This document shows, piece after piece, positions 1 to 64,000 of a stretch of DNA of 64,000 nucleotides (within the stretch, counting starts at the first letter, position 1; every line of letters starts with the position of its first letter). The DNA is taken from assembly GCF_038396755.1 (NCBI RefSeq), contig NZ_CP149822.1:6014844-6078843 (forward strand), written 5' to 3'. The notes beneath the pieces are model-generated. The model made no database searches and was not told where the DNA came from. It saw nothing but the letters and a program-made list of their open reading frames with translations. The stretch comes from Chitinophaga pollutisoli (GTDB lineage Bacteria > Bacteroidota > Bacteroidia > Chitinophagales > Chitinophagaceae). The position numbers were made by a program, and so were the translations under genes.

Positions 1-747
1 CTGAACTTTAACCGCAACGAGATCATCGCCCTCTCCGACTCCGTGCTGAGTTACGGCACCTTCATCTTTGGCGGCCCGCAATCGCAGGCGCGCGTTGGGC
101 AGTCGGTAGGCTCCGTGCAGGTGTATAATTCTCTCGGCGTCGATCCCAATACGGGGGATATGATCTATGAAGACCGGAATAAGGATGGTAAATGGGACGC
201 AAAAGATTACATCTTCGTGCCCATCGCCCTTCCCAAATTTACCGGCGGTACAACGCTTTCGGCCGGGTATAAAGGTGTGTCCGTGGAAGCGCTGTTTTCT
301 TATGTGGTGGGTACCAAGATCTACGACTACTACGAACAATCCCTCCGCAACTACGATCTCGACTGGTTCGGCGTGATGCCCAACAAATTCGATGTCGTGA
401 ACAAACGCTGGCGCAAGCCCGGCGACGTGACGGACGTTCCCCGCGCCGTTGCAGGCCCTCATGGAGCCGGCAAAACGGCGGACTGGAATTACCGTCCTTC
501 CACGCAATTCATTTACGACGCTTCGTACCTGCGCCTGCGCAACCTCACGGTGGCGTATATGCTGCCGAAAAGGTTGCTGGACATGGCTACCATTACCCGC
601 TGCAAAGTGTATGTGGCCGCGCAGAACCTGTTTACAATAACCAAATACATCGGCTTCGATCCGGAAGCGGCTTCCAACTCCGGCATCGTTTCTTCCAACC
701 TTCCCAATCCCAGGAGCATGGTGTTGGGCGTAGACCTGTCTTTCTAA
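1..747 (+). CDS. SusC/RagA-family TonB-linked outer membrane protein, C-terminal part (5' end outside window)
   Basis: The frame is open from base 1 and ends at TAA 745-747, so only the last 248 residues are present. The visible part carries a DPNTGDMIYEDRNKDG-type loop, alternating aromatic beta strands (SAGYKGVSVEALFSY, YLRLRNLTVAYMLPK) and a closing VLGVDLSF strand ending in Phe, as in the C-terminal barrel of SusC/RagA transporters. The family imports glycans, peptides or other large nutrients through the outer membrane with TonB energy. A SusD-type lipoprotein follows 10 bp downstream, which supports the call. The substrate cannot be told from this fragment. Confidence 0.93.
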   Translation: MNFNRNEIIALSDSVLSYGTFIFGGPQSQARVGQSVGSVQVYNSLGVDPNTGDMIYEDRNKDGKWDAKDYIFVPIALPKFTGGTTLSAGYKGVSVEALFSYVVGTKIYDYYEQSLRNYDLDWFGVMPNKFDVVNKRWRKPGDVTDVPRAVAGPHGAGKTADWNYRPSTQFIYDASYLRLRNLTVAYMLPKRLLDMATITRCKVYVAAQNLFTITKYIGFDPEAASNSGIVSSNLPNPRSMVLGVDLSF

Positions 748-757
748 AACTTACATC

Positions 758-2083
758 ATGAAGAAATCATTTTTCCTGCATATATCCGCATGCGCCATCA
801 TGGGAATGGCCTCCTGCGCCAACAAGCTGGACGTGCAGCCCGATACCCTGGTGTCGCCCGACCAGGTGAACAGCAGTAATGTGGGGCTGGTGCTTAATGG
901 CGCCAGGCTCGCGCTGACCAACAACGCATTCTACAATTATTACATCCTCACCGAAATCATGGGGGATGATGTGCAGACCACCAGCCTGCAAGGCTACGAG
1001 TTATGCAATATTCCCGTAACCGACAACTCCCTGACCATCGCCTACCGTTACCCCTTCGCCTGTGTCAATAATGCGAACGTGGTGATCCGGTACTACAGTG
1101 CCCATACCGGTGAGGCGGCATTGCGGCCGATTGCCGGCGAAGCTTACCTCCTGAGGGCCTATGCTTACATGTTGCTGAATGAGCAGTTCGGAAAAGTAGC
1201 GATCATGGACGGAACGGAGGATCCCTTATCCTACCCCGAACGGCAATCCGAAGAGAAAGTAAAAGCGGAGATTGAGGCTAACCTGTTAAAGGCGGTGGAG
1301 TTGCTGCCTGATGCCGGAGGCAAGCCCCTGAAAGGTAGTAAGCAAGCCGCACAATTGCTGCTGGCGCGCTTTTACCTGAACAACGGGAAGTTTGCCGAAG
1401 CTGAAAATCTGGCCAATGCCGTGATCACCTCGGGAAAATTCGCCCTGCTTGATGAGAAGTTCGACGAGATCTTCAAATACAATACCGCTTCCAAAGAGAT
1501 GGTGTATGCCGTTGCGGAAGTTTCTTCCGGTGTCAATAACACCAAACAAGGGCTGCCGGGCGTATATGGTCCTGGCAGCGGCCGCGCAGGTGGTGCTAAC
1601 ATCTGGATTGATTCGAACCTCGTGAAATCTTACGAGAACACCGATATCAGGAAGCCATTTTTCACGAGAATGAAAGGCTCGAGCATTACCGATACCGTTT
1701 GGTTCCTGGTGAAGTTCCCGGAAGAATTGCAACCCTCCTATCCCATCTGCCGCTACAGCGAAGCGTTTCTCATTGCCGCAGAAGCAAAAGCCAGAACAGG
1801 CACGGTGGACGTGACGCGCTACAACGAACTGCGCGCCAAGCGCAAAGCCTCCCTGGCCGCCAATGGCGACTTCGCCAATGCCGCCGCCTTCCTGGACGCG
1901 ATTGAGCTGGAACGCAGGAGGGAATTCGTGGGAGAACGCCACCGCTGGCAGGATATGCGCCGCTTCGGCAAGGCGATCCCCTGGCTGGAAGGGTTCCAGC
2001 AACCCGCGGGCCACGTCATCTTCCCCATCCCGGAAAGACTGTTCACCCTCAATCCCACCCTCCAACAGAACGACGATTATTAG
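758..2083 (+). CDS. RagB/SusD-family nutrient uptake outer membrane lipoprotein
   Basis: 441 residues with a lipoprotein signal peptide: hydrophobic stretch then MASCANKLD, so Cys20 is the probable lipidated residue. SusD hallmarks are visible: the helical TPR-like part (YLLRAYAYMLLNEQFGK, QAAQLLLARFYLNNGKFAEAENLA) and the C-terminal block ELERRREFVGERHRWQDMRRFG. SusD proteins sit on the cell surface as the lid of the SusC pore and capture ligand. It lies 10 bp after the SusC gene and 19 bp before a thioredoxin-like gene, so one operon is likely. At 441 residues it is somewhat short for the family (usually 450-600). Confidence 0.95.
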   Translation: MKKSFFLHISACAIMGMASCANKLDVQPDTLVSPDQVNSSNVGLVLNGARLALTNNAFYNYYILTEIMGDDVQTTSLQGYELCNIPVTDNSLTIAYRYPFACVNNANVVIRYYSAHTGEAALRPIAGEAYLLRAYAYMLLNEQFGKVAIMDGTEDPLSYPERQSEEKVKAEIEANLLKAVELLPDAGGKPLKGSKQAAQLLLARFYLNNGKFAEAENLANAVITSGKFALLDEKFDEIFKYNTASKEMVYAVAEVSSGVNNTKQGLPGVYGPGSGRAGGANIWIDSNLVKSYENTDIRKPFFTRMKGSSITDTVWFLVKFPEELQPSYPICRYSEAFLIAAEAKARTGTVDVTRYNELRAKRKASLAANGDFANAAAFLDAIELERRREFVGERHRWQDMRRFGKAIPWLEGFQQPAGHVIFPIPERLFTLNPTLQQNDDY

Positions 2084-2102
2084 TTAAATAAACCTAACAG
2101 GA

Positions 2103-3353
2103 ATGAAGAACGCAATGTTGAAACCTGCTTTACTGGCGCTGCTGATGAGTCCGGCGGCGCTCATGGCCCAGAAAGCCAATCTGCCAAAACAAATCACGGT
2201 AAAAGGATCAGTGAAATTCGCCACGCCCGAAGGCCAGCCACGCAAAATATGGCTGAGCCGCGACAATGGCACCGGCAAACCCACCGTCGTGGATTCCGTG
2301 GAACTCGGTCCTGATCTCACCTACTCCTTCCGCATCAAACAAGACCATCCGGGTATTTACAAACTGAACGTGATGTATTGGGATCATATCACCTTCTGGA
2401 GCGATGCCGATGTAAAAGTGGCTTCGCGCGGGTACGACACGGCAAAGATGAAAGTGAAAATCCCGCACTTCTACTTCGTGGATGGCTCGTCCGACAACAA
2501 CTTCATCAACCAGATGGAATTGAATAACACCAACGGTTACCTCCGTTCGGTCGACGAATACAACCAGGAGTATTATGCCAAGCAGCATAAGGAAAAAACC
2601 GGAGATTCCGCCTGGGCGAATTACTGGAAGGACCGCCGCCGTTATAATCCCCTGCGCGAAGACAATGACCAGCGCGAAGATCTGCTGATGAAAGTGTATA
2701 AAGACCGCCCCGTGCTGATTTATGCCCTCCGCAGCGCAGGCAGCCCGCACGACACCACGCAATACGCATCCACCCTGCGCCAGCTGGATCATCTCATCAA
2801 ACTGTACCCCTGGCTGAGTGAGGCCAAAAACCTCAAAAACACCATCATCAAAAACCGCGCGCAGATGATGAAGCTCCAGCCCGGACAGCCCGCGCCTTCC
2901 ATCTCCTACCCGGACAACTTCGGCAAGCTGCAGGGATTGGAAAAATACAAGGGAAAATATCTCCTGGTCGATTTCTGGGCTAGCTGGTGCGGCCCCTGCC
3001 GCCAGGCGATCCCGAAAGTGAAAGAACTGCATGAGCAATACAAGGCGAAAGGCCTCGAAGTAGTGAGCATTTCCATCGATACGGACAAGAAAGCCTGGGA
3101 AAAGGCCATGGCGGATGAAAATATGCCCTGGGAGCAACTCCTGAGCGACAACAAAGACAAAACGATGGAGCTTTACCAGTTCTCCGGCATCCCCACGCTT
3201 TACCTCATCGACCGCGAAGGCAAGATCGTGACCAAGTTCACCGGTTACAGTCCCGAAGCGGAAGCCATGATCAAACAGGCGATCGAGAAAGGCATCTCCG
3301 GACAGGCCCAGCCCGCGGGAGAAAAGAAAGTGATCAAGGCAATGTCCATGTAA
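2103..3353 (+). CDS. TlpA-family thioredoxin-like protein with N-terminal DUF4369-like domain
   Basis: 416 residues. A signal peptide (first ~22 residues, ending LMAQ) suggests the periplasm. Residues ~25-130 form a beta-rich domain like DUF4369 and the middle is helical. From about residue 260 there is an AhpC/TlpA-type thioredoxin domain with the redox motif WASWCGPCRQ and the cis-Pro segment SGIPTLYLID. Such proteins keep periplasmic thiols reduced or act as disulfide reductases; the target is unknown. It is the third gene of the SusCD operon and is followed 11 bp later by a second gene of the same type. Confidence 0.9.
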   Translation: MKNAMLKPALLALLMSPAALMAQKANLPKQITVKGSVKFATPEGQPRKIWLSRDNGTGKPTVVDSVELGPDLTYSFRIKQDHPGIYKLNVMYWDHITFWSDADVKVASRGYDTAKMKVKIPHFYFVDGSSDNNFINQMELNNTNGYLRSVDEYNQEYYAKQHKEKTGDSAWANYWKDRRRYNPLREDNDQREDLLMKVYKDRPVLIYALRSAGSPHDTTQYASTLRQLDHLIKLYPWLSEAKNLKNTIIKNRAQMMKLQPGQPAPSISYPDNFGKLQGLEKYKGKYLLVDFWASWCGPCRQAIPKVKELHEQYKAKGLEVVSISIDTDKKAWEKAMADENMPWEQLLSDNKDKTMELYQFSGIPTLYLIDREGKIVTKFTGYSPEAEAMIKQAIEKGISGQAQPAGEKKVIKAMSM

Positions 3354-3364
3354 TATAAACAGTC

Positions 3365-4537
3365 ATGCAGCAATTAATCTTTTCTGTCATTGCGATGGCG
3401 GCTGCCTTGCAGGTTTCCGCGCAGCAAAAGTATACGGTAGACGTGTACATGGCCGGCCAGGAAGGGCATAAGCTCACGTTGAGTTATGTCCGTAAAGGCG
3501 AAAGGCGTTCGGATACGGCCCAGCGCCTCCCCGACGGCGGGCTCCGTTTCAGCGGGGAGATGGAAGGTCCGGTAGTGGCGGTGATGTTGAACAACCACCC
3601 GGCCAGCCGTTTCCAGTTGTCGCAGGGTGGTATGTTCATTCCCGGCCCTTTACTGGAATTTGTGCTGGAAGACGGGCGCACTGTTATCAAGGGAACTTCC
3701 GAAAAATCGTTCATGGCGATTGCCAAAGGCGGCAAGCTGAACACGGAATTCGCGAAGTTCCATGCCCGGGAATTGCCGCTGATTGAAAAGAAATGGGAGC
3801 TGACGAAAGAAGGCGCCCTGGCTTACAAAGGCGGCGATACCGCGCGTTCCACCGCCTGCAGGCAGGAAGGGAATGCGCTGGATGCGAAAAGGAAGGAGCT
3901 GCAGCGGGAGTATATCGTAAAGCACCCGGGTTCCTTCGTGAGCATGTACTTGCTGAGCACCCTCTATGAGGAATATACACCGCAAGCGTATGCCGAGGTT
4001 TACGGAAAGCTCGCTCCCGCCTGGAAATCGACTTTCTACGGAAAGCTGATCGCCAACAAGATCGAAAGCACCCGCGCCACGGCCATCGGCATGCCCGCGA
4101 TTGATTTCACGAAGAAAGACCTTCAGGGAACAGACTTCTCGCTGTCGTCCCTCAAAGGGAAGTACGTGCTGGTTGATTTCTGGGGCAGCTGGTGCGGCCC
4201 CTGCCGCGCAAGCCACCCGCATATGCGCAAGCTTTACGATCAATACAAGTCGAAAGGTTTTGAAATCGTAGGTGTTTCTGATGAAAAATCGCCAAGCCTC
4301 GAAAGCGCGGAAAAGTCCTGGAAAGGCGCCGTGGAAAAGGATGGGATCAACTGGCTGCATGTGCTGAACAACTACGGTAAAGGCGATTTCGACCTCGTAC
4401 AGAAATACGGCATCACCGGTTTTCCCACCAAATTCCTCCTCGACCCCCAGGGCAAGATCATCTGGAAGCTCGTGGGCGGTGGTAAGGAAAGCGAAGACCA
4501 GCTCGACGGGAAGCTAAAAGAATTATTAGGCCAATAA
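3365..4537 (+). CDS. TlpA-family disulfide reductase
   Basis: 390 residues, signal peptide ending around VSAQ, an N-terminal DUF4369-like beta domain (TVDVYMAGQEGHKLTLSYV), a helical middle, and a C-terminal thioredoxin domain with WGSWCGPCRASHP and the cis-Pro segment TGFPTKFLLD. Both CxxC cysteines are present, so it should be redox active. It is diverged from the preceding gene but has the same domain order, suggesting an old tandem duplication. A terminator lies 28 bp past its stop, making it the last gene of the SusCD operon. Confidence 0.9.
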   Translation: MQQLIFSVIAMAAALQVSAQQKYTVDVYMAGQEGHKLTLSYVRKGERRSDTAQRLPDGGLRFSGEMEGPVVAVMLNNHPASRFQLSQGGMFIPGPLLEFVLEDGRTVIKGTSEKSFMAIAKGGKLNTEFAKFHARELPLIEKKWELTKEGALAYKGGDTARSTACRQEGNALDAKRKELQREYIVKHPGSFVSMYLLSTLYEEYTPQAYAEVYGKLAPAWKSTFYGKLIANKIESTRATAIGMPAIDFTKKDLQGTDFSLSSLKGKYVLVDFWGSWCGPCRASHPHMRKLYDQYKSKGFEIVGVSDEKSPSLESAEKSWKGAVEKDGINWLHVLNNYGKGDFDLVQKYGITGFPTKFLLDPQGKIIWKLVGGGKESEDQLDGKLKELLGQ

Positions 4538-4564
4538 CGCGGTTGGTATGATAAGCAAGAAAAA

Positions 4565-4591
4565 GGGACGCTTCCGGGCGTTCCTTTTTTT
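4565..4591. terminator. Rho-independent terminator between convergent genes
   Basis: A 7-bp stem (4565-4571 with 4578-4584, one G-T pair) with a 6-nt loop is followed by seven T on the plus strand. It ends the SusCD-TlpA operon; the A run on its left lets it also act, more weakly, for the reverse-strand regulator. Confidence 0.75.
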
Positions 4592-5231
4592 ATGCCTGGA
4601 TAAGCCCTTGCTGCACGGCCAGCCGGATCATGGACGCCACATTGGGCGAACCGAATTTCTGTAGGAGGTTTTTGCGGTGGGTTTCTACCGTCAGCGGGCT
4701 GAGATGCAGCATAGCGGCGATGTCGGTCGTGGTTTTGCCGTCGGCGATGAGCAGGAGGATTTCTTTTTCCCGCCGGGTGAGCTGCGGCATCTCCCGAAGC
4801 TCCGTGGCGGAGGGTTTGGCCATAATCTCGCGGACGGCTTTGCTGAACGTGAGGAGTCCTTCATGCGCTTCGCGGATGCAGCGGATGAGCTCGTCGGCCG
4901 CCACGTTCTTTAGCAGGTAGCCGGAGGCGCCTTGTTGGAGCATCTGGAGGATCATGCTGCGCTCAGCGTGATTGCTGAGGGCGAGGATGCGGGTGGCGGG
5001 GGAAATGTTCCGGATGTCGCGGCAAAGGTCGAGGCCGCTCGTGTCGGGCAGGGCGATGTCGAGCAGAAGGATGTCGGCGTGGGAAGATTGAAGAAATTCC
5101 AGGCATTCGCGGCCGCTGCCGAAGCAACCGGCGATCTCCATGCCGGGGGCCGCTTCCAGCAGTTTCTGCAACCCCTCGGTTATCAGCGGATGGTCGTCTG
5201 CAATGGCGATCTGAATGGTTTGTGAAGACAT
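4590..5231 (-). CDS. NarL/FixJ-type response regulator (REC plus LuxR HTH)
   Basis: 213 residues. The N-terminal receiver domain has the acidic pair in IADDHP (residues ~10-12), the phospho-acceptor Asp in LLLLDIALP (~residue 57) and the conserved Lys in YLLKN. The C-terminal LuxR-type helix-turn-helix has LTRREKEILLLIADGKTTTDIA and LSPLTVETHRKNLLQKFG. These regulators normally pair with HisKA_3 sensor kinases and bind DNA as phosphorylated dimers. No kinase gene is adjacent. The only HisKA_3 kinase in the window is at 50.1-52.1 kb; a partnership would be a guess. Confidence 0.95.
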   Translation of the reverse strand: MSSQTIQIAIADDHPLITEGLQKLLEAAPGMEIAGCFGSGRECLEFLQSSHADILLLDIALPDTSGLDLCRDIRNISPATRILALSNHAERSMILQMLQQGASGYLLKNVAADELIRCIREAHEGLLTFSKAVREIMAKPSATELREMPQLTRREKEILLLIADGKTTTDIAAMLHLSPLTVETHRKNLLQKFGSPNVASMIRLAVQQGLIQA

Positions 5232-5348
5232 GGCGTTTGCGGGCTGGATGCATCCCGCGTCTCAAAAATATCAATTATTCGCAACGGCGAGGCATCCCGT
5301 TCCGAAACTACCGGGAAACAGGTAGGAAATTTCACCCGGATGAAGGTA

Positions 5349-5379
5349 TTGAACCAGGCCGGGACTGGTTTTACTTTTG
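5349..5379 (+). promoter_or_regulatory. Candidate Bacteroidota-type promoter for the small lipoprotein gene
   Basis: TTG at 5349-5351, a 20-bp spacer, then TACTTTTG at 5372-5379, which matches the TAnnTTTG -7 consensus exactly. It lies 65 bp before the lipoprotein ATG and within the divergent gap to the response regulator. Confidence 0.6.
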
Positions 5380-5443
5380 TGATGCGCAGTATATCCATGC
5401 GCCGCGGCGCTGCTAACCATTACCATTTAAAACAAACGCTTAT

Positions 5444-5833
5444 ATGAAATCATTGAAATTGCTCTGCTTGCCGCTGTTAGCCCTTTCGATCGGCCTGGCC
5501 GCCTGCGGCGGGAAAGATAAGGACCCCGTACCCGGCGGTTCCGCGAAGAAAGTACAATACAAAGCTACCGCCAGCGCGGGCGTGCAATTGTATTCCGCCA
5601 TATATGGCTACGACCAGTCCATCACCACAGTAACAAGTATCGGCGGTACTACCTGGGCGAGCCCGGTGATCGATGTGCCTGCTTCCGCCAGGGGCGGCAC
5701 CTGCGTAGTAGGCGCTGTTGGCGCGAATGCGCAGTCTACGCTGAAAGTAGAAATGTTCGTCAACGGCGAACTGGTGAAAACGGGTACCTCCAGCGGTACG
5801 GCGCTTTCCGCAGGCACTAATTTGGTGTTTTAA
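5444..5833 (+). CDS. Small lipoprotein of unknown function
   Basis: 129 residues. The N-terminus is a clear lipoprotein signal (LALSIGLAACGGKDKD, Cys21 lipidated). The mature part of ~108 residues is rich in Ala, Thr, Ser and Gly with alternating strands (YKATASAGVQLYSAIYGYD, LKVEMFVNGELVKTG) and looks like one small beta-sandwich. I do not recognise a family. It stands alone behind its own promoter, divergent from the LuxR-type regulator, which might control it (inference from position only). Confidence 0.8.
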   Translation: MKSLKLLCLPLLALSIGLAACGGKDKDPVPGGSAKKVQYKATASAGVQLYSAIYGYDQSITTVTSIGGTTWASPVIDVPASARGGTCVVGAVGANAQSTLKVEMFVNGELVKTGTSSGTALSAGTNLVF

Positions 5834-5963
5834 CAGGGCATGATAATATCCGCCGTAATCGCCAAACGATTAGTAAAACCGGCCGGTTTCGCGTCCGGTT
5901 TTCGCTTTTTCGTTGAACGGAGTGATGATTTTGATTAAATTGGGGAAAGAAATTCCCTCCGCC

Positions 5964-6494
5964 ATGCATCCTGCCGACTTCCGCATCCGCCCGCTCGCCA
6001 ATAACGAAACCACGCTGGCCGCATTATCCGCCTTGTTGATGGAAACGGTGGCCCATGGGGGTTCCGTGAGTTTTATGCATCCCTTGCCGGAGCATGAAGC
6101 GCGGGCTTTCTGGCAGGGATCTTTGGCGGCGGCAGCCAACGGAGGGCGGATCGTCCTGGGTGCATTTGATGCAGCCGGTAAACTCGCCGGGACGGTGACC
6201 CTCCTGCTCGATCTTCCTCCCAACCAGCCCCACCGCGCGGAGATCGCCAAGATGATGACCGGCGTCGCCTATCGCGGAAGGGGCATTGCCCGCGCGTTGC
6301 TGGCTTTCGCGGAGCAGCTGGCGCTCCAACACGGGCGTACCCTGCTCACCCTCGATACGGCGGAAGACGATGGCGCCGCAGGTTTATACGAAAAATCCGG
6401 CTACCAGCGAAGCGGCGTCATTCCCGATTTTGCGCTTAAACCCCACGGCGGCCTTACCGGTACGATCATTTTCTGGAAGCGGCTCCGTTCCTGA
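5964..6494 (+). CDS. GNAT-family N-acetyltransferase
   Basis: 176 residues from ATG 5964; in-frame ATG 5925 and TTG 5913 would add up to 17 residues, but the GNAT fold begins with FRIRPL just after the chosen start. The acetyl-CoA binding loop is seen in VAYRGRGIARALLAFAEQLA (motif R/QxxGxG/A), followed by the LTLDTAEDDGAAGLYEKSGYQRSG region typical of the C-terminal half. The enzyme should transfer an acetyl group from acetyl-CoA to an amine; the substrate is unknown. Monocistronic and convergent with the next gene. Confidence 0.88.
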   Translation: MHPADFRIRPLANNETTLAALSALLMETVAHGGSVSFMHPLPEHEARAFWQGSLAAAANGGRIVLGAFDAAGKLAGTVTLLLDLPPNQPHRAEIAKMMTGVAYRGRGIARALLAFAEQLALQHGRTLLTLDTAEDDGAAGLYEKSGYQRSGVIPDFALKPHGGLTGTIIFWKRLRS

Positions 6495-6513
6495 ATAATT
6501 ATTTTGTTGTAAC

Positions 6514-7344
6514 CTATTCCCCCGGATGCGATTCCCATTTCTCACCATGCGGCACGCGATATTGCATTTGCGTATATCCATTGATGTTGTAAGCGTCACC
6601 CATGCCGTGGTGCGCGCATGCAACCATCCCCGTTACTTTCCCTTGTGTATCACGGGTAAACTTAAACGTCAAATCCCGTTCTTTTGCAAAAAATACGTCT
6701 TGCCGCTCGGGGAAAAGGGACATGGGTTCCCGCGCCGTATGCAGCACCAGCCAGCCATTTTCCGCTGAAATAGTGAGCGCATTTTCCGGCCCTTTGTATT
6801 TCCCCGAAAAAGCCTGTAAGGTTTCTTTCTTCATTTCCAGTGTTTTTCGCGTATTCTCGTACGGGGCAGGGCCATGGTCGAAACTCAGTATCCGCGCCAT
6901 CTTCCACCTTCCTTCCTGTAAAAGCAAAAGGTGCGTAAACTTCGCAAGGCCGTCGCGGTATTCATGCGTATTCTTCAGGATATAGAAATAATGGCTGCCG
7001 GAGATGATAGCGCCGTAAAGCGAATCGTTTTTACGTAAGGGAAACACCATTACCGTACCCGGCACCGCTTCCCTGCGCAGGCTGAAATCGTTGCCGGGCT
7101 TGCAAAGGCCGTTGGTGAAGCTTTTCATCATCGCGTCTGCCCCGAAGGTAGGGCCGCCTTTATCGTGGTAAAACTCCACATCGTCCGTCAGCATGGGCCG
7201 TATTCCGGACAGGTTGCAGGTATTGTAGCTTTGCCAGAAAAGGCTGTCGGCCGCCAGTACGGCTTTGGTAACCTCTGCGTCGGATTGCGCGCGGGCTAGC
7301 AAACAAAATAGCAGGGCGTTCAGGGTTAAAATGGTACTTTTCAT
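6514..7344 (-). CDS. Secreted NTF2-like (DUF4440/SnoaL-type) protein
   Basis: 276 residues from the ATG at 7344 (MKSTILTL), chosen because a signal peptide ending in ARAQS follows; a longer frame to 7392 adds 16 residues without purpose. Residues ~25-150 resemble a nuclear-transport-factor-2-like domain (AADSLFWQSYNTCNLSGIRPMLTDDVEFYHD, then GRWKMARILSFDH). The remaining ~110 residues form a second beta-rich domain (FSGKYKGPENALTISAENGWL), like a lipocalin-type extension. Function unknown; probably periplasmic. Confidence 0.8.
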   Translation of the reverse strand: MKSTILTLNALLFCLLARAQSDAEVTKAVLAADSLFWQSYNTCNLSGIRPMLTDDVEFYHDKGGPTFGADAMMKSFTNGLCKPGNDFSLRREAVPGTVMVFPLRKNDSLYGAIISGSHYFYILKNTHEYRDGLAKFTHLLLLQEGRWKMARILSFDHGPAPYENTRKTLEMKKETLQAFSGKYKGPENALTISAENGWLVLHTAREPMSLFPERQDVFFAKERDLTFKFTRDTQGKVTGMVACAHHGMGDAYNINGYTQMQYRVPHGEKWESHPGE

Positions 7345-7471
7345 GTTGAAAGCGGTTGAAAAATGACGATGATATAATATTACAGCAAACAACCCGAACT
7401 TTTAATTGTTACAGTAGGTTTAACAAGGGAAATTTCAGACAAGAGAAGAAGCCCGGAAATAACCATCACAC

Positions 7472-8227
7472 ATGAAAAACACCGAAAGATTCAGCGGAAG
7501 GGCTGAACATTACATCAAGTACCGACCGCATTACCCGCATGCCATCATTGGCTGCCTGGAAGAAGCAGGCTGCCTGACCAAAGATTCCATCGTTGCCGAT
7601 GTCGGCTCCGGAACGGGTATTTCCTGCCTGCCGTTCCTGGAAAACGGCAACGCGGTGGTGGCTGTAGAGCCCAATACAGAAATGCGCGAAGCCTCCGAGC
7701 GTCTGCTCCACGGGTACCCGGGGTTCAGGGCGGTTGCCGGAACGGCGGAAAAGACCACCCTGGAAAACGGATCCGCAGATCTCATCGTGGCCGGGCAGGC
7801 ATTTCATTGGTTCCATGGCAGTGCCGCCAGGAATGAATTTGTGAGGATCGGCCGGCCGGGAGCATGCACCGTGCTCATGTGGAACGAGCGCGACATCCAG
7901 GACCAGCTCGGCAAGGAGTACGACGCCCTGCTGGAAGCCAACGCCGTTGATTACCGGGAAACCAACCACCGTAACGTTGGCCCCGCGCAGCTGTCGGCCT
8001 TCTACTCTCCTTCAGTATACCAGGCCTACACCTTCAGCAATGCACAGCAACTGGACCTCCCGGGCCTCAAAGGAAGAATGCTGTCTGCCAGCTACGCCCC
8101 CCAGCCCGGGCATCCCCTCTATGCGCCGATGATCAGCCAGCTGGAAGACCTCTTCGCCAAATATGCCAAAAACGGCCTGGTGAAATTCATGTACACCACC
8201 CGCCTCTACATCGGGCAACTGACATAA
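7472..8227 (+). CDS. Class I SAM-dependent methyltransferase
   Basis: 251 residues, typical of UbiE/Methyltransf_11-type enzymes. Motif I is VADVGSGTGISCLPFL (residues ~45-60), motif II is VAVEPNTEMREAS, and the post-motif region has DLIVAGQAFHWF. The N-terminus FSGRAEHYIKYRPHYP is a common start in this subfamily. The methyl acceptor cannot be predicted. Monocistronic; a strong terminator follows at 8255. Confidence 0.9.
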   Translation: MKNTERFSGRAEHYIKYRPHYPHAIIGCLEEAGCLTKDSIVADVGSGTGISCLPFLENGNAVVAVEPNTEMREASERLLHGYPGFRAVAGTAEKTTLENGSADLIVAGQAFHWFHGSAARNEFVRIGRPGACTVLMWNERDIQDQLGKEYDALLEANAVDYRETNHRNVGPAQLSAFYSPSVYQAYTFSNAQQLDLPGLKGRMLSASYAPQPGHPLYAPMISQLEDLFAKYAKNGLVKFMYTTRLYIGQLT

Positions 8228-8254
8228 ATCACGCGTATCCAAAGACATGAAAAA

Positions 8255-8277
8255 AGGCGCTCCGTGCTGGAGCGCCT
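8255..8277. terminator. Bidirectional terminator
   Basis: Perfect 9-bp stem (8255-8263 with 8269-8277) and a 5-nt loop. A run of A on the left gives a U tract for the reverse-strand PhnA gene; three T on the right serve the methyltransferase gene less well. Confidence 0.8.
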
Positions 8278-8300
8278 TTCCTATGCTTGTGAAATCAGCT

Positions 8301-8885
8301 TCACGCGTTTTGCTTGCGGACGTACTTCGTGAGGATCACGATCACCTGTCCTTCGATCTTCCCTTCGATCTGCTCCGTATTCTCTGCCACCAGGCGGATG
8401 TTTTTCACTACCGTTCCCATTTTGGCATTGAGCGTGGAGCCTTTCACATCCAGGGATTTGGTCAGCACCACCGTGTCGCCATGCTGGAGCACGGCGCCGT
8501 TGCTGTCGAGATGCAATTCCACCACATCGTCGTTCTCATGCTCGCCGGATGCTTTCGCCCAGGCGAGCAGCTCGTCGTCGAGGTACATCATGTCGAGCTG
8601 TTCCGCCGCCCAGGCTTCTTTGCGGAGGCGGTTCAGCATCCGCCACGATACTACTTGCACGACGGGTGTTTCGCTCCACATGGAGGTGGCGAGGCATTGC
8701 CAGTGCTGCGGATCCAGGGCTTCTTTACGTTCCAGCTGGGCGCGGCATTTGTCGCAGGCAACGATCTCCGCGTCGCGGCGGGATTCGGGGGAAAAGGGAA
8801 CTTCGTACACGGACAGTCCTTCCGTGGCGGAGCACATTTCGCAGCTGTTGTTGCTGCGTGCTTTCAGATCTTCAGGCAGTTTCAT
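8301..8885 (-). CDS. phnA: PhnA-domain zinc-ribbon protein
   Basis: 194 residues. The N-terminal part has two CxxC pairs (CEMC near residue 15 and CDKC near residue 45) forming a zinc ribbon. The C-terminal ~70 residues are the PhnA domain (LDSNGAVLQHGDTVVLTKSLDVKGS, KIEGQVIVILTKYVRK). The family is named after the E. coli phosphonate gene cluster, but no phosphonate genes are nearby and the true role is not settled. A TACCTTTG -7 element lies at 8911-8918 (reverse strand), 26 bp before the start. Confidence 0.9.
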   Translation of the reverse strand: MKLPEDLKARSNNSCEMCSATEGLSVYEVPFSPESRRDAEIVACDKCRAQLERKEALDPQHWQCLATSMWSETPVVQVVSWRMLNRLRKEAWAAEQLDMMYLDDELLAWAKASGEHENDDVVELHLDSNGAVLQHGDTVVLTKSLDVKGSTLNAKMGTVVKNIRLVAENTEQIEGKIEGQVIVILTKYVRKQNA

Positions 8886-8940
8886 TTTCGTCTTGGCTTT
8901 AGCGAAGGCGCAAAGGTACGTTTTTCTTTCCGCTTGCCCC

Positions 8941-9882
8941 CTACTTCACTTTTCTATACTGCTCCTGCTCCCATGCGCGCAATAAGAATCCTTCCTTATT
9001 GAATATCATGTCTACCGGTGCGTTTTCGTCCCAGAAAAAGAGGGTTTCCGAAGCCGCTTTCACTGATTCGCGGTGCTGCCCGGCGCTCAGCTGCAACCCG
9101 TTCGCTATCGCGGTAACCACTACAGTATCGTTGCTGCCGCTGCGGACATACCTGCCCGCCAATTTCCCCAGTTTGCCGGCGTCTACATCCACCTGCCGGA
9201 AGCGGTGGCGGCGCTGCGCCAGCAGCCAGGTATAGAGGCTGTCGTTGTTATAGGTTTCCGTCCAGCTGTCGTGCCCTGCTTCGGGGTACACGGTAAACTT
9301 AACGCCCGGCTGATAAGGTTTCAGGGCGTCGATCATGCGTGCGCTGGCGCTGAGTTGTACCACGTTGTCTTTGGCGCCGTGGAAGCACCACACGGGCACG
9401 TAACGCATCTTCCAGGCCGTTTCCGGTTGCCCGCCGCCGCAGATAGGCGCGAGGGCCGCCAGTTCGTTGGGATACCGGGACGCGAACTCCCAGCTGCCGA
9501 ATCCTCCCATGCTGAGGCCCGTCAGGTATACCCGGTCGGCGTCCACCCGGTGGTTTTTCTTCAGGTCGAGCAGCAGTTTGTGCAACATGCCTGGATCCCA
9601 GCCGCCCTGGTCCGATTGTGGCGACACAACGATTAAAGGATATTTCTTACCGGCTTCCACCAGTTTGGGAGGCCCGTGCATTTTCACTTTCTCCAGATCC
9701 ATCCCACGTTCGCCCGAACCATGCAGGAAAATCAGCAATGGCCAGCGCCGGGAGGTATCTGCATCATATCCTTCCGGCAATGCCAGCAGGTAACGCAATT
9801 CAATAGTTAATTTCGCGGGAGACTGCTGTGCGGACGCATGCAGGCCCAGCAGCAGCAACAGGGGTACAAATAGATGTTTCAT
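8941..9882 (-). CDS. Secreted alpha/beta-hydrolase, carboxylesterase / prolyl-oligopeptidase-like
   Basis: 313 residues with a signal peptide ending ASAQQ. The fold is clear: oxyanion-loop region LLIFLHGSGERG, nucleophile elbow GLSMGGFG (Ser ~135), acid region WCFHGAKDNVV and catalytic His in PEAGHDSW. It resembles PHB-depolymerase/phospholipase-carboxylesterase-like proteins of Bacteroidota. The last ~75 residues (LAGRYVRSGSNDTVVVTAIANGLQL) look like a small beta domain appended to the hydrolase. Probably a periplasmic esterase of unknown substrate. Confidence 0.87.
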   Translation of the reverse strand: MKHLFVPLLLLLGLHASAQQSPAKLTIELRYLLALPEGYDADTSRRWPLLIFLHGSGERGMDLEKVKMHGPPKLVEAGKKYPLIVVSPQSDQGGWDPGMLHKLLLDLKKNHRVDADRVYLTGLSMGGFGSWEFASRYPNELAALAPICGGGQPETAWKMRYVPVWCFHGAKDNVVQLSASARMIDALKPYQPGVKFTVYPEAGHDSWTETYNNDSLYTWLLAQRRHRFRQVDVDAGKLGKLAGRYVRSGSNDTVVVTAIANGLQLSAGQHRESVKAASETLFFWDENAPVDMIFNKEGFLLRAWEQEQYRKVK

Positions 9883-9995
9883 AACAGGAATTTACGCAAT
9901 CCCCCGGGCTTTTTATACTACGGCCGTTACAGAATTTTTGGGTGGGAAAGTTGGCATGGCCCGGATATTGCGGCTTGCAGGTAAACCTTATCACC

Positions 9996-10433
9996 ATGGA
10001 CAAGATCAAGGCATTTTTCCAGGCATATGAACAACGATTCATGGATGGCCTGTCGGGCAAGCCGCAAGACGTGGAAGCCTTCGCCGGCGCATTCGCGGAT
10101 TATTTCGTGGAATCATCCCCAGTGGGCGTACAGGGCGGAAAAAACGATGACTCCTTCCGGAAAGCGATGACAGAAGGCTATGATTACTACCGGAAAATCG
10201 GCACCAAATCCATGCAAATGACGGGCCTCGATGTCACCAAAATCAATGATACCCATTGCATCGCAAGGGTACATTGGGATTCCACTTACGATAAGAAAGG
10301 TGAAACGGTACGGATCGAATTCGACGTGTGGTACATATTGACTTCCGTTTCCGGCGACTACAAGATATTCGCTTACGTTACCGGTGATGAACAAAAAGTA
10401 CTGCGCGAACATGGATTGATTCCGGAAAGTTGA
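9996..10433 (+). CDS. NTF2/SnoaL-like protein
   Basis: 145 residues from ATG 9996 (MDKIKAFFQAYEQRF); a longer in-frame start at 9942 adds 18 residues unlike the family. The amphipathic N-terminal helices, FADYFVESSPVGVQGGKND and the final strands (FDVWYILTSVSGDYKIFAYVTGDEQ) fit the cone-shaped NTF2-like fold. No signal peptide, so cytoplasmic. Function unknown. It precedes the DciA-like gene by 34 bp. Confidence 0.78.
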   Translation: MDKIKAFFQAYEQRFMDGLSGKPQDVEAFAGAFADYFVESSPVGVQGGKNDDSFRKAMTEGYDYYRKIGTKSMQMTGLDVTKINDTHCIARVHWDSTYDKKGETVRIEFDVWYILTSVSGDYKIFAYVTGDEQKVLREHGLIPES

Positions 10434-10467
10434 TGGCGTCCCCGAAAAATGTCGCTACATTTGCGCT

Positions 10468-10755
10468 ATGCGAAACAATCTTGTCAGCATGGGCGACGCC
10501 CTGCGGGAGTATCTCAATAAAAGCCGTCTCAAACCGCGCCTCATGGAGGTGCGTATCCAGGAAAACTGGGAGCAGGTGGTGGGTAAAACCATCGCGAGGT
10601 ACACTGAAAGCGTTCACCTGTACGATGGCAAGCTGGTGATTGTTACTACGGTAGCACCCCTCAAGCAGGAGCTGAATTATTCCAAAGACCGGATCGCCGG
10701 ACTGGTGAATGATATGCTGGGGGAAAAAGTAGTGACGGAAGTGATCATCCGTTAA
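10468..10755 (+). CDS. DUF721/DciA-like protein
   Basis: 95 residues. The sequence WEQVVGKTIARYTESVHLYDGKLVIVTTVAPLKQELNYSK is the DUF721 signature. In bacteria lacking DnaC/DnaI, DciA-type DUF721 proteins help load the replicative helicase; whether this short Bacteroidota form does so is inference. A consensus -7 element TACATTTG at 10456-10463 sits only 4 bp before the ATG, so a transcript from it would be nearly leaderless or would start translation at the ATG at 10489. Its 3' end overlaps the convergent DUF4252 gene by 11 bp. Confidence 0.88.
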   Translation: MRNNLVSMGDALREYLNKSRLKPRLMEVRIQENWEQVVGKTIARYTESVHLYDGKLVIVTTVAPLKQELNYSKDRIAGLVNDMLGEKVVTEVIIR

Positions 10756-11275
10756 CCGTGACCTTCACATCATTGGAAATCGCCTGAACAATTTTGGAAA
10801 GATCGTCCATCGTGAGTTTGGTGCGTAGGTGCATCATCATCATATCTCCTTCTTCCTGTACAAGCACCACTAAATTATCGATCCTGTCTTCATTTTTGCC
10901 GTTGCTGAGCAGGTGGACATTGGCGTTTTTGTGACGGATTTCCGCCAGCAGTTCGAACTTGTTGTTTAGCTCCAGCTTTTGTTTCAGGCCGTTAATCGTT
11001 TCGCTGGAAAATGTGCCATAGTCCATATCGAGCGCATAGAATCTTACCCTTCTCACTTTTTTCAATGCCCATTTAATGTCTTTCATACTGCCGTCGAAAG
11101 CATGGTCGGGAATGAACCAGCTGACTACGCGGAACGTGAGGAAGCCGAGGCCGATTTTATGGGTAGACGCTACGTCGTAATGCTGTACCATGAACTGGCG
11201 GAGCGTTTTACGCTGCGCGTTGGCGGTGGTGGCAAACAAGATGCATGCGGTGGCGGCGATAATGGAGCGAATCAT
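10745..11275 (-). CDS. DUF4252 domain-containing protein (second copy of pair)
   Basis: 176 residues with a signal peptide ending TTANA. The mature part has the DUF4252 pattern: FMVQHYDV near the start, VRRVRFYALDMDYG in the middle, and the C-terminal DNLVVLVQEEGDMMMMHLRTKLTMDDLSKIVQAI. It is the last gene of the ECF sigma / anti-sigma / DUF4252 / DUF4252 operon. The family is Bacteroidota-specific and uncharacterised; location is probably periplasmic or lipid-anchored. Confidence 0.87.
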   Translation of the reverse strand: MIRSIIAATACILFATTANAQRKTLRQFMVQHYDVASTHKIGLGFLTFRVVSWFIPDHAFDGSMKDIKWALKKVRRVRFYALDMDYGTFSSETINGLKQKLELNNKFELLAEIRHKNANVHLLSNGKNEDRIDNLVVLVQEEGDMMMMHLRTKLTMDDLSKIVQAISNDVKVTVNG

Positions 11276-11358
11276 GGATGTTTGTTTTTTCAGGTAAAGG
11301 ATGGATGGGAGGAAAAGCGGCCGCGGATGGAAGACGGCGGCTTGTCCGGTTCATAAGG

Positions 11359-11910
11359 TCATTTCTTGCCTTTGGGTCCTTTCGGTCCCTTGCTGTCGAG
11401 CTTGCCCAGGTTTTCGAACCCGTCGATATTCATGTTGCCCGCGATCTCGGAAATCTCTTCGATGGAGAAATCTCCCATCAGCAAAAGCGCCAGGAACTCG
11501 TTCGTACTGCCCACGAGCATCACCAGCTCGGCGATGTTGCCTTTGGTGTTCTCGCGGACCATGAACTTCAGGTCGGTGTCTTTGTCGCGCAGGCTCATCA
11601 GTTCTTCCATACCCGATGTCAGGAACTGGGCGGCTTCGCGATACAGGCGCTGGCCGTCTTTGGTGTCTTCCTTGATCAGGATGCGCAGGCCTTTAAGCTT
11701 GCTGGCCAGGGACAATACCTTTTTGGCGTCCGGGTCGTCGGCACTCACTTTCGAAAACATGGAAAACATTTTCGGCGTGATGTTGATGACGGTGAAAGAC
11801 TGGTCGTTCTGGTACTTCTGGAAGAACTTGTCGATGGTGGTTTGCGCCAGGGCCAGCTGGCTGCTGCACAATAGGCATAGTAAGGCGACCAGTGGAATGA
11901 GACGTTTCAT
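11359..11910 (-). CDS. DUF4252 domain-containing protein (first copy of pair)
   Basis: 183 residues, signal peptide ending LALAQ. Motifs: TIDKFFQKYQNDQSFTVINITPKMFSMFS, LKGLRILIKEDTKDG and AELVMLVGSTNEFLALLLMGDFSIEEISEIA, the last being the conserved DUF4252 end. A basic tail with SKGPKGPKGKK closes the protein. It lies 52 bp after the putative anti-sigma gene and 83 bp before its paralogue. Confidence 0.87.
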   Translation of the reverse strand: MKRLIPLVALLCLLCSSQLALAQTTIDKFFQKYQNDQSFTVINITPKMFSMFSKVSADDPDAKKVLSLASKLKGLRILIKEDTKDGQRLYREAAQFLTSGMEELMSLRDKDTDLKFMVRENTKGNIAELVMLVGSTNEFLALLLMGDFSIEEISEIAGNMNIDGFENLGKLDSKGPKGPKGKK

Positions 11911-11962
11911 GTGAAAAAAATTAGTGAATCAATCAAGGTTATAATCATACTAGAATGGGCGT

Positions 11963-12466
11963 TTAATTTTTGCCTTCCACGATGCTGGTGGCTTCGTTGA
12001 AATAGGCGATTTTCTGCATTTCGTTCTTGCCGCGGTTCAGGTTTTTGGACAGCAGCTGCAGCGCGCGCTGCGTTTGCTCATACGCCAGCTTCGGATCAGA
12101 ATAGGTATCTGCGAAAACCATCGCGCCGCCGGTCTGCTTATCGCGGAAGCTGTCTGCTGAATACAATAATCCGGCCGCTACGAGCACCGCCGCCGCATAT
12201 TTCATCCAGCCCTGCCAGATAGACCGGACGATGGCGGGTTGCTGGGGCTCGTCCCAGGGTGCGGGTTTGTCGGTAAACAGTTCGGGCATGTCGGGCACCG
12301 CGCTGCAATCGTTGAAGTATTGGAACAGCGGGGACGCTTCCTGGAGGTCTGCCGGCAACGTTCCCTCATGGCCGGCGTAAAATACGCGCAGCGCCGCTTC
12401 CTCCTCTTCCGTGCTCTCGCAGGCCCAGTACTTGTTCAGTAATGCCCTGATGTCATTGTATTCCAT
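11963..12466 (-). CDS. Putative anti-sigma factor, single-pass membrane protein
   Basis: 167 residues. The N-terminal ~80 residues are acidic and helical (NDIRALLNKYWACESTEEEEAALRVFYAGHEG), like the zinc-free cytoplasmic part of Bacteroidota anti-sigma proteins. One membrane segment follows (WMKYAAAVLVAAGLLYSAD, ~residues 87-105), then a ~60-residue outer domain with a helix (YEQTQRALQLLSKNLNRG). The start overlaps the sigma gene by 14 bp, indicating translational coupling. The anti-sigma role is inferred from position and topology, not from a named domain. Confidence 0.75.
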   Translation of the reverse strand: MEYNDIRALLNKYWACESTEEEEAALRVFYAGHEGTLPADLQEASPLFQYFNDCSAVPDMPELFTDKPAPWDEPQQPAIVRSIWQGWMKYAAAVLVAAGLLYSADSFRDKQTGGAMVFADTYSDPKLAYEQTQRALQLLSKNLNRGKNEMQKIAYFNEATSIVEGKN

Positions 12467-12968
12467 ATACTTGCAGGTTTTGTAACTGCTCGCGAACGGT
12501 TTTCCGCGCGCGGTGCAGGTTGATTTTTACTTCCGCCAGGCCGATTTCCAGCATGTCGGAGATTTCCTGGTAACTTAATCCATCCATATCCCGGAGCTGC
12601 AATACCGTCCGGTATTTTTCCGGGAGCCTCGCGATGGCCGCGTGCACCCGGCGCATCATGTCGCTTTTTTCGGCGTGCTGGTGCGGCGTCTGGTGGACCG
12701 ACGGCACCTCGCCCGCCCGGTCCAGATCGTCGGTGATCCGGTATTTGCGGCTCTTCAGCCGGTCGAGCGCCACATTGCGCGTGATCCGCATGCACCAGGC
12801 CTCCAGGCTTTGCAGCTCCGGCATCTTCTCCCGGTTGTTCCACACCCGGATGAAGGCATCCTGGACAACATCCTTCGCATCCTCCTCATTACCGAGCAGG
12901 CGGAAAGCAAAGCAGTAAAGCTTTTGCCTGAAAGGAAGGATGAGGGACTGAAATGCGCTGGATGTCAT
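12453..12968 (-). CDS. RNA polymerase sigma factor, ECF subfamily
   Basis: 171 residues. Region 2: LYCFAFRLLGNEEDAKDVVQDAFIRVWNN, followed by EAWCMRITRNVALDRLKSRK. Region 4: LPEKYRTVLQLRDMDGLSYQEISDMLEIGLAEVKINLHRARKTVRE. It directs RNA polymerase to a dedicated promoter set, presumably when the downstream membrane protein releases it. First gene of the reverse-strand four-gene module with DUF4252 proteins. Confidence 0.95.
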   Translation of the reverse strand: MTSSAFQSLILPFRQKLYCFAFRLLGNEEDAKDVVQDAFIRVWNNREKMPELQSLEAWCMRITRNVALDRLKSRKYRITDDLDRAGEVPSVHQTPHQHAEKSDMMRRVHAAIARLPEKYRTVLQLRDMDGLSYQEISDMLEIGLAEVKINLHRARKTVREQLQNLQVYGIQ

Positions 12969-13080
12969 ATTGGTTTTTAGAATGGCAGAAGGAGGCGGTT
13001 CCTTCGGTGTTACAAAAAGAAGACGACTGCCAAAAACGTTTGTTACAAAATAAAAGGAAAATTTTTTCCGAAGCTGTAAA

Positions 13081-14139
13081 TCAATTAGTTAGTCTGATGC
13101 GTGGGTCGATGAGGCTGTAGAGGAGGTCTGCCAGCAGGTTGATGATTACGAAAACGCCGGCGGTAAACAGCACAGCGCCCATCACTACGGGGAAGTCGAA
13201 TTTCTCCAGGGCGTCTACCGTCACTTTGCCGATCCCCTTCCACCCGAAAATATACTCCACGAAAAACGCCCCGGCCAGCAGCTCGGCGAACCAGCCGGTG
13301 ATGGCGGTGATCACGGGATTGAGGGCGTTGCGGAGCGCATGCCCGAACAGCACCGCCCGGCGGCGGAGCCCCTTGGCGTAGGCGGTCCGGATATAATCCT
13401 GGTTCAGCACGTCGAGCATGGCGCTGCGCGTGAGCTGTACGATAATGGCCAGCGGCCTGATGCCCAGCGTGAGCGCGGGCAGCACCAGGTTACCCAGGTT
13501 CAGCACCCGGCCCCGGAACGGATCGATGTCGTAAAGGCTTCCGGTCATATGAAGCCCCGTCCAGTCTGCCAGCACAAACCCGAAAAGGTACGCCAGCACG
13601 ATCCCCGCGAAGAACGACGGCGCCGAAATGCCCGTCACGCTCGCGAATACGGCCCCGGTATCCATCCAGGTGTTTTGTTTCACGGCGGATATAATCCCCA
13701 GCGCAATGCCCGCCACGGTAGCGAAGATCATCGCGGCCAGCGCCAGCACCAGGGTGCCCGGCAAGGCCTCCGTGAGGATCTCCCAAACGGGCTTCTTGCT
13801 TTGGTAGCTGCGGCGGAGGTTGGGCGTTTTCAACACCAGGTCGCTGGATTCCCCGACGGGGAACAGGGCCAGCGCGCCTGGGGTTTCCTTATATTCGGTG
13901 TCGGACAGCACGCCGATGGGTGACAGATCATTCACATAGTAAAGAAACTGTACGCCCACCGGCTTGTCCAGGTGCAGTTCCTTCCGTACGTTCTCCAGGC
14001 TGGCCACGTCGGTCCGCTGGCCCAGCGTCATCCGCGCCGGATCGGCGGGCAGCACGTTGAACAGCAGGAACACGACGCCCACCACACCGAAGAGCACGAG
14101 CAGGCCGTAGCCCGTTTTACGGAAGAAGAATCGCAGCAT
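13081..14139 (-). CDS. Peptide/nickel-type ABC transporter permease (DppB/OppB family)
   Basis: 352 residues. The N-terminal membrane segment RKTGYGLLVLFGVVGVVFLLFNVLP and LPADPARMTLGQR are typical of the DppB/OppB family. The EAA loop that contacts the ATPase is YIRTAYAKGLRRRAVLFGHALRNALNPVIT. About six membrane segments are visible, ending LLADLLYSLIDPRIRL. The partner permease, ATPases and binding protein are not here, so this subunit is solitary. It follows the BT_3928-type gene by 5 bp. Confidence 0.93.
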   Translation of the reverse strand: MLRFFFRKTGYGLLVLFGVVGVVFLLFNVLPADPARMTLGQRTDVASLENVRKELHLDKPVGVQFLYYVNDLSPIGVLSDTEYKETPGALALFPVGESSDLVLKTPNLRRSYQSKKPVWEILTEALPGTLVLALAAMIFATVAGIALGIISAVKQNTWMDTGAVFASVTGISAPSFFAGIVLAYLFGFVLADWTGLHMTGSLYDIDPFRGRVLNLGNLVLPALTLGIRPLAIIVQLTRSAMLDVLNQDYIRTAYAKGLRRRAVLFGHALRNALNPVITAITGWFAELLAGAFFVEYIFGWKGIGKVTVDALEKFDFPVVMGAVLFTAGVFVIINLLADLLYSLIDPRIRLTN

Positions 14140-14144
14140 AGTGC

Positions 14145-15233
14145 TTACGGGATATCGTTATAATGATATTTGGCTTTAATAGTGCCTTTTTCCAGGATGA
14201 TCAGGCAGGGATTGCTGCGGCCAGCCGTTTTGATGGCGGTGCCGTCCATCTGCAGGAAATCGAAATGAATCCCGCGGTTGGCCTTGAACTGCTCAACGGC
14301 GGCCTGGCTGGAGCTGGTTACGCCCATCAGCACGATCTTCCCTTCCGCCGCCTGCTTTTCATACGCCTGCATCTTCGCTTCCCAACCTTTACCGGCTTTG
14401 GTTACGTCGAGGACGAGGAAGAGGTACATGGGCAGGGGCTCGTTCAGTATGCCGCTGTTCATGTTGTTGCCGTTGAAGTCGTTCAGGATGAAATCCTTGA
14501 TCGGCGGTTCGGCGTTGCCTTTCTTAATGAGCTTGTCTTTCCGGTCCACGAACACCCAGGTCGTGTCCTGCCAGGGATAGTTTTCGGTAGTATATTCCTG
14601 CTGTTTGCCGTCTTTTTCATAAATCATCACGGTTTCGTACACGTCGGGCGTGGAGCCGGGAGGGGCTTTCATCTTTTCAGGGATATTGTTGCCGACTTTA
14701 TAAGGCAGGCAATCCACGATAGGCAGGTGCGACAAGGTGTACCATTGCAACACTACCGGGAACAGCACGGCGAAAATCATGATGCCGGCGTTGACTTTCG
14801 GCGCAAAGAGCGGCTGGATGCGTTTGTGGTAGATGAAGATCACGAGGATCATCACCAGCAGGATGATATCTTTCCAGAACGACTGGTCGGCCGTGAGCTT
14901 GATGCAGTCGCCAAAGCAGCCGCATTCGCGGATCAGGCCGCTGAAGAGGGCGAAGCCGGTCAGGAAAGTGAAGAAGATGATCAGTAATAAAAGCAGGAAC
15001 GAGAAGAAGCGCATGCGGTAGCCGATGAGCACGGCGAAGCCAGCGATGATCTCGAAAGCGTTCATGACCAGGGAAAGGGTCAGGGAAAAGGGGATCATGA
15101 AATGCATGTGCAGCACTTCAAAGAACTCGTCCATCTTGTAGCTGAGGCCCAACGGATCGTTGGCCTTGATCAGTCCGGAAAAGATGAACAGCACCCCTAC
15201 AACGATGCGAAAAATGGAGATGATTGGTTTCAT
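14145..15233 (-). CDS. BT_3928-type membrane protein (DoxX-like plus C-terminal domain)
   Basis: 362 residues. The N-terminal ~145 residues have four membrane helices of DoxX type (IVVGVLFIFSGLIKANDPLGLSYKMDEFF and FALFSGLIRECGCFGDC with the Cys pair). The C-terminal ~200 residues are soluble and resemble a thioredoxin-like fold (PMYLFLVLDVTKAG, GKIVLMGVTSSSQAAVEQF, SNPCLIILEKGTI) without an obvious CxxC. It sits between DUF1599 (20 bp upstream) and the permease, an association I recall from other Bacteroidota. Role unknown, perhaps membrane redox. Confidence 0.85.
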   Translation of the reverse strand: MKPIISIFRIVVGVLFIFSGLIKANDPLGLSYKMDEFFEVLHMHFMIPFSLTLSLVMNAFEIIAGFAVLIGYRMRFFSFLLLLLIIFFTFLTGFALFSGLIRECGCFGDCIKLTADQSFWKDIILLVMILVIFIYHKRIQPLFAPKVNAGIMIFAVLFPVVLQWYTLSHLPIVDCLPYKVGNNIPEKMKAPPGSTPDVYETVMIYEKDGKQQEYTTENYPWQDTTWVFVDRKDKLIKKGNAEPPIKDFILNDFNGNNMNSGILNEPLPMYLFLVLDVTKAGKGWEAKMQAYEKQAAEGKIVLMGVTSSSQAAVEQFKANRGIHFDFLQMDGTAIKTAGRSNPCLIILEKGTIKAKYHYNDIP

Positions 15234-15253
15234 AGTGGTTAAAGATAGGAATG

Positions 15254-15784
15254 TTAATGCTTTTCTTCAAGCAGGATGAGGGCGAAAACGGCATAGTTGA
15301 CGATGTCGACGTAATTGGCGTCTATCCCCTCCGAAATGAGGGTCTTACCATCGTTGCGCAATATTTGTTTGATACGGAGGAGCTTGGTGAGAATGAGGTC
15401 TACGAAGGATTCCTGGCTCATGGAGCGCCAGGCTTCGCCATAGTCGTGGTTTTTGGCTTCCATCACGGTGCGGATGAACGCGGCTTGTTCATCATATAAA
15501 ACCGACACCTTTTCGGCGGGCAGGTCGGTATAGATATCGTCGGCAGGCAATTGCAGCTGGATGAGGGCGATGACGCCGTAGTTGACAATGGCGCGGAATT
15601 CTCCGGCGATATCGTCGGCCACTTTCTGCACGCCGGTTTCCTGGATGGTGCGGATGCGCTGGGCTTTGATGAATATCTGGTCCACGATGGAAATGGGGCG
15701 CAGCACGCGCCAGGAAGTGCCGTAGTCTTTCGTCTTCTTGATGAAAATGTCCTTACTGCTGTCGATCACCTGCTGGTATGTCAT
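15254..15784 (-). CDS. DUF1599 domain-containing protein
   Basis: 176 residues. Two similar halves are visible, each with a DYGTSWR or DYGEAWR motif: KDIFIKKTKDYGTSWRVLRPISIVDQIFIKAQRIRTIQ and EAKNHDYGEAWRSMSQESFVDLILTKLLRIKQIL. This internal duplication is characteristic of the family, often listed as nucleotide modification-associated. First gene of a three-gene reverse-strand operon; divergent from folP with a 61-bp gap. Confidence 0.88.
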   Translation of the reverse strand: MTYQQVIDSSKDIFIKKTKDYGTSWRVLRPISIVDQIFIKAQRIRTIQETGVQKVADDIAGEFRAIVNYGVIALIQLQLPADDIYTDLPAEKVSVLYDEQAAFIRTVMEAKNHDYGEAWRSMSQESFVDLILTKLLRIKQILRNDGKTLISEGIDANYVDIVNYAVFALILLEEKH

Positions 15785-15845
15785 TCAATTGCTGGTTTAA
15801 ATTGCGTAAATTCGGGCGATATATCACTGTAATAATCATAGCCGC

Positions 15846-16706
15846 TTGCGTTTCAAAAGTACATCATTACGGAAAGATTTCACCATCCGTTGCCGGGGAA
15901 AGTTGCTGAGCCTGGCGGACCCCCTCGTGATGGGGATCATCAATGTCACCGACGATTCCTTTTATTCGGACAGCCGCAGCCGTGAGCTGCACGAATCCGT
16001 TTTACGGGCAGAAGCCCTGCTGGCCGACGGCGCCGCCATCCTCGATATCGGCGCGCAAAGCACCCGTCCGGGCGCCCCGGAAGTAGGCGCCGCCGAAGAA
16101 GCCGCGCGCCTGGTGCCCGCCATCCACGCCATTTTGTATAAATTCCCCGAAGCCGTGATCTCGGTAGATACCTACCATGCTTCCGTCGCCGAAAAGTGCA
16201 TCCTGGCGGGGGCTGCTATCGTGAACGACATCAGCGCCGGCGATATGGACCCGGAAATGATCCCCGTTGTGGCGGCACTGCAGGCGCCCTATATCGCCAT
16301 GCACATGCAGGGTACGCCGGCCACCATGCAAACGAACCCGCAGTACGAAGACGTGGTGCAGGAAGTGCTGGACTATTGCATCCGCAAAACGGAAGCTTGC
16401 CGGGCCGCCGGCATCCACGACGTGATCCTGGACCCGGGGTTCGGGTTCGGCAAAACATTGACGCACAATTACCAGCTGCTCCGCGAGATGGGAATGCTCC
16501 ACCTCGCCGGCGCCCCGATCCTCATAGGCGTGTCCCGGAAATCGATGGTGTATAAATTATTGGGAGCCACCCCCGCCGAAGCCCTGAACGGCACTACCGT
16601 ACTGCATACGGCCGCCCTGGAGCGGGGGGCGCACATTTTACGGGTGCATGATGTGAAAGCGGCCGTGGAAGCGGTTCGCATCGTTTCATTCATGGAAGGC
16701 GCGTAG
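15846..16706 (+). CDS. folP: Dihydropteroate synthase
   Basis: 286 residues if translation begins at TTG 15846; no ATG occurs before the conserved PLVMGIINVTDDSFYSDS, so an unusual start is needed. Further signatures are AILDIGAQSTRPGA, ISVDTYHASVAEKCILAGAAIVNDI, HMQGTPATMQ, ILDPGFGFGKT and ILIGVSRKSM. It condenses 4-aminobenzoate with 6-hydroxymethyl-7,8-dihydropterin diphosphate in folate synthesis and is the sulfonamide target. Followed 27 bp later by cdaA. Confidence 0.96.
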   Translation: MRFKSTSLRKDFTIRCRGKLLSLADPLVMGIINVTDDSFYSDSRSRELHESVLRAEALLADGAAILDIGAQSTRPGAPEVGAAEEAARLVPAIHAILYKFPEAVISVDTYHASVAEKCILAGAAIVNDISAGDMDPEMIPVVAALQAPYIAMHMQGTPATMQTNPQYEDVVQEVLDYCIRKTEACRAAGIHDVILDPGFGFGKTLTHNYQLLREMGMLHLAGAPILIGVSRKSMVYKLLGATPAEALNGTTVLHTAALERGAHILRVHDVKAAVEAVRIVSFMEGA

Positions 16707-16733
16707 TTGCCAAATATTTCTATTTTTACAGCT

Positions 16734-17543
16734 ATGAAGGATGTTTACCAATTTTACGGATTTGAGTTTCGATGGCTGAATGTAGTGGACCTGCTGATTG
16801 TGATTTTTCTCGTCATCCAGTTGTACCGCCTGCTAAAAGGCAGCCTCGCTTTCAATATCTTTATCGGACTGCTGATGGTATATGCAGCGTATTTTGCCGT
16901 GCGATCCCTGCAGATGCCGATTCTCACCAATATTCTAGAAAATTTCATCAACATCGGCCTGATCGCCATCATCATCATCTTCCAGCCCGAAATCCGGAAG
17001 TTTTTGCTGGTGCTGGGAAAGAAGACGCCACTGAGCAAGGATTCTTTCTTAACCAAACTGTTCCTACCCGACCGTTTCAAAAGCTACAAGGAGGAAGAAA
17101 ACATCATCAACGAGATCATCGTGGCGGCGGGGCATATGGCCGCGAGCCAGACGGGCGCATTGATCGTGATCTCCACCACCTACCGCGTGAAGTTCGACAC
17201 GGCGTCGAGCATCGCGATCGATGGCAACGTGAGCGCCAAACTGATAGAGAGCATTTTCGAGAAGAACAGTCCGCTGCACGACGGCGCGCTGATCATCGTC
17301 GGCAACAAGATCCTGGCGGCGAAGGTGATCCTGCCCATGTCGGAGAACCCGAACCTGCCCACGCGGATCGGGATGCGGCACCGGAGCGCGGTGGGCATCA
17401 CGGAGCATAGCGATAACCTGGCGATCATTGTATCAGAGGAGCGCGGAACGATCTCGTATGCGCAGGACGGGCAGCTGGTGCAGAATGTGCAGTTGGAAGA
17501 GTTGAAGGTGAAGTTGTACGAGGTGCTGGTAGACGGATTGTAA
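16734..17543 (+). CDS. cdaA: Diadenylate cyclase (c-di-AMP synthase)
   Basis: 269 residues from ATG 16734; the longer frame to 16707 overlaps folP's end and lacks family support. Three N-terminal membrane helices (DLLIVIFLVIQLYRLL, AFNIFIGLLMVYAAYFAV, NFINIGLIAIIIIF) precede the DAC domain. The catalytic motifs are complete: SPLHDGALIIVGNKI (DGA) and TRIGMRHRSAVGITE (RHR). It makes c-di-AMP from two ATP, a messenger for osmotic and cell-wall control. Pairing with folP is a recurrent Bacteroidota arrangement. Confidence 0.96.
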   Translation: MKDVYQFYGFEFRWLNVVDLLIVIFLVIQLYRLLKGSLAFNIFIGLLMVYAAYFAVRSLQMPILTNILENFINIGLIAIIIIFQPEIRKFLLVLGKKTPLSKDSFLTKLFLPDRFKSYKEEENIINEIIVAAGHMAASQTGALIVISTTYRVKFDTASSIAIDGNVSAKLIESIFEKNSPLHDGALIIVGNKILAAKVILPMSENPNLPTRIGMRHRSAVGITEHSDNLAIIVSEERGTISYAQDGQLVQNVQLEELKVKLYEVLVDGL

Positions 17544-17561
17544 AGGAATTTTTATGATAGG

Positions 17562-17591
17562 AAAATCCTCTCGGCCGGGGGGATTTTTTAT
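17562..17591 (+). terminator. Terminator of folP-cdaA
   Basis: A 9-bp stem (17562-17570 with 17579-17587, one T-G pair), an 8-nt loop and a T run to 17589, 18 bp after the cdaA stop. Confidence 0.7.
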
Positions 17592-17674
17592 TTGGCGGAA
17601 GGGTTAAAATACAAAGTCCTCCCTTTTTAGGGGGAGGATCTCTGTTTGGGGGGATGATGATAGTAATGATAATA

Positions 17675-17962
17675 TCATGGCCGGCTGAGCCGGAAGTGTA
17701 TTTGGTATTCACCGCATTGCAGCGCGTAATCGCCTTCGGGCAGTGTGCGGAGCCGGATGGTGTACACACCGTTGCGGTTTCCTCCTTCCAGTGGTATGAT
17801 CCTGACAGGCTGGTTGTACCCGTTAAAGATCGTACAGGGAATCATGCCGGTATGTTTTTCCAGCGAATGGACCTGTAACCGTAGTTGATCGTCGTTAACG
17901 ACCGTTTGCGGCGGGTAGGTCAGGTGCGTATGGATGAAAAATAAAAAACTCCAGTAATGCAT
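17675..17962 (-). CDS. Small hypothetical protein with beta-rich C-terminus
   Basis: 95 residues from the ATG at 17962; a longer frame reaches 18031. The N-terminus is hydrophobic (HYWSFLFFIHTHL), a possible short signal. The rest alternates strands (LRLQVHSLEKHTGMIPCTIFNG, GVYTIRLRTLPEGDYALQCG, YQIHFRL), as in a small Ig-like or sorting-type domain. No family recognised; lone gene between a terminator and an AT-rich spacer, so some doubt remains that it is expressed. Confidence 0.5.
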   Translation of the reverse strand: MHYWSFLFFIHTHLTYPPQTVVNDDQLRLQVHSLEKHTGMIPCTIFNGYNQPVRIIPLEGGNRNGVYTIRLRTLPEGDYALQCGEYQIHFRLSRP

Positions 17963-18298
17963 ACAGAACCATTTTGGCTGATTGGTGGTTCTTTTACAGG
18001 AGACGGTTAGATTGGATGCCCAAATATACAACTATTTAAATTCTTTCATATGGCAATTTTGTTAACTCCAAGTTAAGCGGGGCGGCGGAAAATCGATTGC
18101 ATAAGCAAGTTGATTCTTCCATTTAGTACGGTTACAGTACGAGCCTGCGCTGGATCCTCCCGGCGGGTCAAACTTACTGACAATCTATTTCAAACCTGTC
18201 TTTTAATCAACCTGTAATCTACCTGTAATCTACGTGTAATCTACGTGTAATCTGCCTTAATCTACCTGGTCGTAACTTCCAAGTCAATTTCACCGCTA
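17963..18298. other. Gene-free spacer
   Basis: No convincing coding frame. It holds AT-rich sequence near 18030-18080 and an 11-bp tandem repeat at 18211-18254 (listed separately). YraN ends at 18299 on the reverse strand. Confidence 0.6.
18211..18254. repeat. 11-bp tandem repeat, four copies
   Basis: Units at 18211-18221, 18222-18232, 18233-18243 and 18244-18254, with consensus CSTGTAATCTA; the first two are identical and the others differ at one or two positions. A degenerate fifth unit follows to 18264. It lies immediately downstream of the reverse-strand yraN gene. Confidence 0.9.
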
Positions 18299-18655
18299 TC
18301 AGAACACATCTTCCAGGTGGAGGATTTCCGGCGGTTGGCCAGGGAGGATGTAAATGGAAAGGATGTCGAAACGGATAGCTTTGACCGTCTGACCGTAGCG
18401 CTCCAGCCAATGCCCGGCCACCTTGTGCAGGTGGGCTTCCTTCTTCCATCCCACCGCTTCCTCCGGCGTCCCGAAGTACTTTGAACTGCGGGTTTTTACC
18501 TCGGCGAAAACGATCATTTTATCTTTATACGCAATAATATCGATCTCCTTCCGCCCCGCCTTCCAGTTGCGGTGCAGGATCGCGTAACCGTTGGCTTCCA
18601 GGTGCTCCGCGGCCAGTTGTTCTCCCAATTTCCCAAGTGTATGGTCGCAAGACAT
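18299..18655 (-). CDS. YraN/UPF0102-family nuclease-like protein
   Basis: 118 residues from ATG 18655. Signature: LGKLGEQLAAEHLEANGYAILHRNWKAGRKEIDIIAYKDKMIVFAEVKTRSS, in which E...EID...FAEVKTR is the PD-(D/E)xK-type core typical of UPF0102. The exact biological role of the family is unsettled. A longer frame running to 19198 overlaps manA antisense and was not used. Divergent from manA with a 39-bp gap. Confidence 0.92.
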   Translation of the reverse strand: MSCDHTLGKLGEQLAAEHLEANGYAILHRNWKAGRKEIDIIAYKDKMIVFAEVKTRSSKYFGTPEEAVGWKKEAHLHKVAGHWLERYGQTVKAIRFDILSIYILPGQPPEILHLEDVF

Positions 18656-18694
18656 GCGTTTTTGCCTATTTTTACGGTTTAATAAAGGAAAAGT

Positions 18695-19906
18695 ATGCGA
18701 GATCCGAATGTATTCTACCTGACAGGAAAAGTCCAACATTACGCCTGGGGCGGTTTCCGGTATATCCCCGAACTGCTGGGCCAGCCCGTAACCGATCAAC
18801 CCAGCGCCGAGTATTGGATGGGCGCCCACCAGAGCGCTCCTTCCCTGCTCCAGGCTGCGCAGCCGCAGCCCCTCAACGCCTGGATCGCCGAAGACCCCGC
18901 CGGCGCCCTCGGCGCCAAGGCTGCCCAACGTTTCGGCGAACTGCCCTACCTCTTCAAAATCCTTGACGTGAAAGATATGCTCTCCATCCAGGTGCACCCC
19001 ACCAAATCGGAAGCAGAGAAAGGGTTCGCGCGCGAGAATGAAGCCGGCATCCCCCTGAACGCCCCCAACCGCAATTATAAAGACGCCAACCATAAACCCG
19101 AGATCATGGTGGCCCTGAGCGAGTTCTGGCTCCTGCACGGCTTCCTGCCCGAAACGAAACTCCGCCAGGTACTTACCTCCATTCCCGAGTTTGCACACCT
19201 CCTTCCCGTTTTCGAAAAAGACGGATATTTCGGTCTGTATAAAACAGTGATGGAATTACCGCAGGAAGAGGTGAACACGCTCCTGCGCCCCCTGGCCGAT
19301 CGCATCCTCCCCGCCTACCGCGAAGGCTCCCTCCAAAAGGAAGACCCCGCATTCTGGGCGGGCCGCGCCATCGACAACGATCCGCAAGGAATCGAAAACC
19401 TCGACCGCGGCATCTTCTCCATTTATTTCTTCAACATCGTGTATGCCCAACCGGGAGACGCCGTGTTCCAGGACGCCGGCATCCCCCACGCCTATCTCGA
19501 AGGCCAGAACGCCGAACTGATGGCCAATTCGGACAACGTGCTCCGCGGCGGCCTCACGCCCAAGTACATCGATGTGCCCGAGCTCCTGAAGCACACCCGC
19601 TTCGAGGCTGTACATCCCAATATCCTCAAGGGCGACCTCATCCACGAAGGCCTGGAACGCATCTATCCCACTCCCGCCCCCGATTTCGTGCTGAGCCGCA
19701 TCGCCCTGCAACCCGGGCAAACGTATAGCCACACCGCCGAAGCCCCCGAAACCTGGATCGTACTCAGTGGCGACGGTTCCGTTACATGCCCCGGTGGCAA
19801 TACCCTGGCGCTTTCCAAAGGCACAACGCTCTTCGCCCCATATGGCACGGCGTACAAAGTTGTTTGCCAATCCGATCTGGTGATTTTCAAGGCGGCTATT
19901 CCATAA
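18695..19906 (+). CDS. manA: Mannose-6-phosphate isomerase, class I
   Basis: 403 residues. Type I PMI signatures: VQHYAWGG and YWMGAH near the start, the zinc-site segment LSIQVHPTKSEAEKGFARENEAG (Gln, His and Glu ligands), HKPEIMVALSEFWLLHGF, and GDAVFQDAGIPHAYLEGQNAELMANSDNVLRGGLTPK. It interconverts mannose-6-phosphate and fructose-6-phosphate and so links mannose use to GDP-mannose synthesis for glycans. A TATATTTG -7 element at 19912-19919 separates it from the next gene. Confidence 0.96.
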   Translation: MRDPNVFYLTGKVQHYAWGGFRYIPELLGQPVTDQPSAEYWMGAHQSAPSLLQAAQPQPLNAWIAEDPAGALGAKAAQRFGELPYLFKILDVKDMLSIQVHPTKSEAEKGFARENEAGIPLNAPNRNYKDANHKPEIMVALSEFWLLHGFLPETKLRQVLTSIPEFAHLLPVFEKDGYFGLYKTVMELPQEEVNTLLRPLADRILPAYREGSLQKEDPAFWAGRAIDNDPQGIENLDRGIFSIYFFNIVYAQPGDAVFQDAGIPHAYLEGQNAELMANSDNVLRGGLTPKYIDVPELLKHTRFEAVHPNILKGDLIHEGLERIYPTPAPDFVLSRIALQPGQTYSHTAEAPETWIVLSGDGSVTCPGGNTLALSKGTTLFAPYGTAYKVVCQSDLVIFKAAIP

Positions 19907-19941
19907 TTTTCTATATTTGTAGCAAGCAAACGAGCGTATTT

Positions 19942-20529
19942 ATGAAGAAAGAAACTTTATCTAATATCATCCTGGTGGCAGTGTTGATCTTCGTCAGCGT
20001 ACTGGGCCGGCTGGTGACCAACTACTTCGAGATCTACAATTTCACCGCCATGGGCGCAGGCGCGCTCTTCGCCGGTGTGATGCTGAAAGACAAGAAGTAT
20101 GCTTACGCCGTGCCGCTAGTATCCCTGTTTGTCAGCGATCTTTTCTTTCATTTCTTTACCAATATCCAGGGCATATATGGCGGCGAAATGCTGTTTGTAT
20201 ACGCCGGGTTCATGCTGGTGACCTTCATCGGCACCCGCATCCGCAAGGTAACCGCCGGCCGTGTTTTCCTCGGCGCGGTGGCTTCAGGCGTCATTTTCTT
20301 CCTGATGTCCAACCTCGGCACCTTCCTTTTCCGCGACATGTACCCGCACACCCTGGGCGGACTGCTGACCTGCTACTGGTCCGCCATCCCCTTCTACAAA
20401 CAGGACCTGTTCGGAAGTTTCGCGCTCAACACCATCCTGGGCAACGTATTTTACAGCGCCCTCCTCTTCGGCGCCTACGAAGTGCTGAAACCGGTGTTCG
20501 TTCGCGAAAAAGCCACCACGATCGCATAG
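19942..20529 (+). CDS. DUF6580-type integral membrane protein (putative transport protein)
   Basis: 195 residues from ATG 19942; the frame stays open back to 19786 but that part overlaps manA. Five or six membrane segments are visible (IILVAVLIFVSVLGRLV, AMGAGALFAGVML, YAYAVPLVSLFVSDLFF, FVYAGFMLVTFIG, RVFLGAVASGVIFFLMSNLGTFL, NTILGNVFYSALLFGAYEV). The pattern MYPHTLGGLLTCYWSAIPFYKQDLFG is the family signature as I remember it, related to ECF-type S components. Substrate unknown. Confidence 0.82.
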   Translation: MKKETLSNIILVAVLIFVSVLGRLVTNYFEIYNFTAMGAGALFAGVMLKDKKYAYAVPLVSLFVSDLFFHFFTNIQGIYGGEMLFVYAGFMLVTFIGTRIRKVTAGRVFLGAVASGVIFFLMSNLGTFLFRDMYPHTLGGLLTCYWSAIPFYKQDLFGSFALNTILGNVFYSALLFGAYEVLKPVFVREKATTIA

Positions 20530-20553
20530 CTGGACAAGCTACCGCATAAAAAA

Positions 20554-20586
20554 GCGGCCCGGGTATTGCACCCGGGCCGCTTTTTT
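20554..20586. terminator. Strong bidirectional terminator
   Basis: A perfect 10-bp GC stem (20554-20563 with 20571-20580) and 7-nt loop, flanked by A on the left and six T on the right. It separates the DUF6580 gene from the convergent Dph6-like gene. Confidence 0.9.
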
Positions 20587-20602
20587 ATTTCCCTGAAATT
20601 AT

Positions 20603-21265
20603 TCAGTCCATTTTCCATTGCAGGAAATGATAGTTTTCGTGCTGCACTTTCTCCGCAGGTGGTACCTGCAACGGCGTCGAGAACAGCGGGCAATCCGTCA
20701 CCAGCGTATGGAATTCTCCGTTTTCACCGCATACATCCACGCCTGCCGCTTCCAGGTCGGCGATGAGCACATCGTCCATCTGCCGCCCCAGGAAACCGGC
20801 GCCCAGCGTGTCGTTACAGGAAACGATCATGCATTTGAGGCCTTGTTCCAGCATGCGGTACACCAGCACTTTCCGTTCTTCCTGCCAGAGGGGCAATAAG
20901 GCTTTGAGGCCCGCGGTGGCGCAGACTTTCTCCTCCCAGTCGCGGTGCGGCTGCAGGTCGATGTCGCCGAAAACGGCGGCAGTAGCCTGATGGGCGGTTT
21001 TAAGTTGCCGGAGGGATTCCACGAAGTGCGTTTCGTAATCCTGCCAGGAAGCAGGTTGCAGCAAAACGGGCAGCCCCAGCACCGCGGCCTGCTGCTCCAA
21101 TATAGATGGCGGCAGGCCGTGGGAGCGGGATATCTGCCCGTTCTCGTTTAATACGTTCAGGAGTGCAACAGGCTTGTGGCCTTGTTTTACGGCGGTCATC
21201 AGCGCAAAACAGCTGTCTTTTCCGCCGCTCCAGGAACAAATGATATGTTCAGGGGGATTAGTCAT
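20603..21265 (-). CDS. Dph6-like ATP pyrophosphatase (diphthine-ammonia-ligase family)
   Basis: 220 residues. The N-terminal PP-loop is [16 protein letters not shown], and the family-specific C-terminus is [19 protein letters not shown]. Eukaryotic and archaeal Dph6 amidates diphthine on EF-2; bacteria lack diphthamide, so the bacterial members must modify another acceptor. An SGGKDS loop means adenylation of a carboxyl or carbonyl group is likely. The start overlaps the lepA stop by 8 bp, so the two genes are probably cotranslated. Confidence 0.9.
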
Positions 21266-23051
21266 CCAGTTTGAGTACGGCCAGGAACGCTTCCTGCGGT
21301 ACTTCCACGTTACCGATCTGGCGCATGCGCTTCTTGCCTTCTTTTTGTTTTTCCAGCAGTTTACGTTTACGGGAGATGTCGCCGCCGTAACATTTGGCGG
21401 TTACGTCTTTACGCATCGCGGAGATATTCTCCCTCGCCACGATCTTGGCGCCGATGGCGGCCTGGATGGCGATGAGGAATTGCTGGCGCGGCAGGAGCTC
21501 TTTTAGTTTCTCGCAGAGCTTGCGGCCGAAATCCTGCGCCCGGCTGCGGTGGATAAGGGCGCTGAGGGCGTCCACTTTCTCCGCGTTGAGCAGGATGTCC
21601 ATTTTCACGATATCGCTTTCACGGAAGCCGATCGGGGTATAGTCGAAGGAGGCGTATCCGCGGGTCTGGGATTTCAGTTTGTCGTAGAAGTCGAACACGA
21701 TCTCGGTGAGCGGCAGTTCAAACATCAGCTCCACGCGCGTGGTGGTGAGGTAGCTTTGATTGAGGAGAATGCCGCGCTTGCCGAGGCAGAGCGTCATGAT
21801 ATTGCCGATGTAGTCAGGCTTGGTGATGATCTGCGCACGGATCCAGGGCTCTTCGATACGGTCCATCTTCGTGGGTTCCGGCATCTCGGAAGGATTGTTC
21901 ACGATCAGTTTCACGCCCTTGTTGTCGTAAGCGATGAAGCCTACGTTGGGCACGGTGGTGATCACGGTCTGGTTGAACTCGCGTTCCAGCCTTTCCTGGA
22001 TAATCTCCATGTGCAGCATACCGAGGAAGCCGCAACGGAAACCAAAGCCCAGCGCCTGGGAGGTTTCCAGCTCGTAAGTGAGCGATGCGTCGTTCAGCTG
22101 GAGCTTATCCATGCAATCGCGCAGCTCTTCGAAGTCTTCGGTCACCACCGGGAAGATGCCGGCGAATACCATGGGTTTCACCTCTTCAAATCCTTTAATG
22201 GCTTCGTCGCAGGGGCGGCCGTCGAGCGTGATGGTATCCCCTACTTTCACTTCCTTGGCGTTTTTGATGCCGGTAATAATATAACCTACGTCGCCGGCGA
22301 ACACTTCGTTCTTCGGTTCGAGGCCCAGTTTGAGGATGCCCACTTCGGCGGCTTCATATTCCTCGCCTGTGTTTACGAAGCGGATTTTGTCGCCTTTTTT
22401 GAGGGAGCCGTTGTATATGCGGAAATATGCGATGATACCGCGGAAGGAGTTGAATACGGAGTCGAAAATAAGCGCCTGGAGGGGCGCTTCGGGATCACCG
22501 GAGGGCGCGGGAATGCGGGTTACAATGGATTCGAGGATCTCTTCGATGCCAATGCCGGATTTGCCGGAGGCCAGGAGGATGTCTTCATCTTTCACGCCGA
22601 TCAGGTCGATGATCTGGTCTTTCACTTCCTCGATCATAGCGCCTGCCATGTCGATTTTATTGATGACGGGAATGATTTCGAGATCGTTTTCCAACGCCAG
22701 GTAGAGGTTGGAGATGGTCTGCGCCTGGATGCCCTGGGCGGCGTCTACCAGCAGCAGGGCGCCTTCGCAGGCGGCCAGCGCGCGGGATACTTCATAGGAG
22801 AAGTCTACGTGACCGGGCGTGTCAATCAGGTTGAATGTATATTTTTCGCCGTTTTTGGCGGTATAATTCATCTGGATGGCGTGGCTCTTGATGGTAATGC
22901 CTTTCTCCCGCTCGAGGTCCATATCGTCCAGCACCTGGGCTTGCATGTCCCGGTCGGAGATGGTCTTTGTAAATTCCAGTAAACGGTCGGCCAGGGTGCT
23001 CTTGCCGTGGTCAATATGCGCAATAATGCAGAAATTCCGGATATTCTTCAT
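21258..23051 (-). CDS. lepA: Translation elongation factor 4 (LepA)
   Basis: 597 residues, the usual length. GTPase motifs: [16 protein letters not shown] (G1), [16 protein letters not shown] (G3), NKIDM (G4). The LepA-specific C-terminus is present ([33 protein letters not shown]). It promotes ribosome back-translocation or initiation fidelity under stress. A consensus reverse-strand -7 element TACCTTTG lies at 23141-23148, about 90 bp before the start. Cotranscribed with the Dph6-like gene. Confidence 0.98.
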
Positions 23052-23225
23052 ATAAAAGACAAATTACGAACCATCCCACCGCATGCTACGCGTAATTCAT
23101 TCGTTTTCCGCGGTCGACAATCCGTAATTAATTATTTGCGCAAAGGTATTAAATTTTAATCTTCTTTAAAGCGGCAAACCACCTTTTGCCTGTATTTCTT
23201 TACATTTAAAGCTAAAATAACGACC

Positions 23226-23486
23226 ATGGCACTGCAACAAACTTTCGAAGCGGCCGTAGCGGCCAGCAAAACCCTTGACGCCAAACCGGACAACGACATT
23301 CTCCTGCAACTGTATTCCCTGTACAAACAGGCGACCGAAGGCGATATCAACGTGGAACCTCCGGCCAATATGTTCGACTTTGTCGGCAAAGCGAAATACG
23401 ATGCGTGGAACAATCTCAAGGGCAAAACGAAGGATGCGGCCATGCAGGATTACATCGATCTCGTGAATCAGCTGAAGAATAAGTAA
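23226..23486 (+). CDS. Acyl-CoA-binding protein (ACBP)
   Basis: 86 residues, the standard size for this mainly eukaryotic four-helix family. FEAAVAASKTL, LLQLYSLYKQATEGDIN and the signature KAKYDAWNNLKGKTKDAAMQDYIDLVNQLK hold the Tyr and Lys residues that bind the acyl-CoA headgroup. It buffers cytosolic long-chain acyl-CoA. The ornithine aminotransferase gene follows after 8 bp, implying cotranscription. Confidence 0.95.
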   Translation: MALQQTFEAAVAASKTLDAKPDNDILLQLYSLYKQATEGDINVEPPANMFDFVGKAKYDAWNNLKGKTKDAAMQDYIDLVNQLKNK

Positions 23487-23494
23487 TTTAGCGT

Positions 23495-24730
23495 ATGGTT
23501 CCCAATTATACGATCAGTGAAAAGGCACAGCATTTCCTCGACCTCGAAGACCAGTTCGGCGCGCACAATTATCACCCGCTCCCGGTGGTCCTCACCCGGG
23601 GCGAAGGCGTGCATGTCTGGGATGTGGACGGGAAACGGTATTACGACTTTCTTTCCGGGTACTCCGCCGTGAACCAGGGCCACTGCCATCCCGCGATCGT
23701 TGCGGCCCTCGTGGAACAGGCCAGTCGCCTCACCCTTACTTCCCGCGCTTTTTACAGCGACCTCCTCGGCGAATATTCCGCTTACATCACCCGGTACTTC
23801 GGGTACGACAGGGTATTGCCGGTGAATTCCGGTGTGGAAGCCGTGGAAACCGCCCTCAAGCTCGCCCGCCGCTGGGGCTACGCCGTAAAAGGCATTGCTG
23901 AAAACCAGGCGAAGATCATTGTGTGCGCCGAAAACTTCCACGGGCGTACCCTCAACGTGGTGAGCTTCAGTACCGATCCCGTGGCCCGCCGCGGCTTCGG
24001 CCCCTACATGCCCGGCTACGAAGTGATCCCCTTCAACGACCTCCCCGCCCTGGCCCGCGCCCTGCAAGACCCTGCCGTGGCCGGATTCCTCGTGGAACCC
24101 ATCCAGGGCGAAGCCGGCGTGAAAGTGCCCGACGAAGGCTATCTTTCCACCGCAAAGCAATACTGCACCGATGCCAACGTGCTTTTCCTGGCCGACGAAA
24201 TCCAGACCGGGCTGGCCCGGACCGGTAAAATGCTCGCCTGCGACCACGAGAACGTGCGCCCCGATATCCTCATCCTCGGCAAAGCCCTTTCTGGCGGCAT
24301 GCTGCCGGTTTCGGCCGTACTGGCCGACGATGCCGTAATGCTCACCATCAAACCGGGCGAGCACGGCTCCACTTACGGCGGCAACCCGCTGGCCTGCAAA
24401 GTGGCCATCGCCGCGCTGGAAGTGCTCCGCAACGAGCGCATGGCCGACAATGCCCGTGAAATGGGCGAGCTCCTGCGCCAGGGCCTCCGCGACATCGATT
24501 CCCCCTACATCCGAATCGTCCGCGGCAAAGGGCTGCTCAATGCCATCGAAATCGGACATGATAATCCCGACGCCGCGTGGGACCTCTGCCTCGCATTGAA
24601 GGAAAACGGCCTGCTCGCCAAGCCCACACACGGCGATAAAATCCGGTTCGCACCTCCCCTTACCATCACCGCCGCGCAGATCAACGACTGCGTGGGCATC
24701 ATCCGGCAAAGCCTCGAAGCGCTCTCATGA
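23495..24730 (+). CDS. rocD: Ornithine--oxo-acid transaminase
   Basis: 411 residues, class III PLP aminotransferase. The N-terminus with [43 protein letters not shown] is characteristic of ornithine aminotransferase. The PLP Lys lies in [19 protein letters not shown] after [13 protein letters not shown], and the late block [12 protein letters not shown] also fits. It converts ornithine and 2-oxoglutarate to glutamate semialdehyde and glutamate in arginine/proline metabolism. Second gene of a three-gene operon. Confidence 0.95.
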
Positions 24731-25362
24731 CAAAAACGCAAAAAGCCATACGCAGTTCGGGCTGGCGGACAGACCTCATGATCGGGTTCCCCGATGGTGT
24801 GCTGCTGCTGCTCTTCACCACGCAAATCCTTTATTCCAAGAATCTCACGGTACAGGCATTCTACACCCTTCATTTCATCGTCCTCGGCGTGGCCACACTG
24901 CTCATGATGATTGCGGTGTTCCGCGCTAACCGGGGCGAAGAAGATGAAGGTGTGATGACACCCGAAGAAGCTGCGAAGCTCCGCAACCTCGATCTCTCCG
25001 ACCCTACTATCGCGCACATCGCCGATGAAATGCAGAAAGACCAGGCGCAATGGGAAGCGACCCTTCAAGCCGAAGAAGTGCCGCTGCGCGATTTCGGTTT
25101 GCGCCATGCTATCCGTAGTACTTTGCTGACCGGGGGCTTTTTCCTCCTCGGCGGGCTCATCGCCTTTGTTCCCTTCCTGATGCAGGAAGATTTTTCGGTA
25201 GCAGGCCGCACGAGCCTGGTAATCAGTATTTTGGCATTGGTGGTTTTCGGTTGGGTGAAATCCCGCATCACCGGCCAGCGGATCATCGCGCTCACCATGC
25301 GGTACTTGCTGACGGGCAGCGTGGTGGTGCTGGCGTCTTACCTCATCAGTTCCGTCATTTAA
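24727..25362 (+). CDS. VIT1/CCC1-like membrane protein
   Basis: 211 residues; the ATG overlaps the rocD stop by 4 bp (ATGA). The N-terminal helix begins [19 protein letters not shown], like the first helix of CCC1 transporters. A cytosolic helical acidic insert follows (residues ~60-125), then three helices: [39 protein letters not shown] and [21 protein letters not shown]1/VIT1 proteins move Fe2+ or Mn2+ out of the cytosol. The family call rests on pattern and topology. Confidence 0.75.
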
Positions 25363-25381
25363 CGCATTTCCCATAAAGCAA

Positions 25382-25417
25382 CAGCCGGCGCAGGTAATTC
25401 CCGCGCCGGCTGTTCTT
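25382..25417 (+). terminator. Terminator-like hairpin after the ACBP-rocD-CCC1 operon
   Basis: Perfect 10-bp stem (25382-25391 with 25403-25412), 11-nt loop, and only a short T-rich tail. It sits between convergent genes. Confidence 0.6.
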
Positions 25418-25435
25418 ATGTCGGTAATGATCCGT

Positions 25436-25831
25436 TTACTTTTTGACGAATGTTCTCCGGTGCATCAGCACGCAGATAAATGCGGTGATGGCCCCGGCGA
25501 GGCAGATGTAAAGCCCGGCCTTCTGCTCGGGGCAGATGCCCATTTCGCAGCGGGAATACAGCAGCAGGTTGCGAAACGTCCAGGCTACGAGGAAGGCGCT
25601 GGTGAAGAGGTTTATTTTAGGCGACCAGTCTTTCGGGATGAGGAACAGGATGCCGGTCAGCACCGCCACGAAAATACTCAGTTTGCCCGGCTCCCCGAAG
25701 CTGGAACCTTCGGTTTGCAGCCCGGTAAATACAAGTTCCTGCCCGCCGGTGATGATACTCACCCAAGGGAGGAAAGTGCCGATGATGACGATGATGACGG
25801 CCACGAGGCCTGTAATTGCGGTTTTAGACAT
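25436..25831 (-). CDS. Small integral membrane protein of unknown function
   Basis: 131 residues with four probable membrane helices: GLVAVIIVIIGTFLPWV, LSIFVAVLTGILFLI, INLFTSAFLVAWTFRNLLLY and AGLYICLAGAITAFICVLM. A short outer loop between helices 1 and 2 has GQELVFTGLQTEGSSFGEPG. No named family recognised. The gene stands alone, divergent from nothing and convergent with the CCC1-like gene. Confidence 0.75.
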   Translation of the reverse strand: MSKTAITGLVAVIIVIIGTFLPWVSIITGGQELVFTGLQTEGSSFGEPGKLSIFVAVLTGILFLIPKDWSPKINLFTSAFLVAWTFRNLLLYSRCEMGICPEQKAGLYICLAGAITAFICVLMHRRTFVKK

Positions 25832-25927
25832 GTTCCGGTTTGAAATTAGCCCGCAAGTTAAACGGTTATCTCCGAAAAAGAAAAATCATCTGCCGGTTAG
25901 CGACAGGTGATTTTCGTCAAAAAGCGG

Positions 25928-28101
25928 TTATCGCGCGCCGGGAGGACAGTTCTCCCGGAGGAATTCGGTGTAGGTGGCAGACAGGTGTTCGGAAGTGCCT
26001 TCGCCTTCGTAAATGCCATGCGAGCGGTTGGGATAACTCATGAGGCGGAACATCTTTTTGTGTTTCACCAGTTCGTTGATAAGCATTTCCGCGTTCTGGT
26101 AATGCACATTATCGTCGCCGGTGCCATGGATATACAGCAGCTTGCCGCGCAGGTTTTTCACGTAGGTGATGGGAGATCCGGCGATGAAGGCCGCGCGGTC
26201 TTCTTGCGGAAGGCCCATATACCTTTCCTGGTAGATATTGTCGTAGGTGAGCTGGTTGGTGACCGCAGCGATGGAGATACCGGTTTTATAAATCTCGGGG
26301 TACTGGCAGAGCAGGTTCAATGTCATGGAACCGCCGCCACTCCATCCCCATACGGCCACGCGCTCCTTGTCGACATAGTTCCATTTAAGGATTTCGGTGG
26401 CGGCCATGGCCTGGTCGCGGGCGTTGAGGATGCCCACCTTGCCGTAAATGCTCTTGCGCCAGGTGCGGCCTTTCGGCGCGGGCGTACCGCGGTTGTCGAG
26501 CGAGATGTAAATATACCCGTCGTTGGCCATGTTGCCGGCATACAGGGGATTGACGCCGTTACCCCAACTGTCTTTCACCGTGCAGGAAGCAGGCTCGCCA
26601 TACACATAAAACACGACAGGATATTTTTTTGTCGAATCGAAGTTGGAAGGCAGTTGCATCCATCCGTCGAGCGTCACGTTGTCGGCGGTGGTCACCTGGA
26701 AGAAGCGTAGCGCATGGCCCCTGCCGGGAACGGGTTTGGAGACGGAGGAGAAATCCTTGTCGCTGAGGCCCTGGTGCGCCGGGAGTGTCAGGATTTCCTG
26801 GTCGGGGTGCTGCCTGTGGCTGTTGAAGGAATGCAGCGCGAATTTTCCGCCGGGCGCGATGTTGTAATCGTGCGTGCCGGGCTGGTCGTTGGGCGTGATC
26901 CGCGTGGCGGGGCCGCCGGCAAGGGGTGCCTGGAAAAGGTACTGCTGCGTGGCGTTGTCGGGCGATGCCAGGAAATAGATCTTGCCGCCGGCTTCGTCGA
27001 TGCGGGCGATCTTGATCACGTCCATATTGCCCGGTGTGAGCAGGGTTTCTTTTGAACCATCGGCGGAGATGCGGTAGAGATGGCGCCAGCCGTCTTTTTC
27101 GCTCACCCATACGAATGCTTTATTGGTTTCCAGCCAGTCCCAGCCGGTGATATCGCCGTCATCCCAGTACGATTTCACATCGATCCAGGCGTCATCGGTT
27201 TCAGTCATGATGGTTTTGGCGGCGCCGGTGGCGGGTTGGAGCAGCATGATTTTAGAGCTGTTCTGCTTGCGGTTGAGTTGCTGGATGATGAGCTCGGATT
27301 TGCCGGGCACCCATTCCATCCGCGGGATATAGTGCTGGCGGGCATCGCCGGGCACCTGCATCCAGGTGGTTTTTTTGGAGGCGAGGCTCACCACGCCCAC
27401 TTTACAGGGCGAAGGACTCTCTCCTACTTTGGGATATTCCACGGGTATGTTGAAGGAATATATCGAGTCGGTATTATTAATCATGAGAAAATCCCGGATC
27501 TGGCGCGCATCGATCTGCCAGTAGGCGATGCTTTTGCTGTCGGGGCTCCAGCGGAAACCATCGCGGCAGCCGAATTCCTCCTCATACACCCAGTCGAAAG
27601 TGCCGTTGATGAGGCGTCGGTCGCCGTCTTTGGTGAGCTGTTCGATTTTGCCGGTGGCGAGATCTTCGGCGTAGATGTTATGCCCGCTCACATAGGCGGC
27701 TTTTTCCCGTCGGGCGAGAATTTGGCGAACATGAGCGAGGATACGGGGAGGCCCTTGCCGAGCTGGCGCAGCTGGCGGGAGGCGATATCGAGATGCCAGT
27801 AATCGCCGCGGGTGTCGTATCGCCACACACGTTTGGCGTTGGTGTAGATGAGAACCTGCTTTTCGTCGGCGGAAAACTGGTAGCTTTTAACGTCCAGGCG
27901 CTTGTTGGAACCGGCGGGCCGGAGGGCGGATGCGGGGATGAGGGTGCTTTGTTCCTTCGAAGGCAGCCGCACGGAAACGATGTTACCCTCGTTTTCGAGA
28001 TAGAAGGCGTCGCCGGCCTTGTTCCATTGGACGTCCTGCGCATGGGCGCCGGTTGCGGCCGCGAGGAAGCAGATCAATAAAAAGTAACGGATGGACTGCA
28101 T
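25928..28101 (-). pseudogene. Dipeptidyl peptidase IV-family (S9) protease, split by a one-base frameshift
   Basis: Starts at ATG 28101 with a signal peptide (FLLICFLAAATGAHAQ). The first frame gives the N-terminal propeller up to SLMFAKFSPDGKK and then leaves frame; the second frame continues exactly with AAYVSGHNIYAEDLATGKIEQLTKDG and runs to the stop at 25928. One base is missing in the AAAAAGCC tract near 27700-27712. The C-terminal hydrolase is intact: nucleophile in GWSGGGSM (usually GWSYGG), acid in GTGDDNVH, His in NRSHGIY. Restored length ~724 residues, normal for periplasmic DPP IV that cuts X-Pro dipeptides. Either a sequencing error or a true frameshift. Confidence 0.87.
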
Positions 28102-28292
28102 ATACAGGTTTGAGGTAATGATATGGGCATAAAAATAAGGGTTCCGGGGAGAACGGCCGCGGGCATTTATGCTAAACGGCAATTACCGGCACGGTTCTGG
28201 CATATCGAAGGTTAAATTCCGCATTTGAGCAGTTACGTGGTTGTACGTACCTCCTATATGTATGACTTTTATAGAAATTATTCATGTAAAAT

Positions 28293-28322
28293 TTTGACAA
28301 TTTATAATTTGTCGTATTTTTA
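28293..28322 (+). promoter_or_regulatory. Candidate promoter for the 85-residue hypothetical gene
   Basis: TTTG at 28293-28296, an 18-bp spacer, and TATTTTTA at 28315-28322, one base off the TAnnTTTG consensus. The ATG follows 33 bp later. The surrounding sequence is very AT-rich. Confidence 0.45.
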
Positions 28323-28355
28323 GGACTGATATAGTCCTATTGAAAAACTTTGCAA

Positions 28356-28613
28356 ATGGTTACAGTATCTTATTCTTACAAAAACCGCGAGTTCATTAAC
28401 CTGGAGGATTCCATTATGAACCAGATCGCAGAAAGCGGTCGCCGCATGCTTTTCGCATTGCTGGAGCCGATCGAGGAAGTGATGGTGAGGGAGAACGGCA
28501 AGATCAGAATTTGCCTTGACGAGCGGCCCAACATCGAACTGGAAGGTTTCAGTGCTCCTGTCAAACACCAGATCGAATGCACGCTACGGGGAGAAGAGCC
28601 CGCTTACTATTGA
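28356..28613 (+). CDS. Small hypothetical protein, 85 residues
   Basis: Start at ATG 28356 (an in-frame TTG at 28350 is less likely). Acidic cytoplasmic protein with a helix (LEDSIMNQIAESGRRMLFALLEPIEEVMV) and two strands (GKIRICLDERPNIELEGF). No family recognised. It has its own candidate promoter and a strong terminator, which supports a real short transcription unit. Confidence 0.72.
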   Translation: MVTVSYSYKNREFINLEDSIMNQIAESGRRMLFALLEPIEEVMVRENGKIRICLDERPNIELEGFSAPVKHQIECTLRGEEPAYY

Positions 28614-28658
28614 TTCTTTTCCGAATACCGAATACCAAGATATTATCTGCTGAAATAT

Positions 28659-28692
28659 GGCGGCGCCTTACGAAGGGCGCCGCCTTTCTTTT
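28659..28692 (+). terminator. Terminator of the 85-residue hypothetical gene
   Basis: Perfect 9-bp GC stem (28659-28667 with 28676-28684), an 8-nt loop and a T-rich tail. Confidence 0.8.
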
Positions 28693-28754
28693 TCCAACGC
28701 ATTGTCCCTGAACATTTACCGCGGCCTGCTTGTAATAGTACAAACCGTTTTAGT

Positions 28755-29305
28755 ATCCTGACCCGCTTATATATCATCGCCGCCTTACTTCTTCTGCAGC
28801 TGCCGGCAATTTCCCAAACCAGGATCGACACCCAGGGCTGTACGACCTCACCCCTTTCTTTTTCCCGGCGGTTGCCGTGACATACGAGCGCAATATGCAG
28901 CTGGGCCTCGTCCGCCGCTTCGCGCAAAGCGTGGGCATGGGCGCCAAAGTACTGGTGAACCCCTGGATACACGCGTCGGTGGTCACCGGCATTGTTTTCA
29001 ACCAGGAAAGGTATATCGACGGCCGCCGGAGCAATAACCTCAAAGAACCCGTGGCGCTTTCCTTTAACGCTTTCAAATACACCAACCCGTCTTACATCAG
29101 CCTGTCCACCACCCAAACCCTGTTCTTCGGCATCAACCAGCACGGCCGCACCCGCCTCGAAGGAGAAACCCGGCTCGCCAGGGAAATCATTTCCGACTTC
29201 AACATCAACATCACTTTTTACAATTCTTACGACAGCCGTCCATCCGTCGCCGCAAACGGTACTTCAGACATCAGCATGGTCTTCTGTGTCGGCTATACGT
29301 TTTGA
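28755..29305 (+). pseudogene. DUF481-like outer membrane protein remnant (frameshifted, no clear start)
   Basis: From GTG 28877 to the stop at 29305 the sequence matches the C-terminal half of DUF481 barrels: VTYERNMQLGLVRRFAQSVGMGAKV, SLSTTQTLFFGINQHGRTRL, REIISDFNINITFYNSYDSRP and a closing VGYTF. Upstream, one frame encodes a signal-like stretch (RLYIIAALLLLQLPAISQTRIDTQG) and the next continues LYDLTPFFFPAVAVTYER, so one G appears missing near 28835-28837. No ATG precedes the signal-like part, and the protein would be only ~180 residues against ~300 for the family. I read it as a decayed gene. Confidence 0.72.
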
Positions 29306-29474
29306 TTTTTCCATCTTTTCCACGCCATTTCATTTCCTGTATTTCTTACACATATATTTTCCAGCTTCCCACCCTTTCGGATTATCTGCATGCATATCGT
29401 GTTGATTCCCTGAAATATGGGCGCAGTATAGATTTCCTGATGTTTTTACACAAATGGGGTTTTGCGCATAAAAA

Positions 29475-29498
29475 AGCCGGCAGATTGTTTCGCCGGCT
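29475..29498 (-). terminator. Terminator of the 182-residue conserved hypothetical gene
   Basis: Perfect 7-bp stem (29475-29481 with 29492-29498), a 10-nt loop, followed on the reverse strand by six U (29470-29475 read as A on plus). Confidence 0.75.
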
Positions 29499-29522
29499 GT
29501 ATTGAAGTAAAATTTCAATTGA

Positions 29523-30071
29523 TCAGTCGTCTTTCCCGCTTTTATCTCCCGTGAACCAATGCTCCTTGTCGCGGAACAGCACGTTGAAAGTGGTCAGCGA
29601 ACCGTAAATGCGCGTGATATATTGCTGAAGATTAACCTTGTCTTCGTCGCTCAGGAGCTTGTGCGCGTTGATCTGCTGCTCAAGCACGCGGAGCCGGTCG
29701 CGGACCATAACGATCTTATGGAAGAAGACTTCAATGGGTACATCTTTCCCTTTTTGCGTGGTGTCTTTAGGCGTGAGCGTGAGGGTGCCGCCGGTCCAGC
29801 GGTCGCCCAGCGGTACAATTTCGGAGAATCCGTTCCAGAGGCGGAGAATTTTGAGCAGGGAGGTTTCCAGTTCGGAGGCAGTTTCAATTTCTGCGGTGCG
29901 GTTTTCGGAGTAGAGCACTTCGAATTTGGGGTCCGTCTTATCGACCTCCAACACTCCCTCATTGATAAAGGTTACAACGTACTGGGCGTATTTCACCCCG
30001 ATGATCACGCCCGGCCCGAAGCGCGCATGTTGTACGCGGGAGCCGATGCCGGCTGTCAGTTCTTCCATCAT
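29523..30071 (-). CDS. Conserved hypothetical protein with CarD/Tudor-like N-terminal segment
   Basis: 182 residues from ATG 30071 (MMEELTAG; the next ATG is one codon on). Residues ~8-50 ([46 protein letters not shown]) look like the small SH3/Tudor-type barrel also found at the end of UvrD/PcrA helicases and in CarD. The rest is helical ([57 protein letters not shown]), a probable coiled coil. Cytoplasmic; function unknown. Upstream of it on the same strand is the MscS gene. Confidence 0.82.
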
Positions 30072-30114
30072 ATTGAGCTGGTTTAAGGCGCCCAATATAA
30101 CAAATGCCCTCCAA

Positions 30115-31020
30115 TCAACCGCCGTTTTCAGTCGTATTCACTTCCCTTCCTGAAAATGACAGGATCATATTGATCAGCAACCGCCGCATCCTGCGCTCCG
30201 TTTCCTTATCCGGCCGGGGAATGAGGAACTGCACTTTGTAATGCACCAGGTCTTTTTTGATCTCCAGGATCTTCAGCGAAAAACTGTTCTCGGTAATATT
30301 GGAGGCGAATGGCCGCAGCACGGATTTGAGCGACTGCTCCAGCTCGTCGGGCGAAGACTGGTATTTCAAATCCAGCTCGAACTCGATGGTCAGCTTTTTG
30401 ATATTCTGCTTGCTCTGGTTGAGCACCATGGTGGAAAAGATGACGGAGTTAGGGATCAGCACCAGGTCGTCGTCATCGTTCTGCAATACCACGTTGATCA
30501 GCGTAATATCAAGCACCTTCCCGCGGAAATCCCCTACCCGGATCTGGTCGCCGAGCGACAACTGATCGGAAAACATGATGATCAGGCCGTTTATCATATT
30601 CGTTACGTAGTCCTTCGACAGCAGCGCAAAAGCCGCCGCCGCGATGCTCACGCTCACGAACATGTTGAAAGGATTGACGCCGAAAAGGACCATGACCGAC
30701 ACGAGGGCCATCACCGTATTGAGGACCGAACTGATGCGGTTGATGCCGAGCACGAAGTTGTCGCGGGTGAGCCTTTTGAGGTGGTTCTTCCGTAAATACC
30801 AGCTGATCATCACCAGCCAGCCAATGGAAATCAACAGGTTGGCGCCGAGAAAGAGCGACAGTGCATTAGAAATGCTCCCGATTACCTCGTACTTTTTGAA
30901 AAGCTCCCGTTGAGTAAGGTTAACGTACACCACTGCGGCATATACCAGTATTTTGATAATGAATATCAGTACCTGCCTGTGGATCTTCTTCTGATTGTAT
31001 GTAGCCTGATCTATTACCAT
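30115..31020 (-). CDS. Small-conductance mechanosensitive channel (MscS family)
   Basis: 301 residues. Two or three N-terminal helices precede the MscS core: [77 protein letters not shown], which is the pore helix, the beta domain and the family signature. The C-terminal alpha/beta domain follows. It opens under membrane tension and releases solutes on osmotic downshock. The gap to the next gene is about 40 bp. Confidence 0.94.
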
Positions 31021-31048
31021 GGGCTACAAATCTACGCAAAATTGAAAG

Positions 31049-31077
31049 ATTGTCCCGGCAGAATGCACCGGGACAAT
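31049..31077. terminator. Hairpin at the end of the B12-uptake operon
   Basis: Perfect 10-bp stem (31049-31058 with 31068-31077) and a 9-nt loop, 10 bp past the stop of the PKD-like gene on the reverse strand. The U tract is weak. Confidence 0.65.
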
Positions 31078-31087
31078 TTGTTAAATA

Positions 31088-32260
31088 TTATCTGATATTT
31101 AAATCCTTGGCGCCGCTCACCTCGGTAGACACTTCGCCGAGCCAGCCGCCCTGCGCGCGCATCCCGGTGTGTACCCGGATGAAATCGATGCCTTTCAGCT
31201 TTGCGGGCTTGCCGTTGGCATCTACCGCCCAGTCGAGTTTAATGCCGGATTTTTCGTCCGTATTTGCCCAGTTGTCGGCATATCCGAAATCGTAAGCCGG
31301 GCTAATGAACATGGAGCCTGTCTCGGATTGGTCCTTGATCCTGTCCGGATCAAGCATAGTACCTTTGAAGGTGATGGTTTCGCCTTTCCAGTTGGGGAAA
31401 TAGTTTTGGGAGTGGAAGGAGTTTTTCTCCATGTATCCCGAACCGCCTTTGTTGTCGGTCCATTTAATGTAATTCATGTCCGTGATGTAGGCGTACTGCG
31501 TATTGGGCGTGGGCACGTGGTTGGCGGCGGGCTTATGCCAGGTGATTTCGTAATTGTGCACGGTTTTCGGGCTGTTGTACTCCGAACCGGCGATTTCGTA
31601 CCACTCGTCGTCGGGCAGTCCGTTGCCGTTCGCGTCCGCCGCTACCTGGATGATACCGGGCTCCGCTCAGTTGTTGAATGCATTCCCTAACACCTGGAAG
31701 TTGTATTCGCCGGGTACGTTGAGGATGGTATGGTCGAAGCCCATCACCACATATCCGCCGAACCCGCCGAGGCAGATCATGCTGCCGCTCTTGAGGGCTG
31801 TTTCCGCTTTGGCGATCATCATAGCTTCGGTATCGCCTTCCGCCCAGAGGGGCAGCTTATTGGTGAACTGCGCAGGCGCGGGCTGGAAGTCGTGCACCTT
31901 GAACACGCCGTTCGTATATACCTGGGCGTTGACCGTCACCTTTACGGACTGGATGGCTTCTCCCGCCACGGTTTTCACTTTCAGCTGCAGGGTGTTTTCG
32001 CCGGGCTCGCCGAAAATGTGCAACAGGTTGCGCTCTCGTGACAGCGTATCTTCTCCCTGCAACCAGAGATAGGATGCGCCCTCCGCATTTGAAACTTCCG
32101 GCTTGATGCGCAGCCATTGGCGCTGGTCGAGCGTAAAGCCGCCCGCAGGAGATTTCATATCGATGACAGGCATCGGTTTTACAATTTCTTTGTCGTTGGA
32201 GGAACAGGCGGCTGCGCCCAACAGGAGCGCCAGTGCAGGCCACTGTAAATTTCTTTTCAT
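31088..32260 (-). pseudogene. PKD-like cell-surface lipoprotein of the B12 operon, interrupted by an in-frame TGA
   Basis: ATG 32260 starts a lipoprotein signal (LALLLGAAACSSNDKE). The first 197 codons hold a PKD/Ig-like part (GGFTLDQRQWLRIKPEVSNAEGASYLWLQGEDT) and end at TGA 31667-31669 just after LGNAFNN. The same frame continues for another ~190 codons with AEPGIIQVAADANGNGLPDDEWYEIAGSEY and ends KDLNIR. A TGG-to-TGA change (Trp in the usual AxxWAEPGI-like stretch) explains it. The protein family is common next to BtuB under cobalamin riboswitches; I infer a surface role in corrinoid uptake. Both halves keep good coding sequence, so decay, if real, is recent. Confidence 0.8.
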
Positions 32261-32288
32261 ATGTAAGGTTGTTTTTTGTTTGCAATAA

Positions 32289-33425
32289 TCAGCGTACGGG
32301 AAGAAAAGCGAAATGCGCGGGGATGTCACCGGTGGTGACGGACCACTTCTTTCTACCTTGTTTGTCCAGGCAATACAGGGTGCCGGGCGAAACGTAATCG
32401 CGCGCGTCGGTAACGTAGATATCGCCGGTGACGGGGTGAACCGCAACGCCGTAAGGCATTTTGATTTGTTTGTCCGTTCCATCGGTGATGAAGCTCCCCG
32501 GCAGCACGGTCTCCGTTTTCAGATGGAGCATGCTGTATGAGATCGTCCATTCATGGGTGTTGTAGCTGAATGCCGAACCGTAAATGAAAGCCGTATCGCC
32601 ATGCATCCAGAGGTTGCTGGAGGCGAGCTGCAGGCTTTTCTTCACCTGGTCGGTTTTGGTGTCGATGATATGCAGCGAGGGTTTGACGGTGTAATAATCC
32701 CCGCGTGAGGAAACGTACACATCGCCATCACGGTCGGCTTTCACATGGTGCAGGTTGATGGCGACGTCGATTTTTTTGGTTTCGGTAAATGTTTCGAGGT
32801 CGATTACCGACACGGTGCGGTCGTAGTTCGGAACGCGGTAACCGCCGCTATTGGCGACATACAGTTTATTCCCTACTACGGCCATTTCCTCGGGCTGGTA
32901 ACCCACAATCACTTTTCTTCCAACCCGGAGCGTAGCGGTATCTACTTCGGCCACGAAGCCTATGGGCGCGTTGGGATCGATCAACACCGGGCCTGCGTAA
33001 GAGCTGACATAGGCCTTCCCGTTCGCGAAAGCCAGGTAGCGGCAGTTGGGAATATCGATCTGGCCGATGCGTTTGGCGGTAAGGGCATCCATCACTTCCA
33101 CCTTGTTCGATACGTTGATGACAGCATACAGCTTGCCGCCGTATATCCGGATATCATTTCCCACATCCCCCAATTCCTTCACCACATTAGGATTGATGGT
33201 GGCGTAAATGTTTTTGATGTAATGGCCGGTTGTATAATCATAATAATCCAGCGTGGATTTATTGCTGCCCATGTTGCCTTCGTTGAGGAGGTAAAAGCCC
33301 AGGTAGCCGTCTACCTTCGCCGAATCCACAGGCGTTACCACGGGCGGTACGATATGGTCGCCCTTCCGGCAGGCCAATGTCATCAACCAAAGGCAAAAGG
33401 ACAGGCGTATCAATGTTCGTTGCAT
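32289..33425 (-). CDS. BtuG-like beta-propeller lipoprotein (YncE/DUF5074 type)
   Basis: 378 residues with a lipoprotein signal (LWLMTLACRKGD, Cys19). The mature part starts GFYLLNEGNMGSNKSTLDYYDYTTG and repeats propeller blades with YQPEEMAVVGNKLYVANSGGY, TVSVIDLETFTETKKIDV and YGVAVHPVTGDIYVTDARDYVSPG. BtuG of Bacteroides thetaiotaomicron is a surface propeller that captures cobalamin with extreme affinity and hands it to BtuB. Close resemblance plus the riboswitch operon supports the same role. Third gene of the operon, 17 bp after btuB. Confidence 0.85.
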   Translation of the reverse strand: MQRTLIRLSFCLWLMTLACRKGDHIVPPVVTPVDSAKVDGYLGFYLLNEGNMGSNKSTLDYYDYTTGHYIKNIYATINPNVVKELGDVGNDIRIYGGKLYAVINVSNKVEVMDALTAKRIGQIDIPNCRYLAFANGKAYVSSYAGPVLIDPNAPIGFVAEVDTATLRVGRKVIVGYQPEEMAVVGNKLYVANSGGYRVPNYDRTVSVIDLETFTETKKIDVAINLHHVKADRDGDVYVSSRGDYYTVKPSLHIIDTKTDQVKKSLQLASSNLWMHGDTAFIYGSAFSYNTHEWTISYSMLHLKTETVLPGSFITDGTDKQIKMPYGVAVHPVTGDIYVTDARDYVSPGTLYCLDKQGRKKWSVTTGDIPAHFAFLPVR

Positions 33426-33442
33426 GGTTCAGATGTTTTGAT

Positions 33443-35437
33443 TTACAGTTGCACGGTCAGCACCGCTTTATAGTTCCTGCCGGGCATCGGGTAGCTGATT
33501 ACCACGTCGTAGAACTGGTTGAAAAGATTGTTGACCTGCGCCGTGAGGGTGATGTCCGTTTTCCCTACCTGCAAAGCCCTCCGCAGCGACAAATCGCTGG
33601 TATACCAGGGTTGCATGTAATTCTCGGGGATATTTCTTTTGGCATTGTATCGTTCGCCGGTGTACAGCTGGCTGTAATTCAGCCCCCAGTTCCCGTAATC
33701 CACGCTGGCGATCAGCGAGCCGGCATGCCGGGGAAGGTACACGATCTGGTCGCCGTAAAAACTGTCATGCGGGTCGGTCCAGTCCCTCGCCTGCTGGAAA
33801 GTGTAACTCAGCCGGGCCGAAACCATTACCTGGCCGCGGAGCAGCGCGGTAGCGCCGGCGCGGACGTCGAGCCCGTGGATTATAACGAAGCCAAGGTTCA
33901 CCATCGTCCAGCGGAACTGGCTAACGGTAGGCATGGCCACGATTTTGCCGGTCACTTCATTATAATAAGCGTCCGCTTCCAGGAAGAAGTTTTCCAGGAC
34001 TTTGCCGGGTCGCGGTTTGTTCCAGGTGAAGCCGGCGTCGTATTGGATGGTGTATTCCGGATCCAGCCGCGAGTTACCGATTTCGGTGTAATACAGGTCG
34101 TTGAAAGTAGGCATGCGGAAGATGTTCTTGTAGAATCCCCTCAGCCTGAAATCTTCATTTTTCAACGGTTGCCACGACAGTACCAGCGAAGGCGTCAGTT
34201 CTCTTTTGGGTTCGGAGGCGCTGTTCAGCTTTACGCTTTCATTCATCAGCGTTGCCAGCAGGGCGGCCTGCGCGCTGAAGCGCGGTAAGGTTACCGAGCT
34301 GCTGAGCGCCCCGAGCACCGTATGCCGCTTGGGATAAGAGAAATTCTTCAGCGAAGCGTCGAGCAGGTTGTATTGGTAATCGGCCGACAAACCCGCCGTC
34401 CACCAGGGTTTGATCGTAAATTGCTGCGCGAGCGAGGCATAGGCTTCCTGTTGCCGGTAGGTATTGTCGAGCAGGAGCCAGCTGGGATCCGATGCCACGT
34501 ACCGCGTGTAATCGTTGGCGTACTTGGCGTTGAAAAGAACACTGTACCGTTTGGTGATATCTTTCCGTAATTGGCCCTGCCAGAAGATGTTGCGGTCCCA
34601 CTGCCGGTCGGTGTGCCCGAACACCCCGTTCACCACGAATCCCGGCAGACCGCGTTCGGAGTCATAGAAATAGAGACGGGTGCTCCAGTCGCCGGAGGGC
34701 ATGCTGCCATGCAGGGAGGCCTCGGCGCGGAAGGCGTTCACGTCGCCGTTTTTGCGCATGGCGGTAGTGTCGTACCCGTTGATTTTCCGGTACCGGAATT
34801 TGTATTGCCCGCCGGCGTATACATATTCCGTATTCAGCGACAGTGCGGTACGTTTGCCGAGTTTCTGGTGATAAAGCATGGCGGGATTGAGCAGGCTGAA
34901 AGACCCGGTTTTGACGATGCCTTTCAATAAATGACGCTTCCCGTCTTTGAATTCGGGCTTTAGCGGCGTGAGGTAGATGGCGGCGGAGGCGCTGTAATCC
35001 TTCGCGGGTTGGAAGGTATTGCTCTTCTGCCCGTTGTAAAGGGAAACGGCCTGCATGTTGTCCATCGAGAATTTCCCCAGATCGATTTGCCCGTTTTGCG
35101 CGTTGCCGAGCTGGATGCCGTCGTAGAACACGGCGGTGTGGTTGGTGCCCATCCCGCGGACGTCCACCGTCTTCAACCCGCCCACTCCGCCGTAATCCTT
35201 GATCTGCAACCCGGAGAAATACCGGATGGCGTCGGCAACCGATTGTGCGCCGAGCCTTTGCAGCTGCGCGCCCTGTAGCGTTTGCCCCGGCGATATCTCG
35301 CGGGCGGGCTGTGGCGCGAAGATGCGCACTTCCTGCAGGTCGCGCACACGGTTGGAATCCGGGATTTGCTGCGCGGCGGCGCTGCCTGCGAGTAGCAGGC
35401 AGGCACCGGCGCAGCGGATTTTCACGAGGGATTTCAT
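33443..35437 (-). CDS. btuB: TonB-dependent cobalamin receptor, BtuB type
   Basis: 664 residues from ATG 35437 (MKSLVKIR, signal peptide ending GSAAAQQ), 2 bp after the preceding stop; a longer frame to 35626 overlaps that gene. TonB-box/plug features: LQEVRIFAPQP, LGAQSVADAIRYFSGLQIKDYGGVGGLKTVDVRGMGTNHTAVFYDGIQLGNAQNGQIDLGKFS. The barrel ends NLFNQFYDVVISYPMPGRNYKAVLTVQL. It would import cobalamin across the outer membrane. The upstream cobalamin riboswitch and two BtuG-like neighbours fix the substrate well. Confidence 0.93.
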   Translation of the reverse strand: MKSLVKIRCAGACLLLAGSAAAQQIPDSNRVRDLQEVRIFAPQPAREISPGQTLQGAQLQRLGAQSVADAIRYFSGLQIKDYGGVGGLKTVDVRGMGTNHTAVFYDGIQLGNAQNGQIDLGKFSMDNMQAVSLYNGQKSNTFQPAKDYSASAAIYLTPLKPEFKDGKRHLLKGIVKTGSFSLLNPAMLYHQKLGKRTALSLNTEYVYAGGQYKFRYRKINGYDTTAMRKNGDVNAFRAEASLHGSMPSGDWSTRLYFYDSERGLPGFVVNGVFGHTDRQWDRNIFWQGQLRKDITKRYSVLFNAKYANDYTRYVASDPSWLLLDNTYRQQEAYASLAQQFTIKPWWTAGLSADYQYNLLDASLKNFSYPKRHTVLGALSSSVTLPRFSAQAALLATLMNESVKLNSASEPKRELTPSLVLSWQPLKNEDFRLRGFYKNIFRMPTFNDLYYTEIGNSRLDPEYTIQYDAGFTWNKPRPGKVLENFFLEADAYYNEVTGKIVAMPTVSQFRWTMVNLGFVIIHGLDVRAGATALLRGQVMVSARLSYTFQQARDWTDPHDSFYGDQIVYLPRHAGSLIASVDYGNWGLNYSQLYTGERYNAKRNIPENYMQPWYTSDLSLRRALQVGKTDITLTAQVNNLFNQFYDVVISYPMPGRNYKAVLTVQL

Positions 35438-35439
35438 AT

Positions 35440-36756
35440 TTATGGTTGCAATACGGTCATGGCCGGGAAGTACCAGCCTTCGTAGGTGATTGTTTTCCTG
35501 AGGGCGCCGGTTTGCGCATTGTAAAACGCGATTTTGTTGATGCGCCCGGAGAATGCGCCGTTGATGGTGGTTACCACGAGCTCGTCGGTATGCGGATCGT
35601 AATTCACACCGGAACCGTAGAACCACTGGTCGTCGGGCAGGGTGATGAAAGGCTCGTTGATGGATGCGGCGTTACCCGCTACGTACCGGTACAATTTTGT
35701 GCCATAGCTCCAGCCGGAGCCGGGCTGGATGATGAAGATGTGGTCGTTGAGGGTGGAGGCCGTCATCTGCACGCTTCTCCAGGCGCCGAAGGGCGACACG
35801 GCGCGGAAGGGCATTTTCAGGGAGTCTTTCGCCAGTGTGGTGGGGTGTACGGACATGAGGAGTGAGTCCTTCGCGCCATAGATCCGGCCATTTTTTCCGG
35901 TGACGAATCCGATGGTGGCTTTGAAAGGCTTTTCAATAACGGCGTAGGTGGTGGCGTTGAGGACCACCATGCCGTCGGTGCTGTTATGCGCAAACACGTA
36001 GTTGCCGGACTTTACCATGTTGCCGGTAGCGCCGAATACGCCGGCGATTTTAGCGCCGATGGCGAGGGTGCTGAGGTTGATGGGATAAATGCCGTCGCCG
36101 GCCCCGATGAGGCCACGCGTAGCGTCGAGCCCGAGGAAGCTCATGCCTTTGCCGCCTGCCACGTTATTGACGCGGCCGGTTTCCACGAGGGTGTAGGCGT
36201 CGGTTACCACGAGGGGGCCACCGGCTTTCACGACCATGTATAATTTGCCGTTATGGATGGTGCCGTATTGGAGGTTGTTCATCACGCCGCCGAGAGTTTT
36301 GGCGGGGTTGACGAGTTTGTATTGCCAGGGGCGAACGGTGTCTTCTCCATAGGTGTGGAAGAACACGCTGCCGGTTTCGGTGCCGAACCAGCCTTCGTTC
36401 AGGATGTAGAATCCGTTGCCGTATTGGCCAAGCACGGTTACGCGGTAGTTGGCGGAATCCGCGCCGTGGGTAGTGCTGGCAACGAAAGTGATTTTGTAAT
36501 CGCCGGTGGCGGCGGGTTTGAAAGTGTAGGTTGCATTCGTGCCGACGGGTTCGTTGTTGACGGTCCAGCGGAAGGTGATGCCGGCGTCTTGCGTGAACTC
36601 CGGTTTCAGTTCCACGGACTGCCCAACAGCGATGGTTTGTTCCGGTTGGGCGACGTGGATTTTCGGGCCGGAGGGCCTTGCATCGTCGTTTTTGTTACAG
36701 GCGGCTGCCATAGCCATAGCGGCCAGTGCGAGCACAATGCGTACATGTTGTTTCAT
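35440..36756 (-). CDS. BtuG-like surface lipoprotein with N-terminal PKD/Ig domain (DUF5074 type)
   Basis: 438 residues from ATG 36756; lipoprotein signal ends MAAACNKND. Residues ~30-105 are a PKD/Ig-like domain (VGQSVELKPEFTQDAGITFRWTVNNEPVG). A propeller follows, beginning GNGFYILNEGWFGTETGSVFFH, the DUF5074 opening. First gene of the operon behind the cobalamin riboswitch, 2 bp before btuB. A second, PKD-less BtuG-like gene lies downstream, so the locus has two candidate corrinoid-binding lids. Confidence 0.85.
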   Translation of the reverse strand: MKQHVRIVLALAAMAMAAACNKNDDARPSGPKIHVAQPEQTIAVGQSVELKPEFTQDAGITFRWTVNNEPVGTNATYTFKPAATGDYKITFVASTTHGADSANYRVTVLGQYGNGFYILNEGWFGTETGSVFFHTYGEDTVRPWQYKLVNPAKTLGGVMNNLQYGTIHNGKLYMVVKAGGPLVVTDAYTLVETGRVNNVAGGKGMSFLGLDATRGLIGAGDGIYPINLSTLAIGAKIAGVFGATGNMVKSGNYVFAHNSTDGMVVLNATTYAVIEKPFKATIGFVTGKNGRIYGAKDSLLMSVHPTTLAKDSLKMPFRAVSPFGAWRSVQMTASTLNDHIFIIQPGSGWSYGTKLYRYVAGNAASINEPFITLPDDQWFYGSGVNYDPHTDELVVTTINGAFSGRINKIAFYNAQTGALRKTITYEGWYFPAMTVLQP

Positions 36757-36942
36757 ATAGAGGTTTGTTTTTTCCGAAACAACCATCCGGGAAAAGCGTG
36801 CTATGCAGGCAAATACGTTTGCCTGTTCATGCGCACGACGATCCCTACGCGCACAAAGGGTTCTTAAAATGAGAATATAATGCCATGAAAGGCTTTACAT
36901 CCCTGGCTTTTCACCCGAAAGCGTTGAATGGTAAAAACATGA

Positions 36943-37112
36943 GGCAGGTCTTCTGGCTCTCCTGCTTTACCGGCTTGCCTTCCCTTCTTTTGGAAAGTGG
37001 CATGCAGTGATGCCGGTAAAAACGAATGCAGGATTACAGCTACGGGGATAGCTCCGGTTTTGCACCGGATTCCCTTTTAATGCGCGCCCCGGAAAGGGGT
37101 CTGCAACCAAAT
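36943..37112 (-). ncRNA. Cobalamin riboswitch
   Basis: Read on the reverse strand, the conserved B12 box matches the AGYCMGRAGACCTGCC consensus at 36958-36943. The core is also present: GAATCCGGTGCAAAACCGG, then CCCCGTAGCTGTAA upstream of the box. The aptamer begins just after a promoter at 37119-37150. It lies ~190 bp before the first gene of the BtuG-BtuB operon and should lower expression when adenosylcobalamin is plentiful. The expression platform between 36757 and 36942 was not resolved. Confidence 0.95.
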
Positions 37113-37118
37113 GCGATG

Positions 37119-37150
37119 CAAACCTACGGTTATGGTTGGAATTAAACAAA
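37119..37150 (-). promoter_or_regulatory. Promoter of the cobalamin-riboswitch operon
   Basis: Reverse strand: TTTG at 37150-37147, a 20-bp spacer, then TAGGTTTG at 37126-37119, a perfect Bacteroidota -7 element. Transcription would start about at the first aptamer base. Confidence 0.75.
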
Positions 37151-37206
37151 TGATTCCCGTCAATGATTCCTCCAACAAATTTGAATATTGGGGGTTATAT
37201 TGAAAC

Positions 37207-38043
37207 ATGAAACATGATTTCACCTGGTCGTACAAGGGCCGCAACTTCCACGGCGTTACCTGGCAGCCGGAACATTATCAACGGGTGATGGTGGTGATCC
37301 ATGGCATCGGCGAGCATGTGGAACGGTATGCGCCGCTGGCGGAATTTTTCAATAAAGAAGGATACCTCGTAACCGGGATCGATCATTTCGGCCACGGTAA
37401 AAGCGATGGCAAGCGCGGCGACGCGCTCCCGCTGGAAGCCATCTTCGATTACCTCGAAGCATTCCTGCAGGCAACATGGGACCGCCATCCCGCGCCGATG
37501 ATTTTATACGGGCATTCCATGGGCGGCGGATTGCTTACGGGCTTGCTGCTCCACCGCCAGCCGGATGCGCAGGCGGCCGTGATCTCCGCGCCGGCATTGC
37601 TATTGCCGCAAAATCCCAACGTGGTGCAGCGGGGGATCCTCCGCGCGGGGGCTTCTCTCCTGCCCCACCTGCGCGTCAAAGCGCCGCTGGATATCCGGAA
37701 AATTTCACATGACGAAAAAGAAGTGGAGAAATTCGAACAGGACCCGCTCCGCCATCCCTACGCGAGCTTGCGGCTCATGCACATCCTGGTGAGCAACGGG
37801 ATCTGGTGCCTCCGGCATGCAAACCGGCTGCAAATTCCGTCGCTCCTCATGCATGGCAATGCGGATACATTCACGAGCGTGGACGGCTCCCGTCAGTTTT
37901 CCAGGCTGGCGCCGGAAAAACTAATTACGTATAAAGAATGGGATGGTCTGTATCATGAAATGCACAATGAACCTCAGCGCCCGGAAATCTTCCAGTTCAT
38001 GGCGGGCTGGCTGAGCGGCGTGCGGCTGCAACCGCCGGATTAA
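37207..38043 (+). CDS. Alpha/beta hydrolase, monoacylglycerol-lipase type
   Basis: 278 residues. MVVIHGIGEHVERYAPLAEFFNKEGYLVTGIDHFGHGKSDGKRG is the classic opening of the monoacylglycerol lipase/lysophospholipase group. The nucleophile elbow is ILYGHSMGGGLLTGLLL (Ser ~101), the acid lies in LLMHGNADTFTSVDGS and the His in GLYHEMHNE. No signal peptide, so cytoplasmic hydrolysis of a lipid ester is expected. Its end overlaps the convergent CoA-transferase gene by 4 bp. Confidence 0.92.
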   Translation: MKHDFTWSYKGRNFHGVTWQPEHYQRVMVVIHGIGEHVERYAPLAEFFNKEGYLVTGIDHFGHGKSDGKRGDALPLEAIFDYLEAFLQATWDRHPAPMILYGHSMGGGLLTGLLLHRQPDAQAAVISAPALLLPQNPNVVQRGILRAGASLLPHLRVKAPLDIRKISHDEKEVEKFEQDPLRHPYASLRLMHILVSNGIWCLRHANRLQIPSLLMHGNADTFTSVDGSRQFSRLAPEKLITYKEWDGLYHEMHNEPQRPEIFQFMAGWLSGVRLQPPD

Positions 38044-39326
38044 CCCTTTCCATTCAAAAATCGTTCGAAATACACTTTCTCCAGCCCCTCCCGGTGATCC
38101 GGATGTGCGATGCCGATGAGCGCCTTGGCGCGTTGCATCAGGTTCTTGCCGAAAAGATCCACCGAACCAAATTCCGTTACCACCCAGTGGATGTGCCCCC
38201 GTGTCGTAACCACGCCCGCGCCTTCTTTCAGGAAGGGCGTAATCCGTGAAATGCCTTTATTAGTGACGGAGGGCAATGCGATGATCGGCTTGCCGCCTTC
38301 CGACAGCGAAGCGCCGCGGATAAAATCCATCTGCCCGCCGATCCCGGAATACTGGTAAGTGCCGATGGAGTCGGCGCACACCTGACCGGTAATGTCGATC
38401 TCGATAGCGCTGTTGACGGCCGCCACTTTGGGGTTTTTGCGGATCACGGAAGTATCGTTCACATAGCCGATGTCCATCACACGGATGGAAGGGTTGTCGT
38501 GCACGAATTTATACAGCTTCTCCGTTCCGGTCATGAAAGAGGTAACGGTTTTACCAGTATTGAGTTTCTTGCGGGAATTGTTGATAACACCGCTTTCGAT
38601 GAGCGGGATCACCCCGTCCGACATCATTTCGGTATGCAGTCCGAGGTCTTTATGCCCGGAGAGGTTGCGCAATACCATGTCGGGGATGGTGCCGATGCCC
38701 AGTTGCAGGCAGGCGCCGTCTTCGATCAACGCGGCTACGTGCCTGCCGATACTTTCCACGGCGGGTGTCACGCCGGCGGAGTAATCCACCACGGGCAGCG
38801 CGGCATCATGCCACACCATGGCGTGTATCCTGCTGATGTGGATGAAACCGTCGCCATGCGTGCGGGGCATATTGGGATTTACCTGCGCCACCACGTACCG
38901 GGAAGTCTCCACCGCGGCCCGCGCGATATCGACGGAAGTGCCAAGGCTTACATAACCATGTGCATCGGGCGGGGAGACCTGAATGAACGCCGCATCCAGC
39001 GGGAGGATGTTGCGGTAAAAAAGTTGCGGGATTTCACTGAGGAAAATGGGCACGTAATCACCGGATTCGCTGTTCACCACCGCGCGCGTGGCGGCGGACA
39101 CAAACAGGGAATTGAAGAAGAAACTTTCCCTGCATTCGGGTGCGTCGAAATTGACGTTGCCGAGGGTGGTGATGCTCACCAGCTCCACGCCTTTAACTTC
39201 AGCATGGCGTGCCTGCAGGGCTTTCACCAGTAGTTCGGGGGTGGCGGCGCTGCCATGAACGAATACGCGTTGTCCGGATTGAATACTGGCTACGGCTGTA
39301 GCGGCGTCGATGTATCTTACTTCCAT
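38040..39326 (-). CDS. Acetyl-CoA hydrolase/transferase family protein
   Basis: 428 residues from ATG 39326 (MEVRYIDAATAVASIQSGQRVFVHGSAATPELL). A longer frame to 39377 adds unrelated residues. Signatures: DAAFIQVSPPDAHGYVSLGTSVDIA, CLQLGIGTIPDMVLRNLSGHKDLGLHTEMMSDG, and the catalytic-Glu region VAAVNSAIEIDITGQVCADSIG followed by FIRGASLSEGGKPIIALPS. Such enzymes move CoA between acyl-CoA and a carboxylate such as acetate, butyrate or succinate. Monocistronic. Confidence 0.93.
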   Translation of the reverse strand: MEVRYIDAATAVASIQSGQRVFVHGSAATPELLVKALQARHAEVKGVELVSITTLGNVNFDAPECRESFFFNSLFVSAATRAVVNSESGDYVPIFLSEIPQLFYRNILPLDAAFIQVSPPDAHGYVSLGTSVDIARAAVETSRYVVAQVNPNMPRTHGDGFIHISRIHAMVWHDAALPVVDYSAGVTPAVESIGRHVAALIEDGACLQLGIGTIPDMVLRNLSGHKDLGLHTEMMSDGVIPLIESGVINNSRKKLNTGKTVTSFMTGTEKLYKFVHDNPSIRVMDIGYVNDTSVIRKNPKVAAVNSAIEIDITGQVCADSIGTYQYSGIGGQMDFIRGASLSEGGKPIIALPSVTNKGISRITPFLKEGAGVVTTRGHIHWVVTEFGSVDLFGKNLMQRAKALIGIAHPDHREGLEKVYFERFLNGKG

Positions 39327-39425
39327 GAAAAATTCGAGGTTTTGAACAAAGATACCTGGGGATCCCACCCGGCGCAATGATCCCAGTTTCCCGTCAAACG
39401 GGCCGGAATCATGACGGGAGCTGAC

Positions 39426-39463
39426 AAAAAACAGCCCGAAACCAGGGGGATGGTTTCGGGCTG
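39426..39463 (-). terminator. Terminator of the alcohol dehydrogenase gene
   Basis: Perfect 12-bp stem (39432-39443 with 39452-39463) and an 8-nt loop, followed on the reverse strand by six U (39431-39426). Confidence 0.9.
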
Positions 39464-39476
39464 CTCTGTAATCCCA

Positions 39477-40520
39477 TTACAAAGTGGCCATATCGATCAC
39501 GAAACGATAGCGCACATCGCCTTTCAGCATGCGCTCATATGCTTCGTTCACATATTGCATATCGATCACTTCCACATCGGAAACGATATTATGCGCAGCG
39601 CAGAAATCAAGCATTTCCTGCGTTTCGGCGATCCCTCCGATCATCGATCCTGCAATGCTCCGGCGGTTGCCGATCAGGCTGAACCCGGCGATTTCCAACG
39701 GCGTCGGCGGAACGCCAACACAAATCTGCACGCCGTTGGTGCGGAGCAGGCTCTGCGCCAGATTGTAATCATGCGGAGCCGAAACGGTGTCGAGGATGAA
39801 ATCGAAATAATTGCGTACCGATTTGAGCTGTTCCTTGTCGGTGGTGAGCACGAATTTATGCGCGCCCAGTGATTTGGCGTCGGCTTCCTTCTTCGGACTG
39901 GTACTGAGCATAGTCACTTCCGCCCCGAAAGCCGCCGCGAACTTCACGGCCATGTGCCCAAGCCCGCCAAGCCCCATCACGGCCACTTTATGCCCTTTGC
40001 CCACCTTCCAGTGGCGCAACGGCGAATACGTGGTGATGCCTGCGCAAAGCAGCGGCGCCACGTTGGCCAGCGGCAGCTTTTCGGATACCTTCAGCACAAA
40101 GGCCTCGTCGGTCACAATCATTTTGGAATACCCCCCATAGGTAGGCGTGGCATGATCCTGTTCATAGGAATTATACGTACCGGAAGATCCGTTTTCGCAA
40201 TATTGCTCGTTGCCGTCTTTGCAATTGGAGCATTTCCGGCAACTGTCGACCAGGCACCCTACCGCGGCTAGGTCGCCGGCTTTGAATTTGGTGACCTTAT
40301 CGCCCACGCGCGTCACGCGGCCCACGATCTCGTGCCCGGGAACCATGGGAAAAATGGAGTTGCCCCATTCGTTGCGGATCTGATGGAGGTCGCTGTGGCA
40401 AACGCCGCAATAAAGGATGTCGAATTCTACGTCGAACGGACCGGGATCCCGGCGCTCGAATTGCCAGGGGGCCACGGCTGACGTAGCGTCCTGGGCGGCA
40501 TAAGCTTTTACTGTCGTCAT
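39477..40520 (-). CDS. Zinc-dependent NAD(P)-type alcohol dehydrogenase (cinnamyl/YahK group)
   Basis: 347 residues of the medium-chain dehydrogenase family. Catalytic zinc ligands appear in CGVCHSDLHQIRNEWG and VPGHEIVGRV; the structural zinc site has four Cys in CRKCSNCKDGNEQYC. The Rossmann loop is VAVMGLGGLGHMAVKFA. The pattern YNSYEQDHATPTYGGYSK and LLCAGITTYSPLRHWKVG place it with NADP-preferring broad aldehyde reductases such as YahK. Monocistronic, with a strong terminator. Confidence 0.94.
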   Translation of the reverse strand: MTTVKAYAAQDATSAVAPWQFERRDPGPFDVEFDILYCGVCHSDLHQIRNEWGNSIFPMVPGHEIVGRVTRVGDKVTKFKAGDLAAVGCLVDSCRKCSNCKDGNEQYCENGSSGTYNSYEQDHATPTYGGYSKMIVTDEAFVLKVSEKLPLANVAPLLCAGITTYSPLRHWKVGKGHKVAVMGLGGLGHMAVKFAAAFGAEVTMLSTSPKKEADAKSLGAHKFVLTTDKEQLKSVRNYFDFILDTVSAPHDYNLAQSLLRTNGVQICVGVPPTPLEIAGFSLIGNRRSIAGSMIGGIAETQEMLDFCAAHNIVSDVEVIDMQYVNEAYERMLKGDVRYRFVIDMATL

Positions 40521-40646
40521 ATGAATCAGATTAGAATAAAATTAACAATGTGTTGCTCGGGTTTGTTGCGGAAACGCAGTAAAGGTAAGGAAATACCGTA
40601 TCGGGGAAACGGCGGCCACAGTCCCGCCAACAAATTGTGATCCCCG

Positions 40647-41420
40647 TCACTCATCCTCAAAATGATGCGGCGTATCCTGGACGGCCGAAGGCTTACGGCG
40701 CGTATCCAGCGTATAATAGAAGAACAGGCGGACGGTATGGTTCCGGTTATAGGAATTGCCGCCGGCACCCTGCTGGTAAACGAGCATGTAACCAAGATCG
40801 TAGGACCAGCCCCTTCCGAAACCCTGGCGTATGCCGCCGAAAAGGCGGATTTGGTCGAAAGCACTATACACCACTGATTGCCCGAACTGGACGGCCAGCT
40901 CGTTGGCGATGCTGATCTGTGGGAATTTGGGGTTTTTAGATACGGGGATCCCCAGGCTGATGAGATACCGGAGCCGGCTGGAGAAGGAAAAGTCGCCGGT
41001 GGATTTGCCATTGTCCAGCACTTCGCGCCAGCGCTGTTCGTTGCGGAAACGGTTGAGCACGCTCACGGTTTTGATGCGGCTGCTGTACAAAATTTGCTGG
41101 TACACCCTGTTTTCGTCCGCGAAGGCGGCTTTGCCGTTGACGGTAGATGCGAGCCACATGTGCCCGTATCCCGCTACCAGCGAAAGGTTATCGGCCAGCC
41201 AGTAACTGGCGCCGCCCCGCACGAAATAAAAACTGGGATCCGCGATGTAATTGGTGCGCCTGACGTGAAAATCAGCGATGGCGCCCCAGCGTTCACTGAA
41301 CCGCATGGTGGAATTGACCGAGAGCCAGACGTGCTGGTTGTCCGTGATCTGTTTCGCAGGCGTTTGGGCGGCGGCAAGCGTGGAGCAAAGGATCAGAAGC
41401 CAGGAAGCGGCATATCGCAT
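40647..41420 (-). CDS. DUF2490 outer membrane barrel protein
   Basis: 257 residues with a signal peptide ending STLAAAQ. Repeating beta strands with aromatic girdles (QHVWLSVNSTMRFSERWGAIADFHVRRTNY, VLNRFRNEQRWREV, FSFSSRLRYLISLGIP, HTVRLFFYYTLD) match the DUF2490 pattern, an outer membrane family of unknown role. Lone gene on the reverse strand with a 92-bp gap to the next. Confidence 0.87.
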   Translation of the reverse strand: MRYAASWLLILCSTLAAAQTPAKQITDNQHVWLSVNSTMRFSERWGAIADFHVRRTNYIADPSFYFVRGGASYWLADNLSLVAGYGHMWLASTVNGKAAFADENRVYQQILYSSRIKTVSVLNRFRNEQRWREVLDNGKSTGDFSFSSRLRYLISLGIPVSKNPKFPQISIANELAVQFGQSVVYSAFDQIRLFGGIRQGFGRGWSYDLGYMLVYQQGAGGNSYNRNHTVRLFFYYTLDTRRKPSAVQDTPHHFEDE

Positions 41421-41512
41421 AAAGGAAAATAAATTTTATCCCATTACAACAATAAAATCCGCCGGTTGGTTGCGGCAATCCTGCGCAGGATAGGGCGATC
41501 CTTCTACAATCG

Positions 41513-41944
41513 TTACTTCAGTTCGATCGTCATTTCCCCGTCGTTGCCGTTTACATCGAACGCCGCTTCGTTAAAGAAAGCGGGCCGCATGGCGGGGCGC
41601 ACGTCGTTGCTGAATCCGTATTTCTCGGTGGGTTTACCGATGAAACTCAGGTTGAGATCCTTGTCGCCGTTTTCGTCGAGGAAAGCGCTGATGGCATACT
41701 TGCCCGAGGGGACTTTAGGGAAGACAACCGTCACTTCACTGACCCCGTTTACCGGAACGATCTTCGCGATGGTGGCCTTTTTCGGCTTCATGAAGTCGGA
41801 AGAATTAACATACCAACCGATGTAGACGTCGCCTTTCCTGTTTTCAAGATTCGTCAGCTTGATTTTGTAGGTTCCTTGCGCGGCGGCGCCTGCGCTCATA
41901 AGCATGGAAACGGTAAAGATGAAGAGGTAACAATATCGGGTCAT
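41513..41944 (-). CDS. DUF2141 domain-containing secreted protein
   Basis: 143 residues from ATG 41944; signal peptide ends SAGAAAQ. The rest is one beta-sandwich with GTYKIKLTNLENRKGDVYIGWY, KVPSGKYAISAFLDENGDKDLNLSFIGKPTEKYGFSND and MTIELK, the DUF2141 signature. The longer open frame to 42478 reads the repeats of the opposite-strand H1-like gene backwards and was rejected. Divergent from that gene with an 81-bp gap. Function unknown. Confidence 0.9.
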   Translation of the reverse strand: MTRYCYLFIFTVSMLMSAGAAAQGTYKIKLTNLENRKGDVYIGWYVNSSDFMKPKKATIAKIVPVNGVSEVTVVFPKVPSGKYAISAFLDENGDKDLNLSFIGKPTEKYGFSNDVRPAMRPAFFNEAAFDVNGNDGEMTIELK

Positions 41945-42025
41945 AAGTTTGTTTTGTATGATTAGGAAAAAGATGTGCCACGATGGTGGCCTGCGTTTTG
42001 AGGCGGTTCCCGTAAAACCAAATAT

Positions 42026-42469
42026 ATGGCAAAGTATGGTAAAAAGAGCCAGGACAAGGTGGAGCGGGCCATGCATGAGATGAAGGAAGGCACGCTGAAA
42101 AGCGGCCGTAGCGGCAAGAAGGTTACCAACCCGAAGCAGGCCATCGCCATCGGTTTGAGCGAAGCGCGGGAAGAAGGCGGCAAAGTACCCAAAAAGGCCG
42201 GCGCAAAGAAAGCAACGACCCGGAAAGCCGCATCCAAACCCGGTCCGAAAAAGTCCACCGCCAAATCCGGCGCAAAGAAAGCAACGACCCGGAAAGCCGC
42301 TTCCAAACCCGGACCCAAAAAATCCACCGCCAAATCCGGCGCAAAGAAAGCAACGACCCGGAAAGCCGCATCCAAACCCGGTCCGAAAAAGTCCACCTCC
42401 AAATCCGGCACTAAAAAGAAAACCACCGCCAAAAGCGCTACGCGTAAAAAAGCGGCAGCCGCATCCTGA
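42026..42469 (+). CDS. DUF6496 / histone H1-like basic protein with Lys-Ala-Pro repeats
   Basis: 147 residues. The N-terminal ~55 residues (KSQDKVERAMHEMKEGTLKSGRSGKKVTNPKQAIAIGLSEAREEGGKVPKK) are the DUF6496 domain. The tail holds three near-perfect 23-residue units (GAKKATTRKAASKPGPKKSTAKS) plus a partial fourth, very rich in Lys, Ala, Thr and Pro like the histone H1 tail and bacterial Hc1/AlgR3-type proteins. Likely binds DNA non-specifically and compacts it; this is inference from composition. Confidence 0.85.
   Translation: MAKYGKKSQDKVERAMHEMKEGTLKSGRSGKKVTNPKQAIAIGLSEAREEGGKVPKKAGAKKATTRKAASKPGPKKSTAKSGAKKATTRKAASKPGPKKSTAKSGAKKATTRKAASKPGPKKSTSKSGTKKKTTAKSATRKKAAAAS
42200..42406 (+). 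repeat. Three tandem 69-bp repeats inside the H1-like gene
   Basis: Units at 42200-42268, 42269-42337 and 42338-42406. They differ at only a few bases, mostly third-codon positions, so copy number could vary without breaking the frame. Confidence 0.92.
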
Positions 42470-42480
42470 CGGAATCACGC

Positions 42481-42515
42481 AAAAAACGATCGCCGACCAA
42501 TGCAGGCCGGCGATC
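42481..42515 (-). terminator. Terminator of the YtxH-like gene
   Basis: Perfect 8-bp stem (42488-42495 with 42508-42515), then six U on the reverse strand (42486-42481). It lies between convergent genes. Confidence 0.75.
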
Positions 42516-42540
42516 CCGTTTAAAACAAGCCCCCAAATAA

Positions 42541-42723
42541 TTAGTGATGCTTCAGGTCCGGCTGGCGGAGCTTCGCCATCAGCAGGTCCTTATTTTCTTG
42601 TGTCCATTTTGCAATCCTTCTGCGGGCTTTCGCGCCTTTGTGGGGTGCGTATAAAACCCCCAATGCCGCGCCTATAATCATGCCGGCGCCAAGTATCGCT
42701 GCTGCTTTCAGATTCTTTTTCAT
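42541..42723 (-). CDS. YtxH-domain small membrane protein
   Basis: 60 residues from ATG 42723 (MKKNLKAAAILGAGMIIGAALGVLYAPHKGAKARRRIAKW). One membrane helix with small residues is followed by the typical LYAPxKGxxxR turn of YtxH/gas-vesicle-like stress proteins and a basic helical tail. The family is often induced by general stress. Its upstream frame to 42780 is not needed. Confidence 0.85.
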   Translation of the reverse strand: MKKNLKAAAILGAGMIIGAALGVLYAPHKGAKARRRIAKWTQENKDLLMAKLRQPDLKHH

Positions 42724-42820
42724 ATCGTTTCGTGTTTTAATCGTTTTGAATTGATAACACAAATGTACATGGCCGCGCATGCGCCGGGAATGACGGCGGG
42801 CAGTTGCGCCCTGATTTTCG

Positions 42821-43693
42821 TCAGTGTGGGAAAAGACAGATCATGGGAATGGTGACGATGAAGAGGTACACGAACCAGTGGTATGTTTTGTCGTCGGCTT
42901 TGGGCGTTTTGTACAGCCAGAGCCGCAGCGCGATCCCCCAGTGCCAGAGCGCCTGCGCGATAATGATGCCCGTCAGCAGTACGCTGCTGAAAATCTCACC
43001 CACAGATACCTGCGACCAGAATATGGAAAAGTACACGAATGGAGAACCGATGAGGAACCAGATGCTGAGGAGCACCCGGGCCATGTGGTCGCCCACGGCG
43101 AGCGGCAGCGTTTTCCGACCCATGATGGCATCGCCGGTTTGGTCGCGCATGTCCTGCACCGGCAACCCAAGTCCGGCCCAGCCGCTGATGGTGATGATGA
43201 ACCACCAGGCTTTGGCGCCCACTTCGCCCACGATGCTCCATTCGGCCGCGAGCAGTGTTACCGTGCCCAGCGAAATGCAAACGACGTTTTTGGTGAACCA
43301 ATGGTTGCTGCAGCCCCATTTGCAAAGCATCTGCGTTACCACCATCCAGGCCAGGGCCAGGGGCAGCACATGCAGGAAAGCCGCTACCACCAGGAACAGG
43401 ATATTGTAAACCACCAGGCGGCGGCGCGTTTCGGACTCGGTGACGAGCCCCTGCACCAGGGGCCGGTCCGGCTTATTGATCCGGTCTTCCTCCACGGAAT
43501 TCACCTGGTTGGCAATACAGAAAGTCAGGATATACAACAGCGTATACACCGCCGAATAGAAGAAATACTGCGGAAACTCAGACATCGGCCTGCCCACGTA
43601 TACCCAGGCGGCGATAAACGTAATCATGCACGGGATGACAGTATCCCAGATATCGTTGTTGATGAAGCGCCAAATTAAATACAATTCGCGCAT
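42821..43693 (-). CDS. UbiA-superfamily membrane protein (prenyltransferase or terpene-cyclase-like)
   Basis: 290 residues from ATG 43693 (MRELYLIWRF); ATG 43729 would add 12 residues, but a TATGTTTT-like -7 element overlaps that codon. Eight or nine membrane helices are visible. The first Asp-rich motif is NQVNSVEEDRINKPDRPLVQG and the second is LPVQDMRDQTGDAIMGRKTLPLAVG; both Mg-diphosphate sites are therefore present. The INKPxRP form of motif 1 recalls fungal UbiA-type proteins (for example of the fumagillin cyclase group) more than MenA, UbiA or COX10. Substrate unknown; no isoprenoid genes adjoin it. Confidence 0.83.
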   Translation of the reverse strand: MRELYLIWRFINNDIWDTVIPCMITFIAAWVYVGRPMSEFPQYFFYSAVYTLLYILTFCIANQVNSVEEDRINKPDRPLVQGLVTESETRRRLVVYNILFLVVAAFLHVLPLALAWMVVTQMLCKWGCSNHWFTKNVVCISLGTVTLLAAEWSIVGEVGAKAWWFIITISGWAGLGLPVQDMRDQTGDAIMGRKTLPLAVGDHMARVLLSIWFLIGSPFVYFSIFWSQVSVGEIFSSVLLTGIIIAQALWHWGIALRLWLYKTPKADDKTYHWFVYLFIVTIPMICLFPH

Positions 43694-43822
43694 AGAGGCG
43701 GAAACCGCCGATTTGCATAGGTAAAACATACTTTTATTAGTGATAGTCGGGTGGAGAAAATGTGTCTTCACTAAAAATAGAAATATTTCGGCAAATCAAC
43801 GGTATCGGGCGAAATCCTTTCG

Positions 43823-45601
43823 CTATGCGGGTTGCGGCTTGCGCGCGGGAAGATGTTTTTCGAGCAATGCCTGGAGGTCGGCGTAGAGGAAGGGTTTAAC
43901 GAGATAGTCGCTCGCACCCAGGCGCAGCATGCTCTCGCGGGCTTCGGTGAATGCATCACCGGAAGCAATGATGACGGGAAGATGCCGCAGCGCGGGCGTG
44001 TTGCGGATATATTGCAGTACCTGCGCGCCCTGGATGCCGGGTAAATGGCTGTCGGAAATCACGAGATCGGGAATGGTAACGCCCAGCATACGGAGGCCCT
44101 CTTCCCCGCTTTCAGCCATAAACGCCACGGCGCCGGCGTCTGTCAGGTAGCGTTGCAGTACGTGACGGCTGATCACATCGTCTTCCACCACCAGCACTGT
44201 ATAGCCGTCGAACCGCGCGGCCCGGCGCGCCACGGGGCCGGTGGCTTCCGGGCCTTCCGCGCCTTCCGCGCCAACGAGCGGCAGCATAAACCGGAATACC
44301 GTGTGCATGGGCTGGTTTTCGGCAGAAACCTCCCCGCCCAGGCGCTCCGTCAGCTGGCGGGTGATCTGCAGCCCGAGGCCGGTGCCTTCCACTTCCCCGT
44401 TCCGCTCCGCCACAAAAGGCTGGAACATATCGGCGAGCTTCTCCGGCCGGATGGTGCCTTCATTTCTCACCGTTCCCATCAGCCGTTCGCCTTTCCTTTC
44501 CAGCCGTACTTCCACCAGCGAGCCCGCCGGCGCGAATTTCACGGCGTTGGACAACAAGTTGTTGACGATTTTGGTGAGGAAGATCCGGTCGGTGGCGATC
44601 CATTCCGGCAACGCCGGGTGGATATGCAGCTGGATGCGCACATCGCGGGTATTGGCCACATACCGGTTGATGGCCACGCATGCCTCGATGCTTTCGCGCA
44701 GCAATACCGGCGCGGGATGCGGTTCATCGAGCATGCCGGCTTCTATTTTGGCGAGGTCGAGTACGTTATTGATGATTTCCCGGGAAAGGTAGCTCGCGGC
44801 ATACAAATACCCGATCTCTTCCCGCAGCGCCGGGTCGCCGATCTGCATCTTTCTTTCGTTCAACAGCTGCGCGATCCCGAAAACAGCATTGAGCGGCGTG
44901 CGGATCTCGTGGCTGGTTTCACGGAGAAATTTGGTCTTGGCCGCATCGGCTACCTTCAGGGCTTCCATCAGAAGTTCATTTTCGCGGAGGAACATATCGT
45001 TCTGGCGGATGATGAAGTAAGTGACATATCCCATCAATGCCAGCATCCCAGCCCAACAGGCCATTTTCACGATCGGCATGTTGGCAGGCACAACGTAGAT
45101 AGGCTCCACGATCCCGAAATAATGATTTGCTTCCACCGCCAGCAGGAGCGCCAGTGCTGCAAAAAGGGTCACCAGGCGGAGGTTTTTATGCTTGAATACG
45201 ATGAAAGACGCACCGATGAGGAAAGTCAGCAGGAATGCCGTGATCATTTCGATGGGCATGGCGTTGCCAAGCATCGACCCGAAATATACGGCGAAAGTAC
45301 AGTGGATCACCAGCGTGGCCAGGCTGGCCTGCGAATAACAGCCGCGATGGTTGAGGTAGATGACGCCCACCCAGCACAGGCACTCTAAACCGGCAGGTAC
45401 CAGTATCCGTAAAGAACCTGTATACCAATAGAGCAACGATGCCACCACGGCGATCAGGAACGCCGTCAGCAGCGAAAGGGTGTTGATAATGACGATACCG
45501 CGCCGTACCCGGGGATTGTTTACCCCGGCGGTGCCGGTATGGATCCAACGTTGCAGGATGTCCTTCAGCAGGGATCGTTGGCCAGGGATCCTAGTTTCCA
45601 T
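43823..45601 (-). CDS. Hybrid sensor histidine kinase with C-terminal receiver
   Basis: 592 residues. About six N-terminal membrane helices (IINTLSLLTAFLIAVVASLLYW to CWAGMLALMGYVTYFIIR, residues ~30-200) make the sensor. HisKA has the phospho-acceptor His in TSHEIRTPLNAVFGIAQLL (~245). HATPase_c has NNLLSNAVKFAP (N box) and GEVEGTGLGLQITRQLTERLGG (G2). The receiver (residues ~465-585) has VLVVEDDVISRHV, the acceptor Asp in LVISDSHLPG and Lys in YLVKPF. No separate output gene adjoins it, so the signal must go to a remote regulator. Confidence 0.94.
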   Translation of the reverse strand: METRIPGQRSLLKDILQRWIHTGTAGVNNPRVRRGIVIINTLSLLTAFLIAVVASLLYWYTGSLRILVPAGLECLCWVGVIYLNHRGCYSQASLATLVIHCTFAVYFGSMLGNAMPIEMITAFLLTFLIGASFIVFKHKNLRLVTLFAALALLLAVEANHYFGIVEPIYVVPANMPIVKMACWAGMLALMGYVTYFIIRQNDMFLRENELLMEALKVADAAKTKFLRETSHEIRTPLNAVFGIAQLLNERKMQIGDPALREEIGYLYAASYLSREIINNVLDLAKIEAGMLDEPHPAPVLLRESIEACVAINRYVANTRDVRIQLHIHPALPEWIATDRIFLTKIVNNLLSNAVKFAPAGSLVEVRLERKGERLMGTVRNEGTIRPEKLADMFQPFVAERNGEVEGTGLGLQITRQLTERLGGEVSAENQPMHTVFRFMLPLVGAEGAEGPEATGPVARRAARFDGYTVLVVEDDVISRHVLQRYLTDAGAVAFMAESGEEGLRMLGVTIPDLVISDSHLPGIQGAQVLQYIRNTPALRHLPVIIASGDAFTEARESMLRLGASDYLVKPFLYADLQALLEKHLPARKPQPA

Positions 45602-46070
45602 GCATAGCGGGTTATAAAGAATACGTCTCTCTAATGTCTCTCATGTCTTTTGAACAGTTGTAGTAACATTCCCGGCCAAGATACAAATTTTTTATCTGGC
45701 ATTGTGGAATCCCGCAAAACCCCGCATCCGGAGAGTACAATCAAAACATATTCCCTGACCATGCGCGCCGTGATCTGTTATTGACGTCCCATTGCCTCCG
45801 CGCAGGATCGCAAATCCGATTTCGCCGGAAAGTAACGTGCACAGGCAGGTTCAGCCGGTTTGTATTTTGTTTCCGGACATAGCTCTTGGCATGCAGGCGC
45901 TGAAATAACAGTGCTGCCTGCCCGGTAAAGAAGGACGGCCGCGGTAGCGCTTTCAGGCCATGGCCGCTCCTTTTCTCGTAGGTTTTATTTTTGCGCGATT
46001 AAAAAATCCTCTTTAAACTTGCATTCGAAATACGGCGTTAGCACACATCGTATCGTAGAACCCGAGTAAT
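45602..46070. other. Intergenic region upstream of the DUF2589 operon
   Basis: Divergent gap of ~470 bp with no credible coding frame and only short peptides. A promoter candidate sits at 45991-46021. The rest is unremarkable mixed-composition sequence; a small RNA cannot be excluded. Confidence 0.6.
45991..46021 (+). promoter_or_regulatory. Candidate promoter of the DUF2589 operon
   Basis: TTG at 45991-45993 (within TTTTTG), a 20-bp spacer, and TAAACTTG at 46014-46021, one base off the TAnnTTTG consensus. Transcription would begin near 46028, about 45 bp before the GTG at 46071. Confidence 0.55.
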
Positions 46071-46178
46071 GTGAATGAGCCCCAACTCCTGTGTGCTTAC
46101 CTGTTTCACCCGGAAAATTTTACCGCATCAAAAGGAAAGGAATTTGAAGTAACCCCAGGCTTCCTTGAAAAACATGTT

Positions 46179-46640
46179 ATGACCCCGAAGAACGATTCCG
46201 CTCAGGAGCTGCCCGTTACACAGCTGGCCCTGCAGCAATTGATTTCCGCACCCCTCCGCGCCATGATGGAAGCGCAAACCGCCTCCGCGCTGGCCTCCGC
46301 AGAACTGGTCCGCAAAATCAGTTTTTACGAGCCCGAACCCGGCAAACGGGAAATCGCCATGGCGGATTTCAGCCACTCCCGCAACGGCGAAACCCGCCAA
46401 ATCCGCGTTCCCCTCATCTCGCTGGTGCCCGTGCAGTCGCTGCGCATCTCCGAAGCAAAAATGTCTTTCAACGTAAAAATGATCCATATCGAAAAACGGA
46501 ACGGAACGATGAAAGCCGCGCCCGCTTATCAGAAAAGCGGTACCACGCAAAAGCATTTCGAAATGAACATGCAGGTTTCGGCCGTGCAGGAAGAGCTGCC
46601 GGCTTCCCTCCTGGCTGAACTGGGCGTTTCGCCCGAATAA
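46179..46640 (+). CDS. DUF2589-family protein, first paralogue
   Basis: 153 residues from ATG 46179; a GTG start at 46071 would add 36 residues (total 189). The DUF2589 core is visible: LALQQLISAPLRAMMEAQTASALASAELVRKISF (helix that opens the family), a strand IAMADFSHSRNGETRQIRVPLISLVPVQSLRISEAKMSFNVKM, and a closing FEMNMQVSAVQEELPASLLAELG. No signal peptide or membrane helix. The VPLISLVPVQSLRI block is shared with the next gene (VPLIAMLPVPSLRI). Function unknown. First gene of a four-gene operon. Confidence 0.85.
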   Translation: MTPKNDSAQELPVTQLALQQLISAPLRAMMEAQTASALASAELVRKISFYEPEPGKREIAMADFSHSRNGETRQIRVPLISLVPVQSLRISEAKMSFNVKMIHIEKRNGTMKAAPAYQKSGTTQKHFEMNMQVSAVQEELPASLLAELGVSPE

Positions 46641-46687
46641 CCCCACCGCTACCTTCTATTTATTCAATAATTAAATGTCAAAAAACA

Positions 46688-47407
46688 ATGGCAAAGATTA
46701 ATCCTAAAAGCCGTTCTACCCCGCGGCCCCGCGTAGCGCCCGCTACTGCACCCACTGCAACCCCATCCACCCCCGCCGTAACCGCCGCGGCAGACGTAGC
46801 GGCTGACTCCACCCGCAAACTCGCCAGGGCCGTTTCTTCCAGCCGGGCGCCCATGGCCAAAGGCATCAATACCGACCTCGTGTCGCAGCTGAATGCCATC
46901 GACTTCAAGAAAATGATCGGCGGCCCGCTCCAGGCGGCTGTTGACGCCCAGGTGGCATCCGCGCTCGCTACCGTGAACTTCATTAACGAAGTTGGCTTCA
47001 CCAAAGCCGAAGGCAGCGAAGAAAAAGAGTTGATCATGGTCGATTTTACCCACGAAAGAAGCGACGTGAACGATGAAGGCGAAGAGGTAAAAAAGAAAGT
47101 GTATGTGAAAGTGCCCCTCATCGCCATGCTCCCCGTACCGAGCCTGCGCATAGAGCACGTGATCATCGATTTTAACGCTAAACTGAATTCCGTCGAATCT
47201 TCAAAAGTGAGCGAAGATATCGGAGTGAACGCCGAACTGAAAGTAGGTTGGGGACCTGTGAACTTCAAGGTTTCCGCCTCTTACCAACGCAAATCCGTTA
47301 CCGGCGTGGAAGTGAAAAAGGAATTCGCACTGAATGTAAACGTGAAAGCCGTGCAGGACGAAATGCCCGCCGGCCTGGAAAGAATTCTCGGAATGCTTTC
47401 CGCATAA
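46688..47407 (+). CDS. DUF2589-family protein, second paralogue
   Basis: 239 residues. A ~50-residue Ala/Pro/Thr-rich N-terminal extension (STPRPRVAPATAPTATPSTPAVTAAADVAAD) looks disordered. The core repeats that of the previous gene: FKKMIGGPLQAAVDAQVASALATVNFINEVGF, LIMVDFTHERSDVNDEGEEVKKKVYVKVPLIAMLPVPSLRIEHVIIDFNAKL, and the end FALNVNVKAVQDEMPAGLERILGML. Between them lies an extra strand pair (VNAELKVGWGPVNFKVSASYQRKSV). Cytoplasmic by sequence. 47-bp gap from the first gene, 79 bp to the third. Confidence 0.9.
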   Translation: MAKINPKSRSTPRPRVAPATAPTATPSTPAVTAAADVAADSTRKLARAVSSSRAPMAKGINTDLVSQLNAIDFKKMIGGPLQAAVDAQVASALATVNFINEVGFTKAEGSEEKELIMVDFTHERSDVNDEGEEVKKKVYVKVPLIAMLPVPSLRIEHVIIDFNAKLNSVESSKVSEDIGVNAELKVGWGPVNFKVSASYQRKSVTGVEVKKEFALNVNVKAVQDEMPAGLERILGMLSA

Positions 47408-47486
47408 ACATATACCGGCGCCCTTTTCCGGGTTCGCGGAACAAGGGCGCCCATTTCCGTTTTCGTAGCTTTCAATTTCAAGCAAC

Positions 47487-48317
47487 ATGTCAAATATCAC
47501 CCTGGCAGACTACGTCGGTTTTATTTTCTCCGAAATCACCCGCGCCCGCGACCATGCAGACCGTGTGGCGAAAGACATGGCGATCGCATATTCCAAGGAC
47601 GATGTCCTGAAACATTTTTCCGTTCCCCGGTTCAAGATCCCGGAAATGGAGCTTACCATCCCCGTGCTCATCTCCTCCGCCAAGTTCTCCAATGCTATGG
47701 CATTCACGATGCCGGCCGAAGACTTCAAAAAATATGTCAACAACCGCGTCAATTCCGCCATACAGACGCTGCTCATCGCCAAATCCAAGCTCAGCCAGAA
47801 TCCGGGAAATGTAAAAGACGATATCTTCGATATTCCCATATTCCGCCAGCCTACCAATTACGAAACTTCCTTCGCGATCCGGTCGAAGAAAAGCCGGAAA
47901 GCCATCGCCACCAACGTGCCTGCGGAAGAGCCGGCTGACAAATTCTACCGCTTGCTGAAAGAAAACAGCGAACCTTCCAAGCCGGAGAATATCGCGCAGG
48001 TTTGCCTGGCGGAGATGTTCAATGCGCGGCTGGAGCAATATTCGCTGGTGGCTTTTTACAAGGAACAGTATCCCGGCAACGAGATGTTTACCCAGATGGT
48101 TACAGAAGTGGTGGCGCGGATAAAAGAATATACGATGGTGACGCAAAGCAAGATGGAAAACCTGCTGGTGAACCCCGAAACCAACATCGTAAAAAATGGC
48201 AGCAGCGATGCCACCGTGTTTACCATCAAAGCGAAAATCCAGGAAGAAGGCGTGTTTGTGCGCACGGTGCGGAACGAAGAAACCGGCCAGGATCAGCAAA
48301 TTGTCGAATTCGAATAA
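47487..48317 (+). CDS. DUF2589-operon third protein, possibly a distant paralogue
   Basis: 276 residues, no signal peptide. The N-terminus is helical (LADYVGFIFSEITRARDHADRVAKDMAIAYS) and is followed by a strand-rich part with VPRFKIPEMELTIPVLISSAKFS, which recalls the VPLI...SLRI block of its neighbours. A middle helix (VNNRVNSAIQTLLIAKSKL), a linker, then helices (AQVCLAEMFNARLEQYSLVAFYKEQYPG) and a final strand pair (DATVFTIKAKIQEEGVFVRTV). No named family recognised with certainty. It lies 9 bp before the fourth gene. Confidence 0.8.
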   Translation: MSNITLADYVGFIFSEITRARDHADRVAKDMAIAYSKDDVLKHFSVPRFKIPEMELTIPVLISSAKFSNAMAFTMPAEDFKKYVNNRVNSAIQTLLIAKSKLSQNPGNVKDDIFDIPIFRQPTNYETSFAIRSKKSRKAIATNVPAEEPADKFYRLLKENSEPSKPENIAQVCLAEMFNARLEQYSLVAFYKEQYPGNEMFTQMVTEVVARIKEYTMVTQSKMENLLVNPETNIVKNGSSDATVFTIKAKIQEEGVFVRTVRNEETGQDQQIVEFE

Positions 48318-48326
48318 CCTCCTCCA

Positions 48327-48920
48327 ATGCAAAGGTTCCATCATCAGATCCGGCACGACCTTGCCGCGCTGCTGGGCGCGCTGAGCGCCGTTACTGAAAA
48401 ATACAGCCGTAGGGATTACGATACCGACGCGGCTTTGCGCACCCTGCTCGACCGGGTGAACGCCGATTACAAAGACAAGGGCCTGCCAGACCGTGAGAGC
48501 CAGTTGCAGTTGCTGCGGGCGGAATGGTCGGCAGCGGAGAAGGGAATCGATCCCTGTTCCGGCGAAAAGGTGACTGTGCGCCGCGGTGAAATGAAGGCCT
48601 CGGCCATGCTGAAAATCCTGCGCGGGCTGGAAACGGTACTGCGGGAAGATTACACTGCTTCCCGGTCCAGACTGGAAGAAGCCGCGGCCATGATCGGGCA
48701 GATCATCGTGGCGGGGTACCAGGAGGGGCTTATAGACGATAAACTGCTGCTATCGGTGAATACAGAGACGGAATACCTGAAGCTCTGGAAAACGCTGGCG
48801 ACTGACCGGAATATTGCGCTGGGGCAGAAGCGGGTGATGACGATGGTGAGCATGCCCGACGTACTGCTATTGCTGGAAGAAGTCGTGCCGCCGATGGTTA
48901 AAGGTGTGGCGCTGATGTAA
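48327..48920 (+). CDS. DUF2589-operon fourth protein, all-helical, unknown
   Basis: 197 residues, no signal peptide. It is predicted almost wholly helical (HHQIRHDLAALLGALSAVTEKYS, SAMLKILRGLETVLREDYTASRSRLEEAAAMIGQIIVAGYQEGLI). No catalytic motif or known domain was seen. The short 9-bp gap behind the third gene and the terminator-like hairpin ~100 bp downstream make it the last gene of the operon. It may be the partner or chaperone for the beta-rich DUF2589 proteins (inference only). Confidence 0.78.
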   Translation: MQRFHHQIRHDLAALLGALSAVTEKYSRRDYDTDAALRTLLDRVNADYKDKGLPDRESQLQLLRAEWSAAEKGIDPCSGEKVTVRRGEMKASAMLKILRGLETVLREDYTASRSRLEEAAAMIGQIIVAGYQEGLIDDKLLLSVNTETEYLKLWKTLATDRNIALGQKRVMTMVSMPDVLLLLEEVVPPMVKGVALM

Positions 48921-49018
48921 GAATGTCCATCGTTTTGCATAGCTGTTTGGAAAACGGGGAAATCCTTCCACAAAAAAGATATAGAATTAAAATACATACT
49001 TATAATAGTTATCAGATA

Positions 49019-49048
49019 GCGTCCTGATTTTGAAGGGCGCTTTTTTTT
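49019..49048 (+). terminator. Terminator of the DUF2589 operon
   Basis: A 7-bp stem (49019-49025 with 49034-49040, one G-T pair), an 8-nt loop and eight T. Confidence 0.8.
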
Positions 49049-49155
49049 ACCTTTAAAAAGCGGAAAAAAAGGGGTATATTTAATAAGATCTGACTGCAAC
49101 GACTGTTACGCTCCAGTGAATCAAAGCTGATTACTTCACCGTAAACTTAAAGCGC

Positions 49156-49326
49156 ATGATTTACGCACATTCGCCGAAGGCGCATACCCGCACCGCCCGC
49201 TGGACGCTCTCCTCCTCCTCCATTTCGTGGATTGTAATTTTCGTATTGATCGCGATGGCATTGCCAATTTTGTGGCAATTGCTGGCATCCTTGTTGATGA
49301 GCTTATACTGGATGTTCCTTGGATAA
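49156..49326 (+). CDS. Short single-pass membrane protein
   Basis: 56 residues: a short basic N-terminus (MIYAHSPKAHTRTARW) and then a long hydrophobic helix or pair of helices (WIVIFVLIAMALPILWQLLASLLMSLYWMFLG). The coding call rests on the clean membrane pattern and on position ahead of the next small gene (38-bp gap). Not recognised as a family. Confidence 0.5.
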   Translation: MIYAHSPKAHTRTARWTLSSSSISWIVIFVLIAMALPILWQLLASLLMSLYWMFLG

Positions 49327-49364
49327 GGGATAGCCGATTGTAAAAAATTTCAAACCACATCGCT

Positions 49365-49607
49365 ATGACAACCGAACAATATCACATTCGCATGCAATAC
49401 GACGGCCGGATTTTCGAACTGCCGGTGCAGATTACGCTGGCAGGCCCTTATTGCAAGATCAGCGTGGTGGTAGACGGCACGGAGATCGCGTTCACACGCG
49501 ACAGGCATTGCGGCTTACGGGCCATTAACCATGAAAACGACTTCGATGTGCAGTTCCTGTATATGTTGGGAAATGAAATTGTGCTGCAGAGGCCGGTATA
49601 CAATTAA
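49365..49607 (+). CDS. Small hypothetical beta protein, 80 residues
   Basis: 80 residues, cytoplasmic. Strands alternate (YHIRMQYDGRIFELPVQITLAGPYCKISVVVDGTEIAFTRDRHCGLRAI) and the end is FDVQFLYMLGNEIVLQRPVYN. It looks like one small beta barrel or sandwich. No family recognised. Followed by a GC-rich hairpin. Confidence 0.7.
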   Translation: MTTEQYHIRMQYDGRIFELPVQITLAGPYCKISVVVDGTEIAFTRDRHCGLRAINHENDFDVQFLYMLGNEIVLQRPVYN

Positions 49608-49637
49608 TCCGTCATCATACATCTTCCGATAAAAGTC

Positions 49638-49668
49638 AGCGCCCGCCGGATATCGTCCAGCGGGCGCT
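49638..49668 (+). terminator. GC-rich hairpin after the 80-residue gene
   Basis: Perfect 9-bp stem (49638-49646 with 49660-49668), a 13-nt loop, weak T tail. Probably the terminator of the small gene. Confidence 0.6.
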
Positions 49669-49694
49669 GCTGTTTGCGATAGCCGTAATCGAAA

Positions 49695-49724
49695 AAAGGT
49701 TTTCAAATCGCTTTGAAAACCTTT
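49695..49724 (-). terminator. Terminator of tRNA-Arg copy 1
   Basis: Perfect 13-bp stem (49695-49707 with 49712-49724) and a TCGC/GCGA tetraloop just downstream of the tRNA on the reverse strand. The second tRNA copy carries the same hairpin. Confidence 0.85.
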
Positions 49725-49731
49725 CTTTTTG

Positions 49732-49805
49732 TGACCACGTCAGGATTCAAACCTGAAACCTTCTGATCCGTAGTCAGATGCTCTATTCAGTTGAGCTACG
49801 CGGCC
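49732..49805 (-). tRNA. tRNA-Arg (anticodon ACG), copy 1
   Basis: 74-nt cloverleaf on the reverse strand: acceptor stem closing with G-C and G-U pairs, D arm with GTAGCTCA, anticodon stem CTGA/TCAG with loop CTACGGA (anticodon ACG, read as ICG), T arm with GGTTTGAATCC, discriminator A; CCA is not encoded. It reads CGN arginine codons. Confidence 0.93.
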
Positions 49806-50123
49806 ATTCCGTGCTTGACGGGATGCAAAGGTAGGAATTTTTTACAATTGCGCAAATAATTTTTACAAATCCGTATATTTTTTGATGTCTGTGTGTGGGA
49901 TTATCGCCCGGAAAGAGTTCCAGGCGGTGGTTGTTGGCTGACATTCGTGCTCAGCGTGAAAGTTAAATTGCATGAAATACTTCGGGGTTCATCTTTGACG
50001 GTGTAAAAATTAACGGATAATGACCGGAGGGCAATCGCCTGACACGGGTGGAAAGTACTACCGGGAAACCGGTATTGGGCGGTGCGGAATAGATGTGTAG
50101 ATTCGTGGGTGGAATGTAATCGT
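49806..50123. other. Spacer holding the tRNA promoter
   Basis: About 320 bp between tRNA-Arg copy 1 and the histidine kinase gene. It contains the reverse-strand tRNA promoter (listed separately). No credible gene; the promoter of the kinase was not resolved. Confidence 0.6.
49826..49856 (-). promoter_or_regulatory. Promoter of tRNA-Arg copy 1
   Basis: Reverse strand: TTTG at 49856-49853, a 19-bp spacer, TACCTTTG at 49833-49826, a perfect -7 element, ending ~20 bp before the tRNA 5' end. Confidence 0.8.
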
Positions 50124-52082
50124 ATGATGCGAATATTTTTGGCTTGCCTGCTGATGTGGGCGGGCGGCACATCCCTCAGGGCACAACAACTGAACAGCCG
50201 GCAATGGCAGGATAGTATGCGGGAGGCCATTTCCATTGCAGGCACCGACAGCGCCCGGGCGGTGCTGGCGTTCCAGCTCTCGGAGCACCTTTCCCTGCGA
50301 GATACCTTGCAGGCCGCGCATTTCCTCGGGCAGGGGTTCCGTTGGGCGGGACGTTCTCCCCTGCTTCAGGCCATTTACCCGTACTATGCCGCCCTGCTCC
50401 GCTCGCGTACCGACCCCTCCGGCGCCGAAGCTCTCTATCTCCGCGCGGACTCCCTCCTGGCGCCTTTCCCCGGCAACCTGGCCCTTACCATCCGCTCTAA
50501 AGCCGTCCACCGCTACGGCGCGCTCCGTATGCTGACGCAGGACCCCACGCAGTTCGCCGACCTGCTGCTCCATAAAGCCATTCCCCTCGCCCGCCGCACG
50601 GGCGACAGCGCCCTGATCGGCAAACACTACCTGGGCATAGGTTATGTGTTCCGCAACCACGGGCAACACGATGTGGCCGACGGCTACATGCGCACGGGTG
50701 CGCGCATCATGGGCAACGGTCCTGAAACGGCCGAACAGCGCATCGTCACCTACATCGCCTTGTCGGAAAACCTGAGCCTGGCGGGCCGCAACAACGAAGC
50801 GCCGGAAATGCTCGCGCATGCGCGGGAGCTGCTGGCGCCCTGGCCGGAATCGGACCACTGGGTGGATTACTACGCGGCGGAGAGTTTGTATTTCAATGAA
50901 GCGAAGGAATGGCAACAGGCGCTGGAAAGCCTGTCCAAAGGGAGCGTGTACGCCGATAAACTGCATAAAGTCTATGAAAAACAGCGGCTGCAATTGCAAC
51001 AATATTACGCACTTCATAACCTCGGTTTATACCGCGAAGCCCTGCGCGTGGCGGAGCACCTGATGCGGCAGCCGGAGATGACGGCCATCGTGACGAACAG
51101 GCTGTTGCTCTACGCGGGACTGGCCGATACCTGGGCGGCGCTCGGGAACAAAAGTGCGGCTTACGCCTGGCAAAAACAATACAGCACGGTGAGCGACAGC
51201 TTCCATGCCAGCCGCCTGACACAGGAGATCGGCGCGATGGAAATCCGTTACCGCAACGCAGAACAGAAAGAGAAAATCGCTATTCTGGAAGCGGAAAAAA
51301 AACAGGCGCAGCTGGCAGGAGAAAATTCCCGGCTTTCCCTTTGGTTGATGGCGGCTGCTTCCGTGCTGGTGGTGGTCATCGCGGGATTTATTTTTGTGCA
51401 TTACCGCAACGGCCGAAAGCTGGCGTGGCAAAAATTACAGGAAATGAAACAACGCGGGGAGCTGACCACCTCGCACGCAATGCTTGAAGGCGAAGAGCGC
51501 GAGCGCCGGCGCGTGGCGCGCGATCTGCACGACGGGCTCGGCGGCATGCTCGCGGGCATGAAGATCAAGTTATCGGGTATTGCGGCGGAAAATGAAGGTG
51601 ATGCGTTGTATCAGGTGATCGGCCAGCTCGACCATTCTGTGAATGAATTGCGCCGCATCGCGCGGAACATGATGCCGGAAAACCTGCTTAAATTCGGGTT
51701 GGAAACAGCGCTCCGCGATTTATGCGAGTCACTGTCCTCCCCCGCTACCCATATCCGTTTCCAGGCGTACGGCGTGGCGGCGGATTTGCCGGTGCAAACG
51801 CAGGTGACCATCTATCGGATCGTACAGGAAGCGTTGGCCAACGCCATCCGGCATGCCGGCGCCAGGGAGGTGTTGTTGCAATGCACGCAGGACGGGCAGG
51901 TGTTTTTTATCACAATCGAGGACGATGGCAAAGGGTTCGATGTGCCGGCCAAAGAGAAGGACCCCGGCACCGGGCTCGCCAATATCCGCAACCGCGTGCA
52001 TTTCCTGAAAGGGAAAATGGATATTCATTCCGTCGAAAACGAAGGTACTTCCATCAATATCGAATTGCAGGTGAATGGCTGA
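50124..52082 (+). CDS. TPR-containing sensor histidine kinase (HisKA_3 type)
   Basis: 652 residues from ATG 50124 (the adjacent ATG 50127 is equivalent). Signal peptide (ACLLMWAGGTSLRAQQ), then ~370 residues of helical TPR-like repeats facing the periplasm, a membrane helix (LWLMAAASVLVVVIAGFIFVHY, ~420-440), HisKA_3 with the acceptor His in VARDLHDGLGGMLAGMKIKL, and an HATPase domain with ITIEDDGKGFD and GTGLANIRNRVHFLKG. Such kinases phosphorylate NarL-type regulators. No regulator adjoins it. Confidence 0.94.
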   Translation: MMRIFLACLLMWAGGTSLRAQQLNSRQWQDSMREAISIAGTDSARAVLAFQLSEHLSLRDTLQAAHFLGQGFRWAGRSPLLQAIYPYYAALLRSRTDPSGAEALYLRADSLLAPFPGNLALTIRSKAVHRYGALRMLTQDPTQFADLLLHKAIPLARRTGDSALIGKHYLGIGYVFRNHGQHDVADGYMRTGARIMGNGPETAEQRIVTYIALSENLSLAGRNNEAPEMLAHARELLAPWPESDHWVDYYAAESLYFNEAKEWQQALESLSKGSVYADKLHKVYEKQRLQLQQYYALHNLGLYREALRVAEHLMRQPEMTAIVTNRLLLYAGLADTWAALGNKSAAYAWQKQYSTVSDSFHASRLTQEIGAMEIRYRNAEQKEKIAILEAEKKQAQLAGENSRLSLWLMAAASVLVVVIAGFIFVHYRNGRKLAWQKLQEMKQRGELTTSHAMLEGEERERRRVARDLHDGLGGMLAGMKIKLSGIAAENEGDALYQVIGQLDHSVNELRRIARNMMPENLLKFGLETALRDLCESLSSPATHIRFQAYGVAADLPVQTQVTIYRIVQEALANAIRHAGAREVLLQCTQDGQVFFITIEDDGKGFDVPAKEKDPGTGLANIRNRVHFLKGKMDIHSVENEGTSINIELQVNG

Positions 52083-52109
52083 AAAGGGAGAAAATGTGTA
52101 AAACGGAAA

Positions 52110-52137
52110 AAGGTTTTCAAATCGCTTTGAAAACCTT
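52110..52137 (-). terminator. Terminator of tRNA-Arg copy 2
   Basis: Perfect 12-bp stem (52110-52121 with 52126-52137) with the same tetraloop and stem sequence as the copy-1 terminator. Confidence 0.85.
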
Positions 52138-52145
52138 CCTTTTTG

Positions 52146-52219
52146 TGACCGCGTCAGGATTCAAACCTGAAACCTTCTGATCCGTAGTCAGATGCTCTAT
52201 TCAGTTGAGCTACGCAGCC
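52146..52219 (-). tRNA. tRNA-Arg (anticodon ACG), copy 2
   Basis: 74 nt on the reverse strand, differing from copy 1 only at paired acceptor-stem positions: the fourth base of the 5' strand and one base of the 3' strand. Anticodon loop CTACGGA and T arm are identical. The base changes keep pairing, so both copies should be functional. Confidence 0.93.
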
Positions 52220-52243
52220 ATTCCGTTAGTATTGAACGGGATG

Positions 52244-52274
52244 CAAATGTAGGGAAGTTTTTTATTTCTGCAAA
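52244..52274 (-). promoter_or_regulatory. Promoter of tRNA-Arg copy 2
   Basis: Reverse strand: TTTG at 52274-52271, 19-bp spacer, TACATTTG at 52251-52244. Spacing and distance to the tRNA equal those of copy 1. Confidence 0.75.
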
Positions 52275-52348
52275 TCTTTCTCCGTAATTTTTTCAGCGAT
52301 TTACATTTTACAACTACATTTGAAGACAGGATCAAAACGCTGAAACCC

Positions 52349-52822
52349 GTGAAAATACAGCTCTGGAGCATAGGTAAGGAAAACGACGCATATATAGAAG
52401 ACGGAATTAAAATCTTCCGGAAACGATTGCAGCATTATACGGATTTTGATATCCGGCTCATCCCAACCGTGAAGCAGGCGGCCAGTCTTTCCATTCCCGA
52501 ATTAAAAAAGCAGGAAGGGAAAATCATCCTCGATCTGCTGCAGCCGCAAGACTTCCTTCTCGCCCTCGACGAGCGTGGCAAAACGATGACAACCCTCCAG
52601 ATGGCCGATTTCCTCCGCCAGCGCAACAACGCCGGCACGCGACAGCTCATCGTGCTGATCGGCGGCGCTTTCGGCATCGACGCCGCCGTGCTCCAGCGCG
52701 CCAATCTCCAGCTATCCCTTTCCGCCCTTACCTTCCCGCACCAGATCGTACGGCTTATCGTGACGGAACAGCTTTACAGGGCGTATACCGTTCTCAATAA
52801 TGAGAAGTATCATCATCAATGA
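52349..52822 (+). CDS. rlmH: 23S rRNA pseudouridine-1915 N3-methyltransferase
   Basis: 157 residues, GTG start at 52349, the usual length for this SPOUT-class enzyme. Motifs: MKIQLWSIGKENDAYIEDGIKIFRKRLQHY, FLLALDERGKTMTTLQMADFL, LIVLIGGAFGIDAAVLQRAN (SAM-binding knot) and LSLSALTFPHQIVRLIVTEQLYRAYTVLNNEKYHH. It methylates helix 69 pseudouridine of 23S rRNA. A TACATTTG -7 element lies at 52315-52322. The rhomboid gene follows after 31 bp. Confidence 0.96.
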   Translation: MKIQLWSIGKENDAYIEDGIKIFRKRLQHYTDFDIRLIPTVKQAASLSIPELKKQEGKIILDLLQPQDFLLALDERGKTMTTLQMADFLRQRNNAGTRQLIVLIGGAFGIDAAVLQRANLQLSLSALTFPHQIVRLIVTEQLYRAYTVLNNEKYHHQ

Positions 52823-52853
52823 TTATATTTACAGATTAATTACCGCGCAAACC

Positions 52854-53455
52854 ATGAGTATTACCCTTATCATCATCATCATAACCTGTCTGGTATCCAT
52901 AACTACTTTCTCCCGCCCGGAGGACATGGCGAAACTGAGTTTTTCCCCTACCGGGTATATCATTTTAAAGAATGGTACCGCTTTCTTACTTCGGGATTCG
53001 TGCATGCCAATACCATGCACCTTTTGTTCAATATGCTGTCCCTCTATTTCGTGGGGCGATCGATAGAAATGGCTTTCGCGATGGTACTGGGCAGCAAGTG
53101 GTACTACCCGCTATTGTATTTGCTGGGTCTTATCCTGCCGGATCTCTACAATTATTTTAAGTATAAAGATTTTAGCGGTTATTCGTCGATCGGTGCTTCC
53201 GGCGCCGTGTCCGCCGTATTGTTTTCATGCGTATTATTCGCGCCCTGGCAAACCATATACGTATTCCTGATCCCCTGTCCGTTTATCGTGTATGCGGTGC
53301 TCTTCCTGATCTATTCCGTGTACATGTCGAAGCGCGGCGGCGACGGTATCGATCACCGCGCGCACTTTTTCGGCGCCATCCTGGGTTTGATTTTCCCGAT
53401 CATCATCGAGCCGCAGGTGTTGCAGATCTTCCTCCGGCAGCTGCTCAATCCCTGA
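52854..53455 (+). pseudogene. Rhomboid-family intramembrane serine protease, split by a one-base frameshift
   Basis: ATG 52854 opens MSITLIIIIITCLVSITTFSRPEDMAKLSFSP and then leaves frame. One base later the frame is right for YRVYHFKEWYRFLTSGFVHANTMHLLFNMLSLYFVGRSIE, the canonical rhomboid region, and runs to the stop at 53455. One C seems missing in the TTTTTCCCC tract near 52945. The catalytic Ser (SSIGASGAVSAVLF) and His (DHRAHFFGAILGLIF) are both in the second part. Restored length is ~200 residues, normal for a minimal six-helix rhomboid. Sequencing error is quite possible. Confidence 0.85.
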
Positions 53456-54820
53456 TCAGGAAACCGAATCCATCTTAATCACCAGCATCTGCTCTGTATG
53501 TTCCGTTACGCGGAAACGGTGGTCGAGGCGTATGCCCATTACCCAGGCAATCCTTTTATCCGATTCCAGCACCCATACTTTTTCCTTGGCGGGTAAAGAC
53601 AGTTTCTGGTCGATGAAAAGGCGGCTCAATTTTTTCTTCTTGTTGAGGCCCAGCGGGTAGCAGTAATCACCCTGTTTCCATTTACGGACCATCAGCGGGA
53701 AGCGGATTTCGGCCAGATTAATGTAAGCTGTTCCCCCGTCTGCGGGAATCCCCCGGCCGTCGTTTTTGGCTATGCGGATGCTGATGCGGAAACCCGGAAT
53801 TTGAATTTCCCGCTGCCCTTCTTCGATCAGAAAATGCGCGGAAATATCCGCCTGGAGCGGTGTGATGATCAGCCATTTCCGGTCGCGGACGATCCGGTGC
53901 GTGGCCGTGGTCACGAATTTGCCGGGCATGCTATCCAGCAGGTCCGCGGCCTGTGCCGCCAGGTGCGTATTGCAGCCGAAAGGTTTGAACAGCTCATAGG
54001 CAATTGTGGCGAGAGGCTTTACCTGTTTGAGTTTCAGGACAGGAATGAAGTATTCCTCCCCTTTTTGTTCCACCAGTTTTTTCCGGTATTCTTCCACCGC
54101 TTGCCGGTAAAGCATTTCCGCTTCGCGGAAGCGTTCGATGGAAACGCCTGTTTGCCTGACAATATCCGGATAAGCTTCGCGGAGCGGCGGCAGCACGTGA
54201 TGCCTGAAATAATTTCTCGTGTATTTATCGGATGCGTTGGAGCTGTCTTCCACGAAAGCGAGCTGTTCCGCCGCCATGTAAGCGGCGACGTCTTCCCGCG
54301 TGGCGAAAAGCAGCGGCCGCACCAGCGCGCCCTGCTTCGGCAGGATCCCGTGCAGGCCCGAAATCCCCGTTCCTTTCGAAAGGTTCATCCAGAGCGTTTC
54401 CACACTGTCCTGCATTTGATGCGCCGTTGCCAGAACGGAAATGCCCAGCCGGGTGCGCAGTTCTTCCAGCCAGCCGTATCGCAGCAGGCGGGCGGCTTCC
54501 TGGATGGCGATGCGGGAGGAGGACGCATACCCGTTGGTGTCGAAATGCGTGACATGAAATGGAACGCCGAGTTGCGCGGCGAATTTTTGCACGAAGACTT
54601 CGTCGCGGTCGGATTCTTTACCTCTCAGCCTGAAGTTGCAATGCGCGATTTCGATGGTGATGCCGGAGGTATGTAACAGGTGCGCAAGCGCCACGGAATC
54701 GGCGCCGCCGCTTACGGCCACGAGCACGGCGGCGCCCGCGGGCAGCAGCGATTCGCGGTCCATAAAATCACGCAGGGCGGTGCGGAAAGCAGCGGGATCG
54801 AAAGGGTTAAAGGTCTTCAT
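53456..54820 (-). CDS. tilS: tRNA(Ile)-lysidine synthetase
   Basis: 454 residues from ATG 54820 (MKTFNPFD). The PP-loop is VLVAVSGGADSVALAHLL; further family blocks are EIAHCNFRLRGKESDRDEVFVQKFA, ATAHQMQDSVETLWMNLSKGTGISGLHGI and NYFRHHVLPPLRE. C-terminal TilS domains follow. It converts C34 of tRNA-Ile(CAU) to lysidine so that it reads AUA; the gene is essential in most bacteria. It overlaps the upstream TPR gene by 14 bp. Confidence 0.96.
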   Translation of the reverse strand: MKTFNPFDPAAFRTALRDFMDRESLLPAGAAVLVAVSGGADSVALAHLLHTSGITIEIAHCNFRLRGKESDRDEVFVQKFAAQLGVPFHVTHFDTNGYASSSRIAIQEAARLLRYGWLEELRTRLGISVLATAHQMQDSVETLWMNLSKGTGISGLHGILPKQGALVRPLLFATREDVAAYMAAEQLAFVEDSSNASDKYTRNYFRHHVLPPLREAYPDIVRQTGVSIERFREAEMLYRQAVEEYRKKLVEQKGEEYFIPVLKLKQVKPLATIAYELFKPFGCNTHLAAQAADLLDSMPGKFVTTATHRIVRDRKWLIITPLQADISAHFLIEEGQREIQIPGFRISIRIAKNDGRGIPADGGTAYINLAEIRFPLMVRKWKQGDYCYPLGLNKKKKLSRLFIDQKLSLPAKEKVWVLESDKRIAWVMGIRLDHRFRVTEHTEQMLVIKMDSVS

Positions 54821-55112
54821 GCGCGGCCTGGAGTTCGTTGTAAGCATGCATGTCCCGCAGCTGGCGGGCTACTTCCATCCCTTTTTCGTAGGCGGCGGAG
54901 GCGGCGGCGCGTTCGCCGAGGCGTTCGAGGGTTTTGCCGAGGTGGTAATAAGACCCCACGTAATTGGGATCCGCCGCGAGGAGGCGCTCGAAAGTTTCCC
55001 GGGCGGCCGCGTCGTTGCTGGCTTTAACGTACTCGAGCGCCAGGGCGTGCAACAGGAAGCTGTCGGCCGGGGAGCTTTCTAAAAATGACTTAATTTGTGC
55101 GATTCTGTCCAT
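54807..55112 (-). CDS. Small TPR protein
   Basis: 101 residues made of about two and a half TPR units: DSFLLHALALEYVKASNDAAARETFERLLAADPNYVGSYYHLGKTLERLGERAAASAAYEKGMEVA. No signal peptide. Probably a protein-interaction adaptor; the partner is unknown. The stop lies inside the start of tilS, so the two are translationally coupled. Confidence 0.87.
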   Translation of the reverse strand: MDRIAQIKSFLESSPADSFLLHALALEYVKASNDAAARETFERLLAADPNYVGSYYHLGKTLERLGERAAASAAYEKGMEVARQLRDMHAYNELQAAHEDL

Positions 55113-55225
55113 GCAAAAGATGTTCTAAGCAAATGTTAAACGTCGGGTGGTATCTGATGGCTGAACCCTTAAATCCCATATATTTGTAATACTGCATTTT
55201 TCACCAAAACCAGAAAAAACGGAAT

Positions 55226-55966
55226 ATGAAGATCTTAGTATGCATCAGTAAAACGCCCGACACAACTGCAAAAATAGCTTTCACGGACAACAACACGAAA
55301 TTCAGTGAGGCGGGAGTGCAGTTCATCATCAACCCGTACGACGAATGGTACGCGCTGGTAAGGGCGCTGGAACTGAAAGAGACGCAGGGCGCCACGGTTC
55401 ACCTGATCACCGTAGGTGGCGCGGACACGGAAGCCGTGATCCGCAAGGCGCTGGCACTGGGCGGCGACGAGGCGTTTCGGGTGAATTCGGACAGCCAGGA
55501 TAGTTTTTACATTGCTTCGCAAATCGCCGAAATCGCGAAGCAGGAGCAATACGACATCATATTTACCGGAAAGGAAACGATCGATTATAACGGCTCGTCA
55601 GTAGGCGGCATGGTGGCCGAACTGCTGGGTCTGCCCTTTGTGTCCATCGCCAGCAAGCTCGACGTGAACGGCGGCACCGCCACCCTGAAACGCGAGATCG
55701 AAGGTGGCGAGGAAGTCGTGGAAGTAAGCCTGCCGCTGGTGCTCAGCGCGCAGAAAGGCATGGCCGAAGCGCGTATCCCGAATATGCGGGGCATCATGGC
55801 GGCGCGCACCAAGCCTTTGAAAGTAGTGGAACCCGCCGCTGCAGATAGTTTAACGGCCATCGTGTCGTTCGAGTTGCCGCCGGCCAAAGCGGGCGTGAAA
55901 ATGATTCCGGCCGACCAGGTGGAGGAGCTCGCCCGCCTGCTGCATGAGGAAGCCAAGGTGATTTAA
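55226..55966 (+). CDS. etfB: Electron transfer flavoprotein subunit beta
   Basis: 246 residues. MKILVCISKTPDTTAKIAF, FIINPYDEWYALVRALELKE, ALALGGDEAFRVN and the signature GKETIDYNGSSVGGMVAELLGLP are those of EtfB. With EtfA it takes electrons from acyl-CoA dehydrogenases and passes them to the quinone pool. A TATATTTG -7 element lies at 55179-55186. 48 bp before etfA. Confidence 0.96.
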   Translation: MKILVCISKTPDTTAKIAFTDNNTKFSEAGVQFIINPYDEWYALVRALELKETQGATVHLITVGGADTEAVIRKALALGGDEAFRVNSDSQDSFYIASQIAEIAKQEQYDIIFTGKETIDYNGSSVGGMVAELLGLPFVSIASKLDVNGGTATLKREIEGGEEVVEVSLPLVLSAQKGMAEARIPNMRGIMAARTKPLKVVEPAAADSLTAIVSFELPPAKAGVKMIPADQVEELARLLHEEAKVI

Positions 55967-56014
55967 CCCCCCCATCCCCTATTCCATCATTCAAAAAATT
56001 TAAAAAAGAAGAAA

Positions 56015-56986
56015 ATGTCAGTCATCATATTTGCCGATCAGTTCCAGGGAAAAGTTAAGAAATCAGCGCTTGAAGCCGTGCAATACGGCGCAAAAATCGC
56101 ACAACAGCTGGGGATTCCCGCCGTTGCGGTAGCCGTTGGCGAAATCGACGGCACGGAACTGTCCGCCCTGGGCCAGTACGGCGCTTCCAAAGTATTGCAT
56201 GTTGCCGACGGGCGGCTAAACGAGCCTGAGGCCGGAGCGGTAACCAAAATCGTCGCCGAAGCCGTGGCGAAGGAAAACGCTTCCGTGATCGTATTCTCCC
56301 ACAATTTCGCCGGGCGTTCCATTGCGCCGCAGCTTTCCGCCCGCCTGAAAGCGGGATTCGTGGCCGGCGCCATCGGGCTGCCGGATTATTCGGCGGGCTT
56401 CGTGGTGAAGAAGAACGTGTTCTCCGGGAAAGCGTTCGCCAACGTCAGCATCACCACCGATAAGAAGATCGTGTCTGTCATGCCCAACTCATTTTCACTG
56501 AGCCCCGGCAGCGGCAGCGCATCCGTGGAAGCTTTCGCGGCCGGGCTGAGCGACGCCGATTTCAAAATCAAGACTGTGAAAGTGGAAACCGTGAGCGGGG
56601 AAGTGCCTTTGACCGAAGCAGAGATCGTCGTAAGCGGCGGCCGCGGTCTGAAAGGCCCCGAGCATTGGGGTATCGTGGAAGACCTGGCGCATACGCTGGG
56701 TGCCGCCACGGCTTGCAGTCGCCCGGTTGCGGATTCTGGCTGGCGGCCGCATCATGAGCACGTGGGCCAGACGGGCTTTACCGTGCGCCCCAACCTCTAC
56801 ATCGCTATCGGTATTTCCGGCGCCATCCAGCACCTGGCGGGCGTGAACGGCAGCAAAACCATCGTGGTGATCAATAAAGACCCTGAAGCACCGTTCTTCA
56901 AGGCCGCGGATTACGGTATCGTGGGCGACGCGTTCGAAGTAGTGCCGAAATTGACCGAAGCTGTAAAGAAATATAAAGGAAACTGA
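56015..56986 (+). CDS. etfA: Electron transfer flavoprotein subunit alpha
   Basis: 323 residues. FAD-binding signatures in the C-terminal half: [101 protein letters not shown]. The N-terminal domain is the shortened EtfA type. Operon with etfB; a long hairpin follows. Confidence 0.97.
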
Positions 56987-56999
56987 TGATAATAAGCTG

Positions 57000-57075
57000 A
57001 CTGCCGCCGCTTCGCGCAGCGGGATCCGGAAAAATAAAACCGGCTTCCTGCGCGAACGGCGGCAGTCACGCTTTT
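57000..57075 (+). terminator. Long hairpin after etfBA
   Basis: An 18-bp arm (57001-57018) pairs with 57049-57065 with one bulged base; an inner hairpin lies between. A T-rich tail starts near 57070. Unusually long for a simple terminator. Confidence 0.75.
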
Positions 57076-57147
57076 TCTATATCGAATATTTTTCTAACTT
57101 CACGTCTTATACACGTTTAATTGTGAGCGCTTACGCATAATGACCGT

Positions 57148-57750
57148 ATGAGAAAAATAGAACTGGAAATAGTCGCACTGTCGCACAGTATTACACAAAC
57201 CCATTCTTATGCCGTTGTACTTGGTGAAGTGAACGGGTTGAGAAGGCTCCCCATCGTGATCGGAGGGTTTGAAGCTCAAGCCATTGCGGTCGCGCTGGAG
57301 AAAATGCAGCCTAGCAGGCCGTTGACCCATGATCTCATGAAGAACTTCATGAATGCATTTAATATTGAATTGCATGAAGTCGTGATTAGCAATCTCCAGG
57401 AAGGTATTTTTTATTCCAAGCTGATTTGTTCCAATAACGACGATACCATCGAAATCGATTCGCGGACATCCGATGCGCTGGCGCTGGCCGTGCGGTTCGG
57501 TTGCCCCATTTATACATACGAGAATATCCTCAACAGCGCCGGCATTCTGCTGGACGATCCCGCCGGCAAGAAGACCTCCAAGCCAGCCGGCAGTCCTTCC
57601 ATTTCGGAGCACGAGAAAGGTGCCGAAGATGATCTCAAAGCCCTGAATATCGAGGAGCTGAACACGTTGCTGCAGGAGGTTTTGGAGCAGGAAGACTACA
57701 TCCGCGCCATTGCCATCCGCGACGAGATCAACAGCCGTAAAAGCAAATAA
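57148..57750 (+). CDS. Bifunctional nuclease-domain protein (DUF151) with UvrB/C-type tail
   Basis: 200 residues. The BFN domain covers residues ~1-130: IELEIVALSHSITQTHSYAVVLGEVNGLRRLPIVIGGFEAQAIAVALEKMQPSRPLTHDLM and SRTSDALALAVRFGCPIYTYENIL. The C-terminal ~35 residues (LNTLLQEVLEQEDYIRAIAIRDEINSR) form a UvrB/UvrC-like helical hairpin. Plant and bacterial homologues cut RNA and DNA in vitro. Followed 6 bp later by ispE. Confidence 0.93.
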   Translation: MRKIELEIVALSHSITQTHSYAVVLGEVNGLRRLPIVIGGFEAQAIAVALEKMQPSRPLTHDLMKNFMNAFNIELHEVVISNLQEGIFYSKLICSNNDDTIEIDSRTSDALALAVRFGCPIYTYENILNSAGILLDDPAGKKTSKPAGSPSISEHEKGAEDDLKALNIEELNTLLQEVLEQEDYIRAIAIRDEINSRKSK

Positions 57751-57756
57751 CCGGAA

Positions 57757-58563
57757 GTGATCGTTTTTCCCAACTGTAAAATCAACCTGGGCCTGCACAT
57801 CTTGCGGAAGCGGGAAGATGGTTTTCATGAGCTGGAAACTGTTTTCTATCCCCTGCCCGTCCGCGACGGCCTGGAAATGATTTCCGCGCCGGCTATGGAT
57901 TTCACGCAATCCGGGATGGAAATCCCCGGCGATCCGGCCAGAAATCTCTGCATGCAGGCATACCAGCTGCTGAAGACGGATTTTCCGGATCTGCCCGCGG
58001 TCCGGATGCATTTGCACAAGGTGATCCCGACGGGTGCGGGGCTGGGCGGCGGATCGGCGGATGGGGCATTTGCATTGTTGTTATTGAATACAAAGTATAA
58101 CCTGGGGCTGGACGAGGCCCGGCTGGAGGCTTATGCCGCCCGGCTGGGGAGCGACTGCCCTTATTTCATCCGTAACCGGGCGAGCCTGGGCAGCGGGCGC
58201 GGGGAAATCCTGGAGCCGCTGGCACTGGATTTGTCGGGGTACGGTTTTTTGCTGGTGCATCCCGGAATTCACGTGAACACGGGTTGGGCGTTCGGGCAAT
58301 TGCGGCCGGGTGTTCCAGATGTGGGGTTGGATGAGATCGACTGGGCGGACGTGGCGAGTTGGAAAGGGAGATTGACGAACGATTTTGAGAGGCCGGTGTT
58401 TACGAAATATTCGGAGGTGGCTGCAATTAAGGAAAGGATGTATGGCGCGGGGGCTTTGTATGCGAGTATGAGCGGGAGCGGTTCGGCGGTGTATGGGATT
58501 TTTGAAGCGGGCAAGGTACCGGATCTCGCGTGGAAAGATGGGTATGCGGTGTTTAAGGTTTGA
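57757..58563 (+). CDS. ispE: 4-(cytidine 5'-diphospho)-2-C-methyl-D-erythritol kinase
   Basis: 268 residues, GTG start. GHMP kinase: VFPNCKINLGLHILRKREDGFHELETVFYPL at the N-terminus, the ATP loop KVIPTGAGLGGGSADGAFALLLL, and ALYASMSGSGSAVYGIF at the C-terminus. It phosphorylates CDP-methylerythritol in the MEP isoprenoid pathway, so the organism makes isoprenoids by this route. It is cotranscribed with the BFN gene. Confidence 0.96.
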   Translation: MIVFPNCKINLGLHILRKREDGFHELETVFYPLPVRDGLEMISAPAMDFTQSGMEIPGDPARNLCMQAYQLLKTDFPDLPAVRMHLHKVIPTGAGLGGGSADGAFALLLLNTKYNLGLDEARLEAYAARLGSDCPYFIRNRASLGSGRGEILEPLALDLSGYGFLLVHPGIHVNTGWAFGQLRPGVPDVGLDEIDWADVASWKGRLTNDFERPVFTKYSEVAAIKERMYGAGALYASMSGSGSAVYGIFEAGKVPDLAWKDGYAVFKV

Positions 58564-58589
58564 CGCGCTGAGTAGTTGGAATAGACACA

Positions 58590-58833
58590 GCTGCGAAGTA
58601 GTAGGTTAATGAAAAGTTCTTTAACAACGGAGGTTATTCCGGAGTTGCAGCATAAAAGTGGCTACGGTGTAGCTGGTTCAGGTAAATCTGAGCAGAGAAA
58701 GTTCTCCCGAAGTAGCAGGACTAAAAGGATGGCTATGAAGTAGTGGGTATCGAAAGTTCTTTAACAGCGGATGTAATCCCGAAATTGTGGGCATAAAAAA
58801 ACCGGTTACAATGTAACCGGTTCGTTTATAGCG
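58590..58833. repeat. Diverged direct duplication around the rplT terminator
   Basis: 58591-58657 and 58733-58798 align at about three quarters identity (both contain AAAGTTCTTTAACA), and each is followed by a hairpin-like stretch near a CATAAAA run. The second copy's hairpin is the real terminator of rplT. No coding frame was seen in the interval. Confidence 0.7.
58796..58823 (-). terminator. Terminator of rpmI-rplT
   Basis: Perfect 10-bp stem around 58801-58822 and a run of A on the left that reads as U on the reverse strand, 24 bp after the rplT stop. Confidence 0.85.
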
Positions 58834-58846
58834 ATTTAGAATCGAC

Positions 58847-59191
58847 TTATTTTACAGAAGCTACGAGAGATTTGAAAGTCTCAGGCTCATTCATGGCGAG
58901 GTCAGCCAGAACTTTGCGGTTGAGACCTACATTCTTTTCGGTCAGTCTGTGAATGAGCTGAGAGTAGGTCATTCCTTCGGCACGGGCGGCGGCGTTGATA
59001 CGCGCGATCCACAGGGTGCGATATTCTCTTTTCTTCAGTTTGCGACCTACATAGCTATACGTGAGCCCTTTCTCCAGTACGTTCTTAGCTACGGTATATA
59101 CGTTCTTACGTTTACCATAGAAGCCTTTGGCTTGTTTAAGGATCTTTTTCTTTCTGGCTCTGGACGCAACTGCGTTTACGGAACGAGGCAT
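58847..59191 (-). CDS. rplT: Ribosomal protein bL20
   Basis: 114 residues. [43 protein letters not shown] and [27 protein letters not shown] are canonical L20. It binds 23S rRNA early in 50S assembly and in some bacteria represses its own operon. Located 39 bp after rpmI. Confidence 0.98.
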
Positions 59192-59230
59192 GTTATGCTT
59201 TTTAAAACTTGTTTAACAAAATTGATAGAA

Positions 59231-59428
59231 CTAGCGAAGCACAAGCATACGCTTTACCAGGTTCAGATTGGCGTCTGCCACCAGGCTACTTCCTCTGAGA
59301 GAGCGTTTTCTTTTGTTGGACTTCTTAGTCAACAGGTGACTTTTGTATGCTTTCGGGCGTTTAATCGCTCCGCTGCCGGTCACCGTAAACGTCTTCTTCG
59401 CACGGCTATGAGTCTTTACTTTAGGCAT
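59231..59428 (-). CDS. rpmI: Ribosomal protein bL35
   Basis: 65 residues. MPKVKTHSRAKKTFTVTGSGAIKRPKAYKSHLLTKKSNKRKRSLRG is canonical L35. infC, which usually lies just upstream, is absent; a promoter is found instead at 59449-59482. Confidence 0.98.
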   Translation of the reverse strand: MPKVKTHSRAKKTFTVTGSGAIKRPKAYKSHLLTKKSNKRKRSLRGSSLVADANLNLVKRMLVLR

Positions 59429-59448
59429 CTTACTACGAATTTGGTCTG

Positions 59449-59482
59449 CAAAGGTAAATATTTATTTTACAAAAAGCGCAAA
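59449..59482 (-). promoter_or_regulatory. Promoter of rpmI-rplT
   Basis: Reverse strand: TTTG at 59482-59479, a 22-bp spacer, TACCTTTG at 59456-59449, a perfect -7 element, 21 bp before the rpmI start. Confidence 0.7.
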
Positions 59483-59601
59483 GGAGCTAAAAAAATTAAA
59501 ATATTGTCGCTTCGCATAAAAATAAATTAACATTTTTTCCACCGTAATAAAGATTTGAGTTTCAATCAGCCAATACTCTATTAACCATATTTAATAGCTA
59601 T

Positions 59602-59631
59602 TTTGCGAGTTCAGATAAATTTATATTTTTG
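59602..59631 (+). promoter_or_regulatory. Candidate promoter of the giant surface-protein gene
   Basis: TTTG at 59602-59605, an 18-bp spacer, TATTTTTG at 59624-59631, matching TAnnTTTG. A transcript from here would have a ~240-nt leader before ATG 59881. Confidence 0.6.
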
Positions 59632-59737
59632 TATGTAACCATATTATCATTAATTTTAATTTCAGAATATTTAAAATTTGTCCATATCGGTATTGACTGA
59701 ATTTAACCGAAGCCTATGAAATCGATCCAGTACGCCT

Positions 59738-59884
59738 ATGAAAAAGAGCGCGGTAAGAAACGCAGCTCATTGTTTCAAACAAATTATCAAGTCGTTGGTC
59801 CGGTCCGCCGTCACTGACACCTCCGCTCCCCTGCCCACATGCAGGGTACCGGTATTTCATTCACATAATTGTTTGCGACAATGA
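59738..59884 (+). other. Possible 48-codon upstream frame overlapping the giant gene start
   Basis: ATG 59738 opens 48 codons (MKKSAVRNAAHCFKQIIK...) and its TGA at 59882-59884 overlaps the ATG 59881 of the giant gene (ATGA). The arrangement suggests translational coupling, but the peptide is basic and unlike known proteins; it may be chance. Confidence 0.3.
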
Positions 59885-62800
59885 GAAGATTTTTACGCAT
59901 TCTATTTATATTATTATCCGCCTCCTCCATGGCACTCGGCCAATCGAGCCGCTGGGATCCGAAGATGACCGCGCCCGCCACGGTGTGCTTCGATTCCCAA
60001 CTGGAAAGGTACGCCTCCATCCACGCTTTTTTCCGCGACAACAAAGCTGAATGGAACGATCCGGATTTTGTAACGCCGGACAGCGTCGTGTGGGTCATTA
60101 CGCCTCCAACCGGCCCGGCCTACACGCACCGCTTTTCCTGGCCGCAACCGGCGACCATTCTTTGGAGCGATACCCGCGCCCGGTCCATCATGCTCGATAT
60201 CACTATGGTGGGTACCTACCAGGTGACGGCTACGTTGTACGACCGTGTAAACGGCAACAACTATGTCCGTAGCGTTTCCAAAAATATCGTCGTGACCGAC
60301 TGTTCCATGGCGGAATGCTACGGCAGCTTCAAGCCACAGTCCAACTTCCTGGAGGATTTCGGGGACTTCACGGCTGGCGGCCCCCGCCGGCAGGTAACAA
60401 CAGGAACGATTGAATATGATTACAACGGCAATCCGTATACCTCGGCCAATACAAACAACTGGCCGCTGGAAGACAACGATTATACCGTTTATTACAACGC
60501 CATCCGCGGGGGGCGTCCGGAATGGGGCGATATCTACGATCATACCAATGATGGCCGCTTGGGCGGCATGCTGATCGCCAACTCCGCACATGAAAAGAAA
60601 ACTTTCTATAAAAGAGAGGTAACGGGGCTTTGTCCTGGCGCCAAATACAACTTCTCCGCCTGGTTCATCAACCTGAACTCACTGCAGGTGTTAAATAATA
60701 CCTGCGCCAGTTATAATGATGATTACCGATATGCCGGTGTGACTTTTATCGTAAGAAATGCGTCCACCGGCCTCCCGATCGGTTCGTTCTATACAGGTGA
60801 CGTATCGATGGACCTCCGTCGTAACAACCCGGGCGACCATCGCCTCACCGGCTGGCAGAAATACGGCGGCACTGTAACGCTCCCGCCCGGTGTAACAAAT
60901 GTGACCGTGGAGATCCGTAACGAAAACCCCGGCGGTTGCGGTAACGATATCGCGGTGGACGACATCGCCTTTGAGTTCTGCGCGCCGGATATTTATTCTT
61001 ATATCGACGGAACGGAAAAAACGAGTGACCAGGTGTGCCCCGGCGCCGGCCTGACCGTTACTTCCGTAATCACGCCCGCGAACTATTTCACCAATCCCGA
61101 ATACCAATGGGAATACCGCGCGGGCACGACTGGCGCCTGGACCGTAATCCCCGCTACCGCGGGTTATACTGGTTTGAATACGCCGGTGCTGACGATTCCC
61201 GAAGGGTTGTTGCAAGCCGGGGAATTATGGTATTACCGCCTGATGGTGATTGAAGCGGGCAACCGCGCCGCCAACCAGGCCCAGTGTTATACACCTGGCA
61301 ATATGGTTATGATCCAGGTGCTGAACCCTCCGGAGATCAGGGTACCTCGCGACTCTTTGTGCCGTGGCGAAACCCTGGTACTGACAGCGCAGGATCTGAG
61401 GACGCCCACGCAGATGGGGTATGAAGACTTTGTGTTTGAGGGCGACTATATCCTGCCATGGCCATCCGGCCCGCAGCCGAAAAATCAGATTCTTATCCGG
61501 CCCGATGTTACATCACAATACATCGTATCGGGTAAGGCTGAATTCGGTATGGGCGACAACGGGCAGCCCCGTGTCTGTACCCGTAAGGATACGATCCTTA
61601 TACACGTAGACGTGCCGCCGGTGGTGAACCTGGGGCGCGATACGGTACTTTGTGCCGGTGAGTCCGTTACACTGGACGCCGGCGCGGCCAATACAGCGTA
61701 TAATATTCGATGGCTGCCGAGCCTGGCTGCCACGCAGACTATTACCGTTACCGCTCCCATGATCGATGGTGATTCCATCAAACCGATCGTAGAGGTAAAA
61801 AATGGCCAATGTATCGTGAGAGATACGGTGACGATCGTGAACGCTACCATTCCTAATGCGAATATCGTTGTACCGGCGATTGCCTGCCGCGACCCCTTCG
61901 TTAGCACCTACCGGCTGCGCAACCAGGGAGGAACGCCTGTGGATAAAACGCTGTACGACGTAATCTGGAGCATAGTCGGCGATCCGCATGGAGCGAGCTT
62001 GACAATCCCGGCCGGAGCGCCGAACGAACGGAACATTATTAATCTCCCGGAAAACATCCCTGTTACCGTGAAGATGGTAATTAAAGCGAGGAATGCGCCG
62101 TGTGTGGATTCGTCCGTTGTTTCGGTGGTTTCTTATACCCGGCCCACGGCGGAAGTAACAGACGTTACGCTGGTACAGTGTTCCCGTCAGTTTACCATGT
62201 CTGCCGTACCGTTAACGGACACGACCTTAACCGGCACATGGGTGACAGATGACTGGAATATAGAGATTCCCGCCGGCCAGGTTAACAATCCGAATGCCGT
62301 GGTGACATTCCATGGCAACCCCGGTGAAACGGGCTTGTTAAGATGGGTCGTGTCGAAGAATGACGGCAACACAACTTGTCCGGAAGCGGAAACCGAAGTG
62401 ACGTTGATCTACGAAGAGCCTCCGACCGTTACTATCGCCTCCGTCATGGACGTGTGTATCGCAACGCCTGCGCAGTTCGATCTTCCTTTTACCACCACCA
62501 ACGATCCTACTTTCTATCGCCTGGAAGCTATCGCTCCTGCCCTCCCCGGATTCGTGCCGGTGATGCTGGGAACGCTTACAACCGACGCTGGAAATATTTC
62601 AATAACTTATCCAGGTACGGTACCGGCGGGCATCACTTACCGCTTCCGCCTTACGGTGCTCAAACCCGTGGGTACGGAAAATGATACCTGCCGCGATGTG
62701 AAGGAATTCGATGTCACCTTCAATTCCCGGTCCACCACGCCAACATTAACCGTGTCTGACGCCAGCATCTGCGCAGGTGCCACCTCCAGGATCTCCATTA

Positions 62801-64000
62801 CCGGAGGTACGCTCGGTTCAGACGCCGAATGGGTTTGGTACAGCGGGAATTGTGCTACCGGTACGGAAATCGCGCGCGGTGTGAATTACATCGACGTATC
62901 TCCTACTTCCACCACTACTTATTCCGTTCGGGCCATAGATAACTCTGCCTGTGGAAATGGTATTTGCGTATCTACGACAGTGACGGTTTACGCGCAACCG
63001 GACAAACCGAATGCAGGGCCTGACCAGGAACATTGTAACGTGGCGCAATTCACGATGAATGCATCCGCGCCCAGCGTTACAGGTGCAACCGGGTCGTGGA
63101 CAATGGTGGGTACGGGAACCGTTACCAATATCAACAATCGCCAGACTACGGTGAATGTACCTGCGGGGCAGACCGTATTGATGATCTGGCGTGTTAGTCA
63201 CGGTGCTTGTACCGTAGTGTCAGACACGGTGCAGTTGCGTAATCTGGTACCGATTACGAATAATACTATTGCCGCCAATCAGATCATTTGTCCGGATGAG
63301 CAACCCGCTCAGCTGATGGGTAGCGCACCTGCGGGCGGCAGTGGAACATATACTTATATCTGGCAGTCCAGCACGACCAGCGGAACAGCAGGTTATACGA
63401 CTATTCCAGGTGTGGCGGCTCAAAATTATCAGCCTCCGGTGCTGACGAATTCCACCTGGTACCGCCGCGTGGTTGTCTCCGGCGAATGTTCGGACACTTC
63501 GGCTGCTGTGGCGATTACTGTATCGCTGGCTCCTCCCGTCGTGGAAACCACGCCGGCAGATACGACGGTCAATTGCCTGATTGGTCGCGACTATACGACT
63601 TATTTCGGTACCCCGACCTTTAGCCATCCGCTGGGGCTGGCGCTGACGATTACCCATCGCGACAGCCTTGGGACGCAAACATGCGGGCAGACGCTTACCC
63701 GCATCTGGAAAGCTGTGGATCGCTGCGATGATTCTGTGGTAACGCGTCAGACGATTACTGTCGTAGATACCACTAAGCCTGTGTTCAATTGGCCCGGCAA
63801 CCGCAGGCCGGTAGACACGACGGTGAACTGTAACGCCTTCCCTGCAAGGTGGCGCCCCACTGCTACCGACAACTGTGCATCGAATAATAACGTGACGGTA
63901 ACGGTTGATGACAGGCGTGATCCTGGCTCCACCGGTACCTGCGTCAATAACTACCGGATGATCCGCGTGTGGACGGCCACCGACCTTTGTGGTAACGTTC
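59881..64000 (+). CDS. Giant secreted Ig/HYR-repeat surface protein, N-terminal 1373 residues (3' end outside window)
   Basis: One frame stays open from ATG 59881 to the window end. A signal peptide (RILFILLSASSMALGQ) leads into a ~340-residue N-terminal region with CYGSFKPQSNFLEDFGDFTAGG and a carbohydrate-binding-like beta domain (TVTLPPGVTNVTVEIRNENPGGCGNDIAVDDIAFEFC). Ig-like domains follow, recognisable by VCPGAGLTVTS, LCAGESVTLDAGA and ICAGATSRISITGG, then PKD/Ig repeats and an HYR-like stretch near residues 1215-1373 (DTTVNCLIGRDYTTYFGTP, ATDNCASNNNVTVTVDD, WTATDLCGNV). Such proteins of Bacteroidota are usually type IX secretion cargo ending in a sorting or gliding-motility-associated domain, which lies outside the window. 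Confidence 0.92.
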   Translation, partial: MRRFLRILFILLSASSMALGQSSRWDPKMTAPATVCFDSQLERYASIHAFFRDNKAEWNDPDFVTPDSVVWVITPPTGPAYTHRFSWPQPATILWSDTRARSIMLDITMVGTYQVTATLYDRVNGNNYVRSVSKNIVVTDCSMAECYGSFKPQSNFLEDFGDFTAGGPRRQVTTGTIEYDYNGNPYTSANTNNWPLEDNDYTVYYNAIRGGRPEWGDIYDHTNDGRLGGMLIANSAHEKKTFYKREVTGLCPGAKYNFSAWFINLNSLQVLNNTCASYNDDYRYAGVTFIVRNASTGLPIGSFYTGDVSMDLRRNNPGDHRLTGWQKYGGTVTLPPGVTNVTVEIRNENPGGCGNDIAVDDIAFEFCAPDIYSYIDGTEKTSDQVCPGAGLTVTSVITPANYFTNPEYQWEYRAGTTGAWTVIPATAGYTGLNTPVLTIPEGLLQAGELWYYRLMVIEAGNRAANQAQCYTPGNMVMIQVLNPPEIRVPRDSLCRGETLVLTAQDLRTPTQMGYEDFVFEGDYILPWPSGPQPKNQILIRPDVTSQYIVSGKAEFGMGDNGQPRVCTRKDTILIHVDVPPVVNLGRDTVLCAGESVTLDAGAANTAYNIRWLPSLAATQTITVTAPMIDGDSIKPIVEVKNGQCIVRDTVTIVNATIPNANIVVPAIACRDPFVSTYRLRNQGGTPVDKTLYDVIWSIVGDPHGASLTIPAGAPNERNIINLPENIPVTVKMVIKARNAPCVDSSVVSVVSYTRPTAEVTDVTLVQCSRQFTMSAVPLTDTTLTGTWVTDDWNIEIPAGQVNNPNAVVTFHGNPGETGLLRWVVSKNDGNTTCPEAETEVTLIYEEPPTVTIASVMDVCIATPAQFDLPFTTTNDPTFYRLEAIAPALPGFVPVMLGTLTTDAGNISITYPGTVPAGITYRFRLTVLKPVGTENDTCRDVKEFDVTFNSRSTTPTLTVSDASICAGATSRISITGGTLGSDAEWVWYSGNCATGTEIARGVNYIDVSPTSTTTYSVRAIDNSACGNGICVSTTVTVYAQPDKPNAGPDQEHCNVAQFTMNASAPSVTGATGSWTMVGTGTVTNINNRQTTVNVPAGQTVLMIWRVSHGACTVVSDTVQLRNLVPITNNTIAANQIICPDEQPAQLMGSAPAGGSGTYTYIWQSSTTSGTAGYTTIPGVAAQNYQPPVLTNSTWYRRVVVSGECSDTSAAVAITVSLAPPVVETTPADTTVNCLIGRDYTTYFGTPTFSHPLGLALTITHRDSLGTQTCGQTLTRIWKAVDRCDDSVVTRQTITVVDTTKPVFNWPGNRRPVDTTVNCNAFPARWRPTATDNCASNNNVTVTVDDRRDPGSTGTCVNNYRMIRVWTATDLCGNV

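Follow-up and report, generated by a model that had tools for sequence, protein, structure and literature searches.

DUF2589 (PF11655) is a protein family without an assigned function. Among open-access papers, one alone mentions it, and there AF0414–AF0417 of Archaeoglobus fulgidus appears as a region of short DUF2589-related genes that is up-regulated with lactate (PMC3949148). Also relevant here are the Trypco1 and Trypco2 domains, which were named for their co-occurrence with trypsin-like peptidases in conflict systems (Kaur et al., 2020, PMC7159879) and have been termed adapter domains (PMC10907252); Trypco2 is presented as the trypsin-co-occurring domain of VMAP ternary conflict systems (PMC7159879). 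In Chitinophaga pollutisoli, DUF2589 proteins are encoded in a four-gene operon that we regard as real, and three of its genes form a trio that is likewise real, widespread and apparently undescribed: our search of the open-access literature, with subscription papers and preprints outside its scope, found no description of it. The trio's conservation, often beside a peptidase gene, suggests an undescribed assembly that partners proteases.

The operon of Chitinophaga pollutisoli

The window analysed here, a stretch of 64,000 nucleotides, is the terminal part of a 6.08-Mb single-contig genome. The four-gene plus-strand operon reported in the preliminary description is present, as four consecutive ORFs between 46071 and 48920 (the first running from 46071 to 46640, the others as in Table 1). 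Genes 1 and 2 had been recognised as clear paralogues, in agreement with our Pfam search, in which both match PF11655 above its cut-off of 23 (gene 1, in the longer reading from 46071, with 49.2 bits and gene 2 with 109.1 bits). No further DUF2589 gene was found in the window's genome. As a single query, gene 2 retrieved 1505 homologues; its single-chain model is poor (pLDDT 54.6).

Table 1. Genes and putative transcription signals of the operon (window coordinates)
Feature	Position	Strand	Basis
Promoter-like site TTTG-N20-TAAACTTG	45990–46021	+	Sequence; conserved in five Chitinophaga relatives
Gene 1, second DUF2589 protein, 153 aa	46179–46640	+	PF11655; likely start, from relatives
Gene 2, core DUF2589 protein, first of trio, 239 aa	46688–47407	+	PF11655, 109.1 bits
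Gene 3, N-terminal helix-plus-strand motif, no curated family matched, 276 aa	47487–48317	+	
Gene 4, no family matched, 197 aa	48327–48920	+	
Terminator-like stem and T run	49018–49049	+	8-pair stem at 49018–49041 (terminator scan)

Genes 3 and 4 lie outside DUF2589: neither is listed against PF11655 at E ≤ 1, their best Pfam scores (14 and 12.1 bits) are below cut-off, and neither matches NCBIfam or PADLOC at E ≤ 1. The operon does, as had been claimed, encode proteins of unknown function. For all four genes, the PADLOC models gave 0 families at E ≤ 1, and matches to PHROGs appeared only with E of 0.023 or worse. Gene 3 has a counterpart of 90% identity in Chitinophaga caseinilytica, and some of its relatives carry the precomputed label PF27375, an identifier absent from the Pfam release searched; a newer release may therefore list gene 3 as a family already. 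Its single-chain model is weak (pLDDT 73.6), and the modeled fold found no match in the PDB at E ≤ 0.001 (20 were listed up to E 10). A sequence search of solved structures with the three trio profiles reached a best E of only 0.11. For gene 4, a single-sequence search returned 12 relatives, all of them close.

By a simple hydropathy measure, the claim that these proteins have no signal peptide stands for genes 1–3 but is less certain for gene 4, whose maximum of 2.06 is close to the range of exported controls (2.22–2.95). No membrane segment is evident in the trio, for which the 19-residue hydropathy maxima over the loci are 1.62, 1.46 and 2.01.

Gene 1 had originally been started at 46071, which gives it 36 codons more than the ATG at 46179. 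The latter is the likely start, because the close Chitinophaga copies (in loci L068, L069, L090 and L091) are 153-aa proteins beginning with MTP, DNA similarity to five close relatives resumes at 46156–46160, and the DNA immediately preceding is poorly conserved; the segment 46071–46178 is probably leader. The promoter previously placed at 45991–46021 is missing from the list of our sigma-70 scan but falls on a block kept in the window and five relatives, in which TTTG (45990–45993) is followed, after a 20-nt spacer, by TAAACTTG (46014–46021), with TAACATTG at the same place in one of the five. This arrangement is similar to the Bacteroidota promoter consensus. For the terminator proposed at 49019–49048, the stem and its T run are indeed seen, but the scan as a whole is no richer than chance, with 14 sites against 12.7 ± 3.8 in shuffled sequence. 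The downstream context is common to the window and five close Chitinophaga relatives, and the surroundings of the set vary among Chitinophaga lineages. A comparison aimed at an empty site showed none, as the contig of the best relative stops just past the flank.

The trio and its peptidase neighbours

A scan of named genomes with the DUF2589 alignment gave 311 confirmed relatives, the best 80 of which were kept, corresponding to 79 loci. These come from five phyla: Bacteroidota, Actinomycetota (Humibacillus, Jiangella, Herbidospora, Streptosporangium and Nucisporomicrobium) and, represented by MAGs, Planctomycetota, Acidobacteriota and Pseudomonadota. Searching with a profile for each protein of the trio, we found the order DUF2589 – gene 3 – gene 4 in 75 of the 79 loci, including two with broken copies (L091 and L140) and one completed by an extra search (L078); the remaining four are cut by contig ends no more than 600 bp from the last gene found. 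Gene order, on which the preliminary description had let its proposal stand or fall, is thus conserved far beyond close relatives, but the conserved unit is the trio rather than all four genes. Gene 1 is an addition: among the 79 loci, an extra DUF2589 gene stands in front in six, and these six are all from Chitinophaga.

In a second sample, of 296 Bacteroidota genomes, DUF2589 is present in 19, gene 3 credibly in 12 (from a tally of 13, G038 being left out as weak with an E of 5e-4 and four stops) and gene 4 in 11, and all 12 and all 11 fall within the 19; the gene 3 and gene 4 profiles were partly built from these same genomes, which makes presence circular but not absence outside the 19. 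Seven of the 19 DUF2589 genomes have no gene 3, and other DUF2589 set-ups therefore exist. The order is kept in 11 of the 13 gene 3 loci of this sample. At L031, gene 4 is missing and a second DUF2589 gene occupies its place, and at L044 the order is DUF2589 – gene 4 – DUF2589 – gene 3. Searched with a Chitinophaga-type profile, a sample of 396 genomes for Actinomycetota contained gene 3 in one, the centre genome itself.

The three proteins co-diverge (r 0.64–0.84 over 29 non-redundant loci, with 0 of 2000 permutations), a signal that shared ancestry would be enough to produce; the distance test covered 72 loci, L091 and L140 having been dropped beforehand for their broken genes. A phage-borne system was considered and rejected: gene 2 has a single match among 50,697 phage records and four among 72,556 plasmid records, three viral loci match the DUF2589 alignment, and the search with gene 3 yielded none.

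Beside the trio, 54 of the 79 loci encode a peptidase of one of three unrelated types, S8, C1 or M12A; 33 of these loci are from Chryseobacterium, and the independent cases are therefore few. A subtilase (S8) is found downstream of gene 4 in 45 loci (the 33 Chryseobacterium ones among them), mostly followed by a small protein of ~67 aa. The papain-type C1 peptidase follows the trio in four loci, two of which (L074 and L084) also encode a chagasin-type inhibitor (I42). Five loci, from two Planctomycetota MAGs, Jiangella, Streptosporangium and a Sphingosinicella MAG, have an astacin-type M12A peptidase gene upstream of the trio. Among the members scanned, Pfam confirmed S8 at L095 and L092, C1 at L074 and L083, and astacin at all five. 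Most of the peptidase ORFs (54 of 59) are no more than 200 bp away from the trio; of the other five, four are fragments of broken copies, and a small ORF stands between the trio and the fifth. Active-site motifs are present in 43 of 45 full-length S8, 4 of 4 C1 and 4 of 5 astacin-type proteins. The simple hydropathy measure, applied to the longest reading frame, detected no leader in the peptidases. Three astacin-type proteins without an evident leader carry a PPC domain, which is typical of secreted peptidases. None of the three peptidase types was found in 25 of the 79 loci, five of which are on contigs ending within 1 kb.

In a tree built from the concatenated trio proteins with 43 rows (the window plus 42 of the 72 loci, most Chryseobacterium being omitted), peptidase type requires at least eight changes, of which S8 and C1 each need two or more. 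The window's clade adjoins L074, a locus with both C1 and I42, with an SH-aLRT of 91, which falls short of the 95 that earns a star. The number of residues that precede the DUF2589 motif is 116–144 in S8 loci (one unread), 38–82 in C1 loci (the 38 possibly shortened by a contig start), 55–169 in M12 loci (one unread) and 15–136 in loci with no peptidase; as the S8 loci form nearly one clade, extension and peptidase type are not independent. We also considered whether the ~67-aa protein after S8 is a free propeptide-type inhibitor, which was not established: the seven members scanned have no Pfam match above cut-off, and the likeness to the S8 N-terminus is weak (E 0.021, with 1 of 100 shuffles scoring higher).

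Because the peptidase probes had been picked for adjoining the trio, we scanned neighbours with all of Pfam, taking three genes of 100–800 aa on each side. For 137 neighbours from 24 loci, S8 came first with 9, followed by a secretion-tail domain with 4, astacin with 3 and C1 with 2; since the loci were chosen for variety with their peptidase status known, this ranks the families and does not estimate frequencies. In total, 127 Pfam families were matched, 17 of them by at least two members, chiefly peptidases and housekeeping types. A trypsin-type peptidase appeared only at L033, which has three DUF2589 genes and where neither gene 3 nor gene 4 was found.

For the window's operon itself, we found no adjoining peptidase and no peptidase–inhibitor pair. 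Gene 3 is present in 11 of 79 Chitinophaga genomes, and relatives of the S8 and C1 peptidases occur in 5 and 13 of the 79. An S8 or C1 partner acting in trans was rejected, as 0 of the 11 genomes with gene 3 carry either relative; the Chitinophaga trio therefore functions independently of these two types, relies on a different partner or has lost the one it had.

Short motif similarity of gene 3, DUF2589 and Trypco2

The suggestion that gene 3 is a distant DUF2589 copy holds up no further than a helix and a short strand motif, and profile comparison with DUF2589 gave no such motif for gene 4. The gene 3 and DUF2589 profiles score 27.8 against one another, whereas the highest of 150 shuffles reaches 25.3 and the best scores against the real families are 23.1 and 20.0; the match has an E of 7.5e-4 with the earlier alignment pair, but narrower alignments show nothing. 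Both proteins also match a Trypco2 (PF19631) profile, which we built from 20 of 24 matches in 61 genomes, excluding four that were partial or weak. Gene 3 aligns to it over 42 columns (score 26.5, E 4.2e-4, maximum of 15.3 in 150 column shuffles) and DUF2589 over 48 columns (score 21.6, E 4.5e-3, maximum of 15.1 in 150 column shuffles). By comparison, 25 real families from the same loci score at most 14.1 with Trypco2, and gene 4 scores 16.1. The hhalign probabilities of these short matches are low (34%, 8% and 14%), and none of genes 1–4 is listed against the Pfam model of the Trypco2 family at E ≤ 1. The profile comparisons suggest that gene 3, DUF2589 and Trypco2 have a short helix-plus-strand element in common; these matches are no grounds for assigning gene 3 to either of the two families.

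Possible roles and comparison with known systems

We favour a scaffold that would act in the cytoplasm to hold a peptidase or control it, a reading to which we give a little short of an even chance. It is the simplest one because the trio contains no recognisable enzymes, the peptidases beside it are exchangeable and leaderless, an inhibitor is present in some C1 loci, and there is a Trypco2-like element. The products of genes 2, 3 and 4 would be parts of one assembly in the cytoplasm, with DUF2589 and gene 3 forming a scaffold through their common helix-plus-strand motif and gene 4 serving as an adaptor. The assembly might bind and control its partner peptidase by keeping it inactive, placing it or releasing it upon a signal. 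In many lineages, the peptidase, at times with an inhibitor, would be supplied by the adjoining gene; in Chitinophaga, where no such peptidase adjoins, a second DUF2589 copy (gene 1) would have been added. That the Chitinophaga trio has any peptidase partner is something we infer. Further points in favour are the order kept in 75 of 79 loci, the closeness of the three peptidase types to the trio, their active-site motifs, the changes of type on the tree, and Trypco2 scores higher than in all shuffles and for all 25 real families. What speaks most strongly against the scaffold is that the 11 Chitinophaga genomes with gene 3 are without S8 and C1 relatives; the 25 loci with none of the three types, the predominance of Chryseobacterium among the 54, the departures from the order at L031 and L044, the low hhalign probabilities and the Trypco2 score against gene 4 weigh against it as well.

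The main rival, in our judgement unlikely, is an export or delivery vehicle: the trio would form a particle or conduit through which hydrolases without a leader leave the cell, with the adjoining peptidases as its cargo. The PPC domains on three astacin-type peptidases that nevertheless appear leaderless by hydropathy fit this, as do genes of other hydrolase or toxin families near single loci (patatin and M15 at L144, CHAP at L139, an SpvB/TcdB type at L045). However, the 137 neighbours from 24 loci include no recurring ATPase, membrane channel or known secretion part, and hydropathy reveals no evident membrane segment in the trio. A broader version, which is also rather doubtful, combines elements of both: the trio body would be an undescribed cross-phylum machine that stores and releases, or exports, interchangeable leaderless peptidases, and the same adaptor fold would have a reduced relative in Trypco2.

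A structural or metabolic assembly unrelated to peptidases, which the peptidases joined in some lineages, draws support from the Chitinophaga trio, with neither S8 nor C1 relatives, from the 25 loci in which none of the three types was found, and from the lactate induction of the DUF2589-related Archaeoglobus genes (PMC3949148). It is harder to reconcile with three unrelated types that lie mostly within 200 bp of the trio and change at least eight times on the tree, and we consider it distinctly unlikely. We think it quite improbable that the trio is an anti-phage or self-sacrifice system that senses infection and frees the peptidase. Its presence is patchy (11 of 79 Chitinophaga and 12 of 296 Bacteroidota genomes for gene 3), it has the Trypco2-like motif, the S8 protein of L095 matches the PADLOC families 'subtilase' and IetS, and ThsB-type TIR genes lie near L044; but the surroundings are unlike defence islands, with no PADLOC family besides subtilase (9) and IetS (3) in more than two of the 137 neighbours, and the PADLOC models gave nothing for genes 1–4 themselves at E ≤ 1.

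If the scaffold reading is correct, it would give DUF2589 a role, add a novel way of controlling or delivering peptidases, and possibly connect it with adaptor domains found in bacterial conflict systems. Genes 3 and 4 are outside the curated families searched, yet the order of the trio is kept in five phyla and beside three peptidase types. S8 loci with five genes, the Kaistella one among them, offer a direct test system.

Of the components of the VMAP ternary system, no vWA, MoxR or VMAP is among the 25 families listed of the 127 found in the 137 neighbours. In the S8 loci, the members scanned gave no inhibitor-family match for the small protein that follows the peptidase. At L074 and L084, a C1 peptidase and a chagasin-type I42 inhibitor form a peptidase–inhibitor pair, directly after the trio; it is the trio in front that sets these two loci apart, and the window lacks the pair. 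The Archaeoglobus AF0414–AF0417 region resembles the operon as a cluster of short DUF2589-related genes, for which the relevant part of that report gives the lactate response alone (PMC3949148). Trypco2 is similar both in the short helix-plus-strand likeness to gene 3 and DUF2589 and in having peptidase neighbours; it differs in that the trio has no Pfam-level match to it and is partnered mainly by S8, C1 and M12A peptidases.

Flanking genes and broken copies

In the window the operon lies between two long genes that, judged by eye, resemble sensor kinases. The linkage of the downstream one to the operon is kept in five close relatives, and the upstream one lies about 9 kb farther from the operon in five close relatives. 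An 80-aa ORF follows the operon on its 3′ side, and one of 80 aa does so in four close Chitinophaga copies (L068, L069, L090 and L091) as well.

Some copies are broken: the DUF2589 gene is split in L091, the gene for the recurrent S8 (subtilase-type) peptidase neighbor is split in L125, and both gene 3 and the S8 gene are in pieces in L140. These interruptions reflect either decay or sequencing errors.

Coordinates of the features, as positions within the window or within the named locus of a relative
Feature	Locus	Positions
Upstream sensor-kinase-like gene	window	43823-45601
80-aa ORF	window	49365-49607
Downstream sensor-kinase-like gene	window	50082-52082
M15 and patatin-type genes	L144	6819-8707
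CHAP-domain protein	L139	11861-12292
Integrase, Endonuclease_NS and DUF900 genes	L040	2677-8904
SpvB/TcdB-middle protein	L045	2622-6815
DUF2589 set-up with peptidases	L033	1947-9283
142-aa protein	L043	9597-10022
ThsB-type TIR genes	L044	1744-2610

Neighbors of the conserved trio

Upstream of the trio (DUF2589, gene 3 and gene 4, in that order), L144 carries genes for a D-Ala-D-Ala carboxypeptidase-type M15 peptidase and a patatin-type phospholipase, an arrangement that by eye recurs in L035. In a Tenacibaculum (L139), a CHAP-domain protein is encoded 3′ of the trio. L040 has a phage-type integrase gene upstream on the trio's strand and, on the other side and opposite strand, an Endonuclease_NS gene and a DUF900 hydrolase gene. 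In L045, from the same family as the window's organism, the gene directly 3′ of the trio encodes a protein of 1398 residues that carries SpvB and TcdB-middle domains.

Other DUF2589 arrangements

L044 has the rearranged order DUF2589, gene 4, DUF2589, gene 3, and a few kilobases from this set lie two TIR genes of the ThsB type. In L043, three DUF2589 genes are followed on the 3′ side by a gene for a 142-aa protein that had no match in a Pfam scan; by eye, it has caspase-like His and Cys motifs. L033 is a further DUF2589 set-up with peptidases: three DUF2589 genes, alongside which gene 3 and gene 4 were not found, precede two similar small genes and a trypsin-type peptidase gene, beyond which lies a weak match to DUF2268, a predicted protease.
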